DNA from: Pseudomonadota bacterium
GTDB taxonomy: Bacteria; Pseudomonadota; Gammaproteobacteria; Acidithiobacillales; Acidithiobacillaceae
Length of the DNA stretch: 57,450 nt
Direction: 5' to 3'
Assembly: GCA_021821885.1 (NCBI GenBank)
Contig: JAKARO010000011.1
Coordinates: 1-57,450 of the forward strand
In this document: piece after piece, positions 1 through 57,450 of the stretch
Layout: each line of letters starts with the position of its first letter
How positions within the stretch are numbered: the first letter of the stretch is position 1
Notes under the pieces: model-generated
Seen by the model: the letters and a program-made list of their open reading frames with translations, nothing else
What the model was told of the DNA's origin: nothing
The model's database searches: none
Translations under genes and position numbers: made by a program

Positions 1-171
1 CTCTCTTGCCAACTACTTCCATTTCTACAATCATGAACGACGTCATCAGGCATTGAACCGGCAGACACCGTGGCAGGCTTATACCGCAGTGCCACCGGGA
101 CAGGCCGCCTGATCAACCCGGCGGATGTTCTCTCCAAGAATCACGAGAAACTGTCCAAGGGATGGGGTCCA
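1..171 (+). mobile_element. Right end of an IS3-family element (cut by window edge)
   Basis: The end of a transposase frame is followed by about 40 bases and then, at 150-171, a sequence ending in GGGGTCCA. That is the form of many IS3-family right terminal repeats (the left end would start TGGACCCC). The left end lies outside the window, so the element cannot be measured. It differs from the IS3 element that follows, so two separate insertions lie side by side. The exact outer base is inferred. Confidence 0.6.
2..112 (+). CDS. IS3-family transposase OrfB, C-terminal end (partial)
   Basis: This is the last 36 residues of a transposase whose start lies before the window. The frame reads SLANYFHFYNHERRHQALN and ends GQAA before a TGA at 110-112. 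The pattern of an aromatic-rich YxxFYNxxRxHQALxxxTPxxxY tail is the usual end of the DDE integrase core of IS3-family OrfB. The catalytic residues are not in view, so activity cannot be judged. Confidence 0.75.
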   Translation, partial: SLANYFHFYNHERRHQALNRQTPWQAYTAVPPGQAA

Positions 172-292
172 GCTAGGACCATCAGGTTGCCTCCATGATC
201 ATGCAGAGCTGGCCCCAGAAATTTGAATGGGCGGCCAAGTGGAAAACCTGCCATTTTTGATGCCTGTAGCTGGCATGGAAATGGAGCCGGAA

Positions 293-595
293 ATGGCAAA
301 AAGGACGGGGCGGACGCATTCGGCAGCATTCATGGCCAAGGTCGCTCTGGCGGCGCTATCGGGGGAAAAGACGCTGGCGGAACTGGCGCAGCAGTATGAG
401 GTTCACCCGAACCCGATTACCGGGTGGAAACGGCAACTTTCCGATGGCGCGGCCAATGTGTTCGACAGGAAGGGATCTACGGAACCTGCGGTTGACCTGA
501 AGGTTCTGCATGCCAGGATCGGGCAGTTGACGCTGGAGAATGATTTTTTGGAAAGCGCGCCCACCAGGGTGGGACTGCTGGGCGCAAAGCGATGA
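293..595 (+). CDS. IS3-family transposase OrfA
   Basis: This 100-residue protein starts MAKRTGRTHSAAFMAKVALA. It has the N-terminal helix-turn-helix of IS3-family OrfA (about residues 12-50, with GEKTLAELAQQYEVHPN as the recognition part) followed by a C-terminal helix rich in leucine (LTLENDFLE). In IS3 elements OrfA binds the ends, and a programmed frameshift yields an OrfAB fusion. I chose the ATG at 293 over upstream in-frame starts because family homology begins at that Met. It overlaps orfB by 4 bases (ATGA at 592-595). Confidence 0.8.
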   Translation: MAKRTGRTHSAAFMAKVALAALSGEKTLAELAQQYEVHPNPITGWKRQLSDGAANVFDRKGSTEPAVDLKVLHARIGQLTLENDFLESAPTRVGLLGAKR

Positions 596-1421
596 TTGAT
601 CGCAACCACACGCTTTCCATCAGCCGCCAGGCACGGTTGGCGGGTATCAGCCGGGGCAGCGTGTATTACATTCCGCGCCCGGTCAACGCCGCTGATCTGG
701 CGCTGATGAAACGGATGGATCGGCTGCACCCCGAACACCCGTTCATGGGTGCCCGGATGCTGCGGGATCAACTGAAGCTGCAGGGCTGTGAAGTGGGCCG
801 AAAGCATGTGGGCAGGCGGATGAAACGCATGGGAATCGAAGCGCTGTACCGAAGGCCTGGAACCAGCAGGAAGCATCCTGGCCATACGGTTTACCCGTAT
901 CTGCTGCGAAGCCTGCGATTGATCGGCCCAGACAGGTCTATGCGCTGGATACGGCGTATATCCCGATGGCCAAAGGGTTTGTGTATCTGGCTGCTGTGAT
1001 GGACTGGTTCAGTCGCAGGATCATGGCCGCCAAGGTGGCCATTACGCTGGAAGCCTGCCATGCAGTTGAGGTGTTGCAGGAAGCCTTCAGCCGGCATGGC
1101 GTACCCGAAATTGTGAACACCGGCCAGGGCAGCCAGTTTACGGCAAACGGGTTCGTGCAGGCGGTAACAAACCGGGGATGCAAACCCAGCATGGGCGGCC
1201 GCGGAGCGTGGCGGGACAACGTATTCGTTGAACGGTTTTGGCGATCCGTGAAACAGGAACGGGTGTGCCTCCATGCCTGGGAGACGGTCAGTCCGGCAAG
1301 GGCGTCCATCATGGATTACGTGAACTGGTACAACACATTCAGGCCGCATTCCAGCCTGGGCGGAAGAACCCCGGATGAAAGGTTCAACGTGATGCTGCCG
1401 ACGGTCGAACGGACAGTGTGA
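592..1421 (+). pseudogene. IS3-family transposase OrfB, frameshifted and catalytically damaged
   Basis: The first part (592 to about 915) reads MIDRNHTLSISRQARLAGIS and runs to VYPYLLRSL. The frame is then lost, and the DDE core continues in another frame to TVERTV at 1421. Reading CTGCG at about 913-917 as CTGGCG would restore ...SLAID, so a one-base deletion near 915 is the simplest explanation. The catalytic triad is also broken: the first Asp (948-950) and the Glu (1230-1232, FVERFW) are present. The second Asp, normally in a NTDQGSQF-type motif, is Gly here (GGC at 1122-1124, NTGQGSQF). Confidence 0.85.
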
Positions 1422-1608
1422 GCATGGCAGGCAATCCACTTAAAAACCGGATTCCGCTGTTCAAACAACCGGAGCCAGCTCTATGCACTGGCATGCGGGT
1501 TCCGGTACCATGCTTGATGGAGATCTTTCCGGTTTGGTTTCTGTCACTCTTGTAACCTGCTGAATATACCGTTCATCTGATTTATTTTTGGGAAGATATA
1601 AATTGTCC

Positions 1609-1624
1609 TTACCATCTTGATGGT
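1609..1624. promoter_or_regulatory. Palindromic motif next to the IS1595 insertion site
   Basis: TTACCATCTTGATGGT holds the inverted repeat ACCATC-tt-GATGGT. A near copy (15 of 16 bases) occurs at 7930-7945 upstream of the porin. It sits just before the left target duplication, and a TATAAAT stretch lies 5' of it, so it may be the operator of a promoter that the IS1595 element split. No binding protein is known. Confidence 0.35.
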
Positions 1625-1632
1625 GGAAATAT
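1625..1632. repeat. Target site duplication, left copy
   Basis: GGAAATAT lies directly outside the left inverted repeat and is repeated at 6918-6925 directly outside the right one. Eight bases is the duplication length known for the IS1595 family. Perfect identity argues for a complete transposition event with no later loss at the ends. Confidence 0.9.
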
Positions 1633-1657
1633 CGGAATTATGTAGCAGTTGCCAAAA
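1633..1657 (+). repeat. Left terminal inverted repeat of the IS1595-family element
   Basis: It begins CGGAATTATGTAGCAGTTGC and runs for 25 bases. It is the exact reverse complement of 6893-6917, with no mismatch. Identity stops sharply after the run of four A at 1654-1657. Confidence 0.9.
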
Positions 1658-1703
1658 CCGAATTACTACAATAGGGTACGGCACACGTTCCTTGCCAGCC
1701 CCT

Positions 1704-4700
1704 TCATTTTGTTTTTGCTGAAATCCATTTCAGCAGAATAGCTTCGCCATCCTGTTCCACCTTAGCCACCAACCTGGCGCGTTTTGCGGCGTCGTGCTCA
1801 TTGTGAGACTTCTCCACCAGTTTCGACAGCGCGACATGAGAGGCATTTGTGGCATCATATTCAGGAAGATTCATGTGCTTGAACACGTCACCCATTTGAA
1901 TGGATACGGTGTGGCTTTCCACCCATTCACGCACCATGGGAGTATTCAATAGACCGCAGAGAAAATATGCCGGTTTTTTGGTATCGAACCCTGCGAAGTA
2001 CACTTTGTGGTCTGGCACATACGGTCGAGATCCCGCTACCGGCACCGTCGAACTTCCTGCTACTGCCGCGTAGAAGCGGGAGGACATTTCCGGCCACACC
2101 ACTTTCCATGGCTGAAGGGTGTAGTCGCCCACGTTGTACACGTCGTAGAAAGGAGCGCCTTTCATTTGACGCCGGTACGTGGAACGCACTTCCAGCAATG
2201 TCTTGTATGCGGTGAACCAAGCCTTGGTCTTTGCCAGCGGAACGCCATTCATGGCGATTTCGCTGGCAGTGTAGTCGGCCTTATCTATGCCTATGTTGGG
2301 CACGAAAGTGTACAATTTTTCATCAACTCTACCGGGGTTGTTCAGGTGTAGATAGCAGGATTCAAAGTCGCCTGCACCCTTTACCAAGGGGTAAAGCAAC
2401 GTCGGCTCTACCCAAGCTGTCTTCACCGCGCCCAATGCCTTTTTACCCGCCTCTGGGCGACTGCGAATCTGTACCAGTGTGCCGTTGTCTTGAATCACAG
2501 GTACGAAATACACGCCGTTCAAGTCCGTGGTGATCCCCTTGCGCCCCGCTGTCCATGTGCATTCACCTGAAATCGCCTTCAATGCCTTGAAGCGTCCCTT
2601 GGTTAGCACCGCCCACGGAGAGCCGTTTCCATCGACAGGCGCGGCCTCCTTGGCGGTAATTGAAATCCGCCCCATCACCGCGGATAAAGAGGAGTTGACC
2701 GGGATGGCTCTGGTGAAACCTGGGGCGCTGTTCCATAGCCGGTATGGCACAGGGTAAGTGGCGGGTTTTTTGGATTTGTCGAAGACCGCTACTACTGTGT
2801 GGTTGGCGGCATCATTGAATGGCTTCAATGCTTTCATGTCATCGACACTGATTGGGGTGAGGTGCAGGCTTTTGGCCTTGGATGGTTCTAATTTGAAGTG
2901 CCTGAACCCCGCCGAAGAGGGGTTCTTGAAGATGGTGCCGGTGATAACAAAGGCTAGCCTACCATTCGGTTTCAGCCATTTATCGGACGTGGTGTAGGTA
3001 ATCATGGCAGAGATGTCCAGCTCGTTGCCACCATGACGCTTGTTCTTGGAGAAGATGCCGTAACGTTCGCACGTTGGCTTAACCCGTTCGCGGTATGCGT
3101 CGGGCAATTTCGACCACCGAACCCATGGCGGATTGCCTAAGATGCAATCGAAGTGACCCGCCGTGGCCGACCAGAAAAAGTTTCGCACCACGCGAAACCA
3201 GATGCCGTTCCACTGCTGGCGATGCAGTTCCAAAATCTGGTTGTAGGTATGTTTCAAAGGGGGGCGCCAGTCGGAAGCTTCGGTGGCGTTTAGCAGACCG
3301 GCAGACTGCAATTGCGTTTCTGCTTCTTCGTAGTCCAGATCGCTTTCAACGTCCTCGCCCATTTGAGCAAATACTTGATCCAAACGAACGCGGTTGAAGG
3401 CTAGTGCGGCGGGTAAGGCAATGTCCAGCCCGGCCACCTGGCTACCGATTTGGTACTTCACCACCTCCTGCCCCTTTTCCGGGTTCGGCGCGGGCGAATA
3501 GATGGCATCAGCGAGCAACACAGGGATTTCCAGCGTTTGCCCCGGCGCAGCCTTCAATAGATCGGCGATTTCCATCAAGAAGTTGACCCGTGCAGTTTGT
3601 ACTGCCAAGGGGTTTAAGTCGAAGCCCCACACGGACGTGCATAGGTGCTGCACAATATGTTTCGCGTCCCATCCAGCCTTTGTGGCTTCGTCTCGAATAC
3701 GGCGAAGAACGGCCACCAAGAACGCACCCGACCCGCATGTGGGGTCCAGAGTACGTTTGTTCAACCAGGGCTCTTGTTGGGCCATATCCACCGTGAAATC
3801 TACTAGCCAGTCCGGCGTGTAGAACTCCCCGAGACTCTGGCGAAGTTTGCCAGGGACTAGACCTTGGTACAGATCGCGCAACACATCTCGGGTGTGTGTC
3901 ATGTAGTCCGTGCGGTACATCGACAACGACGCCAACACGCCGCGTAATGCGGGGAGCAGTGTTGGTGCGTGAGTAGCGTTGCGTGCAACGTCCAAGTACC
4001 AACTGAAAATGGCTTCTTCAACAAATCCATGAATACCGGCTTGAGCAAAAATGCCCGCGTGTTCGATGTCGTGATCCAGGGCATCCAATAGTGCCGTGTT
4101 ATCCAACAAGGCCGCCATGGCTTGCGCTGGCTGTTTAGTCGTGGTCAAACCGTGGGCTGAAATAATTTCTGCGGCCAGCAGCTTGATAAGCAGCGAGTTG
4201 TACGAGTGGATGACGAATAGCCGCCCCGCCATGGCTTGCTTTGCTTGCCCATTCCAAGTGAAGCCCATTTCCCCATTGATAGCGGTGGCTTGCAAAACAG
4301 ACATGTCGGCTACTTGGCCGTAGAGAGTGCGCCATTCCTCGAACAGCATTTTGATCTTGGAGTTGCCCTTTGCCGTCAATTCGGCGGCAAGCGCATCACC
4401 CATCGCCTGCATTAAGGCTTGAGCATTGGCTGATCTATGGCCGAAGTCGGCAAGAAGGTTGTCCACAGTGATGGCGCGGCGCGTGTCGGCTTTGATTGCT
4501 GCTATCACCAACGCCACGGCGTATTCCGAGAAGGGCACCAAGTGCTGCGAATAGATGACTCCGGCGCGTACCTGAGCGAAGCACACATGATCGCCGTCAA
4601 TGGCGATGCCGATGTAATCCTCGGTAGGGATGCCAGACTTAGTTGCTTCGCGCTGGATGTATGGCAACAAGCGTTTGTCAGTGGCTTCCTTGAACTTGGC

Positions 4701-4913
4701 GCTGGCCTTGGAACCCTTGAACAAGCCGGGAGCTTTAAACTCAATGATTACGTTGTTGTAGCTGCTATCCTTTTTCGCCCGCTCTGCATCAAAGTGGATG
4801 CCCATGGCTGCTTCCAGTCCAGCCACCCAGGCTAGTCGCACTTCTTCTTCGTTTTGCCATGGCCGGTTACGTTTAGCGGCTATGTGGTCGAAAGCGATCT
4901 TTGTGGAAACCAT
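1704..4913 (-). CDS. Type IIG restriction-modification enzyme (nuclease-methylase fusion)
   Basis: This 1069-residue single-chain enzyme is predicted to modify adenine at N6 and cut DNA. Residues 40-65 hold a PD-(D/E)xK-like core (D49, then IIEFK with E58 and K60). A helical region follows, then GEFYTPDWL (362-370), SAM motif I DPTCGSGAF (390-398), GFDLNP (about 430) and the N6-adenine motif NPPW (594-597). The C-terminal 400 residues probably hold target recognition. The start ATG overlaps the stop of the upstream HTH gene (TAATG), so the two are translationally coupled. It lies inside the IS1595 element. Recognition site unknown. A methylase with a degenerate nuclease is the alternative. 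Confidence 0.82.
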   Translation of the reverse strand: MVSTKIAFDHIAAKRNRPWQNEEEVRLAWVAGLEAAMGIHFDAERAKKDSSYNNVIIEFKAPGLFKGSKASAKFKEATDKRLLPYIQREATKSGIPTEDYIGIAIDGDHVCFAQVRAGVIYSQHLVPFSEYAVALVIAAIKADTRRAITVDNLLADFGHRSANAQALMQAMGDALAAELTAKGNSKIKMLFEEWRTLYGQVADMSVLQATAINGEMGFTWNGQAKQAMAGRLFVIHSYNSLLIKLLAAEIISAHGLTTTKQPAQAMAALLDNTALLDALDHDIEHAGIFAQAGIHGFVEEAIFSWYLDVARNATHAPTLLPALRGVLASLSMYRTDYMTHTRDVLRDLYQGLVPGKLRQSLGEFYTPDWLVDFTVDMAQQEPWLNKRTLDPTCGSGAFLVAVLRRIRDEATKAGWDAKHIVQHLCTSVWGFDLNPLAVQTARVNFLMEIADLLKAAPGQTLEIPVLLADAIYSPAPNPEKGQEVVKYQIGSQVAGLDIALPAALAFNRVRLDQVFAQMGEDVESDLDYEEAETQLQSAGLLNATEASDWRPPLKHTYNQILELHRQQWNGIWFRVVRNFFWSATAGHFDCILGNPPWVRWSKLPDAYRERVKPTCERYGIFSKNKRHGGNELDISAMITYTTSDKWLKPNGRLAFVITGTIFKNPSSAGFRHFKLEPSKAKSLHLTPISVDDMKALKPFNDAANHTVVAVFDKSKKPATYPVPYRLWNSAPGFTRAIPVNSSLSAVMGRISITAKEAAPVDGNGSPWAVLTKGRFKALKAISGECTWTAGRKGITTDLNGVYFVPVIQDNGTLVQIRSRPEAGKKALGAVKTAWVEPTLLYPLVKGAGDFESCYLHLNNPGRVDEKLYTFVPNIGIDKADYTASEIAMNGVPLAKTKAWFTAYKTLLEVRSTYRRQMKGAPFYDVYNVGDYTLQPWKVVWPEMSSRFYAAVAGSSTVPVAGSRPYVPDHKVYFAGFDTKKPAYFLCGLLNTPMVREWVESHTVSIQMGDVFKHMNLPEYDATNASHVALSKLVEKSHNEHDAAKRARLVAKVEQDGEAILLKWISAKTK

Positions 4914-5206
4914 TACTGCTCCTCGCTAAGTTGTTTGCCACCAAACTTACCTTTTGCCGCCGATCCCCGAGGCTTCGCCGCATCAAAATGAATTCGCGAT
5001 AACGCAGAACGAAAATCCAATTCGTGATCTGCCATGTCCGCCATCAGCGCCACGATAATCGCCAGATGGGGGGGCACCTCACCCTGCGCGGCATAGTTGG
5101 TGATGGAATTTGGTTTCTGCTTAATCAGTTCGGCGAAGCTTTTAACTGTTAAGCCAGCCTTACCCAATTGCCGTCGGAATTCGTCATAAGTCATGGCTGG
5201 GATCAT
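4913..5206 (-). CDS. Small HTH protein, possible controller of the R-M gene
   Basis: This 97-residue basic protein has a helix-turn-helix-like segment at about residues 8-45 (FRRQLGKAGLTVKSFAELIK, then SITNYAAQGEVPPHLA) and a charged tail. It is the first gene of a two-gene unit and its stop overlaps the ATG of the R-M gene, an arrangement seen for controller (C) proteins of R-M systems. Homology to a named C-protein family was not recognised. An in-frame second ATG at 5194-5192 is possible. I kept the first because a GGAG lies 11 bases upstream. The tandem palindromes at 5299-5341 are candidate binding sites. Confidence 0.65.
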   Translation of the reverse strand: MIPAMTYDEFRRQLGKAGLTVKSFAELIKQKPNSITNYAAQGEVPPHLAIIVALMADMADHELDFRSALSRIHFDAAKPRGSAAKGKFGGKQLSEEQ

Positions 5207-5238
5207 AAAACAAACCGCTCCGTTTGCACAGTCTTTAC

Positions 5239-5268
5239 TTTATACAACAAATCAACTGAAGTGTGCAA
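5239..5268 (-). promoter_or_regulatory. Promoter for the HTH and R-M genes
   Basis: On the minus strand, TTGCAC (5268-5263) and TATAAA (5244-5239) are separated by 18 bases. Transcription would start near 5232, about 25 bases before the HTH start. It is back to back with the transposase promoter. Confidence 0.55.
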
Positions 5269-5293
5269 CAATGTTAATAATGTGCTTTTGTGC

Positions 5294-5321
5294 TTGCAAC
5301 ACATAGTAGTCTGTGTATAAT
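5294..5321 (+). promoter_or_regulatory. Promoter of the IS1595-type transposase
   Basis: TTGCAA at 5294-5299 and a perfect TATAAT at 5316-5321 are separated by 16 bases. Transcription would start near 5328, 30 bases before the transposase ATG. The -10 box lies between two palindromic repeats. Confidence 0.6.
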
Positions 5322-5341
5322 AAACACATAGTTTACTGTGT
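5299..5341. promoter_or_regulatory. Tandem operator-like palindromes over the transposase promoter
   Basis: ACACATAGTAGTCTGTGT (5299-5316) and ACACATAGTTTACTGTGT (5324-5341) match at 15 of 18 positions. Each has ACACA/TGTGT arms, and their centres are 25 bases apart. They flank the TATAAT, so a bound protein would block the transposase and could also affect the divergent R-M promoter. The likeliest ligand is the 97-aa HTH protein (inference). Confidence 0.55.
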
Positions 5342-5357
5342 TTGCGAGGTTCGCAAT

Positions 5358-6380
5358 ATGTCCCAACACTTCCTGCTCTCCGCCAAAGCTCGCACCCTCT
5401 CGGTACGCAAGGTCATGGAAATGACCCATGACCAGGCGTTTCAGGTGTTCAGGGAATTGCGCTGGGGCGAAGGAGAAGAAACCGCCTGCCCGGTGTGCGG
5501 CACCATCGATAGGCACTATTTCCGCAATGACCGGAAGCAATGGCGGTGCAAGGCTTGCGCCCATGCGTTTTCCGTCACGTCTGGTACGATCTTCGCCAAT
5601 CACAAGCTGCCGCTGAAGGTGTACCTGGCGGCGATTGCGATCTACACCAACGCGGTCAAAGGTATTTCAGCACTGCAACTGAGCCGCGACCTCGGAGTCC
5701 AGTACAAGACCGCCTTCGTCCTGGCTCACAAGATCAGAGAATCCCTGATGGAACACCGCGACGATGCACCCTTGGCCGGGGAAGTCCACATGGACGGCGC
5801 TTATGTGAATGGGCACATCCGCCCGAAGAACAAGAAGGAAGACCGCATAGACCGCCGCCTGGCGATCCACCAGAAGCCCGGTAAACGCTGCGTGTTCGTG
5901 ATGCGCCAGAGGGTGGAAGCCGTTGAGGATGAAATCAGGGGTTCCAACAAGACACTGACCTTCGTTATCAAAGCCGAGAATCAGACCGACGTGAGCAAGC
6001 TGGCAAATGAATTCGTGAAGAAAGGCTCCACGATCTGCGCCGATGAATCCAACGCCTACGATCCGCTGCATGCCAAGTTCGACACCCGGCGCGTCAATCA
6101 CAGCCAGGAATACCAGGCCGACGACGGCACGACGAACAATCTGGCGGAATCCTACTTTTCCCGCTTTCGCCGGATGCAGTACGGCCAGACGCACAAGTTC
6201 GGGAATCTCTATCTGGCGAACTATGCCAACGAGGCCGCCTACCGGGAAGATACTCGCCGCTGGAACAACGGCGCGATCTTTGCCGACATCACCAAGAAAT
6301 GCGCCCACACCAGGACCAGCCGGGACTGGTGCGGATACTGGCAGGGGAACAAGCGCCAAGCCGAGCGGCTGGCCGCGTAG
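5358..6380 (+). CDS. IS1595-family transposase (ISXO2-like DDE domain)
   Basis: This 340-residue transposase starts MSQHFLLSAKARTLSVRKV. An N-terminal zinc ribbon (CPVCG ... WRCKACAHAFSVTSGTIF, about residues 40-75) is followed by the ISXO2-like catalytic domain. The first Asp lies in HMDGAYVNG, the second in ADESNAYD, and the late NNLAESYFSRFRR segment supplies the third acidic position. Length and order fit the family and the frame is intact. I chose the ATG at 5358 because GAGG lies at a good distance. An in-frame start at 5313 lies inside the promoter/operator. It converges on the 149-aa gene with one base between the stops. Confidence 0.92.
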   Translation: MSQHFLLSAKARTLSVRKVMEMTHDQAFQVFRELRWGEGEETACPVCGTIDRHYFRNDRKQWRCKACAHAFSVTSGTIFANHKLPLKVYLAAIAIYTNAVKGISALQLSRDLGVQYKTAFVLAHKIRESLMEHRDDAPLAGEVHMDGAYVNGHIRPKNKKEDRIDRRLAIHQKPGKRCVFVMRQRVEAVEDEIRGSNKTLTFVIKAENQTDVSKLANEFVKKGSTICADESNAYDPLHAKFDTRRVNHSQEYQADDGTTNNLAESYFSRFRRMQYGQTHKFGNLYLANYANEAAYREDTRRWNNGAIFADITKKCAHTRTSRDWCGYWQGNKRQAERLAA

Positions 6381-6381
6381 G

Positions 6382-6831
6382 CTAGACGATTCGCCAAAGC
6401 ACCGTCAGGCCGTTTTCGGCGCGTCCCACGTCCTCGACCAGCCCGCGATTCACCAAGCGCCGGAGCGTTCCATTCAACGTGCGCTGAATGGACGTGCGCA
6501 ACTCCTTCGTATCCTCCAAGCCTTTGGCAACGATGATTCGCTCCGCCATGACGACGGTCGTCAAGGGCTGCCCTGCCTCTCTAAGCTGATCCAGCACCCA
6601 AGTATGGCTCTCGCGGCTCTCGAAACGCTTGAAGCCGCCTGTACGGGATGAACTGACCCGCTTTGCACCCAGACTGCGCAAGTCCATTTCCGGGGCGAAC
6701 AACTTGAGCGTGGCGTCCAGGTGCTTGAGATCGGACGCGACGCGCTCGATCTCTGTCCGGTGAAACTGGATCAATCCAGCCAACTCAGCGTGTTTTGCAA
6801 TCAAGCCTGAAACAACATGGGATTCTGCCAT
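6382..6831 (-). CDS. Coiled-coil and winged-helix protein, IS1595 passenger
   Basis: This 149-residue protein has an N-terminal heptad-like helix (about residues 17-45, FHRTEIERVASDLKHLDATL), a basic linker with GAKRVSSSRTGGFKRF, and a C-terminal winged-helix-like half (about 75-149, HTWVLDQLREAGQPLTT ... TLNGTLRRLVNRGLVEDV). This suggests a dimeric DNA-binding protein. It reads inward from the right inverted repeat, and a TATAAC (6868-6863) and AGGTG precede the ATG. I do not recognise a named family. Its place inside the ends makes it cargo or a helper of transposition. Confidence 0.6.
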   Translation of the reverse strand: MAESHVVSGLIAKHAELAGLIQFHRTEIERVASDLKHLDATLKLFAPEMDLRSLGAKRVSSSRTGGFKRFESRESHTWVLDQLREAGQPLTTVVMAERIIVAKGLEDTKELRTSIQRTLNGTLRRLVNRGLVEDVGRAENGLTVLWRIV

Positions 6832-6892
6832 GATGCACCTGTTTTGGAATTAAGGAACAGGTGTTATATTAGTGACTTACGAAGAATAAATC

Positions 6893-6917
6893 TTTTGGCA
6901 ACTGCTACATAATTCCG
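6893..6917 (-). repeat. Right terminal inverted repeat of the IS1595-family element
   Basis: Exact reverse complement of 1633-1657 over 25 bases. The element ends at 6917 and the duplicated target follows at once. Confidence 0.9.
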
Positions 6918-6925
6918 GGAAATAT
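6918..6925. repeat. Target site duplication, right copy
   Basis: GGAAATAT, identical to 1625-1632. Removing the element and one copy would restore an uninterrupted AT-rich region. Confidence 0.9.
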
Positions 6926-7327
6926 TCCGTCAGCAAATTTATGGGGTACCATCCGCAACCTAACGGAATTCAAATTTTTTTGCACTCCAGGTTCTGCAGA
7001 TCCAATATTTCTTAATAAAAGGAATTTATCGGTCTTTTTTTGTCGGAGTAGCGTCGGGGGCAGAAAATCTGGTGGGACGTTTTGGGCCAGGTTTTCGGCA
7101 GATTTTCCTGCCGGGCCTGGAGGGGTGCCATCCTGGCTGTTCCAGAAGGGACAGTAACAGGTTTGGGTATCGGTTTCTGGATGTGCCCTGACCGTGTTCT
7201 ATCCGGATTTCCCTGTGTGCAGGTCTGACCGGGAGGGTTGCCCGGACTGCCGTCCGGACACTTGTACCGGCGGTGCGGCAGCAGAAGCCTGTGCTTTTCT
7301 TTCTGGCCGTCCCGCCCGTTGTGGTGA
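6926..7327. other. Intergenic region with one hairpin, no gene seen
   Basis: No frame here looks coded. It holds a two-tier hairpin at 7087-7120 (CCAGG ... CGGCAG-loop-CTGCCG ... CCTGG). This could end transcription of the DUF302 gene on the minus strand, although no clean T run follows on either side. The first part is AT-rich and may be the downstream half of the region split by the IS1595 element. Confidence 0.4.
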
Positions 7328-7819
7328 TCAGGAATGACTGCCAGGGATGCTCTTCAGGCTGCCAATGACCATATGGTCAATTTTTTCGCCAACAGCCTGG
7401 GCGCCAGTCCCCTTGGTATACGCAGAGCGTTCGGCGTAGGCCACCGTGGTGACTTTCCCCTTGCTGTACAGGGTCAGGTTCAGGGGGCATACCGAGGCGG
7501 TTTTCGAATCCCCGTTGAGCAGTCCGCTGAAAAGAAAAGGGTTGCAAAATACAAGGGCCCGTACGTCGCTGTACCCTGGCTTGTTGAAGTTCGGGATGTG
7601 GAGCATCTTCTGCTTCGCATCAATCTTGCGCAGGATGTCAATATTCATGACCACCTTGAAATGGTGGTGGGTAAGAGCGGCCCGTACTTCTTTCTGGGCG
7701 ACGGGCATCGATGCCGGAATGGTTTCCACATAGATGGATGCAGCCTGGGCGGTGCCTGCAAAAGCAGCCAGGATTCCGGCGGTCAGGCCAAGGGACTTTA
7801 TAAGCAATCCATTTTTCAT
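7328..7819 (-). CDS. Secreted DUF302-family protein
   Basis: This 163-residue protein has a signal peptide (MKNGLLIKSLGLTAGILAAF, cleavage likely after AQA at about residue 26). The mature part resembles the DUF302 fold: ALTHHHFKVVMNIDI, then RALVFCNPFLFSGLL, then VCPLNLTLYSKGKVTTVAY, matching the NP ... PL ... vxxY pattern of the family. The function of DUF302 is not established, although members often occur in sulfur oxidisers. Two Cys (in FCNPF and SVCPL) could bind a ligand or form a disulfide in the periplasm. It is divergent from the porin and DsrE-like genes and shares their upstream region. Confidence 0.72.
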   Translation of the reverse strand: MKNGLLIKSLGLTAGILAAFAGTAQAASIYVETIPASMPVAQKEVRAALTHHHFKVVMNIDILRKIDAKQKMLHIPNFNKPGYSDVRALVFCNPFLFSGLLNGDSKTASVCPLNLTLYSKGKVTTVAYAERSAYTKGTGAQAVGEKIDHMVIGSLKSIPGSHS

Positions 7820-7925
7820 TGAAATTCTCCACGGTTAAATTTAAGAGTCATTAATCTTCTGGCTGTCCCTAACGGGAATGCCGGTTTCCTGATTTTTGTC
7901 CAATTTGAGACTATTGTGACGGAAA

Positions 7926-7950
7926 TGCGTTACCATCTTCATGGTACGCA
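7926..7950. promoter_or_regulatory. Operator-like inverted repeat between DUF302 and porin genes
   Basis: TGCGTTACCAT-cttc-ATGGTACGCA is a long inverted repeat with one unpaired T. Its core at 7930-7945 nearly repeats the motif at 1609-1624. It lies in a 184-base divergent intergenic region, upstream of an AT-rich stretch (7972-7984) and of the GGGGTGGGG ribosome site of the porin. It is a good candidate for a shared operator. The regulator is unknown. Confidence 0.5.
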
Positions 7951-8003
7951 AGTTGCATACTAAGCTTCCAGCATAAAAAATCAACAGGGGTGGGGAACAA
8001 CCG

Positions 8004-9347
8004 ATGGAAAGGCTACGGAAAATTGCGCTCTGCACATCCGCAGGCGTATCAATGGTGGCGTTCGCTTCCACTGCTACGGCTGCAAACTGGTTTAAACTGC
8101 AAGATTTGAATCCTCCAAAAGTTTCTCTGTTTTCTGGATTTATTGAACCAACCATATGGGCCATGCCCGGAACTTCGGCATCCATATACAATCCAAATCT
8201 GCATAGATATTTTGAGGCTGTTCCTCGCGCAAATCTGGTAGGACCAAATTTCGACAGGAGTACGACCCTGACGATACAGCGTGCGCGGCTGATGATCCGG
8301 GGATGGGCTAACCGCCATATTTCCTATTTCTTTGCCGGGGAATTCGGGAATAATGCGGCTACCAATATCGGTGGGGGATATCAGCCCCAGCTGCAGGATG
8401 CACATATCGTATTCAGCTATATTCCCGGGGCACGGGTCGAAGTCGGCATTATCCGTGCGCCCAGTGCTGAAGATGCGATGAATGGCTATATGAGCTACAA
8501 CTATGCCGTTTTTCCATCGGTCATCAACCAGTTGATGCTGCAGCCCTTCTACAATACAGATGCGGCCACCACTGTGGGTGCCCCTTCGCGCGGGTCCTAC
8601 CTGATACCCGGTTCGGCCGGATTGGGCGTGAATGCTTTCCGGTATCCAGGCGTGCAGCTTTTTGACTGGAAAAACTGGGGGCACTGGCAGCTGGCCTATG
8701 GGGCTATGGTGGGGATGTTCGGTAGCGTTTCAGCCGAGAACCAGTCCCACAGTCCCCTGTATGCTGCGCGTGTACAGGGTTCCTACATTTTCGGGGGGCA
8801 TGGTCCGTTCCGCAGCGATGTAACTGCCTGGCTGTGGTACCAGTATGCACAGCCCACGCTACTGGGCCGCAGCTATGCCATGCAGCGGGAAGGCACCGGT
8901 TTCCAGTATCTGCAGGGATACATGCATCCCTGGGGACGGATGCTGAAATTCGAGTATATGCAGGGCAACGGCTGGATTGCCGCTCCTTCAGCCTTCAGTC
9001 AGCAGCTGGGCCTTGCTCCGGCACTCTACCAGACCCAGCTCTATCCCGGCATCAGCAATTCCGCCTCGGGATACTATGTCGAAGGTGGGCTCTTCCTTAC
9101 GCACCATGTCGAGCTGAGCCTCCGGTACGACTACTATGACCGCCTGCCAAACATTCCGGCCCAGGAGCGTATTTTTAAAACCTGGGCGGTAGCGCTCCAG
9201 TACCATATCACCCCCATTACCAAAATCATGGCGGGGTACTATTTCCGTACCATCAAGGCTCCTTTCGTTGCTTCGAATACCCCGGGCGCGGCGGTAAGCC
9301 GGGCCATGGACAACGAATTTGCCATGCAGGCCATGATTTCGTTCTGA
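8004..9347 (+). CDS. Outer-membrane porin-like beta-barrel protein
   Basis: This 447-residue protein has a signal peptide ending at TATAA (about residue 27). The body has alternating aromatic beta strands (TIQRARLMIRGWANRHISYF, AHIVFSYIPGARVEVGIIRA, VELSLRYDYYDRL) and a C-terminal Phe (MQAMISF), the signal for outer-membrane insertion. The strand pattern recalls phosphate-selective porins of the OprO/OprP type, but substrate cannot be read off. A strong purine-rich ribosome site precedes the ATG. The DsrE-like gene starts 16 bases after its stop, so the two are one unit. It may admit or export sulfur compounds (inference from neighbours). Confidence 0.8.
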   Translation: MERLRKIALCTSAGVSMVAFASTATAANWFKLQDLNPPKVSLFSGFIEPTIWAMPGTSASIYNPNLHRYFEAVPRANLVGPNFDRSTTLTIQRARLMIRGWANRHISYFFAGEFGNNAATNIGGGYQPQLQDAHIVFSYIPGARVEVGIIRAPSAEDAMNGYMSYNYAVFPSVINQLMLQPFYNTDAATTVGAPSRGSYLIPGSAGLGVNAFRYPGVQLFDWKNWGHWQLAYGAMVGMFGSVSAENQSHSPLYAARVQGSYIFGGHGPFRSDVTAWLWYQYAQPTLLGRSYAMQREGTGFQYLQGYMHPWGRMLKFEYMQGNGWIAAPSAFSQQLGLAPALYQTQLYPGISNSASGYYVEGGLFLTHHVELSLRYDYYDRLPNIPAQERIFKTWAVALQYHITPITKIMAGYYFRTIKAPFVASNTPGAAVSRAMDNEFAMQAMISF

Positions 9348-9363
9348 ACAGGAGAGACTTTTA

Positions 9364-9864
9364 ATGCGGAAAATATCTGTGAAAACCATTCTGGCTGCCG
9401 CCGGAGTCCTGTTGCTGAATCTGGCAGGCCTGAATGTGGCATTCGCCAATACCTCCATGCTTGGCAATTTTCATTACAATAAGCCGACTTTTGTGCATCA
9501 CCATCCTTTCGCCAAGAAGAAGCTGGTGATACAGGTGAGTCAGGCCAACAAGGCCCGCTGGAATCTCGTCCTGAACAACACCCAGAATCTCCTGAACTAT
9601 CTTGGCCAGGAAGAAGTCCAGATTGTGGTGGTAACCTTTGGTCCCGGGGTGAAAATGCTGCTGGCCCACAGTCCTGTAGCCCAGAGAATCCAGGCCATTA
9701 ATGCCGAGGGTGTCGAGTTTGACGCCTGTCATAACACGATGATGGCCATGAAGAAGAAGTTTGGCCACATGCCCAAACTGCTGCCTGCGGCGGTAATCGT
9801 GCCAGCGGGAATCGTCCGGATCATGCAGCTGGAATCTCACGGATTTGATTACGTGAAGCCCTGA
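9364..9864 (+). CDS. Secreted DsrE-like protein
   Basis: This 166-residue protein has a signal peptide (MRKISVKTILAAAGVLLLN, cleaved near AFA). The mature part is a DsrE/DsrF-type Rossmann-like domain: KKLVIQVSQANKARWNLVLN, then VQIVVVTFGPGVKMLL, then GVEFDACHNTM. The single conserved-type Cys (in DACHNTM) is where DsrE proteins bind sulfane sulfur. Most DsrE proteins are cytoplasmic, so an exported one suggests sulfur handling in the periplasm. GGAGAG lies before the ATG. It is cotranscribed with the porin, and a strong terminator follows at 9904. Confidence 0.8.
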   Translation: MRKISVKTILAAAGVLLLNLAGLNVAFANTSMLGNFHYNKPTFVHHHPFAKKKLVIQVSQANKARWNLVLNNTQNLLNYLGQEEVQIVVVTFGPGVKMLLAHSPVAQRIQAINAEGVEFDACHNTMMAMKKKFGHMPKLLPAAVIVPAGIVRIMQLESHGFDYVKP

Positions 9865-9903
9865 TTTTACTGCTCCTCAACAAGAACGCGGTTTTTGGGC
9901 TGA

Positions 9904-9930
9904 TGCACCACAGTCGTGGTGCATTTTTTT
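9904..9930 (+). terminator. Intrinsic terminator of the porin/DsrE unit
   Basis: TGCACCAC-agtc-GTGGTGCA forms a perfect 8-bp stem followed by seven T. It ends the plus-strand unit and is also the apparent insertion target of the group II intron that begins three bases later. Confidence 0.88.
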
Positions 9931-9933
9931 CTG

Positions 9934-10485
9934 GTGCGCCCTGCCGGACGCACCGGCTACGAGGTGACAGACCTCTACCGCCTGGTAAGGGGAGCGCTTG
10001 GCCGAAGGCAAGGGTCTTGCGGGCAACCGCGAGTCTGAAGGAAGCCGGATGGCAAAGTGCTGGCCTGACGAACAGGAAGCGGATGCGGAGCGGCGTGCCT
10101 GGATGGGCTGTCCAAAATCATTAAAGCCCGGTACTGGCAAGGAAAGGCATGGCACGGCAGATCCGACAGGATGGCATGCCCAGGAGTCAGAAGAGGTCAT
10201 GGCGGGCGCCAGTGCCAGCCTCCGCGAACGCGCGAATCGTACCTCTACCCGTTAGGCTCCGACGGGATCCTGCCTGCAAAATGAGCGTCAACAGAAGCGG
10301 GCGGCGGTGGAACGCGGGACCGGCCACACGCCCAACGCAGTGCCACCAAATCTCCCTGCCCGCATGGGGCTGATCTCGCTGCTGGGCCTCCAACACGACT
10401 CCGCGTTTTACTGGAACCGCCGGATGCAAAACCGCACATCCGGTGATGTGAGAGGACTGAGGGGTAATCCCTCACCCTGCTCAAC
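9934..10485 (+). mobile_element. ORF-less group II intron, class C-like
   Basis: The 5' end reads GTGCGCC, the usual group II start. A domain I-like stretch (to about 10270) follows, with blocks typical of bacterial introns (GGAGCGCTTGGCCGAAGG, AACCGCGAGTCTGAAGGAAG, GGTCATGGCGGGCGCCAGT). Domain V is at 10413-10447: stem CCGGATG/CATCCGG, with a CGC catalytic triad at 10418-10420 as in class C introns. A domain VI-like hairpin (AGGG-gtaat-CCCT) and the 3' end near 10485 follow. At about 550 bases there is no room for the usual reverse transcriptase gene. Placement right after a terminator stem and T run is the class C target rule. Exact ends are inferred. Confidence 0.75.
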
Positions 10486-10624
10486 AGCGGAGTTCGCCTA
10501 AAGAGAAAAATGCCGGGCCACTGCCGGTTCGGATGTTTCTCCCTATGGGACCGTTTTTATGGCCATCATGCCACACAGCCCAGCTGCCCACGTGGCATGA
10601 AGATTCCGTCCACCCGTATCCTGG

Positions 10625-10652
10625 TTGATAGAGCGGGAATCCTGGGTATGAT
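10625..10652 (+). promoter_or_regulatory. Promoter of the APC permease gene
   Basis: TTGATA (10625-10630) and TATGAT (10647-10652) are separated by 16 bases. The leader to the ATG at 10772 would be about 110 bases. Apart from this promoter, 10486-10771 shows nothing else. Confidence 0.45.
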
Positions 10653-10771
10653 GGAAACTGAAGGCGTGCAGCATCATGCGTGCCGCCGCCCAGTCGCACC
10701 ACCACTGCCGGACGGTGCTGTGCAGGGACATTCAGCGGCAGGTCAGGACACGTTCCACTGCAGGGAGAGAC

Positions 10772-12358
10772 ATGGCGGGAAAATTGAGACGCGAGGTGGG
10801 ATTTTCCGGCCTCATCTTCGCGAGTCTGGGGGGGATCATCGGCTCTGGCTGGCTTTTCGGCCCCTTGATCGCGGCCAGGCTGGCCGGCCCCCTCAGTATC
10901 GGATCCTGGATTATTGGCGCCCTGACGATCCTTTTTCTGGGGCTGACCTATGCGGAAGTGGGGCCACTTTTCCCCCGGGCGGGCGCTGCAGCACATATTG
11001 CCAATGTGGTGCATGGCAGCCTCCTGGGCAAAATCTGGGCCTGGCTCCTGTTCATGTTCTATATTGCCATTGCTCCAGTAGAAGTAACGGCGGTGATCAC
11101 CTATGCCAACAACTATATTCCAGGTCTCCTGAGGGGAAATTCCGGGCTTCTGGCAGAGCCCGGCCTGATCACGGCCGTTCTGCTTCTGGGCTTTCTTTTT
11201 CTCCTCAATTTTCTGGGAATCCGGCGGGTGGCACAGCTGTTTTCCGGCTTGGGCTGGTGGAAGCTCAGCATCCCGGTCCTGATGTCTGCAGTTCTTGTCC
11301 TGTACAGCTATCACCCTGAAAATCTCCAGATCCGGGACTGGGGTGGAGACCTCCACGGCATGTTTGTTGCCGTGGCCTCCTCAGGTGTCGTATTCAGCTA
11401 TCTGGGTTTCCGCCAGGCCATTGAGCTAGGGGGAGAGGCCCAGAATCCTGGCCGGCACATTCCAGCTGCCATGATCGGCGCGATTTTGGCGGGCGCTCTT
11501 ATTTATGTGATGCTGCAGTGGGCCTTCCTGGTCAGCATGCCCCCGCAACAGCTGGTCAATGGCTGGGGGCATCTGCAGTTCCAGGGACTGTTTGGACCTT
11601 TTGCCGCCATCGCCTCGCTTCTTGGTATTGGCTGGCTGGCAGTCCTGATCTATACGGATGCCCTCATATCCCCCGGCGGAGCGGCACTTGTCTATGCCAC
11701 TTCTGCCGCCCGGGCCGTGGTCGCCAACGGGGAAGTGGGAGCGGGGCCCGGCTTTTTTACCCGGGTCAGCGGGAAGGGAATCCCCTGGGCTGGGGTAGTG
11801 GTAGCGTATGTCATTGGCTGTCTCTATTTTCTCCCGTTCCCTTCCTGGCAGAAGCTGGTCGGTTTTATTACCACAATTTCGGTCATTACCTATGGTATTG
11901 GTCCCATAGTGCTCCTGCAGTTGCGGCGGTCCGTACCGGATATCAAACGCCCGTTTCGCCTTTGGGGTGCCCGTGTGGTTGCACCGGTCGCGTTTGTGCT
12001 GTCATCTCTGGTGGCATACTGGGGAGGGTTCCAGGCCCTGAGCTACATTTTTGGTGGGCTGTTTGGTGCCCTGCTGTTCTATGGACTGTTCCGTCTTGTC
12101 CGGGGCGGAACTCCAGGAGAACCATTGGGTTTCTACCACATCACCTGGATTTTTCCCTATTTTGGTGGCCTCTGGCTGCTCTCCTATTTGGGGCCCAGGA
12201 TTCTTGGCGGTACGGGAGAGATTCCTTTTTACTGGTCAATGCTGTGGGTTGCCATTCTGGCCATGTTCAGCATGTTCTGGGCCCTGAAAGTCACGGTTCC
12301 GGATGGCCAGGTAACCAGCTATTTTGAGGCCATGGCCGAAGAAGGCATTTCCCTTTAG
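10772..12358 (+). CDS. APC-superfamily amino acid permease
   Basis: This 528-residue inner-membrane carrier has about 12 hydrophobic segments. The first carries the APC fingerprint FSGLIFASLGGIIGSGWLFG, where GSG lines the substrate site. FSYLGFRQAIELGGEAQNP is the conserved loop after helix 6. It probably imports an amino acid or amine with protons. The specificity is not readable. I chose the ATG at 10772 because CAGGGAGAG lies just upstream, and longer in-frame starts lack a membrane-protein-like N terminus. The gene stands alone, with 190 bases to ispB. Confidence 0.85.
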   Translation: MAGKLRREVGFSGLIFASLGGIIGSGWLFGPLIAARLAGPLSIGSWIIGALTILFLGLTYAEVGPLFPRAGAAAHIANVVHGSLLGKIWAWLLFMFYIAIAPVEVTAVITYANNYIPGLLRGNSGLLAEPGLITAVLLLGFLFLLNFLGIRRVAQLFSGLGWWKLSIPVLMSAVLVLYSYHPENLQIRDWGGDLHGMFVAVASSGVVFSYLGFRQAIELGGEAQNPGRHIPAAMIGAILAGALIYVMLQWAFLVSMPPQQLVNGWGHLQFQGLFGPFAAIASLLGIGWLAVLIYTDALISPGGAALVYATSAARAVVANGEVGAGPGFFTRVSGKGIPWAGVVVAYVIGCLYFLPFPSWQKLVGFITTISVITYGIGPIVLLQLRRSVPDIKRPFRLWGARVVAPVAFVLSSLVAYWGGFQALSYIFGGLFGALLFYGLFRLVRGGTPGEPLGFYHITWIFPYFGGLWLLSYLGPRILGGTGEIPFYWSMLWVAILAMFSMFWALKVTVPDGQVTSYFEAMAEEGISL

Positions 12359-12549
12359 ACGGCAGACTGCCGGTTCATCCGTTCCTTGGGGGGGCGCCCG
12401 GGGCCTGGCTTCCAGCCTGCACGCTACGGGAATATAGGTTTTGCAAGGATTTTCTTATCCTTGACAAAGAGCTGGGTGCGTCCGGAGAATTGGCCCCTTG
12501 ACCCAGGCAAATAGCCGGCGGGCAATGTTCCTACAGGAGACTACCATTG

Positions 12550-13518
12550 ATGGATCTTGATGACGTGAACAGGCTGGTTTCTGCCGACATGCAGGCAGTC
12601 AACCGCGTCATCCAGGAGCAGCTGCAGTCCGGTGTGCCCACCATACCGGCCATGGGGGCCTATCTGATCAATGCCGGCGGCAAGCGGCTGCGTCCCATTC
12701 TGCTGCTCCTTGCTTCCCGTATGGGTGGAGACCGGACTGCCCGCCCCATCCCGCTGGCTGCAGTCATCGAATTCATCCATACTGCAACCCTCCTTCACGA
12801 TGATGTCGTTGATGGTTCGGAGCTGCGGCGCAGCAACGCTACCGCGAACCAGCTGTGGGGGAATGCAGCGGCCATTCTCGTGGGAGATTTCCTCTACGCC
12901 CGTTCCTTTGAAATTCTGGTACGGGATGGGGATATTCGGGTCCTAGAAACCCTTGCCGAAGCTACCAGTGTCATCGCCCAGGGAGAAGTGGCCCAGCTGG
13001 AAAATGCCGACAATGCCGATCTGGGGCCGGAGGCCTATTTTTCGGTTATTGCAGACAAGACAGCGAAACTGTTTGAGGCCGCCGCGCGGATTGGGGCCAT
13101 ACTGAACCGGATGGAGATGGACAGGGAGGAAGCGCTGGCGCGTTATGGTTGCCTTCTGGGCATTGCCTTCCAGCTGATGGATGATGCCCTGGATTACCAG
13201 GCGGTGGCAGTGAAGATGGGGAAGAATCCTGGAGATGATCTGGCGGATGGCAAGGCTACCCTGCCTTTCATTTATGCCATGCTGAAGGCGGAGCCGGATG
13301 AACGGGAAGTGCTCCGTCAGGCGTTGGGGGAGGAAAGTCGCCGGCACCTGCCCAGGGTGCTGGAGATCATTGCCAGAACTGGGGCAATTGCATACACTGT
13401 CGCCTCTGCTCAGGAAAGGGCGGAAGAGGCGCGGAAGTGTCTTTCAGGATTCCCCGAAAGTCCTGAAAAGACGGCCTTGGAATTTCTGGCAGATTTTTCG
13501 GTCCGGAGAGACCACTAA
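12550..13518 (+). CDS. ispB: Polyprenyl (octaprenyl) diphosphate synthase
   Basis: This all-trans polyprenyl diphosphate synthase of about 322 residues makes the quinone side chain by condensing IPP onto an allylic diphosphate. The first Asp-rich motif is LLHDDVVDGSELRR (residues about 80-92) and the second LMDDALDYQ (about 211-219). GGKRLRP (about 43-49) binds diphosphate. Length and motifs match IspB. A TTG three bases upstream (12547) is an equally possible start, since AGGAG at 12535 is 7 bases from it and 10 from the ATG. tRNA-Pro follows 7 bases after the stop, so the two may share a transcript ending at 13642. Confidence 0.92.
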   Translation: MDLDDVNRLVSADMQAVNRVIQEQLQSGVPTIPAMGAYLINAGGKRLRPILLLLASRMGGDRTARPIPLAAVIEFIHTATLLHDDVVDGSELRRSNATANQLWGNAAAILVGDFLYARSFEILVRDGDIRVLETLAEATSVIAQGEVAQLENADNADLGPEAYFSVIADKTAKLFEAAARIGAILNRMEMDREEALARYGCLLGIAFQLMDDALDYQAVAVKMGKNPGDDLADGKATLPFIYAMLKAEPDEREVLRQALGEESRRHLPRVLEIIARTGAIAYTVASAQERAEEARKCLSGFPESPEKTALEFLADFSVRRDH

Positions 13519-13525
13519 ACAGCAT

Positions 13526-13602
<77 letters not shown>

Positions 13603-13608
13603 ATGAAA

Positions 13609-13642
13609 AAAAGACCTGGGAGATATTTCCCAGGTCTTTTTT
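13609..13642 (+). terminator. Intrinsic terminator after tRNA-Pro
   Basis: A 13-bp perfect stem (AAAAGACCTGGGA / TCCCAGGTCTTTT) with a 6-base loop, followed by T. The A run on the other side would let it work in both directions. Confidence 0.92.
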
Positions 13643-14662
13643 GTGTGCCCAGCATGGGAGCGCTCCATCACGTTCCGTCGGGCCCAACCGCCAGGACTAG
13701 CCCGTCCGGGAAAAATGCCGGAGCATATTCCGCGTTGCCCATATCTCCTCCGAAACCCGCTACCTGGCAGAAAAACCGGATGGCGCCAGAAAGTGCAGCA
13801 TTCTGGCAGAATAGACAGGGTGGCAGGCCGTTTCCGGATCCTGGGGGGACGTCCTCCCGGAAGGGTGGCCCTTTGCCGGCCATGTCAGGTGGCCGGATGG
13901 GCCGCCCGGGAAGCCTGTGAGGGGACTTGGGCCTGTGGGAGGGCGGTGACGGAGAAACACAGCCGGAAAGAGCCCAATGCGGGCCAGGAGGGCGGCAGAC
14001 AGGTACGGGGAATGCTTGCGGTGCAAGTCCGCAAAACCTCTCCGAAAAACAGGGATGCCAGGGGAGAAAAAAGCGTACAAAAATAGCGATTGGCATTTTT
14101 CCTGTCACCGACTATCGTACCCAGTAAAACTTTCATCACGAGGACCCTCCATCGGTCACCAGGCGCGACAGGGATGCAAACAGCGGATCCGCGGACCCGG
14201 ATCTCCAGAACCTTCAGGTTGCCCAGTCCCGGTGCAGGGGATGAAGTCGTGGAGCCATTTGAGATAGTGGCCGCGCCAGGAATGCAGTATCATTAAAAGC
14301 TTGGTACCCGTTCGCCATGAAGGAATCCTGCAGCAGGGCGGCCATCTGGTCAGGGGAAAAACCGGCAAATTCCGTATGGCAGGCGTCGGTATCCGCAAAT
14401 AGGGCACCTGTGCGCGGGAAGTGGATAACGTTCCGGTTCGGGGAGCTGAACACGGAGTGGCTGGCATCCAGCGGTTCCTTGTGGAAGAAAAGATAGTTGC
14501 GCTACCGGAACTGTGGTAGCGTTTTGTGGCTGCCGCCAGGTGAGCTGGACGACATGTCCGGCGCCTGGACAATTTCTGGACTCTGAATCTGTAATGGTGG
14601 TCAACATACCTTTACATATCGGCAGGAAATCTTTTATGTCCATATTTATCCGTATTTCTCTA
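13643..14662. other. Gene-poor, possibly decayed region
   Basis: About 1 kb with only short frames on both strands and no recognised protein. A minus-strand frame near 14453-14214 (with HFPRTGALFADTDACHTEF) has protein-like composition but is short and unmatched. A C-box-like GGTGCAAGTCC at about 14019 hints at a lost riboswitch but is not convincing. Its flanks, tRNA-Pro and a tRNA 3'-half-like sequence, suggest a remnant of an integrated element. Confidence 0.35.
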
Positions 14663-14710
14663 CCGCCTGCGGTAGGAGGATGTCAGCGGTTCGAACGCTC
14701 TCGCCCCGCC
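14663..14710 (+). repeat. tRNA 3'-half-like sequence
   Basis: It aligns to the 3' part of tRNA-Pro (from CCGCC of the anticodon stem to the acceptor strand) at about 41 of 50 positions, including GGTTCGAA and CTCTCGCCCCG. No 5' half precedes it, so it cannot be a working tRNA. Two of the differences fall in the T stem and still pair, so it may derive from a different tRNA. Read as an att-like scar or a gene duplication remnant. Confidence 0.5.
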
Positions 14711-14777
14711 TATTTGGATGCATGGAAAATACTTGGGGTTTTTCCATTCCACGAAACCTCGGAGGGATAACGGGCAG

Positions 14778-14981
14778 ATGTGGAAAATCCTGGCGGTAGC
14801 CGTAGCGATTCTCTATCTTCTCTGGCACAGGCGCAGGTCTTCCCGGCTGAGGCGGGAGACCTGCACTTCCATTCCTATTCCTCTGCACTCCTGCCGCCGC
14901 TGCGGCCATTGGATGCCTCAAAATCCGGACGGGGACTGTGGTACCGCATGTGCAGATCTGCAATGCCCCTATCGCCAGTGA
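14778..14981 (+). CDS. Small PP0621-family-like membrane protein
   Basis: This 67-residue protein starts MWKILAVAVAILYLLWHRRR, a single N-terminal membrane helix followed by a basic stretch. It ends in a Cys-rich module (CRRCGHWMPQNPDGDCGTAC, then LQCPYRQ) that could bind zinc. The layout of helix, basic linker, CxxCG and late Cys fits the uncharacterised PP0621 family. GGAGGG lies 11 bases before the ATG. The FtsI-like gene starts 9 bases downstream, so they are probably cotranscribed. Function unknown. Confidence 0.6.
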   Translation: MWKILAVAVAILYLLWHRRRSSRLRRETCTSIPIPLHSCRRCGHWMPQNPDGDCGTACADLQCPYRQ

Positions 14982-14990
14982 GTTGTCCCG

Positions 14991-16739
14991 ATGCCTGAAC
15001 CTGTGCGCAAACAGCTACCCCGCTGGAGAGCAGTGGCCCTGATTCTGCTCATACTGGGTGGCCTGGGAATGGTTCTGGCGCGGGATGCCGATCTGCAGTG
15101 GTGGCAGAAACGGCGTCTTCAGGGTCAGGGAGCAATGCGGTACGAGCAGATGCGGCCGCTTCCGGCCCAGAGGGGCGTAATCTATGCCGATAATGGCAAG
15201 CCCCTGGCCGTAAACGTCCCAGCCGTTACCATATGGGTGGATCCCAGAATTTTTGACCGGTACCAGTCCCGGTGGAATCAGGTGGCTGCCGCATTGCATA
15301 TGGATCCCGCCGTACTTTCAAGGCGGGTCCATGGAGGTGGTTCCGCCTTTGCCTATATTCAGCGGCAGGTGCATCCGCAGCTGGGCCAGGCCCTGGATGC
15401 CCTGCACGTTCCTGGAATCTACGTGGAGAAGACCAGCCGGACCTATTACCCCATGGGGCCGGTTACTACGGCGCTGCTTGGCCTTGTGCACCTGGATCAC
15501 CACGGTGCGGCAGGACTGGAAAGGGGCTATGACAGCTGGCTTGCAGGAACGCCGGGTTCCGAGAGAGTTCTTGTGGATGGAAAAGGCGAGGTCCTGCGGG
15601 TGCTCGGACATCCTGTACCTGCCCGGGAAGGGCACAGCCTGCACCTCACCATCAGTCCCGAGATCCAGTATTGGGCCTATATGACCCTGCTGGCGGCCCA
15701 ACGGCATTTCGGTGCCGCGAACGGGTCCGCCGTGGTGATGAATGTCCATAACGGCCATATTCTCGCGATGGTGAGCGTCCCTTCCTGTAATCCTAATTCC
15801 CGCAATGGCTGCAGCAACCCCCTGGATTATGTGAATAGTGCCGTACATCAGGCCCTTGAGCCCGGTTCGGTCATGAAGCCTTTTGTCATTGCGGCAGCCC
15901 TGAAAACTGGGGCAGTGCAGGTGGACCAGACTTTCAATGTGGCCCATTGCCTGCCAATTGGCGGTTTCTGTATTCGGGACGATGTGACCCACCGGAAGCT
16001 GAATCTTGCCCATATCCTGAAATACTCCAGCGACATTGGTGCCGCGAAGGTTGCCCTGCGGACCCAGCCAGATGCTATTTATGGCATGTACCGGGCTGCG
16101 GGATTCGGAACAGCCTCGGATCTGGGATTTTCCGGTGAAACAGCCGGGGTGCTGCCATTGCCCCAGACCTGGGACCGGGCCCGTCATGCTACCATCGCAC
16201 TGGGATATGGCGTATCGGTTACGACACTGCAGCTGGCCGACGCCTATGCCGCCATAGCAAATGGTGGCTACCACTTTCCCCCAGTGCTGGTCCGGGGGCA
16301 GAACGGTACACCCCAAAAAATTATGTCCGCTTCCATTGCAGCGCATCTCCGCCATTGGCTGGAAGGGGTCTGTGCGGCTAACGGTACGGGAATTCTCGCG
16401 GCCATTCCCGGCTACCGGGTGGCCGGGAAGACTGGCACGGCCAATCTGGCGAATGGCAAGGGCGGTTTTCTCAAGAACAAGACCAATGCCACATTTGTGG
16501 GCTTCGCCCCTGGTTTTTCCCCGGACCTGGTGATGGCCGTGTCCCTTAGGGGCAGTACCAAACACTGGAATTTTGGAGGAGTCGAATCGGCACCCGTTTT
16601 CCGGGTGACCATGCGGCATGCCCTGGAGCAGCGGGATGTAGCCCCCCGCTGGTGTGGTGGGAAGGTATGCCAATCCCGGGAAAGTAGGGTTACAACAGTC
16701 CAGGCCGAAATCTGGGCGGAAGGAGGGGGTGGAAAGTGA
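14991..16739 (+). CDS. FtsI-like penicillin-binding protein (transpeptidase)
   Basis: This 582-residue class B penicillin-binding protein cross-links peptidoglycan. It has an N-terminal membrane anchor (VALILLILGGLGMVLA, residues 14-29), a dimerisation/pedestal domain beginning RPLPAQRGVIYADNGKPLAV, and a transpeptidase domain. The catalytic Ser is in EPGSVMKPF (SxxK), the second motif is KYSSDIGAAK, where SSD stands for the usual SxN, and the third is AGKTGTAN (KTG). There is no dcw cluster around it, so it may be a second, specialised FtsI paralogue. The stop overlaps the GTG of the next gene (GTGA). Confidence 0.85.
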   Translation: MPEPVRKQLPRWRAVALILLILGGLGMVLARDADLQWWQKRRLQGQGAMRYEQMRPLPAQRGVIYADNGKPLAVNVPAVTIWVDPRIFDRYQSRWNQVAAALHMDPAVLSRRVHGGGSAFAYIQRQVHPQLGQALDALHVPGIYVEKTSRTYYPMGPVTTALLGLVHLDHHGAAGLERGYDSWLAGTPGSERVLVDGKGEVLRVLGHPVPAREGHSLHLTISPEIQYWAYMTLLAAQRHFGAANGSAVVMNVHNGHILAMVSVPSCNPNSRNGCSNPLDYVNSAVHQALEPGSVMKPFVIAAALKTGAVQVDQTFNVAHCLPIGGFCIRDDVTHRKLNLAHILKYSSDIGAAKVALRTQPDAIYGMYRAAGFGTASDLGFSGETAGVLPLPQTWDRARHATIALGYGVSVTTLQLADAYAAIANGGYHFPPVLVRGQNGTPQKIMSASIAAHLRHWLEGVCAANGTGILAAIPGYRVAGKTGTANLANGKGGFLKNKTNATFVGFAPGFSPDLVMAVSLRGSTKHWNFGGVESAPVFRVTMRHALEQRDVAPRWCGGKVCQSRESRVTTVQAEIWAEGGGGK

Positions 16740-17047
16740 GTTCCAGGGACCGGTGGGTAGCAGGCATTCTGGCTGCCGGGGTTGCAGCCATCCTGGTGGG
16801 GGTGCTGGTCACCGCGACAAGGACGCATATTCCGGTTTCCCACATTTATGTGAATCCTGCAGGTGCCCGGCTGCTGGAGGCCGCGGGAGAAAAAGTACGG
16901 TCTGCGCCAGACTGGCCAGGAACCTTTGAAGCCAATCCCCGCTATAGTGCGCCTGCCTTCACGGGAGAATCCTGGCTGACCTTTCCGGACGGGCGTGTGG
17001 TCCCTCTGCCAAGGAAGGAGATACTGCTGTGGGTCTATCGCGGATGA
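16736..17047 (+). CDS. Small membrane-anchored protein, unknown
   Basis: This 103-residue protein starts at a GTG overlapping the transpeptidase stop by 4 bases. Residues 8-26 form one membrane helix (VAGILAAGVAAILVGVLVT). The rest, about 75 residues, would lie in the periplasm and ends in WLTFPDGRVVPLPRKEILL. I do not recognise the family. Tight coupling suggests it works with the transpeptidase, for example as a partner or regulator (inference). Confidence 0.55.
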   Translation: MSSRDRWVAGILAAGVAAILVGVLVTATRTHIPVSHIYVNPAGARLLEAAGEKVRSAPDWPGTFEANPRYSAPAFTGESWLTFPDGRVVPLPRKEILLWVYRG

Positions 17048-17352
17048 TTCCTGTCGTGGGACTCTGGGCCCAGCGGCTCGGATCGGTGCTTCTGGTATTT
17101 CTGGGGGCGATGTCTTTGCTGGCGCTGAACGTTCTGCTGCTGGTCCCCGGTCTGATGCTTGGTTTTACAATTCTCGGGATTTCCTGGCACTGGCAGGGTG
17201 TGGCTCCAGTACCGGTGGTTCCTCCCCATCCATGGAGCGCCATGCTTCTTGGGGTTTTGGCATCCCTGGTCCCCGCCGGTCTGGATGCTGCAGTCCTGCA
17301 GGTGCTCCTCGGCAGATCAGGCAGACAGATACACCAAGGGCCCCGGACCTAG
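17044..17352 (+). CDS. Small hydrophobic membrane protein, unknown
   Basis: This 102-residue protein starts at an ATG in an ATGA overlap with the previous stop. Two or three hydrophobic segments are visible (LGSVLLVFLGAMSLLALNVL, LLLVPGLMLGFTILGI, AMLLGVLASLVPAGLDAAVL). No family is recognised. It is the last gene of the transpeptidase unit, and its final bases overlap the end of the convergent uup gene by 4 bases. Confidence 0.5.
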   Translation: MIPVVGLWAQRLGSVLLVFLGAMSLLALNVLLLVPGLMLGFTILGISWHWQGVAPVPVVPPHPWSAMLLGVLASLVPAGLDAAVLQVLLGRSGRQIHQGPRT

Positions 17353-19232
17353 GGGGCGTCCTGCTGGCAGGCAATTTCCTGCAGCCTGGCTTCTAGGGCT
17401 TCCCAGCGGGCATAGGCCGCCGCCAGCTGTTCCTCCAGGGCACGACTTTCGCCCTGCAGGAGCTGGGCACGTTCCGGATCCCGGTAGGTCTCCGATTCGC
17501 CCATTGCGCTGGCCAGACGCTGCTGCTCCTGTTCCAGATGCTCAATTTTCTCCGGGAGCTGTTCCAGTTCCTGACGCTCCCGGAAGCTCAGTTCCGGCCG
17601 TCGCCTGCGCAGTCCGCGGCCCCGGACCTCGGCGCCCTTCCCGGGCCCGGGTTCCTGGGCGGCTGGAGCCGTCACTGGCGACTGGCCTGCCTGCCACGCC
17701 AGCCAGTCTGCGTATCCTCCCGCCATATTCAGCCAGCGCCCGTTACCAAGGCTGACAATGCACTGGGTTGTCACCTGGTCCAGGAACTCCCGGTCGTGGG
17801 AGACCAGCAATACGGTACCTGGAAATGCCTGGAGGCGCTCTTCCAGAAGATCGAGACTTTCCAGGTCCAGATCGTTGGTCGGCTCGTCCAGCACCAGGAT
17901 ATTGGCTGGACGGGAAAAAATTCTTGCGAGCAGAAGGCGTGCACGTTCTCCTCCGGAAAGGGATTTCACTGGGCCCCGCGCACGGTCCGGAGGGAACAGG
18001 AAATCCTGGAGGTAGCCGAGGACATGGCGGCGTTCCCCGCCAATATCGAGAAAATCATTTCCATCGGCAATGACATCCATGACCCGGGCTTCGGGATCCA
18101 GCTGGCTTCTTAGCTGGTCGAAGTAGGCCACTTTCTGCTGGGTTCCCATCCGGATCTGGCCCGACTGGGGTACCAGTTCTCCCAGGATGAGGCGTAGCAG
18201 GGTGGTTTTCCCGGCGCCATTGGGGCCGATGATGCCCACCCGGTCTCCCCGTTCGATGCGGGTCGAGAAGTTGTGGACGAGCTTCTGGGGACCATAAGCG
18301 AAAGATGCATCTTCCAGCGCAGCGACAAGAGTGCCGGAAGGGAGTGCAGCCGTGATCTGCAGCTGGGCCGTCCCATTGCGTGCCTGCCGCTGGCGGCGCT
18401 CCTCCCGCAGCCGTTCCAGCCGCCGGAGCCGGCCCTGGTTTCTTTTGGTCCTTGCCCGGACGCCCTGACGCAGCCAGGCTTCTTCCCCGGCAAGCTGGCC
18501 TTCCAGCCGCTCAAGGCTGGCTGCTTCTGCAGAAAGAAATTCTTCCCTGCGCTGAAGATAGGAAGAAAAATCCCCAGGGAAGCTGCGCAGCTGTCCCCGG
18601 TCCAGTTCGACAATCCGTGTCGCCAGCCGTTCCAGAAAGCGCCGGTCATGGGTAATGAAGACAGTGGTGCCCCGAAAGCGCAGCAGCGTTTTTTCCAGAA
18701 TCTCGATTCCTTCCAGATCCATATGGTTGGTTGGTTCATCTAGGAACAGCAGATCCGGTTCGGAGAGCAGGGTTGCGGCAATGGCGGCCCTCTTCTGCTG
18801 TCCCCCGGAAAGGGACCCAACCGGAGCGCCGGCAGACAGGGCCAGCATGTCACACAGGGCCTCGGCGCGTGAACGTAGCGTCCAGATTTCCGGATGGTCG
18901 AGATGGCCAGCTGCCTCCAGGGGTGGATTCGTTCTGGTCTGCAGCTCCCGCCAGAGCGGATGGCCTGCCAGGATGCTGTCCACCACGCTCCCCTCGCCCT
19001 GGAACGACGACTCCTGTTCCAGATAGGCGCTGCGCAGTCCGGGCCCTGTCCAGAGAACTCCGCCGTCCAGGGGATATTCTCCGGCCAGAGCCATCAGGAG
19101 GGTAGATTTTCCTTCACCATTGCGTCCGATGAGTCCAATTCGCTCACCGGCGTCCAGAGTCAGGTCGGTCTGGTCCAGGAGTGTTCTGCCTCCCCACTCC
19201 ACCACGCCCTGTGTTAACTGCAGAACTGGCAT
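17349..19232 (-). CDS. uup: ABC-F ATPase, Uup type
   Basis: This 627-residue soluble protein has two ABC ATPase domains and no membrane part. The first Walker A is GRNGEGKST, with signature LSGGQQKR and Walker B LLFLDEPTN. The second Walker A is GPNGAGKTT, with signature LSGGERARL and Walker B ILVLDEPTN. A charged linker (RQGVRARTKRNQGRLRRLER) and a C-terminal coiled coil (EQLPEKIEHLEQEQQRLA, then ESRALEEQLAAAYARWEAL) fit Uup, which acts on ribosomes and on branched DNA. I chose the Met at 19232 since AGGAGG precedes it and family homology begins MPVLQLTQG. Confidence 0.88.
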   Translation of the reverse strand: MPVLQLTQGVVEWGGRTLLDQTDLTLDAGERIGLIGRNGEGKSTLLMALAGEYPLDGGVLWTGPGLRSAYLEQESSFQGEGSVVDSILAGHPLWRELQTRTNPPLEAAGHLDHPEIWTLRSRAEALCDMLALSAGAPVGSLSGGQQKRAAIAATLLSEPDLLFLDEPTNHMDLEGIEILEKTLLRFRGTTVFITHDRRFLERLATRIVELDRGQLRSFPGDFSSYLQRREEFLSAEAASLERLEGQLAGEEAWLRQGVRARTKRNQGRLRRLERLREERRQRQARNGTAQLQITAALPSGTLVAALEDASFAYGPQKLVHNFSTRIERGDRVGIIGPNGAGKTTLLRLILGELVPQSGQIRMGTQQKVAYFDQLRSQLDPEARVMDVIADGNDFLDIGGERRHVLGYLQDFLFPPDRARGPVKSLSGGERARLLLARIFSRPANILVLDEPTNDLDLESLDLLEERLQAFPGTVLLVSHDREFLDQVTTQCIVSLGNGRWLNMAGGYADWLAWQAGQSPVTAPAAQEPGPGKGAEVRGRGLRRRRPELSFRERQELEQLPEKIEHLEQEQQRLASAMGESETYRDPERAQLLQGESRALEEQLAAAYARWEALEARLQEIACQQDAP

Positions 19233-19650
19233 CCCTGCGGCCTCCTGGACCAAAAAAGATTCACGCTTGTTGAATTGAAATGCCCCATCCTCCGGGATGG
19301 GGATTTTCTTCTGCCGGACCTTTGTTTCTGGCTGGTCCGGCCGGCACCACACACCACACCCCCGGCAGGCCGTGCCCTCCCGGTCTGCGGAAACAGATGG
19401 CCTGCCCAGCGCAGTGCCGCCCCTGCGGGAGGCCTGGGCAACTTCCGGGAGAATCCTCTATTCTGCACTCTGGGGAAGTCGGGTACCACCTTCTGTCAAA
19501 GCCTGGCTCCATGCCTTATATGCCGGCAGATGGTTCCTGTGCATTGGACAGGGCAGGTTTCCACAAGTTTCCATCACCAATCTCTGGCGGGTGGCGGATT
19601 CATGATGCGGTCTTTTGCCATGCCTGGCCCCTGCAGGGTACTATTTTTCC
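19233..19650. other. Divergent intergenic region with a hairpin
   Basis: About 420 bases between uup and the DNA glycosylase gene, with no coding pattern. A perfect hairpin at 19283-19302 (CCCCATCC-tccg-GGATGGGG), followed by ATTTTCTT on the plus strand, has terminator shape but no plus-strand gene upstream. It may protect or regulate the uup leader. Confidence 0.4.
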
Positions 19651-20571
19651 ATGCCTTCCCATCCTTTTTCTGACCAGCAGAAGCGCTTCCTTCGCCTTCT
19701 GGAACTGCCCGTTCCAGGAGAGCCTCCCCCTGTGCCATCTCCCCGGTCAAAGGACTCTGTTGGCCACAATCATGGCCGGGAGCAGTTTCAGGCGTCTCCG
19801 GCTGGGGTGGCTTCTGCCCTCCGTATGCAGGTACCGGAAACATCACCTGTACCAAAGGCAGGGGAGAAGGGCTCCGCAACCCCGGTCCTGTCCGGCGTGC
19901 CGTCCCTCCAGGGACTCCCGGGAACGGGAGCAGGGCTGCCGGTGGACGATCCAGGCCGCGCGCCGCGCATCGCGGCAATGGACTGGGTGGAGCTGGAGCA
20001 GGCCATCCAGTCGTGTCGCGCCTGCCAACTCGGCGATACCCGAAAAAATGCGGTTGTTGGCGCCGGGAACCAGAAAGGGCGCTGGCTTTTTGTAGGGGAG
20101 GCCCCTGGAGCCGAAGAAGACCGTCTGGGAGAGGCGTTTGTTGGACGGGCAGGGAAACTTCTGGATGCCATGCTCCAGGCCATGGGACTGTCGCGGACGG
20201 GGCAGGTCTACATTGCCAATATCCTGAAATGCCGCCCCCCACAGAACCGGGATCCGCTTGGGCTGGAAGTGCGCACCTGCATCCCGTTCCTGCAGCGCCA
20301 GATCGCCCTGCTGCAGCCCCGCATCATCGTGGCCCTGGGGCGGTTTGCCGCCCAGGGACTGCTGCAGAAAGATACCCCCCTGAACCGTCTGCGGGGGGTG
20401 CCGCAGCGCTACCAGGACATTCCCGTGATTGTTACCTACCATCCGGCCTATCTCCTTCGCAACCCGCTGGACAAGCGCAGGGCATGGGAGGACCTCAGGC
20501 TGGCCCTGCAGGTTCATCTGTCCCTGGACGACCGTTCCCGTACGGACTCGATCGCTTCCGCTACCGAGTAG
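19651..20571 (+). CDS. Family 4 uracil-DNA glycosylase
   Basis: This roughly 306-residue enzyme removes uracil from DNA. The first 110 residues are Pro-rich and low in complexity. The catalytic domain follows, with GEAPGAEED (motif 1), NILKCRPPQNRDP and YHPAYLLRN (the HPAxLL motif). Four Cys suit a 4Fe-4S cluster: the pair in CRACQLG, one in LKCRPP and one in RTCIPF. The long disordered-looking N terminus is larger than usual. The start at 19651 is chosen because a longer in-frame version begins only 12 codons earlier without a better ribosome site. Its 3' end overlaps the convergent epimerase gene by 58 bases. Confidence 0.88.
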   Translation: MPSHPFSDQQKRFLRLLELPVPGEPPPVPSPRSKDSVGHNHGREQFQASPAGVASALRMQVPETSPVPKAGEKGSATPVLSGVPSLQGLPGTGAGLPVDDPGRAPRIAAMDWVELEQAIQSCRACQLGDTRKNAVVGAGNQKGRWLFVGEAPGAEEDRLGEAFVGRAGKLLDAMLQAMGLSRTGQVYIANILKCRPPQNRDPLGLEVRTCIPFLQRQIALLQPRIIVALGRFAAQGLLQKDTPLNRLRGVPQRYQDIPVIVTYHPAYLLRNPLDKRRAWEDLRLALQVHLSLDDRSRTDSIASATE

Positions 20572-21458
20572 CGTGCCTTCCATCCCAGATGGATCTTTGC
20601 CCGTCTGGTGTCCACAATGAGCGGGTACTGCAGGCCCGGGAGCCAGCCAGGATCTCCGAGGATCCGGGTAAGGGGGCGGATCACCCGGTGCAGGTGATGC
20701 ACTTGCCCGGGACTCAGGGGGATCTGCCATTTTCTGGGAATGGCAGACCAGGGAACGGGGCTGTCTGCGGCAATATTGAAAATACCGCTTGCCTCCTGTT
20801 CCCAGGCCCCCAGAAAGGCGGAGACTGCATCGTCCTGGTGCACGCACTGGATGGGAAGTGCGGGATTGGGCAGACGCAGGCTCCAGGGGCTCGTGGCAAT
20901 CTGGTTGACCAGTGGCTGTGCATCCGGGCCAACGATGGCGTGAAGTCGCAGCCTGCACAGGGCTATTTGTGGATGGAGTACTTCCAGGGCATCCATGCAT
21001 CGTTCTACCGCTGTCTTATCCTCACCATAGGCAAAACCCGGTACCGGCCGAAGGGGATGGCTTTCCTCCATCCCCAAAGGGTTGTCTGGCCAGGCACCGT
21101 AGACCGAGACGCTGCTGCCATACAGGAACTGCCGGACACCGGCCCGTGCAGCCGCCCGCAGGAGCCGGAGCGTGCCCTGACGGTTGACTGCGGCCATCTC
21201 GGCCCGCCACCGTTTTTCCGGCCCCAGTCCCGGACTGAGCACGATAAAGGCAAGATGGATGACGGTATCGACTTTCTCCAGAAGTTCCATCCATGGAAGG
21301 AAGCGCAGGTCAGCTGTCCTGCTTTCCAGATGGGGGTGATGCAGGTCAGGTGACCGAATATCCACAGCCAGAATCCTGGGCTGCGAGGGGTGCTGCAGCA
21401 ATGCCGGGAGCAGTGCCCGTGCCGTGTGTCCGGCAGCGCCCGTCAGCAGGATGCGCAT
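20514..21458 (-). CDS. NAD-dependent epimerase/dehydratase family protein
   Basis: This 314-residue extended short-chain dehydrogenase starts MRILLTGAAGHTARALLPAL, a Rossmann fold with GxxGxxA for NAD(P). VIHLAFIVL, a Ser in LYGSSVSVYG and the catalytic-type YxxxK (AYGEDKTAVE) follow. It probably acts on a nucleotide sugar or a related sugar. The substrate cannot be named. Its ATG overlaps the TGA of the upstream luciferase-like gene (TGATG), so they are coupled. It ends inside the 3' end of the opposing DNA glycosylase gene. Confidence 0.8.
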   Translation of the reverse strand: MRILLTGAAGHTARALLPALLQHPSQPRILAVDIRSPDLHHPHLESRTADLRFLPWMELLEKVDTVIHLAFIVLSPGLGPEKRWRAEMAAVNRQGTLRLLRAAARAGVRQFLYGSSVSVYGAWPDNPLGMEESHPLRPVPGFAYGEDKTAVERCMDALEVLHPQIALCRLRLHAIVGPDAQPLVNQIATSPWSLRLPNPALPIQCVHQDDAVSAFLGAWEQEASGIFNIAADSPVPWSAIPRKWQIPLSPGQVHHLHRVIRPLTRILGDPGWLPGLQYPLIVDTRRAKIHLGWKARYSVAEAIESVRERSSRDR

Positions 21459-22543
21459 CAGTTCTTTTTTTTCGGAACGGGCCCGAGAGTGGGCAGTACT
21501 TCGGTCGCCAGCAGCTGCATGGACCTGCAAACCATTTCAGATGGAACCATCCCCGCGCCCAGGGCCAGAAGGATCCGGTCCACACCAGCCGCCGCATAAC
21601 GCGCCAGCTTTTCTCGGCAGTGCGCCGGATCGCCTACCACAACCATTCCCATCCTTTCCAGCAGGGAGAGGGACAGGCCGCGCCGGAGCAGGGGTTCAAG
21701 GAAGCCGAGCCGATGGTAGTATTCATAGCTCTGCCGCATCTGCGCCAGTACCGGCCGCGTCTGGTCCAGAAGCCGCTGATAGTACCAGGTGAATCCTTCC
21801 GCCCACTGCTTTGCCTCTGCCCGGCTTTCCAGACAGAGGCACCCGATGGTCATGGCAAACTGGCCATTTTCCCCGGGCCGTATGGCATGGCCGCCGGCTT
21901 TCCAGGCGTTCTTGTAGGATTTCAGGTCCTGCCGGATCAGAAACCATGGTTTGAACGGCCCGCTTAACACCCCAATCCGTTCCCGTGCAGCCCACTGGAA
22001 AGTCTGTGGACTAACCGCTGCAGCCCAGAGGGGAGGATAGGGCTGCTGTATGGGTTTCGGCAGTATGTCGATGGCATCGAAATGGTAGATCTTGCCGCGG
22101 TGGCTGAAAGGACCTCCCCCCGCCTGGCGCAGAATGTCCAGTCCTTCCTGGAGATGGTGGCGGCTGTCGGCCATGTCACTGCCAAAAATCTGGTATTCCC
22201 TGGGAGAAAAGCCCCGCCCGATGCCCACCTCCATCCGTCCGCTGCTGAGGATGTCCAGGGCGGCGACCCGTTCAGCAACACGCAGGGGATGATTGTAGGG
22301 CAGGACTACCACCGCATGGCCCAGACGCAGGTTCCGGGTACGCTGGCTGGCTGCAGCAAGAAAAATCTCCGGGGCGCTGGAATGGGAATATTCCTTCATG
22401 AAATGGTGTTCCACGACCCAGACACCATGAAAACCCAGACGGTCGGCAAGTTCTATTTCTTCCAGGGTTTCCAGGTAGACCTGGGATTCCGGGCGCCCCA
22501 GATGGGCTGGAACGGCAAGTTCGTAAAAGAGATCCACCTTCAT
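21458..22543 (-). CDS. LLM-class flavin-dependent oxidoreductase
   Basis: This 361-residue luciferase-like monooxygenase family protein (TIM barrel using FMN or F420) starts MKVDLFYELAVPAHLGRPES. Family blocks are visible: ELADRLGFHGVWVVEHHF, RLGHAVVVLPYNHPLRVAER, SSGRMEVGIGRGF and the late VGDPAHCREKLARY. The substrate is unknown. Members oxidise alkanesulfonates, aldehydes or other small molecules. It is the second gene of an orn / LLM / epimerase series on the minus strand, 165 bases after orn, and is coupled to the epimerase gene. Confidence 0.85.
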   Translation of the reverse strand: MKVDLFYELAVPAHLGRPESQVYLETLEEIELADRLGFHGVWVVEHHFMKEYSHSSAPEIFLAAASQRTRNLRLGHAVVVLPYNHPLRVAERVAALDILSSGRMEVGIGRGFSPREYQIFGSDMADSRHHLQEGLDILRQAGGGPFSHRGKIYHFDAIDILPKPIQQPYPPLWAAAVSPQTFQWAARERIGVLSGPFKPWFLIRQDLKSYKNAWKAGGHAIRPGENGQFAMTIGCLCLESRAEAKQWAEGFTWYYQRLLDQTRPVLAQMRQSYEYYHRLGFLEPLLRRGLSLSLLERMGMVVVGDPAHCREKLARYAAAGVDRILLALGAGMVPSEMVCRSMQLLATEVLPTLGPVPKKKN

Positions 22544-22708
22544 GCCGCTGGCGCCTCCCCTGCCTGCGCAGATGCCGTGGCAGACTGCCGGACGGCCGGA
22601 AAGGGAGATTCTAGCACCGGAATGGTGATGCCAGTACCGTGGACGGAACAGGGGGATACTCCGTAGCTACAGGGCGGCAGGCCTGGTTCTGGTTTTTGCT
22701 GGAGGAGA

Positions 22709-23299
22709 CTATCCGGGAAGCTCGCTGCTCGTGTCGGAAGTGCCAGCAAGGTTTCCGGGGTTCCGGAACAGGTGCCGGCTATAGTACAGAAGCTCGCCAA
22801 TCGACTCACGGATGTCACTGAGTGCTTCATGCCGTTCAGCCTTGGCATAGCGGGGAAACTGGGGATACCAGCGGACTGCAAGTTCCTTGATGCTGGAAAC
22901 GTCGATCAGGCGGTAATGAAAAAAACGCTCCAGCCGGGGCATGTGCTGGGCAAGGAAGCGGCGGTCCTGGCAGACACTGTTGCCGCAAAGTGGAGAGCTT
23001 CCAGACTGGACATGGGTAGACAAAAAATCAAGGGTCTGCGTTTCTACGGCGGAAAGATCCAGCCGGCTTTCCCGGACCCTCTGGAGCAGGCCCGAACCAC
23101 TGTGGGTACGCTGGTTCCAGTCATCCATGGACTGCAGGACGGATTCGGGCTGGTGAACGGCCAGGACCGGTCCCTCGCAGATGATGCGCAGGGAGTTGTC
23201 AGTTACTATGGTGGCGATTTCCAGAATGGTATCCTGAACGGGATTGAGGCCGGTCATTTCCAGATCAATCCATACAAGACGCGGGGATTTTGTGGCCAT
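22709..23299 (-). CDS. orn: Oligoribonuclease
   Basis: This 196-residue 3'-5' exonuclease degrades very short RNAs and linear dinucleotides such as pGpG. It is a DEDDh enzyme. Exo I is LVWIDLEMTGLNP (Asp and Glu). Exo II normally reads LCGNSVxQDRRF, and here LCGNSVCQDRRFLAQHMPRL. Exo III is AERHEALSDIRES (His and Asp). Length and start (MATKSPRLVWIDLEMTGL) fit Orn well, and the tail is slightly longer than usual. AGGAAATC precedes the ATG. A long in-frame extension upstream was discarded. Confidence 0.95.
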   Translation of the reverse strand: MATKSPRLVWIDLEMTGLNPVQDTILEIATIVTDNSLRIICEGPVLAVHQPESVLQSMDDWNQRTHSGSGLLQRVRESRLDLSAVETQTLDFLSTHVQSGSSPLCGNSVCQDRRFLAQHMPRLERFFHYRLIDVSSIKELAVRWYPQFPRYAKAERHEALSDIRESIGELLYYSRHLFRNPGNLAGTSDTSSELPG

Positions 23300-23568
23300 G
23301 GAGATTTCCTGGAGGTAGCTGCTGCGATGATAGCATGCCCCCGGAGCGAAAAAAAAAGACGGGCAGAATGCCCGTCCAATAGCCGCAAAAACGTTTTCTG
23401 CCGGACTGCCGGAAACCGGGAGGTGCATCCTCCCTGGCTTTCCGGGATACGCTCCATCTTCATCTGGGGTTCGGGTTGACCCTTTCCTTGCCCACGAGAA
23501 TATCCGGGAATTGTTTCCGGAATATTTCCTGCCGGTAGACATGAACCCGGGAAGGGGAGAAGCCTGGA

Positions 23569-24315
23569 ATGCCTCTGAAAAATGGTCCACAATCCTGCAT
23601 TCCGCTGCTCTGGAACGGTCTGGCAATGGCTGTGGTACTGATTGTCGATGATGACTGGCGCCTGTCCCAGATGCTCAGGGAATTTCTGCAAAGGGAAGGC
23701 TTTTGTGTCCTCCTGGCCGGAAATGGCCAGGAAATGTGGGAGCAGTTGGGCCTCCATCCGGTAGATCTGGTGGTGCTCGACTGGATGCTGCCAGGAGGAC
23801 GTGATGGGATTTCCCTGGCCAGGGAACTGCGAAGCCGGACCGCAACTCCGGTGCTGATGCTGTCGGCCCGGGGAGAGGCGGATGACCGCATTGCCGGTCT
23901 GGAAAGTGGCGTCGATGACTATCTCGCCAAGCCTTTCAATGCCCGGGAACTGGTGGCGCGCCTGCGGGTGCTGCTGCGCCGGCAGGGGCATGAAGAGGGA
24001 GGGCGCCATCTGGAGTTTGGCCCCTTCCGTCTGGACCTCGCCGAAAGGCGGCTCTACCGCTCCGGAAAAGAAGTGGAGATGCCGCAGGCAGAAATGGAGC
24101 TGCTCATGGCTTTTGCCCAGCGTCCACGGCGTATCCTCAGCCGGGAGGTGCTCCTGCAGGCCTTGGGGGCAGAAGATGACGGGCGGTTTGACCGGAGTAT
24201 TGATGTGCGTGTCACCCGCCTGCGCAAGGTGATCGAGGAAAATCCGAAACAGCCGCAATATCTCCTGACAGAGCGGGGGGTAGGGTACCGCTTTCTGCCT
24301 GCCACCCTTTCCTGA
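23569..24315 (+). CDS. OmpR/PhoB-type response regulator
   Basis: Residues from the internal Met at 23626 form a receiver domain: acidic pocket VDDDW, phospho-Asp in VLDWMLPGGRDG, Lys in LAKPF. A winged-helix DNA-binding domain follows (FGPFRLDLAERRLYRSG, then SIDVRVTRLRKVIEEN, then LLTERGVGYRFL). No histidine kinase is adjacent, so the partner must lie elsewhere. A strong GGGGAG favours the ATG at 23569, adding 19 residues not typical of the family. The start at 23626 is the conservative alternative. It is divergent from orn. Confidence 0.88.
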   Translation: MPLKNGPQSCIPLLWNGLAMAVVLIVDDDWRLSQMLREFLQREGFCVLLAGNGQEMWEQLGLHPVDLVVLDWMLPGGRDGISLARELRSRTATPVLMLSARGEADDRIAGLESGVDDYLAKPFNARELVARLRVLLRRQGHEEGGRHLEFGPFRLDLAERRLYRSGKEVEMPQAEMELLMAFAQRPRRILSREVLLQALGAEDDGRFDRSIDVRVTRLRKVIEENPKQPQYLLTERGVGYRFLPATLS

Positions 24316-24417
24316 TGCGGCATCATTCCGGTGCATGGTTTTCCGGATCGGACTTGCCGCAGTTCCTGCTACACTCAAGAGGCGTCTGGCAGCAATCCGG
24401 ATGAGTGGGGGTGGGTT

Positions 24418-24951
24418 ATGGATATTGTGCGACTTTTTTCCCTTCTGTCTGTGGTGCTGGCTCTTGCCGGGTGTGCCACGGTTTCCCCGGTTGCCGGTAA
24501 ATTTCCGCCGATCACCCCGCGGCAGGCCCAGACAGGTGGCCACAATGGCACGGTAGTGCGCTGGGGTGGCACACTGATCCAGACAGAAACGGAATCCAGC
24601 CAGACATGTTTTGCCGTGCTGGCCTTTCCCCTGAATTCGTACGGTCGCCCACAGCCGGGCCAGGAATCGGCTGACAATGGCCGTTTCCTGGCCTGTGCAC
24701 CAGGGTTTTACGATCCCCAGCTGTATGCTCCCGGGCGTGAGGTGACGGTAATCGGAGCTATTCAGGGAATAGCGGAGAAAAAGGTAGGCGGGTTCCCCTA
24801 CCACTATCCCCGGATTGCGGCCACCATCGTACACCTATGGCCCCTGCAGAGACCGGAACCGGTCCATCAGGGTGTATACATGAATGGTGGACTGGGATGG
24901 CCAGGGTACTGGTGGGGTGCTCCCGGTTTCTGGTGGTGGGGATATCCCTGA
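24418..24951 (+). CDS. Slp-family outer-membrane lipoprotein
   Basis: This 177-residue lipoprotein has signal and lipobox LSVVLALAGC, with Cys 19 as the acylated residue. The body resembles the Slp (starvation lipoprotein) family: GGHNGTVVRWGGTLIQTETE, then TCFAVLAFPLNSYGRPQPG, then YAPGREVTVIGAIQG. The tail is rich in Gly, Trp and Pro (WWGAPGFWWWGYP), common in this family. The location should be the inner leaflet of the outer membrane. Function in stress or starvation is inferred from the family only. Confidence 0.85.
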   Translation: MDIVRLFSLLSVVLALAGCATVSPVAGKFPPITPRQAQTGGHNGTVVRWGGTLIQTETESSQTCFAVLAFPLNSYGRPQPGQESADNGRFLACAPGFYDPQLYAPGREVTVIGAIQGIAEKKVGGFPYHYPRIAATIVHLWPLQRPEPVHQGVYMNGGLGWPGYWWGAPGFWWWGYP

Positions 24952-25020
24952 CAGACAGGGTTCCTTACCTGCTGGCCTTGTGGCCCGCATGCGTGGGCTG
25001 CTATGATTCTCCCGTTCCAG

Positions 25021-25107
25021 GCCGGGATGGCGGAACTGGTAGACGCGCCGGACTCAAAATCCGGTGGTGGTGACACCGTGTCGGTTCGATTCCGACTCCC
25101 GGTACCA
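25021..25107 (+). tRNA. tRNA-Leu (CAA)
   Basis: An 87-base type II cloverleaf with acceptor GCCGGGA/TCCCGGT, anticodon stem CCGGA/TCCGG with loop CTCAAAA (anticodon CAA, codon UUG), a long variable arm (GGTGGTGACACC), T loop GTTCGATTC and encoded CCA. Confidence 0.96.
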
Positions 25108-25174
25108 CAACAACGACATGGGGCATGTGCCAGATTTTTGGGGAATGGTTCCCAGAGGGACAGGAAGAGAAACC

Positions 25175-25708
25175 ATGCAGAACTGGAAAGGTCTCAAATG
25201 GGTACCGGCGGTTATAGCTCTGTCCGTGCTCCCACTCGGGGGGTGTGTAGCTCTCGTGGGCGCGGGCGCGGGCGCGGGTGCGGTTGCCTATGTGGAGAAT
25301 GGTGGCGTTGCGAATTACTACGCCTATTATCCTGTTTCCATTTCCCGGGCTTCCCAGGCGGTGCGGGGAGCGTTTTCCCGTACGGGGATCCGGTATAACG
25401 GTGCCATCCGGAAAAATCCGGAGGAAACCGTGATCGAAGGGACCGATGCCCGGGGGCGGACGGTTCGGGTGACACTGACCCTGAAAGCGACCGATGTTTG
25501 CAGGGTTAACATCCGGGTTGGCACCTTCGGAGACAAGCCGCTATCCCTGAAATTCCAGAGGGCCGTCTCCCGCCAGCTGGGGATTCCCGCCAGTGCCCAG
25601 CCACTCCAGGGCGGTGGCCAGGCGGTGCCTCCTCCTGCCGCCGGTCAGGGAGCGCCTGCGCAGCAGCCGGAATCCTCCCAGCAGCAGACCACTATTCCCC
25701 TGCAGTAG
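25175..25708 (+). CDS. DUF3568-family lipoprotein
   Basis: This 177-residue protein has a lipoprotein signal (IALSVLPLGGC, Cys 24) followed by a Gly/Ala-rich segment, GAGAGAGAVAYVENG, typical of DUF3568. The core reads YPVSISRASQAVRGAFSRTG and TDVCRVNIRVGTFGDKPLS. The tail is rich in Pro and Gln and probably disordered. GGAAGAG precedes the ATG. It is convergent with pyrD, 45 bases away. A weak inverted repeat (ACGGATC/GATCCGT, 25718-25747) lies between. Function unknown. Confidence 0.8.
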   Translation: MQNWKGLKWVPAVIALSVLPLGGCVALVGAGAGAGAVAYVENGGVANYYAYYPVSISRASQAVRGAFSRTGIRYNGAIRKNPEETVIEGTDARGRTVRVTLTLKATDVCRVNIRVGTFGDKPLSLKFQRAVSRQLGIPASAQPLQGGGQAVPPPAAGQGAPAQQPESSQQQTTIPLQ

Positions 25709-25753
25709 GCGGGAGACACGGATCCAGGCAGAAGACACGAGATCCGTTTCCCC

Positions 25754-26884
25754 TCAGCGGGAACGGTCACTCTGATCTTCGGCTGCATAGCGGTCAGCCT
25801 GCTGGCCTATGGCCGGCTGCAGCGAGGAATGGCCATCCGCCCGGAGACGGACCGCCAGCCCGGACACGATTTCCCCAACCAGTTCCATTCCCCGGTACAC
25901 CCAGCCGGTATAGACCTGCACCAGGCTGGCACCGGCCAGGATTTTCTGGTAAGCATCTTCGGCCCCGAAAATTCCCCCGACGCCAATAATCGGGATTTTC
26001 CCCTGAACCGCCTGGTACAGCCGGGCAATGGTGCGGGTAGAAAGTACGGCAAGAGGACGGCCACTCAGTCCACCGCTTTCTCCGGGACCAGGCCAGGAAG
26101 GTGGGCGGGTAGTGGTGGTGTTGGTGGCGATGAAGCCGTCGAGCAGCCCCATATTCTCCAGCATGAGCCCCCCAAGTGCCGCAATCTCTTCCGGCGGCAG
26201 ATCTGGAGCAACTTTGAGCAGGAGAGGGCAGCGTAGGCCACCGTGGCGGCTGGCGAGAAGGGCATTGGTCTGGCCAATTTTCTGGAGTAGCGGTAACAGA
26301 TGTCCACTTTCCTGGAGTCCGCGCAGGCCCGGCGTGTTGGGAGAACTCACGTTGATGGCGAAATAGCTGGCGTGCGGGTACAGGATTTCCATTGCCTCAA
26401 GGTAGTCGTCCGCGGCAGATTCCAGTGGGGTATCGCGGTTTTTCCCGATATTGATGCCTACAGGAATCCCCAGTGTGCCCAGGGCCGACAGGCGCTGGGC
26501 CGCAGCCCTTGCACCTTCCCCGGGAAACCCCATGCGGTTGATAACGGCTTCTTCTGCGGGATAACGGAACAGACGGGGCCGCGGGTTGCCGTTTTGGGCA
26601 CGGGGGGTAATGGTTCCGACCTCAATGAAGCCAAATCCCATCCGGGATAGGGCTCCGGCTGCCCGGGCGTCCTTGTCGTAGCCGGCCGCCAGGCCCAACG
26701 GATTTGGAAAATGCAGTCCCCAGAGGTCCTGGGCGAGAATGGGACCGGGCTCCTCTGGAGCCGGCCATAGCCGTTGCAGGGTTCTGGGCATCCTGCCCAG
26801 GCCCTCCAGCAGGGAAATGCTCAGGCTGTGGGCCGTTTCGGGATCCATCCGGAGGAGGATCCGGCGCAGGGCAGCGTCGTTCAT
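25754..26884 (-). CDS. pyrD: Dihydroorotate dehydrogenase (quinone), class 2
   Basis: This 376-residue enzyme oxidises dihydroorotate to orotate in pyrimidine synthesis and passes electrons to the membrane quinone. FMN-site blocks are visible: [60 protein letters not shown] (catalytic Ser region), [29 protein letters not shown] and [12 protein letters not shown]. The N terminus has the amphipathic helix of class 2 enzymes. The last 15 residues are a charged extension. Last gene of the purH operon. Its ATG overlaps the hemF stop (ATGA). Confidence 0.95.
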
Positions 26885-27771
26885 GCCCAGTCCCGGGGGA
26901 AAAGAAATTCCTCGCGGAAACGGGCCTCAGGGCTCCCTGGCTCGCCGTGCCAGTCGTATTCCCATGCCGCGAGGGGCGGAAGTGACATAAGGATACTTTC
27001 GGTACGCCCGCCAGACTGCAGTCCAAAGAGCGTGCCGCGGTCATAGACCAGGTTGAACTCGACATACCGGCCCCGCCGCAGAAGCTGGAACTGTCTTTGC
27101 CGTCCCCCATATTCCATGTTTCTCCGCCGTTCCACGATGGGCATGTAGGTATCCAGGAACGACTGGGCGGCGTCTTCCCAGAAGGCCTGAAGGCGTTCGG
27201 GGTCCCCGGTCAGGTCGTCGAAGAAGATGCCGCCAACACCCCGCATTTCATTCCGGTGGGGGATGGTAAAATAGTCATCACACCATTTTTTGAACCGGGG
27301 ATAGAATTCTGGATCGTGCTGGTTGCAGCAGTCGCGCAGGGTCTGGTGAAAATGGCGGGCATCGTCCGCAAAACCGTAAATGGGGGTCAGGTCTGTTCCC
27401 CCACCAAACCACCAGATTTCTCCCGCCTGAAAAAAGCGGTAGTTCATGTGGACGATGGGCACATAGGGATTGCGGGGATGCAGGACCAGGGAAAGCCCGA
27501 GGGCCGTAAAGGGTGCGCCAGCCAGTTCCGGCCGCCGGGCAGTGGCCGAAGGAGGGAGGGTGCTGCCCTGGACAAGGGAAAAGTTTACTCCACCTTTTTC
27601 CAGAAGATCCCCATCGCTGACAACTCGGGTTCTTCCGCCGCCTCCTTCCTGCCGCTGCCACCGGTCCTCGCGGAAGCGGGCGGCGCCATCTGCTGTTTCG
27701 AGGGCCGAACAGATCCGGTCCTGCAGGCCGGTAAGAAAAGTTTCCAGTTGGGGAATGTTGGGAGAATGCAT
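26881..27771 (-). CDS. hemF: Oxygen-dependent coproporphyrinogen III oxidase
   Basis: This 296-residue aerobic haem enzyme converts coproporphyrinogen III to protoporphyrinogen IX. Conserved stretches include [50 protein letters not shown], and [24 protein letters not shown] split across the active-site wall. The normal length is about 300. The start is the Met of [12 protein letters not shown]. Longer in-frame sequence upstream is tsaC read in another frame. It begins 2 bases after the tsaC stop and overlaps pyrD by 4 bases, so it is translationally coupled. Confidence 0.95.
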
Positions 27772-27773
27772 GG

Positions 27774-28337
27774 TCAGCTCCTGAGGATTTTCCCGTTCCT
27801 TGCGTCCAGAATGCGGCTGGGATGGCGTCTTTTTCCGGGGCGTGCGGGCAGGGCCCAAACCGAATGGGGGGAGAAATAGCGGCGCAGCTTCCGCAGCGTC
27901 CGCGGAGGCTGCAGACCGGCCGGGTTGGCACTGGTAGAGACAATGGCCCCTCTGAACTGCCGGCAGAGGGCGCGGATGGCCGGGTGGTCGCTGACACGGA
28001 GGGCAACTCCACTCTGTTTCCCCCGGATCCACACCGGACAGTGCGGGGAAGCCGGAAGGACCAGGGTGGTTCCCGGCCAGAAATGCGCAGGGTCAAGCTG
28101 CAGCGGGTCGCCGGAGGACCAGTAATGCCCGCTCTGTCTGGCAGAAGCGGCGACCAGCAGTACACCCTTCGACTGGGTGCGCCGCTTCGCTGCCAGAATT
28201 TTCCGGAAGGCCCGCCGGTTTTGGGGGTCACAGCCCAGTCCCCAGACACCTTCGGTCGGATAGGCGATGATCTCTCCCCGCCGCAGGCGCGCTATGGCAT
28301 TACGCAGATCCGCGTGGCGGGGATATTTCGGAAACAT
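27774..28337 (-). CDS. tsaC: Threonylcarbamoyl-AMP synthase (Sua5/YciO/YrdC family)
   Basis: This 187-residue enzyme makes threonylcarbamoyl-AMP for the t6A modification of tRNAs that read ANN codons. Family motifs are [31 protein letters not shown] (the KRx(6-8)KG type nucleotide site), [25 protein letters not shown] and STSANPAGL. The length matches the short TsaC form without the Sua5 domain. It sits between purD (9 bases upstream) and hemF (2 bases downstream) in one operon. Confidence 0.92.
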
Positions 28338-28346
28338 GGGAGAAGT

Positions 28347-29615
28347 CTAGCACCGCCCAGGGCGGGCACGCCAACCGATGTCCCGGCGGAAATGCAGGCC
28401 AGGCCAGGAAATCCGGCGGGCAAGGGCATAGGCTTCAGACTGTGCCGCACTGACACTGCTGCCCAGGACCGTGATCCCAAGAACTCTCCCTCCGGCCGTA
28501 TACAGATGCCCGCCGGACGCGCGGGTGGCGGCATGGAAAATTTTCTGGTGTTCCGGAAGTTCTTCCGGGCGGGGTACTCCCTGGATCCGGGCACCTATGA
28601 GCGGGTGGTCCGGATATCCTGGTGTGGCCAGAACCACGCAAAGGGCGGTGCGGGTATCCCAGTCCAGGGACGGGGGAAGGGCATCTCCGCGTGCCGCCTG
28701 CAGAAGAACTGCATACAGGTCGGAACGGAGACGCATCATGAGTGGCTGGGTTTCCGGATCTCCCAGGCGGCAGTTGAATTCGAGCACCCTGGGTCCCTGT
28801 TCCGTAATCATAAGTCCGGCATAGAGAAACCCGCGGTAGGAGAGCCCGTCGGCCATCAGACCCCGGGTCGCAGGCAGCATGATTTCCCGCCCGACCCGCT
28901 CCGACATGGCGGCGTCCAGGACCGGTGTGGGGGAGTACGCACCCATGCCCCCCGTATTGGGTCCCCGGTCTCCGTCCTCTAGACGCTTGTGGTCCTGGGA
29001 GCCCGCCAGGGACAGAACCTGTCCGTCGCTGACAATCGCGATATGGCTGGCTTCCTCGCCTTCAAGGAATTCCTCAATGACGATGGGGCCCCATTCCAGG
29101 AAACGGTGCAGGGCCTCTAGGGCCTCACGACGGGTCTGCGCCACGACGACCCCCTTGCCGGAGGCCAGGCCATCCGCCTTGATGACAACCGGGATCGGCT
29201 GGCTGGAGAGATACCTTTCTGCCGGACCGGCCTCAGTGAAACGCCCATAGGCCGCGGTCGGAATGCCATGACGCTCCATAAAGGATTTGGCAAAGGCCTT
29301 GCTTCCCTCCAGGCGGGCAGCCGCGGCGTCGGGTCCAAAAACCGGGAAACCTGCCAGGCGCAGGGCATTGCTGACCCCCGAAACCAGGGGTGCCTCCGGG
29401 CCAATGACTACAAGATCCACCCCCAGGGTATGTGCCGCAGTCACAACGCCGGCCGCATCGAGTGGAGACAGGGGAAGATTTTCACAGCCAGGTTCCCGGG
29501 CCGTGCCAGGATTCCCGGGGATACAGTACACCCGGTCCACTGCTGCGGACCGCGCCAGTTTCCATGCGATGGCGTGCTCCCTGCCCCCGTTTCCCAAAAC
29601 CATCACTGCTGCCAT
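28347..29615 (-). CDS. purD: Phosphoribosylamine--glycine ligase
   Basis: This 422-residue ATP-grasp enzyme catalyses step 2 of purine synthesis. It starts MAAVMVLGNGGREHAIAWKL, the PurD signature. FGPDAAAARLEGSKAFAKSF, IKADGLASGKGVVVAQT (ATP binding), EEFLEGEEASHIAIVSDG, DHKRLEDGDRGPNTGGMGAY and FNCRLGDPETQPLMMRL follow. Length and motif order are normal. It is the second gene of the operon, 12 bases after purH. Confidence 0.97.
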   Translation of the reverse strand: MAAVMVLGNGGREHAIAWKLARSAAVDRVYCIPGNPGTAREPGCENLPLSPLDAAGVVTAAHTLGVDLVVIGPEAPLVSGVSNALRLAGFPVFGPDAAAARLEGSKAFAKSFMERHGIPTAAYGRFTEAGPAERYLSSQPIPVVIKADGLASGKGVVVAQTRREALEALHRFLEWGPIVIEEFLEGEEASHIAIVSDGQVLSLAGSQDHKRLEDGDRGPNTGGMGAYSPTPVLDAAMSERVGREIMLPATRGLMADGLSYRGFLYAGLMITEQGPRVLEFNCRLGDPETQPLMMRLRSDLYAVLLQAARGDALPPSLDWDTRTALCVVLATPGYPDHPLIGARIQGVPRPEELPEHQKIFHAATRASGGHLYTAGGRVLGITVLGSSVSAAQSEAYALARRISWPGLHFRRDIGWRARPGRC

Positions 29616-29627
29616 TGTGTGCTCCTT

Positions 29628-31196
29628 TCAGCCATGCCGGAAGTGGCGAACGCTGGTGAAAACCATGGCGATGCCGTGCTCGTTGGCACTGGCAATGACT
29701 TCCCCGTCGCGGATGGAACCACCAGGCTGGATGATGGCGGTCACGCCAGCGGCAGCCGAGGTATCCACACCATCCCGGAAGGGGAAGAAGGCATCCGAGG
29801 CAAGCGCCGATCCCTGCAGGCCAAAGCCTAGTTCCTGGGCCTTGGAAGCTCCGCATTTTGCCGCATCTACCCGGCTCATCTGGCCTGCGCCGATCCCCAG
29901 GGTTTTCCCGGAGGCTGCATATACTATGGCATTGGACCGTACATGCTTGGCCACCCTCCACGCAAAGGCCAAATCGGCCCATTCTTCTTCGGTCGGTATC
30001 CGTTCACTGGCAACGCGCCAGCTTTCGCGGGTTTCCGGGAGAACATCCCTGTCCTGGACCAGCAGCCCTCCCTGGACCCGCTTGAAATCCCAGGAACCGG
30101 GCTGGTACCAGCTCTGTTCGCTGCCGAAGCTTATTAGCCGCAGGTTTTTCTTTCTGGCGAGCAGTTCCACTGCCTCCTGGGTGACCGAGGGGGCGAGAAT
30201 GACCTCCACGAACCGCTCGGACAGGGCTTTGGCCGTGGCTTGGTCCAGGGGGTGGTTGAAGGCGATGACGCTGCCAAAAGCCGAAACCGGATCCGAAGAC
30301 CAGGCCCTGAGGAACGCATCCAGGGAATCCCGGCCAGTGGCGACCCCGCAGGGGTTGCCGTGCTTGATGATGGTGCAGGCGGGATCTGGAAATTCCAGAA
30401 CCAGGGATACCGCGGAATCGCTGTCGGAAAGATTGTTGTAGGAGAGCTCCTTGCCCTGGAGCTGCCGGGTCTGGGCCAGCCCGGTTCCGCTGCCATCCGC
30501 GTAAAAGGCTCCTTTCTGGTGCGGGTTTTCCCCATAGCGGAGTTCCTGGAGCCGCGTCAGCTGCAGGGTCAGAATGCGGGGAAAACTGTCGGGGGTGTCC
30601 TCCTCGCCCTGACGGGCAAGATAGTTTGCTACCAGGCCGTCGTAACGGGCCGTGTGGGCAAACACCTTGGTAGCCAGCTGGTAGCGCAGCCGGGCACCAA
30701 CTCCCCCGTGACTCTGTTCCATTTCCCGCAGTACGGCCGGGTAGTCGTCGGGATCGACCAGGACCGTCACGGATTCCCAGTTTTTTGCGCCAGCCCGGAG
30801 CATGGTGGGGCCACCAATATCAATCTGCTCTATGGCTTCCCCAAGACCCGTATCCGGCCGGGTGATAGTGGCCTCAAAAGGGTAAAGATTGACGCACAGG
30901 AGGTCGATGGCCGGGATCTCGTGGATACGGATTTCTTCCATGTGGCGGGGATCGTCACGTTTTGCGAGAAGCCCCCCGTGGATTTTGGGGTGGAGCGTCT
31001 TGAGCCGCCCATCCAGGAGCTCTGGAAAACCGGTGTAGTCTTCCACCGGCTGGACAGGGATGCCTGCTTCCTGCAGGAGTCTTGCCGTCCCTCCGGTAGA
31101 CAGGATTGTCACCCCCTGTTCGTGGAGGCGCCGGGAGAAATCGACCACCCCCCTCTTGTCGGATACGCTGATCAGTGCCCGGGTAATCTCGCCCAT
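29628..31196 (-). CDS. purH: Bifunctional AICAR transformylase/IMP cyclohydrolase
   Basis: This 522-residue enzyme catalyses the last two steps of IMP synthesis. The N-terminal MGS-like cyclohydrolase domain (about 1-200) starts [20 protein letters not shown] and has [11 protein letters not shown] and [20 protein letters not shown]. The AICAR transformylase domain follows, with [45 protein letters not shown] (catalytic Lys-His) and the C-terminal [20 protein letters not shown]. It is the first gene of the purH-purD-tsaC-hemF-pyrD operon. About 150 bases of leader contain an intrinsic terminator, suggesting attenuation. Confidence 0.97.
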
Positions 31197-31253
31197 ATCC
31201 CATAACCCCTGTAATTCTGGATGTCCCACACCCATGGTGCATGGCAGATAAAC

Positions 31254-31285
31254 AAAAAAGGTACGAACAGGAAACCTGTCGTACC
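31254..31285 (-). terminator. Intrinsic terminator inside the purH leader
   Basis: Read on the minus strand, an 11-bp stem (GGTACGACAGG / CCTGTTCGTACC with one bulged base) with a 3-base loop is followed by six T. It lies between the promoter at 31348-31377 and the purH start at 31196, so read-through must be controlled. A short hairpin with CTCC/GGAG arms just upstream could compete. Confidence 0.75.
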
Positions 31286-31347
31286 CAAACCTCCTGATGG
31301 AGGGAGCGTTTCGTAAGCCCAGGGCCCATGCCCGAAGCAATGGGGAA

Positions 31348-31377
31348 ATTATAGGGTGATCGGGCTGCCTAGGGCAA
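31348..31377 (-). promoter_or_regulatory. Promoter of the purH operon
   Basis: On the minus strand, TTGCCC (31377-31372) and a perfect TATAAT (31353-31348) are separated by 18 bases. Transcription would start near 31341, giving a leader of about 145 bases. Confidence 0.6.
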
Positions 31378-31385
31378 GGGATAGT

Positions 31386-32097
31386 CTTTTCCAATGCCGA
31401 TGGGCGACGTCTTCTGGCGTGGAATGGGGCTGAAAAGCAGCATTTTGGATCATCGGAGGATGGCCATGATCCATGGATCATAGGACCGCAATCGCTGGCG
31501 CAGGCCAGCTTTTCCTGGAAAGGCGCCTCGGCCCCTCCCCAAGATTGTGGGACCCAGGCCTTGGAGGGATATGAATGGATAACTGGCGGGCCATGCCGGT
31601 TCGGTACCGGCACCCGGGCAAAGCCGGCAGGGCCCGCCGCCGTCCTGCATGGTAGACTTTCCAGTCCTGCTACGCGGACACGCTGCGGGCGTACCTGCTC
31701 CGTGTCCGGTGGTGCCCGCTACAGGCCGCATGGCCACGATTTCCGGCGCCCGCCTGTGAACCCCGGACGCCGGGGCGGCACCAGCTCCATCGTGACACTG
31801 TCGCACGGTCAGATAGTGCCCTGTCTCCGACCGCGGGGCCCAGGTTCCCGCAAAACGCCCCACAGCCTCGCAAAGCCCGGGGTGGCCTTCGCACATGCGC
31901 CCTGGGCGACAGGGAAATCCTGCCGCCTGTCTTGCCTCTTGCCTCCTTCGGACCTGTCCCGGGATTGGAAAGGACCGGGATGGCAGCTATCTTAACCTGG
32001 TCTGCCCTAGGCACTGCAGGACGGGCAGGCACCAGGTTTCCGGGGGGTTTCATCCGGAAACGTTTCCGCCATCACCCAGCAGGTGCGACCGTCTGTT
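31386..32097. other. Intergenic region, no gene recognised
   Basis: About 700 GC-rich bases between the purH promoter and the MFS gene. Short frames on both strands have coding-like base use in patches (for example minus 31896-31450) but no recognised motif. It may be a decayed gene. Confidence 0.3.
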
Positions 32098-33288
32098 ATG
32101 TCCCGACTGTCCAGAATTCTTCCCCGGACCGTGATCCTCCTCGGAGGGGTCAGTTTGCTGAACGATTTTGCCTCCGAAATGGTCGTCCCCCTGATCCCGG
32201 TCCTGCTGGCTACGGTGCTTGCAGCGGGACCGGTGGCGCTGGGGCTGGTTGAGGGGGTGGCGGATGCCCTGGCAAGTTTTCTCCGGCTATGGTCTGGCAG
32301 ATGGTCCGATTCCCTAGGTGGCCGCCGCAAGGTTTTTGCGGTATCCGGCTATCTGCTTTCCAATGCGGTTCGTCCGCTGATCGGCCTGGCCGGCAGCTGG
32401 CCCGTGCTCCTGCTCCTGCGCAGTGTCGACCGGGTTGGCAAGGGTATCCGGAGTGCCCCACGGGATGCGCTGCTGGCGGATTCTGCACTTCCGGGACAGA
32501 CAGGGTTTGCGTTTGGCTACCAGAGGGCCATGGACAATGGTGGAGCTGTGACAGGTGCTCTGGTGGCCGCGGCTCTCCTGCACTATCTGCAGTTTCCCAT
32601 CCAGGACACCATTTTTGTTTCCGCGTTTCCCGGTTTTCTCGCTGTCGTACTGCTGGCTGCCGGCGTGCGGGAACCTTCCCGGGCTTCTGCCCGGGCGGTC
32701 CGGGTGAAACAGCCCCTGGATCCCCGCCGGCTGTCGCCGGTCATGCGCCGCTATCTGGTCACCCTGGGCATTTTCACTCTGGCCAGGGCCACGGAGACTT
32801 TTATTCTCCTGCGGGGGTACGATCTGGGTATGGGGCCAGACGCGGTGCTTCTTCTCTGGGCGTTTATCCACTTGGCCAAGAGCAGTACGGCCACACTGGG
32901 AGGGAGGCTGGCCGACCGTGTGGGCCGCAGCCCCGTTCTGCTGCTGGGCTGGCTGGCCTACAGTGGCAATTATGTCCTGTTTGCCCTCGTGGACCATCTG
33001 CCCGCCCTATGGGCCGTGTCACTTTCGTACGGGCTGTTCTATGGTCTCGGAGAAGGGGCAGAAAGGGCACAGATCAACGATCTGGCCACGGCGGAAGAAC
33101 GGGGAACCGCCTTTGGCTGGTACTACCTTGCGGTAGGCATCAGTACCATCCCGGCGGGGGTATTTTTTGGGTGGATCTGGGAACGCTGGGGTGCGCCTCC
33201 GGCATTCGGCTTTTCCGCTGCAGTTTCCCTGCTGTCCGTTTTTCTTCTGCTGTCCTGGGTATACCGGAAAGTGGGGGGGAAGGACTGA
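32098..33288 (+). CDS. MFS transporter
   Basis: This 396-residue major facilitator has about 12 membrane helices. Loop 2-3 carries a RWSDSLGGRRKVF motif (the MFS G-x-x-x-D-R/K-G-R-R/K type) and loop 8-9 a repeat, GGRLADRVGRSPVLLL. VDRVGKGIRSAPRDALLADS resembles the conserved block of a subgroup of MFS proteins often annotated as drug or metal efflux. The substrate is unknown. The ribosome site is weak. A GTG at 32083 gives a 5-residue longer alternative. It precedes the thiC riboswitch on the same strand but has its own unit. Confidence 0.82.
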   Translation: MSRLSRILPRTVILLGGVSLLNDFASEMVVPLIPVLLATVLAAGPVALGLVEGVADALASFLRLWSGRWSDSLGGRRKVFAVSGYLLSNAVRPLIGLAGSWPVLLLLRSVDRVGKGIRSAPRDALLADSALPGQTGFAFGYQRAMDNGGAVTGALVAAALLHYLQFPIQDTIFVSAFPGFLAVVLLAAGVREPSRASARAVRVKQPLDPRRLSPVMRRYLVTLGIFTLARATETFILLRGYDLGMGPDAVLLLWAFIHLAKSSTATLGGRLADRVGRSPVLLLGWLAYSGNYVLFALVDHLPALWAVSLSYGLFYGLGEGAERAQINDLATAEERGTAFGWYYLAVGISTIPAGVFFGWIWERWGAPPAFGFSAAVSLLSVFLLLSWVYRKVGGKD

Positions 33289-33317
33289 ACAGGGCCGACG
33301 GCTGTCGTGGCCATGGC

Positions 33318-33346
33318 TTGACATTCCCTATCGATATCCATAGCTT
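33318..33346 (+). promoter_or_regulatory. Promoter of the thiC unit
   Basis: A perfect TTGACA (33318-33323), 17 bases, then TAGCTT (33341-33346). Transcription would begin near 33353, directly before the TPP riboswitch. Confidence 0.5.
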
Positions 33347-33358
33347 CAACTCTTTGCC

Positions 33359-35360
<2,002 letters not shown>

Positions 35361-35387
35361 TCCTTCCCCTCCGGGCCAGCCGTTTTG

Positions 35388-35413
35388 GGCTACCCCGAAA
35401 CTTCGGGGTAGCC
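35388..35413. terminator. Strong hairpin after thiC
   Basis: A perfect 11-bp stem (GGCTACCCCGA / TCGGGGTAGCC) with a 4-base loop, 27 bases after the thiC stop. No T run follows, so it may stabilise the 3' end rather than terminate on its own. Confidence 0.45.
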
Positions 35414-35536
35414 TGGAAGAAAACGGTCTCGGCGGGGCGCGGGGAAACTGTGCTGGTGACCGGCGGAGCCCTGTACACGGCGGCAGGGCATCAGCAGGAA
35501 GCCCGCCCTGTGCCACCAGCCGGAACCCTGAAAGCC

Positions 35537-36214
35537 ATGGCTGCTGAACCGGAAAAATCTGGCTGGCCCCATGGGGGGCTCTGGGAGCGTCCAGGACATA
35601 GCCTCTCTGCCCCGGTGCTGGTCCTGCTCCATGGTCTTGGTGCGGACCGGCTTGACATGAAAGCGGTGGGGGAAGCACTGGACCCAGGGCGGCACTGGCA
35701 TATTCTGGCCCCGGACGCACCGGTCCGCAGGGTTACGCTTAATGGTGGACAGCCCATGCAGGCCTGGTTTGACATCAGCAGGCTGGATCAGGGTGCCCAG
35801 GAAGATGGAGAAGGCATGTCCAGCATGGCCGAAATCCTGAGGCGCCGGCTCCTGGATCCTCTGGGGCGGAAACCGGTGGTGCTGGGTGGTTTTTCCCAGG
35901 GTGGGGCCATGTCGCTCTATGCCGCATTGCGTGCAGCTATCCCCTCTGTGGCACTGCTGGTTTTTAGCGGCTACCTGCCGCAGCCAGACCTTCTGCCGCA
36001 GGCGTGGCCCCACGCCCCCCAGATTTTCTGGGGGCATGGCCGACAGGACGGGATCCTTCCCCTATCTCTGGCCCGGAGAGGCGCCAGTCTGCTGCAAGAG
36101 AAAGGATTTTCCGTCGCGTGGCGGGACTATTCCATGACCCATGGCATCTGCCAGGAAGAGATCCAGGACGCCGCCCGGTTTCTCCACACTGTCGCACGCC
36201 AGTTTTCGGGCTAG
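35537..36214 (+). CDS. Phospholipase/carboxylesterase-family alpha/beta hydrolase
   Basis: This 225-residue hydrolase resembles YpfH/EstB-type carboxylesterases. LVLLHGLGADRLDMKAVGEA forms the oxyanion hole, GFSQGGAMSLYAA holds the catalytic Ser, GRQDGILPLSLA the Asp and SMTHGICQEEI the His. It hydrolyses short-chain esters, and the natural substrate is unknown. I chose the Met of MAAEPEKSG. A GTG at 35450 would add 29 poorly family-like residues. Its TAG overlaps the stop of the convergent dehydrogenase gene (CTAG). Confidence 0.82.
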   Translation: MAAEPEKSGWPHGGLWERPGHSLSAPVLVLLHGLGADRLDMKAVGEALDPGRHWHILAPDAPVRRVTLNGGQPMQAWFDISRLDQGAQEDGEGMSSMAEILRRRLLDPLGRKPVVLGGFSQGGAMSLYAALRAAIPSVALLVFSGYLPQPDLLPQAWPHAPQIFWGHGRQDGILPLSLARRGASLLQEKGFSVAWRDYSMTHGICQEEIQDAARFLHTVARQFSG

Positions 36215-37623
36215 TTTCCGGCCCCGAAAATCTGCTCTGCAAGACCCCACCTCGCAGCGAGAGTCTCGGTGGCGTTGAGAATTTCCTCCGCCCGGGCCGG
36301 GTGGTTGAAACGCATCGCTGCCAGCCGACCCAGCGCATCCTCCCGGTTTCCGCCCTGTGCCAGCAGATGGATGAGCTCTCCTGCTTCCTGGCCGATGATC
36401 TCCCCTCCGAGCAGTTCTCCACTGTCCATGTCTGCAAGAATCCGCACAAAACCCTGCGGATCATCCTGTCCGAGAGCCCGCGGGGAAGTTTTGAAGGAGG
36501 CAAAACCAACAGCCGGCTCAAAGCCTGCGTCCTCGGCCTGTTCGTCGTTCAGGCCAACCCGGGCCAGTTCCACGGCCGAATAGACCAGCTCCGGAACCCA
36601 GAGTGGTTCCCGTTCATGAATATGGCCATCCAGAATGTTCCTGACGGCGATGGTTGCATCAGCAAGGGCCTGGTTGGCGGTCATCACCGGGCCTACAGCA
36701 TCCCCAATGGCATAAATACCGGGCTCGTCACATGCAAGGTGGCGGTCTGTCTGGATGAACCCCTTTCCGTCCAGGGTGACTGCGGTGTTCTCGAGACCAA
36801 GTCCAGAGGTATGGGGCCGGCGTCCCGTGGCCAGAAGGATCCAGTCGCCGCGTACCTTTTCCCCTTCGGAGTTCTGTACCCAGGCCCCAGCATCATCGGC
36901 CCCGGCCGCGGTTACGGAGAAACCGTTCCGCGGAACAATGCCAAGGGCGCGCAGGGACTGTTCAAGGGTTTCCTTTGCCTGGCCGGAATACTGGGAGCGG
37001 GCGAGGGGCCTGGAACTGACCAGCCACGTTACATCTAACCCCAGCTGTGTAAAAATATAGGCGAATTCTGTTCCTATGACGCCTCCACCCACCAGAACGA
37101 CCCGGTTTCCCGCTGGAATTCCTTCATCAAAGAGCGTATCGCTGTGGAGTATCCGCCTAGGAACTGCCGAAAATCCGGCAGGAAGGACCGGAGAGGATCC
37201 AGTAGCAATAATGGTGTTTTCCGCCAGTATGGTTTCTTCGCGTGATTCCCCGGAAATGACGATTTCCCCTGGGTTGTGGAAATGGCCGGTGCCCGCGAAC
37301 ATCTGCACTCCGAGACGGTGGAGATAGTCTACATAGCTTTGCCGCACAGCCCCGACTACCCGGTGCTGATGTTCCCATGCCACAGACAGGTTCCCCTGGA
37401 GGGGGCCACCCGTGATGCCCCTCTGTTCATGGTGGCGGCTGTTTTCGATCCATTTGGCTGTTTCATACCAGTCTTTTTTGGGAACGCAGCCCCGGTTCAG
37501 GCAGGTGCCACCCCACACGGCCTTTTCGACAATGGCGACTTTTTTGCCCCGCAGGGCAGCCAGCACGGCCGCCCGATAGCCGCCAGGGCCACTCCCAATG
37601 ATGCCAATGTCAAATTTTTTCAT
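36211..37623 (-). CDS. Dihydrolipoyl dehydrogenase-like flavoprotein
   Basis: This 470-residue pyridine nucleotide-disulfide oxidoreductase starts MKKFDIGIIGSGPGGYRAAV (FAD site). The redox disulfide is in GGTCLNRGCVPKK (CxxxxC), the NAD site is VVLVGGGVIGTEFAYIF, and YAIGDAVGPVMTANQA is the second FAD site. The C-terminal FNHPARAEEIL matches the His-Glu dyad of lipoyl dehydrogenases. No pyruvate dehydrogenase genes adjoin it. A GcvH/LbpA-like carrier lies 4 kb away, so a role in lipoate-linked sulfur oxidation is possible (inference). Convergent with the esterase gene. Confidence 0.88.
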   Translation of the reverse strand: MKKFDIGIIGSGPGGYRAAVLAALRGKKVAIVEKAVWGGTCLNRGCVPKKDWYETAKWIENSRHHEQRGITGGPLQGNLSVAWEHQHRVVGAVRQSYVDYLHRLGVQMFAGTGHFHNPGEIVISGESREETILAENTIIATGSSPVLPAGFSAVPRRILHSDTLFDEGIPAGNRVVLVGGGVIGTEFAYIFTQLGLDVTWLVSSRPLARSQYSGQAKETLEQSLRALGIVPRNGFSVTAAGADDAGAWVQNSEGEKVRGDWILLATGRRPHTSGLGLENTAVTLDGKGFIQTDRHLACDEPGIYAIGDAVGPVMTANQALADATIAVRNILDGHIHEREPLWVPELVYSAVELARVGLNDEQAEDAGFEPAVGFASFKTSPRALGQDDPQGFVRILADMDSGELLGGEIIGQEAGELIHLLAQGGNREDALGRLAAMRFNHPARAEEILNATETLAARWGLAEQIFGAGN

Positions 37624-37785
37624 GAAGCTCTCCCCAAGCCGACAGAAGAATACCTCTGAATCGGATTTCTGGCCACAAACACGCTGTTCCGGGTGGGAAC
37701 CGCCAGAGAGCCGGCTGCCGGCAGAAGCCTTGCCAGGCATGCATCCTTGCTCTATGATGCCCACTTCCTGCTGTGCAGAAGCTCT

Positions 37786-37861
37786 GCTCCCATCGTCTAG
37801 TGGTCCAGGACACCGGCCTCTCACGTCGGTAACAGGGGTTCGAACCCCCTTGGGAGCGCCA
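37786..37861 (+). tRNA. tRNA-Glu (CTC)
   Basis: A 76-base cloverleaf with acceptor GCTCCCA/TGGGAGC, anticodon stem CCGGC/GTCGG with loop CTCTCAC (anticodon CTC, codon GAG), T loop GTTCGAACC and an encoded CCA. Confidence 0.96.
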
Positions 37862-37881
37862 TTTCTTTACCGGCGCCATCT

Positions 37882-37902
37882 GCCCCTCCTGCAGGGGCTT
37901 TT
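37882..37902 (+). terminator. Intrinsic terminator after tRNA-Glu
   Basis: GCCCCT-cctgc-AGGGGC followed by four T, 20 bases after the tRNA. Confidence 0.75.
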
Positions 37903-38049
37903 CCTAGGTTCTGCGGATCCTCCAGGCTTTCTCCCTCGTTTTTTCCGGAACTCCATGTGTGCCCTTCTCTGTCGGAAACAGGACTTCTCCATGATTTCCC
38001 GGGATATGGGTCATGAACCAGTGTTCCCTTCCCCCGGAATTGCCGGTTC

Positions 38050-38612
38050 CTAGCCCGGGGCTTTGGACGGGGAATGTGCCGGCTGAAGGGCGGCTGTGGA
38101 GGCGCTGTCTTTGCTGCCGTGTGGGTACGCTCTACCCTGTTTCCCGGGCTTTCGGCGATATCGGCAGATAGAGCCCGGTTTGCCGGCGATGGTTCCTTCC
38201 CTGGTAACCTGGCGGTGGTATGGAGGTGGTGGGGGTTCCAGAACATCCAGCCATCGGACCCGAAGGCCCTCGCTGCAGCAATCTGTTCCAAAATTTTTCT
38301 GGCATCAAACGGCTTGCCTCCAAAGGCGAAGTCCCGGAAGGCCTGCAGCCAGGGCCGGAAATGGACAGGGGGCAGAGCTGTCCGTTTCTCGGCCCTGCGC
38401 AGGGAAAGATAGACCGTCGGGTACGCGTGGAGCACCGGGTTGGGGTAGCCGGGAATCCCGACCTGGAAGGCTGACGGATAGAGCATCGGGCAAATATAGT
38501 CGGCCTCCCGCGCCATTTCCTTCCGTGTCTGGCCAATTCCGGTATCGCTGGCGTTCCAGATCACATAGCCGAAAATGTCTGCAGAAAGAAAGACGTTGTA
38601 GGGTATGAGCCG
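38050..38612 (-). pseudogene. C-terminal remnant of a DUF4015-type glycoside hydrolase
   Basis: Read from 38612 downwards, the frame gives NVFLSADIFGYVIWNASDTG, then EADYICPMLYPSAFQVG, FRPWLQAFRDFAFGG and AFGSDGWMFWNPHH. These are the second half of the putative TIM-barrel glycosidase family DUF4015 (SADxFG, IGQ, DYxxPMxYPS, RPWLQxF, GWxxWN). The first half is missing and no start fits, and the frame runs on without a stop to 37821 through the tRNA. Together with the deacetylase fragment upstream it looks like a deletion that joined two exopolysaccharide genes. Confidence 0.6.
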
Positions 38613-38639
38613 CCTGCGGGACTCGGCCAGGAATCCCTA

Positions 38640-38859
38640 TATACAGAGCGGTGTCCGTCATCAATGGTAATGGCCACGGAATGGGGAGGCGGGGGCGGAC
38701 CTGTTCCCCGAAGACTACTGGTACGGACCGTCATGGAATCACGGGCTGCCAGACCAAAACGGTGGTAGAGAAGCACCCGCACGGTAGCGGCAGTTGCCGG
38801 TCCAGAAACCTGCACCGCAAATGACACTGCAGCAGAATTCCCGCTACCAGGAACCGCAT
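38640..38859 (-). pseudogene. N-terminal remnant of a polysaccharide deacetylase
   Basis: A signal-like start (MRFLVAGILLQ from 38859) shifts frame near 38830 into SFAVQVSGPATAATVRVLLY, then HRFGLAARDSMTVRTSSL and SVAITIDDGHRSVYRDSW. This is the beginning of a secreted NodB-type deacetylase, including the AITIDDGH block with the metal-binding Asp. The rest of the domain is gone. The frameshift and the missing C-terminal part make it non-functional. 38860-39199 shows nothing else. Confidence 0.6.
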
Positions 38860-39199
38860 CCTGCCCATTTCTGCCTTTGCCCAAAACCCTGCCACCAGAC
38901 ACCGCCTGCATCCTGTCGGGAAAGCTGCCGTGCATTCCACCCTATCATGGAAATCCAGTCTGGAATTCCCCGGGATGCTGCCGCTTTGTACCAGGCCTGA
39001 TTCTCCACGGGAACACGGTACCCGGGGAGTGGGTACGGCTGGTCCCTGCCCATGTGCAGGCCACCTGTTCTCCAGCAGATGCTGCCAGAAGGCCCATCCT
39101 TGATCCTGGTCAAGGACCATGAGTGTGTCATGGGCGATACTGCGCGTACCGGGACCTCAGCGGGTTCCGGAATTCCGGCCCACTTCTTCAGGAGCATAC

Positions 39200-39667
39200 A
39201 TGAGCATCAATACCAGCCTTATCAAGGAAAGCGGCAAGGCCGTCCAGGATCTGGGAGTCCAGGTGGCAGAGTATTTCTACGACAACATGTTCAAGAATTT
39301 TCCCGAGGTGCGTGCCATGTTCCCCGGCGACATGAGCGAACAGCGTGTACGTCTGTTCAATTCCGTCCTCCTGATTGCGGGAAACATTGACAATACCGAT
39401 ATGCTGGTCCCCTATCTTCAGGAACTGGGGGTGGGACATATCAAATATGATGCCCGTCCAGAGCATTATACCATTGTGGGCAAGAGCCTCCTCCAGACCC
39501 TGAAGCATTTCCTGGGGCCGGCCTGGACAAAGGAAATGGCAGAGGCGTGGATTGCTGCTTACAACCTTGCTTCCACCATCTGCATCAAGGCAGCGTACGA
39601 AGCCATGGCCCCTGGACGTTTCCAGCCGCTGACACTGGAGGATGTGCCTCCGGCACAGGCCGTCTGA
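39200..39667 (+). CDS. Globin-family protein
   Basis: This 155-residue single-domain haem globin starts MSINTSLIKESGKAVQDLGV. It has the FYDNMFKNFPEVRAMFPGDM segment of flavohaemoglobin-like globins (Phe at CD1), distal residues in DMLVPYLQELGVGHIKYD, and the proximal His in RPEHYTIVGKSLLQTLKHFL. It should bind O2 or NO in the cytoplasm. AGGAG lies 6 bases before the ATG. The Fe-S/flavin reductase gene starts 81 bases downstream, which could supply electrons, so the pair resembles a split flavohaemoglobin (inference). Confidence 0.88.
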   Translation: MSINTSLIKESGKAVQDLGVQVAEYFYDNMFKNFPEVRAMFPGDMSEQRVRLFNSVLLIAGNIDNTDMLVPYLQELGVGHIKYDARPEHYTIVGKSLLQTLKHFLGPAWTKEMAEAWIAAYNLASTICIKAAYEAMAPGRFQPLTLEDVPPAQAV

Positions 39668-39748
39668 GTTTCACCCCCAACAGCGGCAGTGCGGGGGCTA
39701 TCCCAGGTGGAGGATCCCGGCTGCCGGTCCGGAAGGAGTCCATTATCA

Positions 39749-40732
39749 ATGAAACACGAGATTGTTCTGGAACCTTCGGGGATCCGTTTTCATGCCAGGG
39801 ACGACCAGAGCATTGTCGCCGCCGCTTCCGGACAGGGAATTGCCATCCGTCACGGATGCGGAAACGGCTCCTGCGGGGACTGCAAGGGAGTGGTCCTTGA
39901 GGGAGAAGGGGAACAGCTTCCTTTTATGCCCCTTCTGCTGACCCCAGAAGAGAGAGCAGCACGGATGGCTATTCTCTGCAGGCTGCAGCCCCGTACGCCC
40001 ATGCGCATCCAGGCGAGGGTCCAGGAGAGGGAGACTTGGCAGGCAACTGTTCTCGGGGTTGGGTCCCTGGCCGGGAATGTCCGGGAACTGCGTCTGCAGA
40101 CCAGTCGCCCCTACCGTTACCAGGCGGGGCAGTATGCCCGTATTGCAGTGCCAGGACAGGACGGGGAGTGGCGGTCCTATTCCATGGCCAGGCCGCCGGC
40201 GGAGGACGGCACACTGGTTTTCCACATCCGTGCTGTGCCGGAGGGGCGATTTGGCACTTGGCTGTTCCACCAGGCACGCCCGGGCGATGTGCTGACCCTG
40301 GGAGCCGCACAAGGGGAGTTTTTCCTGCGGCGGGACACGGAAAAGCCCATCCTGTGTGTTGCGGCCGGTACGGGGCTCGCTCCGATTGAGGCGATTCTGC
40401 AGGAAACGTTGGATATGGGGTGGCGGCGGCCGATCCACCTCTTCTATGGTGCCCGCAGACGCAAGGATTTCTATCATCTTTCCCTGTTGGAGGAGTGGAC
40501 CCGCCAATATGGCCACCTGCAGGTGACGCCCACACTCTCGGATATGGAGGATCATGACTGGGGTGGTGCACGCCGTCTGTTGCCCACAGTTGCAGCACAT
40601 GGCCCCTGGAAGGAGCATCAGGCCTATCTGTGCGGGAGCCCGGCCATGATTGAAGCAGCCGTCGATCTGCTGCTTTCCCATGGGCTGCCCCATGAACAGA
40701 TCCATTTTGACGCTTTTTCTCCTAATAGCTAG
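39749..40732 (+). CDS. 2Fe-2S/FAD/NAD(P)H reductase
   Basis: This 327-residue electron-transfer protein has an N-terminal plant-type ferredoxin domain with HGCGNGSCGDCKG and a fourth Cys in ILCRLQ (CX4CX2CXnC). An FAD-binding barrel follows (YRYQAGQYARI, then EWRSYSMARPPAE with RxYS for FAD), then the NAD domain (ILCVAAGTGLAPIEAILQE, FYGARRRKDFYHL, YLCGSPAMIEAAV). It resembles CDP-6-deoxyglucose reductase or oxygenase reductase components. No oxygenase gene adjoins it. The globin and hemerythrin neighbours point to a role in O2 or NO handling. GGAAGGAG precedes the ATG. Confidence 0.88.
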   Translation: MKHEIVLEPSGIRFHARDDQSIVAAASGQGIAIRHGCGNGSCGDCKGVVLEGEGEQLPFMPLLLTPEERAARMAILCRLQPRTPMRIQARVQERETWQATVLGVGSLAGNVRELRLQTSRPYRYQAGQYARIAVPGQDGEWRSYSMARPPAEDGTLVFHIRAVPEGRFGTWLFHQARPGDVLTLGAAQGEFFLRRDTEKPILCVAAGTGLAPIEAILQETLDMGWRRPIHLFYGARRRKDFYHLSLLEEWTRQYGHLQVTPTLSDMEDHDWGGARRLLPTVAAHGPWKEHQAYLCGSPAMIEAAVDLLLSHGLPHEQIHFDAFSPNS

Positions 40733-40930
40733 GCCGGGAATGCGCTGGCGCGTGGTGTCTGGTGGCGGCGAGCCAGCTTCCGGATCCGCAGGGACGCGCT
40801 GCAGATGCAGGGGACATCCGGCCGTGAATGCTATGGCTATACTGTACACGGGTTATCAGACAGGAGATGCGGCGGTGCAGAGAGACGCCGTTCTGCAAGT
40901 GGAACAGCCCCCTTTTGATGGAGGACCAGA

Positions 40931-41368
40931 ATGGAATCACCCATTGCAGCAGTTTTGCAGCAGGACCATGCGCGCCTGGACCGGTTACTGGAATCTGCAG
41001 CAGAGGCCGTTCGTGCTGGGAGGTGGAAAGAAGCAGCGGTACTGCTGGAGCGGTTCCGTCATGGCATCGTAGACGGGCATATGGATGTGGAAGAAAAAAT
41101 CCTCTTTCCCGCTTTTGAACGCTGGGAGACAGACGTGGAACATTCCCTGACGGCGCTGCTGAAAAAGGGCCATCAGGATCTTCGGGTATTTTTCCAGGAA
41201 ATGGCCGAGACCATTGGTGCCAGTGACATGGAGGAATTTCTGGATCTTCTGGGAACGGTGCAGACCATTCTTCGGCAGCACGATGCAAAGGAAGAGGCAG
41301 AACTTTACCCTTTTCTGGCGGATGCCCTGCCGGATGGGGGGGGGCACGGCCGCAGGCCTGCTGGCTGA
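40931..41368 (+). CDS. Hemerythrin-domain protein
   Basis: This 145-residue four-helix protein carries the HHE ligands of a diiron site: QQDHARLDRLL, GHMDVEEKILFPAF (H-x3-E), LKKGHQDLRVFF and LRQHDAKEEAELYPFL (H-x4-E). Such proteins bind O2 or NO or store iron. GGAGG precedes the ATG. It lies between the Fe-S/flavin reductase and the lipoyl carrier on the same strand and is probably in one unit with the latter (15 bases). Confidence 0.85.
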   Translation: MESPIAAVLQQDHARLDRLLESAAEAVRAGRWKEAAVLLERFRHGIVDGHMDVEEKILFPAFERWETDVEHSLTALLKKGHQDLRVFFQEMAETIGASDMEEFLDLLGTVQTILRQHDAKEEAELYPFLADALPDGGGHGRRPAG

Positions 41369-41383
41369 AAGGAGGGATGCCTG

Positions 41384-41830
41384 ATGGCCGAGTTTCAGGG
41401 CTGCCAGCTGCCAGAAGATCTCTATTATGACCTTGATTACGTATGGGCCCGTCCCGGGGACGATGGAACCTTTACCCTCGGTGTCACGGATCCGGCCCAG
41501 ACCATGTCGGGGCGACTGCAGAAGGTCCGGATCAAAAAACCGGGTACCCACCTGGAGGCCGGTCGGCATGTGGCAACCCTGGAGAGCGGGAAATGGGCAG
41601 GCGGGGTGCCGGTTCCCTTTGCCGGAGAAGTGGTGGCGAGGAACGATACCCTTCTGGAAGATCCGCACCTGATCAATGTTGATCCTTACGGCGACGCATG
41701 GATTGCCCGCATCCGTCCCGATAGCATATCCACGGTCCTGGAGCGGCTGCATGGCGGTTCAGAGGCCCAGGAGGAACTGCGCTCCTGGATCCGTCGCTAT
41801 GACGTCCAGTGCATGCGCTGCGCCGACTGA
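41384..41830 (+). CDS. GcvH/LbpA-like lipoyl-carrier protein
   Basis: This 148-residue protein with a biotinyl/lipoyl fold contains FTLGVTDPAQTMSGRLQKVR, TLESGKWAGGVPVPFAGEVV (the Lys of ESGKW is the predicted lipoylation site) and PYGDAWIARIRP. The ESGKW(x)G pattern recalls LbpA, the lipoate carrier of the sHdr sulfur oxidation pathway, more than housekeeping GcvH (usually ESVKA). No glycine cleavage genes are near. The last residues VQCMRCAD hold a CxxC-like pair, unusual for GcvH. Assignment to sHdr is inference, since no hdr genes are in the window. Confidence 0.78.
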   Translation: MAEFQGCQLPEDLYYDLDYVWARPGDDGTFTLGVTDPAQTMSGRLQKVRIKKPGTHLEAGRHVATLESGKWAGGVPVPFAGEVVARNDTLLEDPHLINVDPYGDAWIARIRPDSISTVLERLHGGSEAQEELRSWIRRYDVQCMRCAD

Positions 41831-42042
41831 AAATCCTGCAGGAGCAGTGACCGCAGGGTTTTTTCTTGCCCAACGCCCGAGACTCTTTATCTTGGCCCTG
41901 CAGATCTGGATCCCGGCTCCGGCCGGCTTACCGGGAACTGGTCTCCGTTCCGCCTGGCCATTGTCTGGTGGAGCACGCCGGTCCTTTCCGTCCAGCGCAG
42001 GTCCCAGGCCTTGGGGGCCGTCTAATGCTGTGCCGGTGGCTC

Positions 42043-42508
42043 CTAGGTGCGACCATTGCTCTTCTGCCGGCGATGCCAGTGGTCGATGATGCTGAAGATG
42101 AGATGCAGGAGCCAGAGAGACAGCGGCCATTGTACGATGTCGGGGAAGAAGACCTTCTCCCCATTTCCGGAGCAGGACACCAGGAACCGCAACAGCACTG
42201 GAAAGAAGCAGGAACAGACCCTTCAGGCCGGCAGCCAGCCCTTCCCGCAAAGGGATCGAGCCTTCGGAACATCTGCGTCACTGCCCAAGGAAATGCTGGT
42301 GCGCAGAATCCGATCGGGAAAATCCGCGCAGCGGTCTTCCTTCCTGGGGCATGGCCCAGCAGCCAGTCCGTCCAGGATGTGGAAGGGCAGGAGCCATAGC
42401 CAGCCAACCGCAAGGAGAAGACCAGCAGGAATCTGCAGAATGACTGCCAGGACCAGTCCCATCAGGACAAAGAGCGCCCAGGCGGGGCGCAGCCAGATCT
42501 TTTCTCTG
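42043..42508 (-). pseudogene. Decayed membrane-protein gene
   Basis: Three frames together give one protein-like path. The first part reads IWLRPAWALFVLMGLVLAVI, then LLLAVGWLWLLPFHILDG (two membrane helices). It shifts near 42290 to LREGLAAGLKGLFLLLSSAV, then again near 42150 to WPLSLWLLHLIFSIIDHWHR and a stop at 42043. At least two frameshifts break it. It begins where the hemerythrin gene ends and would have been cotranscribed. The family is not recognised. Confidence 0.4.
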
Positions 42509-42514
42509 GAAAGC

Positions 42515-43030
42515 TCAGTCCTGCCGGCGCCGCTTTTCCATTTCTGCTCCCAGGACCATCCGTGTCTCTGGAGCCAGTAGCTTTTCAGCTTCTGGAAAGA
42601 TCCTGCCATTTTCCCTGGCAATATGGATCCGGCTCATGGAAACAAACGGGTCCGGATGCAGATTGACTGCGGTGCCATGTTCCACCTGGGCAAGTTCCAT
42701 ATCCAGAGCCTGCCACATCTGGTCAAGCTCCCGGTGCTCTGCGGCAAGCTCCTGGAGGATGGTTCGCAGGCTGTCAGGAAAGCCCGTCTGCGCAAGCAGC
42801 CATGGAAACAGCTGTTCTTCCTCGTCGGCATGGTGGGCGGGGCCGGAAACCTGGAAATAGCGGCGTATCCGTGCGGCGGTCTGGCGTGCCTCGGCATTGG
42901 CACCGGCATGTTCCAGATGGTGTGCGAGTCTCTCCAGGGTCTCGCAATGGTGCAGGATACGGTCGTGACAGGCGCGGAGAAGGCCTAGGGGATCTTCAAA
43001 AGAAGGCGGAGGATTTTTAAAAAAACTCAT
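42515..43030 (-). CDS. Hemerythrin HHE-domain protein
   Basis: This 171-residue protein starts MSFFKNPPPSFEDPLGLLRA. HHE ligand segments: RACHDRILHHCETLERL, PAHHADEEEQLFPWLL, ELAAEHRELDQMWQAL and IHIARENGRIFPEAEKLL. The helix pattern and spacing differ from the protein at 40931, so it is a separate family member, convergent with the globin/lipoyl group. A role in O2, NO or iron sensing or repair of Fe-S proteins is possible. No ribosome site better than GGATTTTT is visible before the ATG. Confidence 0.82.
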   Translation of the reverse strand: MSFFKNPPPSFEDPLGLLRACHDRILHHCETLERLAHHLEHAGANAEARQTAARIRRYFQVSGPAHHADEEEQLFPWLLAQTGFPDSLRTILQELAAEHRELDQMWQALDMELAQVEHGTAVNLHPDPFVSMSRIHIARENGRIFPEAEKLLAPETRMVLGAEMEKRRRQD

Positions 43031-43285
43031 TGAGTTGTGCGGGAAACTCCGGTGTTCTGGCCGGGGAGGGATAGCGCGGCGGCCTTAGGCTGCCCCATTC
43101 CTGCATCTCCTTTGATTTGCAAGCTATCTTTGTGAATGTGGAACTTCCTGTTATGAAGTACTCGGTGTCTCTGGGACTGGTTACGGCCCCCGGGCAGTCG
43201 GCGAAGCTCACATAACGCCCCGCACGGTTTTTGCGAGCCTGTTCCCCGTTATACTGTTTGCTGTGGAGCTCCCTACTGGAACCGG

Positions 43286-43850
43286 GTGGCCCTGCACCAT
43301 CTGGCCTGCGCCTATGGAACACTCCAGGCCAACTGGGGCATTGCCAAAGACAAACCGGTTCTGACAATCCGGTTTGACCGGGAGGCGGTCCATGACGACT
43401 ATCGCACCTGGTCCCTGCGGGATGGTGCCGTGCCGGGTGTGGATGTTGGGGAAAACCGTCATGAGCAGTGGCAAGGTCCTGGGTGGCCGGAAACTTGGGT
43501 TTGAACGGGAGCTGGACATGGCCCAATGTCGCTATCTTCCAGATGGAAGCTGCGGACTATTTCCGGTCGCGAACGCCGGCAGGTTGAACACGTCATCCAC
43601 GGATTCTCCATGGCCATCGTCTAAGAAGCAGAACTCCGCATGGAAGACCTGATGCGTATCCCGGACCGCATCAGGGCGGGGAAACGGATTCGCTCCCGCC
43701 TATACGGGCCAGACGTGTCTGGTGTGCGGGGCCACCGGAAAACGGGGCGTCACCGCTTCGTCTGCCCGTGCGGAAACCAGCGGCACTGGGATGTGAATCC
43801 ATCCGTAACATGGCTGGTTTTGCGGAGACTGGTGGCACCGTAAAGGCTGT
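43286..43850 (+). pseudogene. Degenerate tnpB (IS200/IS605 OrfB) remnant
   Basis: In one frame the order of TnpB motifs is preserved: VPGVDVGEN (RuvC-I Asp, about 43430-43456), HVIHGFSMAIV, then MEDLMRIPDRIRAGKRIRSR (RuvC-II Glu, 43640-43700) and a zinc ribbon split over two frames (QTCLVCGATGKRG, then RHRFVCPCGNQRHWDVN). In-frame stops at 43502-43504 and 43622-43624, and the frame change in the zinc ribbon, inactivate it. The stretch between the RuvC-II and zinc-ribbon parts is deleted. No TnpA and no clear ends were found. 43031-43285 and 43851-44267 hold no recognised gene. Confidence 0.6.
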
Positions 43851-44267
43851 TGTAAACCAGCTGGTATTCGCGCATCAGGAACCTTTCTAGTATAAACCAG
43901 AAAGCCCCATCCCCATCCTCAGGCCCTGGCTGTTTGCGTGCATTCTGGTCCACCGGGCCCTGCACCGTCTGGAGACTGGAACCGCCGTTCTCCTGTATGG
44001 TCCCGGATCTGGCGGTTCCCCATCCTTTTCCCGCTAGGGTGGCTGTTTTTACAGGATTTCTGACCGGCTCTGTTCCGATCTCCTGTTACCCACTGCCTCT
44101 TTGAGAGGCCAGACAGGCCACCGGGTACTGCCGAGCCTAGCCATGGCCGGGCAATCTGCAGGCGTCCCAGTCTGCTGCGATGAAATGGGCTGCCGCAGGC
44201 CCTTTTCCTAGAACCCGCATGGGCTGTCAGGTATGATGGCAGACACGCTACGCATGCTTGGATTCCA

Positions 44268-44957
44268 ATGAACCTGAATGCCTCAGAGCTTGCCGCCATC
44301 CGTCGCACCCCCCTATTTTCCCAGCTGCCTGTCTCTGAGCTGGAGGCCATTCTTGGCAATGCCACCCATCGACGCCTGGGCAATGGTGCCCTGCTTTTTG
44401 CCGAGGGTGATCCAGCACATTCCTTCTATTTTGTCCAGGAGGGAGGAATCCGGCTCTTCAAGCTGGCTTCCAACGGGACCGAAAAAGTAATTGAGCTGAT
44501 CCTGGAAGGGGAGATGTTTGCCGAAGCCGTGGGCTTTCTGGGCGGCCAGTATCCGGTGTCGGCAGATGCGCTTTATGCCACTACGGTTATTGAGATCCCC
44601 AGCCAGAATTTCCTTCAGGTGTTCCGGTCCAACCCCGATCTTGCGACCCGCATGCTCGCTGCGCTGAGCATGCGTCTGCGACAGCTTATCACCCATATCC
44701 AGGCGCTGAGCCTTGAGACTGCAGGCCAGCGGGTTTCCCGATACCTGCTGGAGCAGGCTCCGGGAGGGGCCATGCCGTTTTCCCTGCCTGCCCAGAAAAA
44801 TGTGGTTGCTTCCCGTCTCGGGATTACCCCGGAGACTTTTTCCCGTGTGCTTGCCACTCTTAGGGCCCAAGGCCTGGTCAATGTCGAGGGGGCAATCCTC
44901 ACTCTCCCGGATCCAGCCGCGCTGCGCACATGGGGAGACCTTCAGCAGCAGGGCTAG
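44268..44957 (+). CDS. Crp/Fnr-family transcription regulator
   Basis: This 229-residue protein has an N-terminal cyclic-nucleotide-binding-type beta barrel (FAEGDPAHSFYFVQEGGIRL, then LILEGEMFAEAVGFLGGQYP), a long dimer helix (RMLAALSMRLRQLITHIQAL) and a C-terminal helix-turn-helix (NVVASRLGITPETFSRVLAT). The N-terminal Cys residues of Fnr are absent, so it is not a 4Fe-4S sensor, and a Dnr-like haem/NO or redox sensor is possible. Its position beside globin and hemerythrin genes fits that, but the inducer is not known. Convergent with the thioredoxin-like gene. Confidence 0.87.
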   Translation: MNLNASELAAIRRTPLFSQLPVSELEAILGNATHRRLGNGALLFAEGDPAHSFYFVQEGGIRLFKLASNGTEKVIELILEGEMFAEAVGFLGGQYPVSADALYATTVIEIPSQNFLQVFRSNPDLATRMLAALSMRLRQLITHIQALSLETAGQRVSRYLLEQAPGGAMPFSLPAQKNVVASRLGITPETFSRVLATLRAQGLVNVEGAILTLPDPAALRTWGDLQQQG

Positions 44958-44983
44958 GGACCGGCCATCCTGCGGCGTCGGGC

Positions 44984-45238
44984 TCAGGTAGCTGCGCCGT
45001 CTCCCAGAAGCTCCAGTACCTCCCCTAGGGGCTGGGCTCCCACAGCTCTGAGCGTGCCATTGATCACCACAGCGGGAACTGTGCGGATGCGTAGCCGGCT
45101 GACAATTTCCCGGCCTTCCCGCTCTCCTACATCCAGCACCCGAAAATCCATGGGTACCTGATGGGAGGCTTCCCCCCACACGCGCTCTGCCTGCGGGCAG
45201 GTGGGGCACCATTTGGATACCAGCAGTTCTATTTTCAT
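44984..45238 (-). CDS. Small thioredoxin-like protein
   Basis: This 84-residue thioredoxin-fold protein starts MKIELLVSKWCPTCPQAERV. The redox motif is CPTC (residues 11-14) and the cis-Pro is in IRTVPAVVINGTLR. It lacks a signal peptide and is shorter than thioredoxin, like glutaredoxin-type or archaeal small redox proteins. It should reduce a disulfide or persulfide in the cytoplasm. A strong AAGGAG precedes the ATG. It stands 199 bases downstream of the MFS gene on the same strand, so it may be part of the MBL/ArsR/MFS group. Confidence 0.82.
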   Translation of the reverse strand: MKIELLVSKWCPTCPQAERVWGEASHQVPMDFRVLDVGEREGREIVSRLRIRTVPAVVINGTLRAVGAQPLGEVLELLGDGAAT

Positions 45239-45437
45239 GACCAGTCTCCTTCGGCGCTGGGCCCAACCATAGTAGTTCCGGCTCCCTCACGCCATCACCA
45301 GGATAAACCCCGGGAACCAGAGAAGCATTGATGCAGATCAAGAAAATGAGGATGCAGGGCTGTCCCGGGTTTTCCGCCAGAACAGGCGACCGGACATCTG
45401 GGGCTGCATGATACGCAAAAAGGAGATGATACCCCGT

Positions 45438-46700
45438 TCAGGCAGGAGCATGGGTTTCCCGGACCGTCAGGGCAATCCAGGTGCCTGATAAGGCTACAGT
45501 GGCGGAGGTCACCCAGATCGCTGGCAGGATCCCGTGGCTCCACTGGGCCACCAGACCCAGTACAAGGCCGCCGATGGCATAGCCTGTGTCTCGCCAGTAA
45601 CGGTAGGTGCCCAGAATTCTGCCCCGCTGCAATGGTGGTGCAATGTCGGACATGGCGGCGATGAGATTGGGGTAGAGCAGGGCCATACCTAGCCCCATGA
45701 TTGTTGCGGTTCCGATCCATGCCACAAAGTTATGGACCAGAGCGGTTCCCGCGAGGCCCATGGCCAGCAGACCGAATCCAAGGACTACCGGCGGTTTGCG
45801 GCCGATCCGGTCTGCCAGGTGCCCGGTCCATAGCTGGGACACTCCCCAGACGGCCGCGTATATGCCGGTTATCCAGCCGATCCGTACGATATCCATGCCC
45901 TGCGAGCGGAAAAAGACAGGGAGCAGTACCCAAACGAGGGTATCAGCGATCTTGTTGGCGACCCCTCCCTGGCATAGGGCCCGGTAGGTAGTATTCCGGA
46001 AAGAAACCTGAACGAAGGCTGCCCAGGCCGTGACAGGGAAATTCTCCATGTTTCTCTGGGGTTGCTGCTGGGCATGCTCGGCGTGTACCCAATGGATGGT
46101 GTCCTTCATCCATGGTATCAGCAGAAGGGCCAGAGTGATGACGGCAAGTCCAAAACTCAGCAGTGCCACCCGGGGCCCAACGGATACTGCCATATAGCCA
46201 GTGCCAAGCCCAGCCAGACCGACGGCAAGATAACCCACCGCCTCATTGATGCCAACAGCGAGGCCCCGCTGGTGACTGTTCGCGAGATCAATCTGGCTGG
46301 TGACCGTCATGGTCCAGGTGAAGGCCTGGTTTACCCCCAGAAAAATATTTGCCGCAACGATCCACCACCAGTTCTGGGCAAAAAAAATAAGAACCGGTAT
46401 GGGTATGCCGGCTATCCACCCAAGAAACAGGACTCTCCGGCGCCCAATACGGTCTGACAGTCCTCCGGCGGCAAAATTGAGGGCTCCCTTGACGAGACCG
46501 AAAGAGATGGCAAAAGTCGCAAGAAAGAAGAAGGCGCTTCTTCCTACCCCAAAGTCCTGGCTCATGGCCGGGAGGACATCCCGCTCCATTCCAATGATGA
46601 GACCGACAAAAAAGACCTCGACGGTCTGTAGCAGGAACTGGCCCAGGTTGGTGGTAATCCCGCGCTCGCGAAAGGCCATTCCAGTCTGGTCCGGGTTCAT
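45438..46700 (-). CDS. MFS transporter in an ArsR/MBL operon
   Basis: This 420-residue carrier has about 12 membrane helices. MFS motif A appears twice, as GLSDRIGRRRVLFLG and HLADRIGRKPPVVLG. It starts MNPDQTGMAFRERGITTNLG. Longer upstream frames run into the ArsR gene. It starts 5 bases after the ArsR stop, so the two are cotranscribed. The neighbours suggest export or import of a sulfur or metal species, but the substrate is unknown. Confidence 0.85.
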   Translation of the reverse strand: MNPDQTGMAFRERGITTNLGQFLLQTVEVFFVGLIIGMERDVLPAMSQDFGVGRSAFFFLATFAISFGLVKGALNFAAGGLSDRIGRRRVLFLGWIAGIPIPVLIFFAQNWWWIVAANIFLGVNQAFTWTMTVTSQIDLANSHQRGLAVGINEAVGYLAVGLAGLGTGYMAVSVGPRVALLSFGLAVITLALLLIPWMKDTIHWVHAEHAQQQPQRNMENFPVTAWAAFVQVSFRNTTYRALCQGGVANKIADTLVWVLLPVFFRSQGMDIVRIGWITGIYAAVWGVSQLWTGHLADRIGRKPPVVLGFGLLAMGLAGTALVHNFVAWIGTATIMGLGMALLYPNLIAAMSDIAPPLQRGRILGTYRYWRDTGYAIGGLVLGLVAQWSHGILPAIWVTSATVALSGTWIALTVRETHAPA

Positions 46701-46705
46701 GGGCT

Positions 46706-47053
46706 TTATTTTCGGAGCGGAATGATTGCAGCCAGTTCCTGCCGGCAGGAACTGGCCAGATCCATCTGTTCCAGAATCAGGTGCCGGACGATCTCGCAGG
46801 TTTCCAGCACCTTGGGGCTGGTGAGCCGGTAATGGCAGAAAATACCGCATTTTTCGCAGTGTACCAGACCGCGCGCCTTCAGCAGGCTAAGATGCTGGGA
46901 GAGGTTTGCCTTGGACAGGCCGGTGAGTTCGGCCAGTTCTCCGGCGTTGCGCTGCCGTCCGCCGAGATGGTGAATGATTTCCAGCCGCTTGGGATGGGCC
47001 AGTGCCGAAAAGACCTCTGCGAAGAGCGCAAACCGCACTGTTTCGGTACTCAC
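46706..47053 (-). CDS. ArsR-family transcription repressor
   Basis: This 115-residue winged-helix protein starts at a GTG in a GTGA overlap with the MBL stop. The HTH is NAGELAELTGLSKANLSQHL. The wing region carries HCEKCGIFCHYRL, and two later Cys (VLETCEIV, ASSCRQEL) may complete a metal or persulfide sensor. The spacing differs from ArsR (ELCVCDL type) and from BigR/SqrR. Being in one operon with a persulfide-dioxygenase-like enzyme points to a sulfur-responsive role (inference). It probably represses its own operon. Confidence 0.85.
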   Translation of the reverse strand: MSTETVRFALFAEVFSALAHPKRLEIIHHLGGRQRNAGELAELTGLSKANLSQHLSLLKARGLVHCEKCGIFCHYRLTSPKVLETCEIVRHLILEQMDLASSCRQELAAIIPLRK

Positions 47054-47790
47054 GCCGGCACCCCAAGATTGGCGGCCACAACCTGGTCCATTTCTGCCGG
47101 CCGTCCGGGAATGTGGGCGGTGAGCGCCTGGATAAAGGCCTCCCGGTCGGTTATCGAAAGGTAGGGATCCCAGCGTTTCTCAAAGGCGAGTGTGGAAGAA
47201 GGCTTGCCAGACAGTCCAGCTCCGCAGACACTGCCTGCTGCATGGCCAGGGAAGATCTCCAGGGTATCTGGCAGAGTTAGCAGCCGTTCGTGCAGGCTGT
47301 CAAAAATCTGTCCGGCCATGGTTTCTGGTGTGCCACCAAGGTCCGGACGGCCAACGCCTCCCACAAAGAGGGTATCTCCGGTCAGTATGAACCAGGGGTC
47401 AGGGCTGCGGCGCAGGTCCGAGACGAGCAGACAGATGCTGTCTGGTGTGTGTCCCGGCGTATGCAGAACCTTGGTGACGACATTGCCCGTTTCCAGGATC
47501 TCGCCATCCAGAAGGCCACGCATGGGAAAATGGACTTTCCCGGCATCGATTTCGTGCAGGCAGTAGGGAGCGTTGGCCTGCATGGCAAGGGACCGCCCGC
47601 CCGACAGGTGATCTGCATGAATATGGGTGTCAATGACGAAAGCAATGCAGACACCTGCTTTCCTGGCTTCTTCGAGAAACCACCCCTCGTCACCTGCGAC
47701 CACGTCCACAGCAACGGCTAGCCCTTTTCCCCCACAACCATAAAAATAGGACAGGGTCCCATCGGCGCTGCTCCGCTGTCTGAAAAACAT
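47050..47790 (-). CDS. MBL-fold enzyme, persulfide dioxygenase-like
   Basis: This 246-residue metallo-beta-lactamase-fold protein starts MFFRQRSSADGTLSYFYGCG. The metal ligands are in VIDTHIHADHLSGGR (HxHxDH), LHTPGHTPDSIC (His), TGDTLFVGGVGRPDL (Asp) and FPGHAAGSVCGAG (His). The DTLFVGGVGRPDL block is shared by ETHE1/SDO-type persulfide dioxygenases and related glyoxalase II-like enzymes. It would oxidise glutathione persulfide to sulfite. It is the first gene of an MBL-arsR-MFS operon. An AT-rich operator-like region lies just upstream. Confidence 0.82.
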   Translation of the reverse strand: MFFRQRSSADGTLSYFYGCGGKGLAVAVDVVAGDEGWFLEEARKAGVCIAFVIDTHIHADHLSGGRSLAMQANAPYCLHEIDAGKVHFPMRGLLDGEILETGNVVTKVLHTPGHTPDSICLLVSDLRRSPDPWFILTGDTLFVGGVGRPDLGGTPETMAGQIFDSLHERLLTLPDTLEIFPGHAAGSVCGAGLSGKPSSTLAFEKRWDPYLSITDREAFIQALTAHIPGRPAEMDQVVAANLGVPA

Positions 47791-47799
47791 GGTAACCTC

Positions 47800-47845
47800 A
47801 TCTGTTTACTGGTTAATGAAAATTGAAACAGTTAATCTATTCGCC
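47800..47845 (-). promoter_or_regulatory. Promoter/operator region of the MBL-arsR-MFS operon
   Basis: An AT-rich patch in GC-rich surroundings. The core GTTAAT occurs twice (about 47813 and 47831), with related flanks (TGGTTAATG, CAGTTAATC). This suits an ArsR-type operator over the promoter. Promoter boxes are not clear. 47846-48112 holds nothing else. Confidence 0.4.
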
Positions 47846-48112
47846 GCCATGTGGCCCTGTCAACCCTGTGAAAAGGGCGGAAATCCAGGATGCGCACAGA
47901 TGGTGGACGGGCAGGTCTCAGGAAATTCCATGTGGTAGCCGCCGCACTGCCATGATAAGGTTTTCTGGCCAGCGCATGTTTCTCCTGGGACATGAATCTG
48001 CGGAAAAGCCGGAGCTGGCGGAGGCCGCCAGGGAACAGGATTGCCGGGTTCCGGAAACCGGGGCTCTGTCAGGTAATGATTGCCGTTTGTTTGCCACCAC
48101 AGGAGGGTGTTT

Positions 48113-48835
48113 ATGCGTCGTAATGGTAGAGAGCCCCATTCCCTGCGCCAGATTTCGCTGGAACGGCATTTCACCCGGCATGCGGAAGGCTCGGTACTGG
48201 TAAGCTTCGGAGATACCAAGGTGCTCTGTACTGCGAGCGTTGAGGAAAAAACGCCCCCCTTCCTCCGTGGAACCGGGCAGGGATGGATTACCGCCGAGTA
48301 CAGCATGCTGCCAAGAGCGACACAGACGCGGAGTCCTCGTGAGGCGGCCAAGGGAAAAATCGGCGGACGCACGCATGAGATCCAGCGGCTGATTGGCCGC
48401 AGCCTGAGGGCTGCCGTGGATCTGGGAAAACTTGGCGAACGGACCATCTGGATCGACTGCGATGTGCTCCAGGCAGATGGTGGAACCCGGACGGCAAGCA
48501 TTACCGGGGCCTGTATTGCGTTGGCCGATGCGGTCCAGGTTCTGCTGCAGAAGGGACTCCTTTCCGAGAATCCCTGGCGGCACTGGGTGGCTGCCGTATC
48601 AGTAGGGATCTGTGGGTCGGAGGTGCTCCTGGATCTGGACTATGAGGAGGACAGCAGCGCGGAAGTGGACATGAACGTCGTAATGACTGATTCCGGTGAT
48701 TTTGTGGAGCTTCAGGGAACAGCTGAAGGGGCGGTTTTCTCTGCGGGCCAGATGGCGGACATGCTGGTTCTGGCCACAGGGGGCATTGAGCAGCTGGTCA
48801 GGATCCAGCAGGGAGAATTTCCCCGGTGGCCCTAG
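48113..48835 (+). CDS. rph: Ribonuclease PH
   Basis: This 240-residue phosphorolytic exonuclease trims tRNA 3' ends. It starts [75 protein letters not shown] (phosphate and RNA site), [20 protein letters not shown] and [20 protein letters not shown] (metal Asp) follow. Length and motifs are normal. AGGAGG precedes the ATG. Its end overlaps the rdgB start by 10 bases. Confidence 0.97.
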
Positions 48836-49470
48836 GGCAGGACCTCCTCCTGGCCACTGGAAATCCCGGAAAAGTTGCGGAAATCCGGCCCTTCCTCGGG
48901 CCGCTGGGATACCGGCTTCACACGCTCCTGGATCTGGGGATTTCCGGCCCTCCCGAGGAAGCCGGAACTTTTCTGGAAAATGCCCTGCTAAAGGCGCGCC
49001 AAGGCTCCGTCCGGTCTGGCATGACCACCCTTGGAGAGGATTCGGGACTCTGTGTCCAGGCGCTACAGGGTGCCCCGGGCGTTCGTTCCGCACGGTACGC
49101 GGGCGAGAAGGCGGATGATGCCGAAAACAATGCCCGGCTGCTGGAGGTCCTGCGCGGGGTCCCTGCGGAGCGCCGCCAGGCTTTCTACACCTGTACGATG
49201 GTGATGCTCTCCCATCCGGAAGACCCCGATCCTCTGGTCGTGCAGGGTATCTGGTGGGGAACTATCGCTTTCGTTCCTCATGGACAGGGTGGTTTTGGTT
49301 ACGATCCCCTGTTTATCCCTGCAGGGGGAGGGGGCCGTACGGCCGCGCAGTGGCGGGCGGAAGAAAAAGCCTGCGCCAGCCATCGGGGGGCAGCTCTTTC
49401 GGCACTGGTCCGCCGTCTGGGGGAGCGTCAGCCGTTTCCCTCCCCCCAGCCACCTTCGCCCATGACCTGA
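48826..49470 (+). CDS. rdgB: XTP/dITP diphosphatase
   Basis: This 214-residue house-cleaning enzyme removes non-canonical purine triphosphates. It starts at GTG 48826, overlapping rph. The family blocks are [51 protein letters not shown] (active-site Asp), [13 protein letters not shown] and [11 protein letters not shown] (SHR). The C terminus is extended by about ten residues, [12 protein letters not shown], and this tail overlaps the convergent sigma factor gene by 43 bases. Confidence 0.93.
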
Positions 49471-50309
49471 CGCAGCCGCTTCAGGGCGCGTACCTGGAGC
49501 TGCCGGACGGCTTCCCGGCTGACACCCATCCGTTCGGCGACCGCCTCCAGGGTCATGGGAGCATCGCCATGCAGACCATAGCGGTACACCATGACTTCCC
49601 TCTGCTTGTCGTTCAGCTGCATGAGATGATGGCGCACCGCCCGGGCGCTGGCCTCCCGGTCGTATTCCTGTGCTGGGGATGCTGAATGGCCCATGATCTG
49701 TTCGATGCGGCTCTGTCCTTCCTGAATTTCCTCATCTAGGGAGCACACCCGGATATCGGCAAATTCCAGGGCCCGCATGGTACTCTCCCGGACACCAAGG
49801 GCTTCCCTGCGCTGTTCGCGCCGTTCTTCCTCACTGGTGTCTGCATCCTCTCCGATCTCTTTCTGGCTGCATGCGTGCAGGGACTTCGCAAGGTAGTCCG
49901 GGAGACGGATGAATCGCGCCCGGATCAGGGCCCGCTGCATGGCTTCACGGATCCACCAAGTGGCATAGCTCGAAAAACGGGTGCCGAGCCCTTCCTGGAA
50001 CCGGTCGACAGCCCGCATCAGGCCCATATGCCCCTCCTGGACGAGATCTTCCTGGCTCAGTCCCTTGTTGCGGTATCCCCGGGCAACTGCCCGGACCAGG
50101 GGCATGTGGGCAGAGACCAGAGTGGCCCTGGCGCTTCCGTCGCCCAGGCGGATTCGCTGGACCAGGGCTGATTCCTGTTCCGGGCTCAGGAAGGGGCCCC
50201 GGTCTTCCCTGGCCGGTTCCAGATCGGCTGGAACACTGGGTTCCAGCGCCATGGGCAGTTCGGGGATATTGGCTTGTCGTGCAGACTCAGCAGATGCAGG
50301 CTTGGGCAT
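49428..50309 (-). CDS. RpoS-like sigma-70 family factor
   Basis: This 293-residue primary-like sigma factor lacks region 1.1. Region 2 contains GYRNKGLSQEDLVQEGHMGL and FSSYATWWIREAMQRALIRA (-10 recognition). Region 3 is partly shortened (EYDREASARAVRHHLMQLND). Region 4 has YRYGLHGDAPMTLEAVAERM, then [20 protein letters not shown] (-35 recognition). The N-terminal 45 residues are low complexity. It fits a group 2, RpoS-like factor. I chose the Met of MPKPASAES as start, because the upstream extension has no coding bias. It is divergent from rpsU. Confidence 0.85.
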   Translation of the reverse strand: MPKPASAESARQANIPELPMALEPSVPADLEPAREDRGPFLSPEQESALVQRIRLGDGSARATLVSAHMPLVRAVARGYRNKGLSQEDLVQEGHMGLMRAVDRFQEGLGTRFSSYATWWIREAMQRALIRARFIRLPDYLAKSLHACSQKEIGEDADTSEEERREQRREALGVRESTMRALEFADIRVCSLDEEIQEGQSRIEQIMGHSASPAQEYDREASARAVRHHLMQLNDKQREVMVYRYGLHGDAPMTLEAVAERMGVSREAVRQLQVRALKRLRQVMGEGGWGEGNG

Positions 50310-50507
50310 GGTGGTTTCCCCTTTGGTGCATTGAACTTCATATGCAGGAACAATATGGTTCCCTAATTTTTTAATTTCAAACGGTTTCTTCCCGCGTTTA
50401 TTAGTAAACTTTTGGATCTGGATGTCAAGCTTTTTGTGGATCAGCAACGTATAGTGGTTGCAGGGACGCGACAATACGGACCGCCTGGCCTCCGGAGACC
50501 GGATTTT

Positions 50508-50536
50508 TTGACTCTAGGCGGCGCAGCATGTATCTT
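50508..50536 (+). promoter_or_regulatory. Promoter of the rpsU-rpoD macromolecular operon
   Basis: TTGACT (50508-50513), 17 bases, TATCTT (50531-50536). Transcription would start near 50543, giving a 40-base leader to rpsU with GGAGAGGG as the ribosome site. Confidence 0.55.
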
Positions 50537-50582
50537 ATGCCCCCTTGTAATGTGGCCAAGTTACGGAGAGGGAACACTTTTC

Positions 50583-50798
50583 ATGCCAACCATTCGCGTC
50601 AAGGAAAACGAACCTTTTGAGGTTGCACTGCGTCGGTTCAAGCGTTCATGCGAGAAGGCCGGGGTGCTGACGGAAGTCCGCCGCCGGGAGTTTTATGAAA
50701 AGCCGACCGAGGAGCGGAAGCGCAAGGCTGCCGCAGCCCGCAAGCGTGCCCTCAAGCGGATGCGCCGCCAGCAGATGCGCCTGGTGCGGATGTACTGA
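50583..50798 (+). CDS. rpsU: 30S ribosomal protein S21
   Basis: This 71-residue very basic protein starts [20 protein letters not shown] and continues [20 protein letters not shown], the S21 signature, ending in an Arg-rich tail. S21 binds 16S rRNA near the decoding centre and helps initiation. It is the first gene of the rpsU-yqeY-mutS2-dnaG-rpoD unit. Its TGA overlaps the ATG of yqeY (TGATG). Confidence 0.97.
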
Positions 50799-51244
50799 TG
50801 ACCCTTAGGGACCAGATTCAGGAAGACATGAAGTCGGCCATGCGCGCACGGGAAAGTGAACGCCTCGGTACGATCCGCATGCTCCTTGCTGCCATCAAGC
50901 AGCGGGAAGTGGACGATCGCCGCGAGCTGACCGATGCCGAGATTCTTGGGGTCGTGGAAAAGATGGTGAAGCAGCGGAAAGAGTCGGCGCGCCAGTTCCT
51001 TGAGGGCGGCCGCCCCGAGCTGGCGGACAAGGAAGAAAGCGAAATCCGGATCCTGCACGGCTACCTTCCGCTGGCGATGACCGATGGGGAAATTGATGTG
51101 GCTATAGCCGCGGCCATTGCGGATAGCGGTGCGTCTGGGCCGAGGGATATGGGGAAAGTACTGGGTCTTTTGCGTGGGTCCTTGCAGGGCCGTGCAGACA
51201 TGGCGCGAGTGTCAGAAAAAGTCAGGGCCCACCTGCAGTCCTGA
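50798..51244 (+). CDS. yqeY: YqeY/GatB-like protein
   Basis: This 148-residue GatB/YqeY domain protein starts [20 protein letters not shown]. Conserved parts are RLGTIRMLLAAIKQREVDDR, VEKMVKQRKESARQFLEGGR and EIRILHGYLPLAMTDGEIDV. It has the tail domain of the tRNA amidotransferase subunit GatB but is a free-standing protein. The exact role is unknown. It often lies between rpsU and dnaG in proteobacteria, as here. Translationally coupled to rpsU. Confidence 0.93.
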   Translation: MTLRDQIQEDMKSAMRARESERLGTIRMLLAAIKQREVDDRRELTDAEILGVVEKMVKQRKESARQFLEGGRPELADKEESEIRILHGYLPLAMTDGEIDVAIAAAIADSGASGPRDMGKVLGLLRGSLQGRADMARVSEKVRAHLQS

Positions 51245-51246
51245 GC

Positions 51247-53586
51247 ATGGACACGGCCGTCGCGGCTGAAATGCCATCGCAGCTGGATACTCAGGCCTGG
51301 CGTGTACTTGATGTTCCGGCAGTGCTGGCTGAATGGGAGAAACGCTGCGCCCATGATTATGGCCGCTGCCACGTACGGGAGCTTACCCCATGGGTGGACC
51401 GGGATGTCATACTGGAACGCATGGACTGGACCCGGGCAGTTCTGGAACGGGACCGGGCAGGCTTCACGACTCCGGCGGGTCCCCTTCCTGATATCTTTCC
51501 CCTTCTTGAGGTTGCCCGGCACCCGGGTGCCACCCTTAGCGGCGTAGAGCTGGTTCGTATCCTTCAGGTGCTGGAGGCGCAGCATCTCTGTGCAGATTAC
51601 CTGCGCACAGTCGAGGACCTCCTGCAGCCGCTGGCCTCTACCATGGTGCCAGACCGGAAGCTGCTGGGCCTGCTGGCCAGGGCCCTGGATCCGGATGGTA
51701 TTCTGCAGGGCGGTGCCAGCACCGAACTGGCACGGCTCCGGCGGCAATACCGCCAGGTCCGTGAGGGACTGGTTCGGCAGTTGCAGGGATATCTGCGCGA
51801 TCCAGAAAGACAGCCATACTGGCAGGACCATACGGTCGTGCAGCGTGCTGGCCGGTACCTGCTTCCGATCCGGACCGATTTCAAGAACCGGGTACGCGGC
51901 GTGGTCCATGACCGCTCCGCTAGCGGAGAAACACTGTTTATTGAACCGCTGGATGCGGTTGATACCAACAATCTCCTCCAGGAAATCCAGCTGGCCGAGC
52001 GCCAGGAAGTGGAACGCATTCTTCGGGAACTGACCGGGATCGTAGGACAGCAGGCGGACCGGATTGGGGTTTCCCTAGCCCTTCTGGGGCGGCTGGAAGC
52101 CATCCGCGCCGGTCTGGAACTGGCGAGGGGCTGGAACGGTGAGGTGCTTGAACTGGGCCGGGAACCGGCCTTCGACCTGCAGGAGCTGTGCCATCCGCTC
52201 CTGCAGCTGCGCCATCCAGGAAGCATGGTTTCCAACAGCATACGCCTAGGGGAGGAATACTGGCAGATTCTTGTCACCGGCCCCAATGCCGGCGGAAAGA
52301 CCGCATTGCTCAAGGCCGTCGGGCTGGCCCACATACTGGGGTATCTGGGTCTTCCGGTGCCGGCACGGGGCCATCTCGGATATTTTTGCCGCATCTATGC
52401 GGTAATTGGGGACAGCCAGGACATCCAGGCCGATCTTTCGACGTTTTCAGCCCAAATGCAATGGGTGCGCGAAATCCTGCGGCTGGCTTCCCGTGACACG
52501 CTGGTTCTCCTGGATGAACCGGGGAATGGCACTGATCCCCGGGAGGGGGCTGCCCTGGCGCAGGCCGTAGCGCTGGCCCTTCGGGACCGCAGGGTTCTGG
52601 CACTCCTTACCAGCCATATGGAAATGATGAGGCTCCATGCCATTGGGGAAGAAGGTGTGCTGATTGCCGGCATGGGGTTTGATACCGGCCGGATGTGCCC
52701 CAGCTACCGGCTGCAGGCGGGTGTGGCTGCAGCAAGCCAGGGGCTGGCCATTGCCCGTCATCTGGGCCTGCCGGCAGAAGTGCTGGACAGGGCCGTACGC
52801 ATCCATGACGGAGAGAAGGAAGACTGGGAGAGACGGGAAGAAATCCGCGAGCAGCTGCTGCGCCATGCCTTAGCCTTTGAAGCGTCCGCCCGGAGAGAGG
52901 CGGAAGAAGCGGCGCAGCTGCGCCGGCGTCTGCAGGAAGAGCTGCAGCGGGCGGAACAGGCGCGGGAACAGGTGGCGCGGGAATCCCGAGAATACTGGGG
53001 TGGGTTGCTGGCCGATGCCCGGGAACAGGTGCGGGAGAGGATCGCATCCCTCAAGGCCGGAAGAAATACCCAGGCCGCATCTGAAGTTCTGGCGGCCGTG
53101 GATGCGCGGTTCGAACCGGAGCAGAAGGCGGATGTGTCAGTCTTTCCCCAACCGGGAACACGGGGGCTGTTTCTTCCTCTGCGCCAGGCCGTAGAGGTCC
53201 AGAGAGTGGATCTTGCTCAGGGTCGGCTGCAAATCCTTCTGCGAGGTAAACAAATCTGGATTCCTAGGGAACAGTTCCGGGGAGACGCCGCACTGGAGCT
53301 GCCGGCCGAGACTGGAAAGAGCTATTATGTGGCACCCGGAGAGCATCCCTGGCGTCTGGACCTGCGTGGCCAGCGCCGGGATCAGGCATGGATGGCGCTC
53401 CAGCGTCATGTGGACGGAGCCCTTGCGGCCGGACGGCAGCAGGTGGAAATCCTTCATGGAACGGGCAACGGCGTGCTGGCTGCGATGGTCCGGGATTTTG
53501 CCCGGCAGGACCCGAGAGTGCTGTCCTGGCGCATGGCGCGCCCGGAACAGGGGGGTGGAGGTGTCAGTGAACTGGATTTGCGCTAG
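51247..53586 (+). CDS. mutS2: MutS2 DNA/ribosome ATPase with Smr domain
   Basis: This 779-residue ABC-type ATPase contains a helical clamp domain, Walker A GPNAGGKT (residues 345-352), Walker B TLVLLDEPGNGTDP, a coiled coil (REEIREQLLRHALAFEASAR, then RRRLQEELQRAEQAREQVAR), and a C-terminal Smr nuclease domain with LDLRGQRRDQA and HGTGNGVLAAMV. The MutS mismatch-recognition domain I is absent, as expected. MutS2 acts on branched DNA and on collided ribosomes. It lies 2 bases after yqeY and 10 before dnaG. This position inside the rpsU-dnaG-rpoD operon is uncommon. The start ATG is at 51247. Confidence 0.93.
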   Translation: MDTAVAAEMPSQLDTQAWRVLDVPAVLAEWEKRCAHDYGRCHVRELTPWVDRDVILERMDWTRAVLERDRAGFTTPAGPLPDIFPLLEVARHPGATLSGVELVRILQVLEAQHLCADYLRTVEDLLQPLASTMVPDRKLLGLLARALDPDGILQGGASTELARLRRQYRQVREGLVRQLQGYLRDPERQPYWQDHTVVQRAGRYLLPIRTDFKNRVRGVVHDRSASGETLFIEPLDAVDTNNLLQEIQLAERQEVERILRELTGIVGQQADRIGVSLALLGRLEAIRAGLELARGWNGEVLELGREPAFDLQELCHPLLQLRHPGSMVSNSIRLGEEYWQILVTGPNAGGKTALLKAVGLAHILGYLGLPVPARGHLGYFCRIYAVIGDSQDIQADLSTFSAQMQWVREILRLASRDTLVLLDEPGNGTDPREGAALAQAVALALRDRRVLALLTSHMEMMRLHAIGEEGVLIAGMGFDTGRMCPSYRLQAGVAAASQGLAIARHLGLPAEVLDRAVRIHDGEKEDWERREEIREQLLRHALAFEASARREAEEAAQLRRRLQEELQRAEQAREQVARESREYWGGLLADAREQVRERIASLKAGRNTQAASEVLAAVDARFEPEQKADVSVFPQPGTRGLFLPLRQAVEVQRVDLAQGRLQILLRGKQIWIPREQFRGDAALELPAETGKSYYVAPGEHPWRLDLRGQRRDQAWMALQRHVDGALAAGRQQVEILHGTGNGVLAAMVRDFARQDPRVLSWRMARPEQGGGGVSELDLR

Positions 53587-53596
53587 AACCTGAAAT

Positions 53597-55354
53597 ATGG
53601 CCCGATTCTCCCGCCCATTCCTGGATGCTGTTCTAGAGCGCACCGATCTGGTACGTCTGGTGGGGAGCCGCATTTCCCTGAAGAAAAAAGGGAAAGACTA
53701 TTGGGCCTGCTGTCCATTCCATCAGGAAAAAACGGCTTCCTTCTCCGTCAGCGCTGAAAAGCAGATCTATTACTGTTTTGGCTGCCATGCGCATGGCAAT
53801 GCCCTCAGCTTCCTGATGTCCTACGACAGTTTGGGGTTTGTGGAAGCGGTGACGATCCTTGCTGAGGAGGCGGGAATTCCCCTTCCGGAGGGGGAAAAGG
53901 AGGGGGGAGAGGATATTGGGCCCCTGCGGAATACGCTTGAGCAGGCGCTGCGGGTCTATCAGCAGGCGCTGCATGGATCCCGCGAGTGCCAGGACTACTG
54001 GTTATCACGCGGCGTGCCTCCGGAAATGTGGAAACATTTCTCGCTGGGGTATGCCCCGCCCCATGGCGACCTGATTCTGCAGCGGCTGGGGCAGAGACCA
54101 GCCGACCGTGAGATGCTGGTAGCCTGCGGCGTGCTCGGGCGCAGCGCCACGGGTACGCTCTATGAACGCTTCCGTGGCCGGGCAGTTTTTGCCATCCGGG
54201 ACGGACGTGGACGCCTCTGCGGTCTCGCCGGCAGGAGCATCGACGGACGGGAGCCAAAATATCTCAATTCCCCCGAGACACTTCTTTACCATAAAAGCCA
54301 GGTCCTGTATGGCCTGGATCTGGCCCGCCAGGGGATCCGGAAACACGGCCGTATTCTGCTGGTCGAAGGCTATCTGGATGTCATTAGCCTCCACCAGGCT
54401 GGTCTGGACTGCGCGGTTGCGGCCAGCGGTACGGCCTTGGGGGATGGCCAGATGGAAACCCTGTTCCGCGCAGCCAGGGAAGTAGTGCTCTGCTTTGATG
54501 GCGATGGGGCAGGGCGCAAGGCCGCATGGCGGACCATCCAGCTGTGTCCGGTACACCTCCGTCCTGGACGTCTCCTGCGCGTCCTGTTTCTGCCTGAGGG
54601 GGAAGACCCAGATTCCCTGGTACGCCAGAAAGGGGCCGATGCTGTTGGATGCTTACTGGATTCTGCTACCCCCGCGCTGGATTTCTACCTGGAGTCCCTC
54701 CTGGAGCAGTTCGACACCCGCAGAAATGACGAAATGGCCCAGTTTCTCAGGGTATCCCGAGAATTTCTGGGGAAGGTGGAGGATGCAGACCTGCGTGAAA
54801 TCTACCTGCAGAAAGTAGCCGCTATTGCCGGGGTCTCCAGTCCCGCTCCCCAGGCTTCCGGATCGAAGCCCCCGATGCCCCAGAAACCATCGCCCCGGGG
54901 GTCCCAAGTCCGTACGCTTTATGGCCGGGGCCTCCGGCTTTTTCTGGGGCGTCCAGACCATCCCGCCTGGCGGGATCTGGAACGCGATATGCTCGCTCTT
55001 CTGAAGGAGGAATCAGAGGAGGCGGTGGCCCTGCAAATGGCCCTTGAAATTTTGGACAATGCGTCCCATATCAGCACACAGGCACTATATGCATGGCTGG
55101 AAATGCGCCCTGAAAGCGCACGCTACTTTGCCCTGGCCATGGAAATGGAGCGTTCACCCTTGCCAGATTTTTCCGCAGATGAAGCGATTGTAGACTGTGT
55201 CAGGCGCATGAATAGCGACCTGGCGAGGGCCAGAAGACAGTTTATTGGCCGCACGGCTGACAGGGCAGGAATTTCCGCGCTGTCGGAAGAGGAGCGGCAG
55301 GAGCTTCTCCGGTTGACCCGGAGAAGCTGCCAGAAAGGGCACACGGGGTCTTGA
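53597..55354 (+). CDS. dnaG: DNA primase DnaG
   Basis: This 585-residue primase makes RNA primers for replication. It has the N-terminal CHC2 zinc finger (CCPFHQEKTASFSVSAEKQI then YYCFGCHAHGNAL, residues 38-70), the DnaG catalytic core with FRGRAVFAIRDGRGRLCGLA, Toprim with LVEGYLDV (Glu 257) and FDGDGAG (301-306), and a C-terminal helicase-binding region (from about residue 430). Length is normal. It is 10 bases downstream of mutS2. Confidence 0.97.
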   Translation: MARFSRPFLDAVLERTDLVRLVGSRISLKKKGKDYWACCPFHQEKTASFSVSAEKQIYYCFGCHAHGNALSFLMSYDSLGFVEAVTILAEEAGIPLPEGEKEGGEDIGPLRNTLEQALRVYQQALHGSRECQDYWLSRGVPPEMWKHFSLGYAPPHGDLILQRLGQRPADREMLVACGVLGRSATGTLYERFRGRAVFAIRDGRGRLCGLAGRSIDGREPKYLNSPETLLYHKSQVLYGLDLARQGIRKHGRILLVEGYLDVISLHQAGLDCAVAASGTALGDGQMETLFRAAREVVLCFDGDGAGRKAAWRTIQLCPVHLRPGRLLRVLFLPEGEDPDSLVRQKGADAVGCLLDSATPALDFYLESLLEQFDTRRNDEMAQFLRVSREFLGKVEDADLREIYLQKVAAIAGVSSPAPQASGSKPPMPQKPSPRGSQVRTLYGRGLRLFLGRPDHPAWRDLERDMLALLKEESEEAVALQMALEILDNASHISTQALYAWLEMRPESARYFALAMEMERSPLPDFSADEAIVDCVRRMNSDLARARRQFIGRTADRAGISALSEEERQELLRLTRRSCQKGHTGS

Positions 55355-55379
55355 TGGATATTTTCCTGGGAACAGGGGG

Positions 55380-55409
55380 TTCACAAGGCTGTAACTTATT
55401 CATTACAAT
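55380..55409 (+). promoter_or_regulatory. Possible internal promoter before rpoD
   Basis: TTCACA (55380-55385), 18 bases, TACAAT (55404-55409), start near 55416 and 17 bases before rpoD. It would let rpoD be expressed separately from dnaG. Confidence 0.4.
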
Positions 55410-55432
55410 ATCCGGCTTCCCACGCCGATGGA

Positions 55433-57328
<1,896 letters not shown>

Positions 57329-57345
57329 GAGTGTTTTACGTTTTT

Positions 57346-57367
57346 CTGCCATGCTACGGCATGGCAG
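57346..57367. other. Hairpin between rpoD and the tRNA
   Basis: A 9-bp perfect stem (CTGCCATGC / GCATGGCAG) with a 4-base loop. No T run follows on the plus strand, so it is more likely a processing or stabilising structure between rpoD and the tRNA than a terminator. Confidence 0.45.
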
Positions 57368-57371
57368 CCTA

Positions 57372-57448
57372 GGGCCTGTAGCTCAGTTGGTTAGAGCAGG
57401 GGACTCATAATCCTTTGGTCGCGGGTTCAAATCCTGCCGGGCCCACCA
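57372..57448 (+). tRNA. tRNA with CAT anticodon (Ile2 or elongator Met)
   Basis: A 77-base cloverleaf with acceptor GGGCCTG/CGGGCCC, D arm GCTCAGTTGGTTAGAGC, anticodon loop CTCATAA (CAT), T loop GTTCAAATC and an encoded CCA. The CTTTGGTCGC connector after the anticodon stem and the location behind rpoD resemble tRNA-Ile2 (lysidine-modified, reads AUA) as in enteric and pseudomonad genomes. Elongator Met cannot be excluded without checking TilS identity elements. Confidence 0.9.
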
Positions 57449-57450
57449 TA

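Follow-up and report, generated by a model that had tools for sequence, protein, structure and literature searches.

The 5,285-bp segment at positions 1633-6917 of the window, that is, of the whole 57,450-nucleotide stretch of DNA that was analysed, is very probably a self-contained transposon belonging to a subgroup of the IS1595 family, with two core genes and an exchangeable slot for a regulator and cargo, which here holds a single-chain type IIG restriction-modification (R-M) enzyme. The ends, the target duplication, the gene set, the same plan in relatives, their differing defence cargo and their identical copies at different sites are all apparent in the sequences compared, and the elements together have the look of a group of compact carriers by which anti-virus defences are spread and exchanged. 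A sequence-only reading had proposed an IS1595-family transposon with a whole type IIG unit, and this is supported by the element's own sequence and by its relatives. Besides the IS1595-family transposase and the R-M enzyme, the segment encodes an HTH protein, whose gene overlaps that of the enzyme, and a protein with coiled-coil and winged-helix parts.

1625..1632, no strand: left copy of the 8-bp target duplication GGAAATAT, seen in the sequence and directly adjoining the left end
1633..1657, plus strand: left 25-bp terminal inverted repeat, a perfect match to the right end
1704..4913, minus strand: type IIG R-M enzyme, 1069 aa, with a D49...E58-F-K60 nuclease-like motif, LDPTCGSG at 389 and NPPW at 594
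4913..5206, minus strand: 97-aa HTH regulator, Cro/C-protein-like in predicted fold, its stop overlapping the R-M start (TAATG)
5294..5321, plus strand: promoter-like site TTGCAA-16-TATAAT upstream of the transposase; the number of such sites in the element is not above that in shuffles
5298..5341, no strand: two operator-like sequences in tandem, ACACATAGTAGTCTGTGT and ACACATAGTTTACTGTGT, set 25 bp from each other around the -10 (p 0.037 for the window element singly)
5358..6380, plus strand: IS1595-family DDE transposase, 340 aa, with a zinc ribbon and the motifs HMDGAY, CADE and NNLAESYFSRFRR
6382..6831, minus strand: 149-aa companion of the transposase, with a long N-terminal helix and a C-terminal winged helix in the predicted model
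6893..6917, minus strand: right 25-bp terminal inverted repeat, a perfect match to the left end
6918..6925, no strand: right copy of GGAAATAT, seen in the sequence, exact and directly adjoining the right end

The perfect inverted repeats and exact duplication that had been described around the element are borne out by the sequence. By arithmetic, about 5.8 kb of sequence would contain a perfect 25-bp pair by chance with a probability of order 1e-8, the corresponding value for an 8-bp flanking match is about 1.5e-5, and chance repeats were ruled out by the perfect pair together with the abutting duplication. A search of the genome for the 25-bp repeat found only two occurrences with up to 3 mismatches allowed, namely the element ends, and the element is present as a single copy. 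A composite transposon was also ruled out, as one transposase lies inside and the repeat occurs in the genome only at the element ends. The four main frames are all open.

The transposase is 340 aa long from the start common to its homologues (an upstream GTG would give 355 aa), and its catalytic and zinc motifs are present. Its assignment to the IS1595 family was confirmed by matches to Pfam (DDE_Tnp_IS1595 at 7.4e-47 and the N-terminal zinc ribbon at 5.9e-12) and to NCBIfam IS1595 (1.2e-41, above the cut-off); the window element thus has the domain and zinc ribbon of that family as well as its 8-bp target duplication, and its two core genes lie between CGGNATTATGTAGC ends of about 25 bp. The window element is not a Tn7-like transposon: these have a TnsABC-type gene set, whereas the four main genes that it encloses include no transposase other than the IS1595 one. 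IS1595 members usually have a single transposase gene, according to the portion of the account used here (PMC8101967); the window element has one transposase gene and a second, convergent winged-helix gene, and both genes occur in all 30 of the delimited elements described below. The product of the second gene belongs to no Pfam family above the cut-off, and a sequence search of its family against solved structures gave weak matches only (best E 0.026). Its predicted model (pLDDT 85.8, pTM 0.50) has a modest fold match (best Foldseek E 2.3e-3), which is consistent with the winged-helix protein that had been proposed.

The open frame at 1704-4913 on the minus strand matches the PADLOC profile REase_MTase_IIG at 3e-231 over residues 21-1046, in agreement with the earlier claim of a single-chain enzyme of 1069 residues inside the repeats. 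With the three listed motifs, the sequence qualifies the protein as a type IIG enzyme with predicted nuclease and N6-methylase parts in one polypeptide. The only delimited element with a close homologue is L025: its repeats enclose an R-M gene whose product is 80% identical, its duplication is exact, and the upstream ATG is out of frame in the assembly. For this element, an R-M gene outside the repeats, which would have spoken against the original reading, was thus not the case. Homologues of the R-M enzyme were matched in 22 plasmid records, and this transposase and winged-helix gene are absent from the fetched stretches of three of these. Therefore, the window R-M enzyme is not tied to this vehicle.

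The set of 30 elements consists of the window element and 29 delimited among 49 related loci; these are relatives of this transposase with both ends found and not a random sample. Rates from the census are biased upward, since its centres were selected as carriers of the element. The other 20 loci (L009, L017, L019, L020, L028, L029, L032, L034, L038, L040, L041 and L043-L051) were left out for lack of one end, whether absent or undetected, or because the copy was fragmentary or degenerate. Weak ends were listed only with a duplication matching at at least 5 of 8 positions, on which six elements relied (L005, L025, L033 and L035-L037), and the ends of these six were also recovered by a listing made without the duplication. 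Genes were called with a simple script of our own, which missed the winged-helix gene of L027, found later. With some exceptions, the elements, 3.5-15 kb in size, follow a common plan: after the left end come the cargo and, in most cases, a small regulator, then the divergent transposase, the winged-helix gene and the right end. Of the 27 that could be tested for the 8-bp duplication, 24 have exact copies. Cargo-free kin with two genes (L067, L068, L069 and L072) were found in a distant alphaproteobacterial group; they measure 1.5-1.7 kb, their ends are similar and their 8-bp duplications are exact. The transposase tree has poor resolution, with 18 of its 40 inner branches open and several branches long; it sets apart the alphaproteobacterial group including the cargo-free units (97/96), and cargo types are scattered over it.

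Recognisable R-M or other defence genes are present in 24 of the 30 elements, 15 by their own profile match and 9 by clustering with a matched protein. Relatives often hold another defence system in the same slot, including on near-identical backbones, and copies with different cargo, for which a search had been recommended, are many in this set. For instance, the transposases of L015 and L058 are 97% identical, and their regulator family and cargo are different, while L107 and L011 have 2.3 kb of regulator and cargo in common at 80.5%. This similarity stops about 25 bp short of their transposases, which share 43% identity. Read from such comparisons, the regulator and the cargo are modules exchanged between backbones. 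The 'type III' label of L022 and L027 rests on the methylase, because the putative type III nuclease/helicase of L027 had no PADLOC match at 1e-12.

An ordinary 'transporter IS' would pick up any neighbouring genes and would carry R-M genes frequently because these are frequent in mobile DNA, without specialisation. We consider this rather unlikely, although IS1595/ISNha5 transporter ISs with passenger genes are described in a published passage (PMC11891212), R-M homologues occur on plasmids outside such elements, six of the 30 elements have no recognised defence gene (one of them has a PAAR gene), and PADLOC matched none of the extra genes scanned in three more distant elements, L102, L071 (inositol monophosphatase) and L073, with just a weak candidate in L070, a fourth. 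Against it stand the defence genes in most elements and those in the distant L107 (type IIG), L105 (BstA) and L104 (a Bro-N protein, PADLOC candidate), as well as the repeat tracts, 12 in 233 kb of element versus none in 199 kb of flank. Furthermore, with PADLOC at 1e-20, 91 cargo proteins gave 146 families, some in up to 6 members, versus 50 families, none in more than 2 members, for 95 flank proteins, a comparison that counts families and not proteins matched and whose flank set came from 18 of the 30 loci and cargo set from 29. Host flanks also contain some defence genes, among them a type III methylase and type I genes, and therefore the elements may sit in defence-rich regions.

Siguier, Gagnevin and Chandler reportedly described the IS1595 family with an ISNha5 group of transporter ISs in 2009. 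In the ISfinder table this group has CGGnnTT ends, a length of 3.45-7.9 kb and DDER/K, and the CGGAATTATG ends, 5,285 bp and NNLAESYFSRFRR of the window element are compatible with these values. None of the 18 plasmid records matched was from Nitrobacter. The transporter concept has already been published for ISNha5, with a 'transcription regulator' passenger, in the excerpt considered (PMC11891212), and this passenger could be the winged-helix gene. As far as that excerpt goes, the IS1595 DDE transposase with zinc ribbon, the 8-bp duplication and passenger genes unrelated to transposition are common to both, whereas the constant winged-helix second gene, the mostly divergent regulator with its own promoter region and the slot mostly filled by R-M or other defence systems, at 3.5-15 kb, distinguish the present elements. 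Tn7-like transposons, in the passages drawn upon, also have defence-enriched cargo that crosses hosts (Benler et al. 2021, PMC8649781), but here the machinery is another and much simpler one, made up of a single DDE gene and its companion. Mobile R-M units, including IS-flanked R-M complexes, the PluTI element and IS-linked PaeR7I movement (PMC3031569, PMC3874152), likewise move with inverted repeats or an IS, some with short target duplications; the extracts used describe them as composite, IS-linked or R-M-only, whereas here an autonomous element with a single transposase carries the R-M gene as cargo, and the cargo is interchangeable within its family. The open-licence PubMed Central papers searched contain no description of such a group dominated by defence cargo and swapping its modules.

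Simple-sequence repeats are found with the cargo of 12 elements, in 11 of them next to an R-M gene. The units are tetra-, penta- and heptanucleotides at the 5' ends of R-M genes, and in 8 of the 11 repeat-bearing R-M genes of relatives the upstream ATG and the gene are in different frames in the assembly; the tract lengths are taken from assemblies and may be compressed. Such tracts suggest phase variation in the relatives and resemble those of phase-variable R-M systems (phasevarions); unlike these, the relatives' genes are transposon-borne and their switching is putative, and the window element and its R-M gene have no tract. These observations also bear on selfish addiction, in which the R-M enzyme would mainly serve to retain the element, as cells that had lost it would be killed, and which we regard as unlikely. 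The restriction and modification activities of a single-chain IIG enzyme reside in one protein and dilute together, and constant addiction is disfavoured in the relatives because of the out-of-frame ATG. In its favour, the cargo lies inside the ends, and R-M systems can stabilise mobile elements by post-segregational killing, as stated in the part of the review used (PMC3874152).

The HTH gene had been described as coupled to the R-M gene, and its open frame with the TAATG overlap agrees with this. Its product belongs to no Pfam family above the cut-off; the predicted model (pLDDT 77, built from 6 sequences) has Aca1, N15 Cro, HigA2 and C.Kpn2I as nearest folds, all weak at E 0.034 or more. 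R-M controller (C) proteins are encoded by small HTH genes before the R-M gene and bind operators of their own promoter; the position and predicted fold fit such a protein, but C.Kpn2I was matched only at E 0.21 and the operator-like sites face the transposase. Tandem repeats are in excess over the 30 elements (284 versus 260.8, sd 5.2), with p<=0.05 singly in just 5 of 30, and a palindrome operator test per element was mostly negative (p<=0.05 in 4 of 30). Promoter similarity tracks the regulator (partial rho 0.37) and not the transposase (0.04), some of this correlation being expected from co-inheritance alone because promoter and regulator adjoin. Three of the 30 elements have no regulator of the three common groups. 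By eye, L015 has an arrangement similar to the tandem operator-like repeats of the window. The HTH protein may repress both cargo and transposase.

In the mechanism that we propose for a self-contained transposon, the core would be the DDE transposase and its convergent winged-helix companion between ends of about 25 bp, the transposase would join both ends to a new site and leave the 8-bp duplication, and the slot between left end and transposase would carry an exchangeable regulator and cargo operon. The HTH gene would be the first of the R-M operon, and its product would bind the tandem sites over the transposase -10; in a new cell without this protein the transposase, and perhaps the R-M operon too, would be expressed at the start and shut down afterwards. 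The winged-helix protein may bind DNA as a partner or regulator of transposition, and the host would gain defence and the element retention. It is possible, rather than probable, that these elements form a 'defence shuttle' family, in which a two-gene IS carries an interchangeable regulator-defence cassette with a repressor over cargo and transposase, a naive cell would see a transposition burst before restriction, R-M genes without such timing would be made safe by phase variation, and cassettes would hop between transposase lineages. If so, immunity would spread as plug-in modules. How R-M and defence systems move between unrelated bacteria and survive entering unprotected genomes is a standing question, which becomes testable with a compact vehicle of core genes, a cargo slot, a regulator travelling with the transposase promoter and R-M cargo often with phase-variation-type repeats. 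Since the family gives exact cargo boundaries, undescribed defence genes should also be easier to find, for example in the six elements with unrecognised cargo.

Such elements move, because identical copies occur at different sites: one element is present in two Acinetobacter species as L035 and L036, whose flanks are unrelated and whose duplications are each exact but differ from one another, and L102 and L103 are two identical copies within one genome. The recent activity proposed for the window element is matched by movement of its relatives and is only suggested for the window copy itself. A check for the empty site gave, in the genus relative G003, an alignment of the joined flanks through a single GGAAATAT at the matching place; this is weak evidence because the left flank alone scored 31 against a shuffled maximum of 32. 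It is very unlikely that the element is a dead relic of one past insertion, with mobility lost and cargo kept by the host, since its single copy and the presence of only distant IS1595 transposases besides it in the 8 genus genomes searched are set against open frames, catalytic and zinc motifs, perfect ends with a duplication, and mobile relatives. The transposase and winged-helix DNA had no match in E. coli genomes, and the transposase had none in phage records at 1e-30. One viral-contig match is apparently the same contig as L032.

From its sequence, we conclude that the window's element is a transposon that looks active and belongs to a two-gene IS1595 subgroup with interchangeable, mostly defence cargo. 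The inverted repeats and target duplication claimed by the sequence-only reading are both found at its boundaries.

Features of the window's element
1633-6917: the element, 5,285 bp, with perfect 25-bp inverted repeats as its ends
1704-4913, minus strand: R-M gene, 1,069 aa
4913-5206, minus strand: HTH gene, 97 aa
5358-6380, plus strand: transposase gene, 340 aa
6382-6831, minus strand: winged-helix gene, 149 aa

The exact 8-bp duplication GGAAATAT directly flanks both ends. The HTH gene and then the R-M gene read leftward from the middle of the element, overlapping at TAATG, while the transposase gene reads rightward and converges with the 149-aa gene, leaving one base between them. The transposase matches profiles of the IS1595 catalytic domain and a zinc ribbon, and the type IIG model of the PADLOC defence-system set spans residues 21-1046 of the R-M protein, which agrees with the earlier claim of an IS1595-family transposon with type IIG cargo. 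The R-M protein retains the nuclease-like motif D49...E58-F-K60 as well as LDPTCGSG and NPPW; restriction activity and a selective benefit are inferred. No further copy of the 25-bp repeat was found in the 1.74-Mb genome with up to 3 mismatches allowed. A genus relative may show the empty site: a single GGAAATAT stands at the matching place and the right flank aligns, but the left flank aligns weakly. IS3-type transposase genes (227-1421) adjoin the element's left end, and their integrase-core part looks broken because it is split over the overlapping frames 592-999 and 966-1421.

A transposase scan of genome contigs gave 49 related loci (L-numbers), and both ends were placed for 29 of them and the window, 9 requiring longer DNA. 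Of the 27 elements having both flanks, 24 show an exact duplication; it is inexact in L014 (2 of 8 positions mismatched), L022 and L027 (3 of 8 each); L007, L031 and L065 run into a contig end and fall outside this count. The common basic layout is a left end, mostly leftward cargo, a small regulator gene, a divergent transposase gene, one or two winged-helix genes and a right end. Exceptions are extra frames also between transposase and winged-helix gene (L005, L007, L027, L039), rightward cargo operons (L061, L063) and two small genes between LexA-like gene and transposase (L014). The winged-helix gene is present in all 30 elements (29 by clustering, L027 separately), and in L021, L030, L061, L063, L065 and L066 it forms two tandem diverged copies. 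The regulator belongs to the DUF6471 group in 14 elements (Pfam match demonstrated for L033), to the window's HTH group in 7 and, by tblastn, L027, and to the LexA-like S24-peptidase group in 5 (Pfam match demonstrated for L010); the small HTH of L021 is of a different kind, and no regulator gene was called in L060 and L062. Two different elements on different contigs of one genome, L062 and L063, share the 8-bp target GGCAAGAC/GTCTTGCC, and that of L011 is GGCGAGAC; target preference or a repeated target is possible.

Mobility is evident among the relatives. Two Acinetobacter species carry practically one and the same element (L035 and L036, 99.95-100%), with different exact duplications and no similarity in the approximately 1 kb of flank compared per side; their main difference is a GCACA tract of 16 versus 3 copies. 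One genome has two sites occupied by identical copies of a 3,243-bp element (L102 and L103), again with different duplications.

R-M or other defence genes were recognisable in 24 of the 30 elements, 15 by their own profile match and 9 by clustering with a matched protein (L011, L014, L021, L022, L025, L030, L035, L058, L059). Other copies with different cargo, as envisaged earlier, do exist.

Defence cargo by element
Type IIG: window, L025, L030, L066
Large MTase/PglX-like single-chain enzymes: L011, L058, L059, L064
Type III: L010, L022, L027, L035, L036; fragment in L014
Type II pairs: L006; L015 (HindVP-type nuclease); L063 (XamI-type nuclease)
MTase: L031 (partial, 1.6e-23); L037 (with a GmrSD-HNH gene)
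Clustering with the GmrSD-HNH gene of L037: L021
SspB, C, D and E: L060
JetD-like gene next to a very large gene with a weak SMC match: L061
MkoC-like helicase: L062
MTase and MukB-like gene: L065

No defence gene was recognised in L005, L007, L016, L033, L039 and L042, only part of whose proteins were scanned singly; L033 carries a PAAR-motif gene (6609-7121) and no recognised R-M system. In a control set of 95 flank proteins of at least 200 aa from 18 of the 30 loci, 50 PADLOC families were matched at 1e-20, none of them by more than two proteins, and therefore the flanks are not devoid of defence genes; 91 cargo proteins from 29 elements matched 146 families, of which the most frequent was found in 6 proteins. 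One recurrent cargo gene encodes DUF5131 (L006, L011, L058, L059, L066 and L107, the last with a distant transposase), mostly adjoining a second recurrent gene (PADLOC candidate PDC-M30A for L006). A small protein starting like MLIFxDTEFTD recurs near the left end (L021, L022, L030, L058, L059, L065, L066), sometimes accompanied by a metallophosphoesterase, and is perhaps a 3'-5' exonuclease, judging from a weak Pfam match for L066. A plasmid of Azospirillum brasilense encodes an R-M enzyme (L119, 5001-8186) that is 72% identical to the window's, and the 13 kb fetched around it contained no homologue of the window's transposase or winged-helix protein.

Comparisons between elements show that backbones and cargo recombine. 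L015 and L058 have transposases 97% identical and differ in regulator family and R-M system. L022 and L065, in one genome, share transposases (95%) and regulators (96%) and differ in R-M, and their transposase-adjacent winged-helix proteins are 35% identical. L035 and L037 have different cargo between common parts, namely 41 bp at the left end and a stretch of 1.87 kb, 85.6% identical in DNA, that runs from the regulator to the right end. The window and L042 are 85% identical in transposase, 84% in winged helix and 46% in HTH, with no cargo similarity found. Transposase and winged-helix identities correlate weakly (rho 0.18, 406 pairs). Furthermore, the L107 transposase is 36% identical to the window's and 43% to that of L011, with which L107 shares 2.3 kb of regulator and cargo at 80.5%; this stretch stops some 25 bp short of the aligned transposase start, and therefore the transposase promoter and the regulator move together.

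Upstream of the window's transposase is a TTGCAA-16-TATAAT site, overlain by two ACACATA...TGTGT repeats 25 bp apart. Over the 30 elements, the tandem-repeat measure for the 75 bp upstream is 284, above the 260.8 (sd 5.2; maximum of 300, 278) of shuffles, and four control stretches gave -1.9 to +1.6 sd; only 5 of 30 elements pass singly. Promoter similarity was related to regulator identity at 0.37 with transposase identity held fixed, versus 0.04 for transposase identity with regulator identity held fixed, and 0 of 2,000 family-label permutations matched the observed difference. These results fit a putative repressor of the transposase, but the correlation is also in part what neighbours moving together would give.

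More distant relatives (40-50% identity) occur on alphaproteobacterial plasmids. L067, L068, L069 and L072 are cargo-free units of 1.5-1.7 kb, consisting of a transposase and a winged-helix homologue only, with similar ends and exact 8-bp duplications; the additional genes of other distant elements amount to roughly 1-3 kb, and to more in L107. Among 18 distant loci tested, the duplication was 8/8 in 13 and 7/8 in one (L070), and no end pair was found in L106, L041, L043 and L047; these counts are weaker evidence than those for the 30 elements because duplication entered the score. Defence-profile scans of 10 extra proteins from seven distant elements gave a type IIG enzyme (L107), BstA-type and RhuM-type proteins (L105, 3896-4816 and 1315-2370), a Bro-N protein (L104, PADLOC candidate) and a cyclase/NUDIX protein (L070, weak candidate), and no match for L102, L071 (inositol monophosphatase) and L073. 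For the window's 149-aa protein, AlphaFold (46 sequences, mean pLDDT 85.8, pTM 0.50) predicts a helix of 44 residues that leads into a winged helix, in keeping with the name first given to it; its closest folds are MarR-type regulators, of modest significance (E 2.3e-3), and it may be a DNA-binding dimer acting with the transposase.

In a census at E<=1e-60, biased upward because the centre genomes were chosen as carriers, matches occurred in 8 of 158 genomes from the family to which the Gallionella centre (G010) belongs, 7 of these 8 showing at least 72% identity, in 9 of 237 from that of the Methylobacter centre (G018) and in 6 of 392 drawn from that of the Undibacterium centre (G015). Neither E. 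coli genomes (transposase plus winged-helix DNA as query) nor phage records (transposase, 1e-30) gave a match. Portions of the literature already report transporter ISs with passengers, ISNha5 among them (PMC11891212), and the movement of R-M systems in association with inverted repeats and short duplications (PMC3031569, PMC3874152); no description of a defence-dominated, regulator-swapping IS1595 group was found in the open-licence PubMed Central papers searched.

The R-M genes of some relatives may be subject to phase variation, a putative role for repeat tracts of 4-, 5- or 7-bp units, of which the 233 kb of element DNA contains 12 and the 199 kb of flanking DNA none. In eleven cases the called 5' end of an R-M or MTase gene is at most about 360 bp away (L006, L010, L011, L014, L025, L030, L035, L058, L059, L064, L065), and the twelfth (L021) is upstream of a frame resembling a methylase by eye. 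No such tract accompanies the window's R-M gene, the frame of which is open. In the assemblies, the upstream ATG is out of frame in 8 of the 11 tract-bearing genes and in frame in L064 and L065; in L035 an ATG occurs only out of frame, and in the sister element L036 the frame stays open through the tract. In the distant L107, too, the IIG gene has a tract at its start, GCTT x13.
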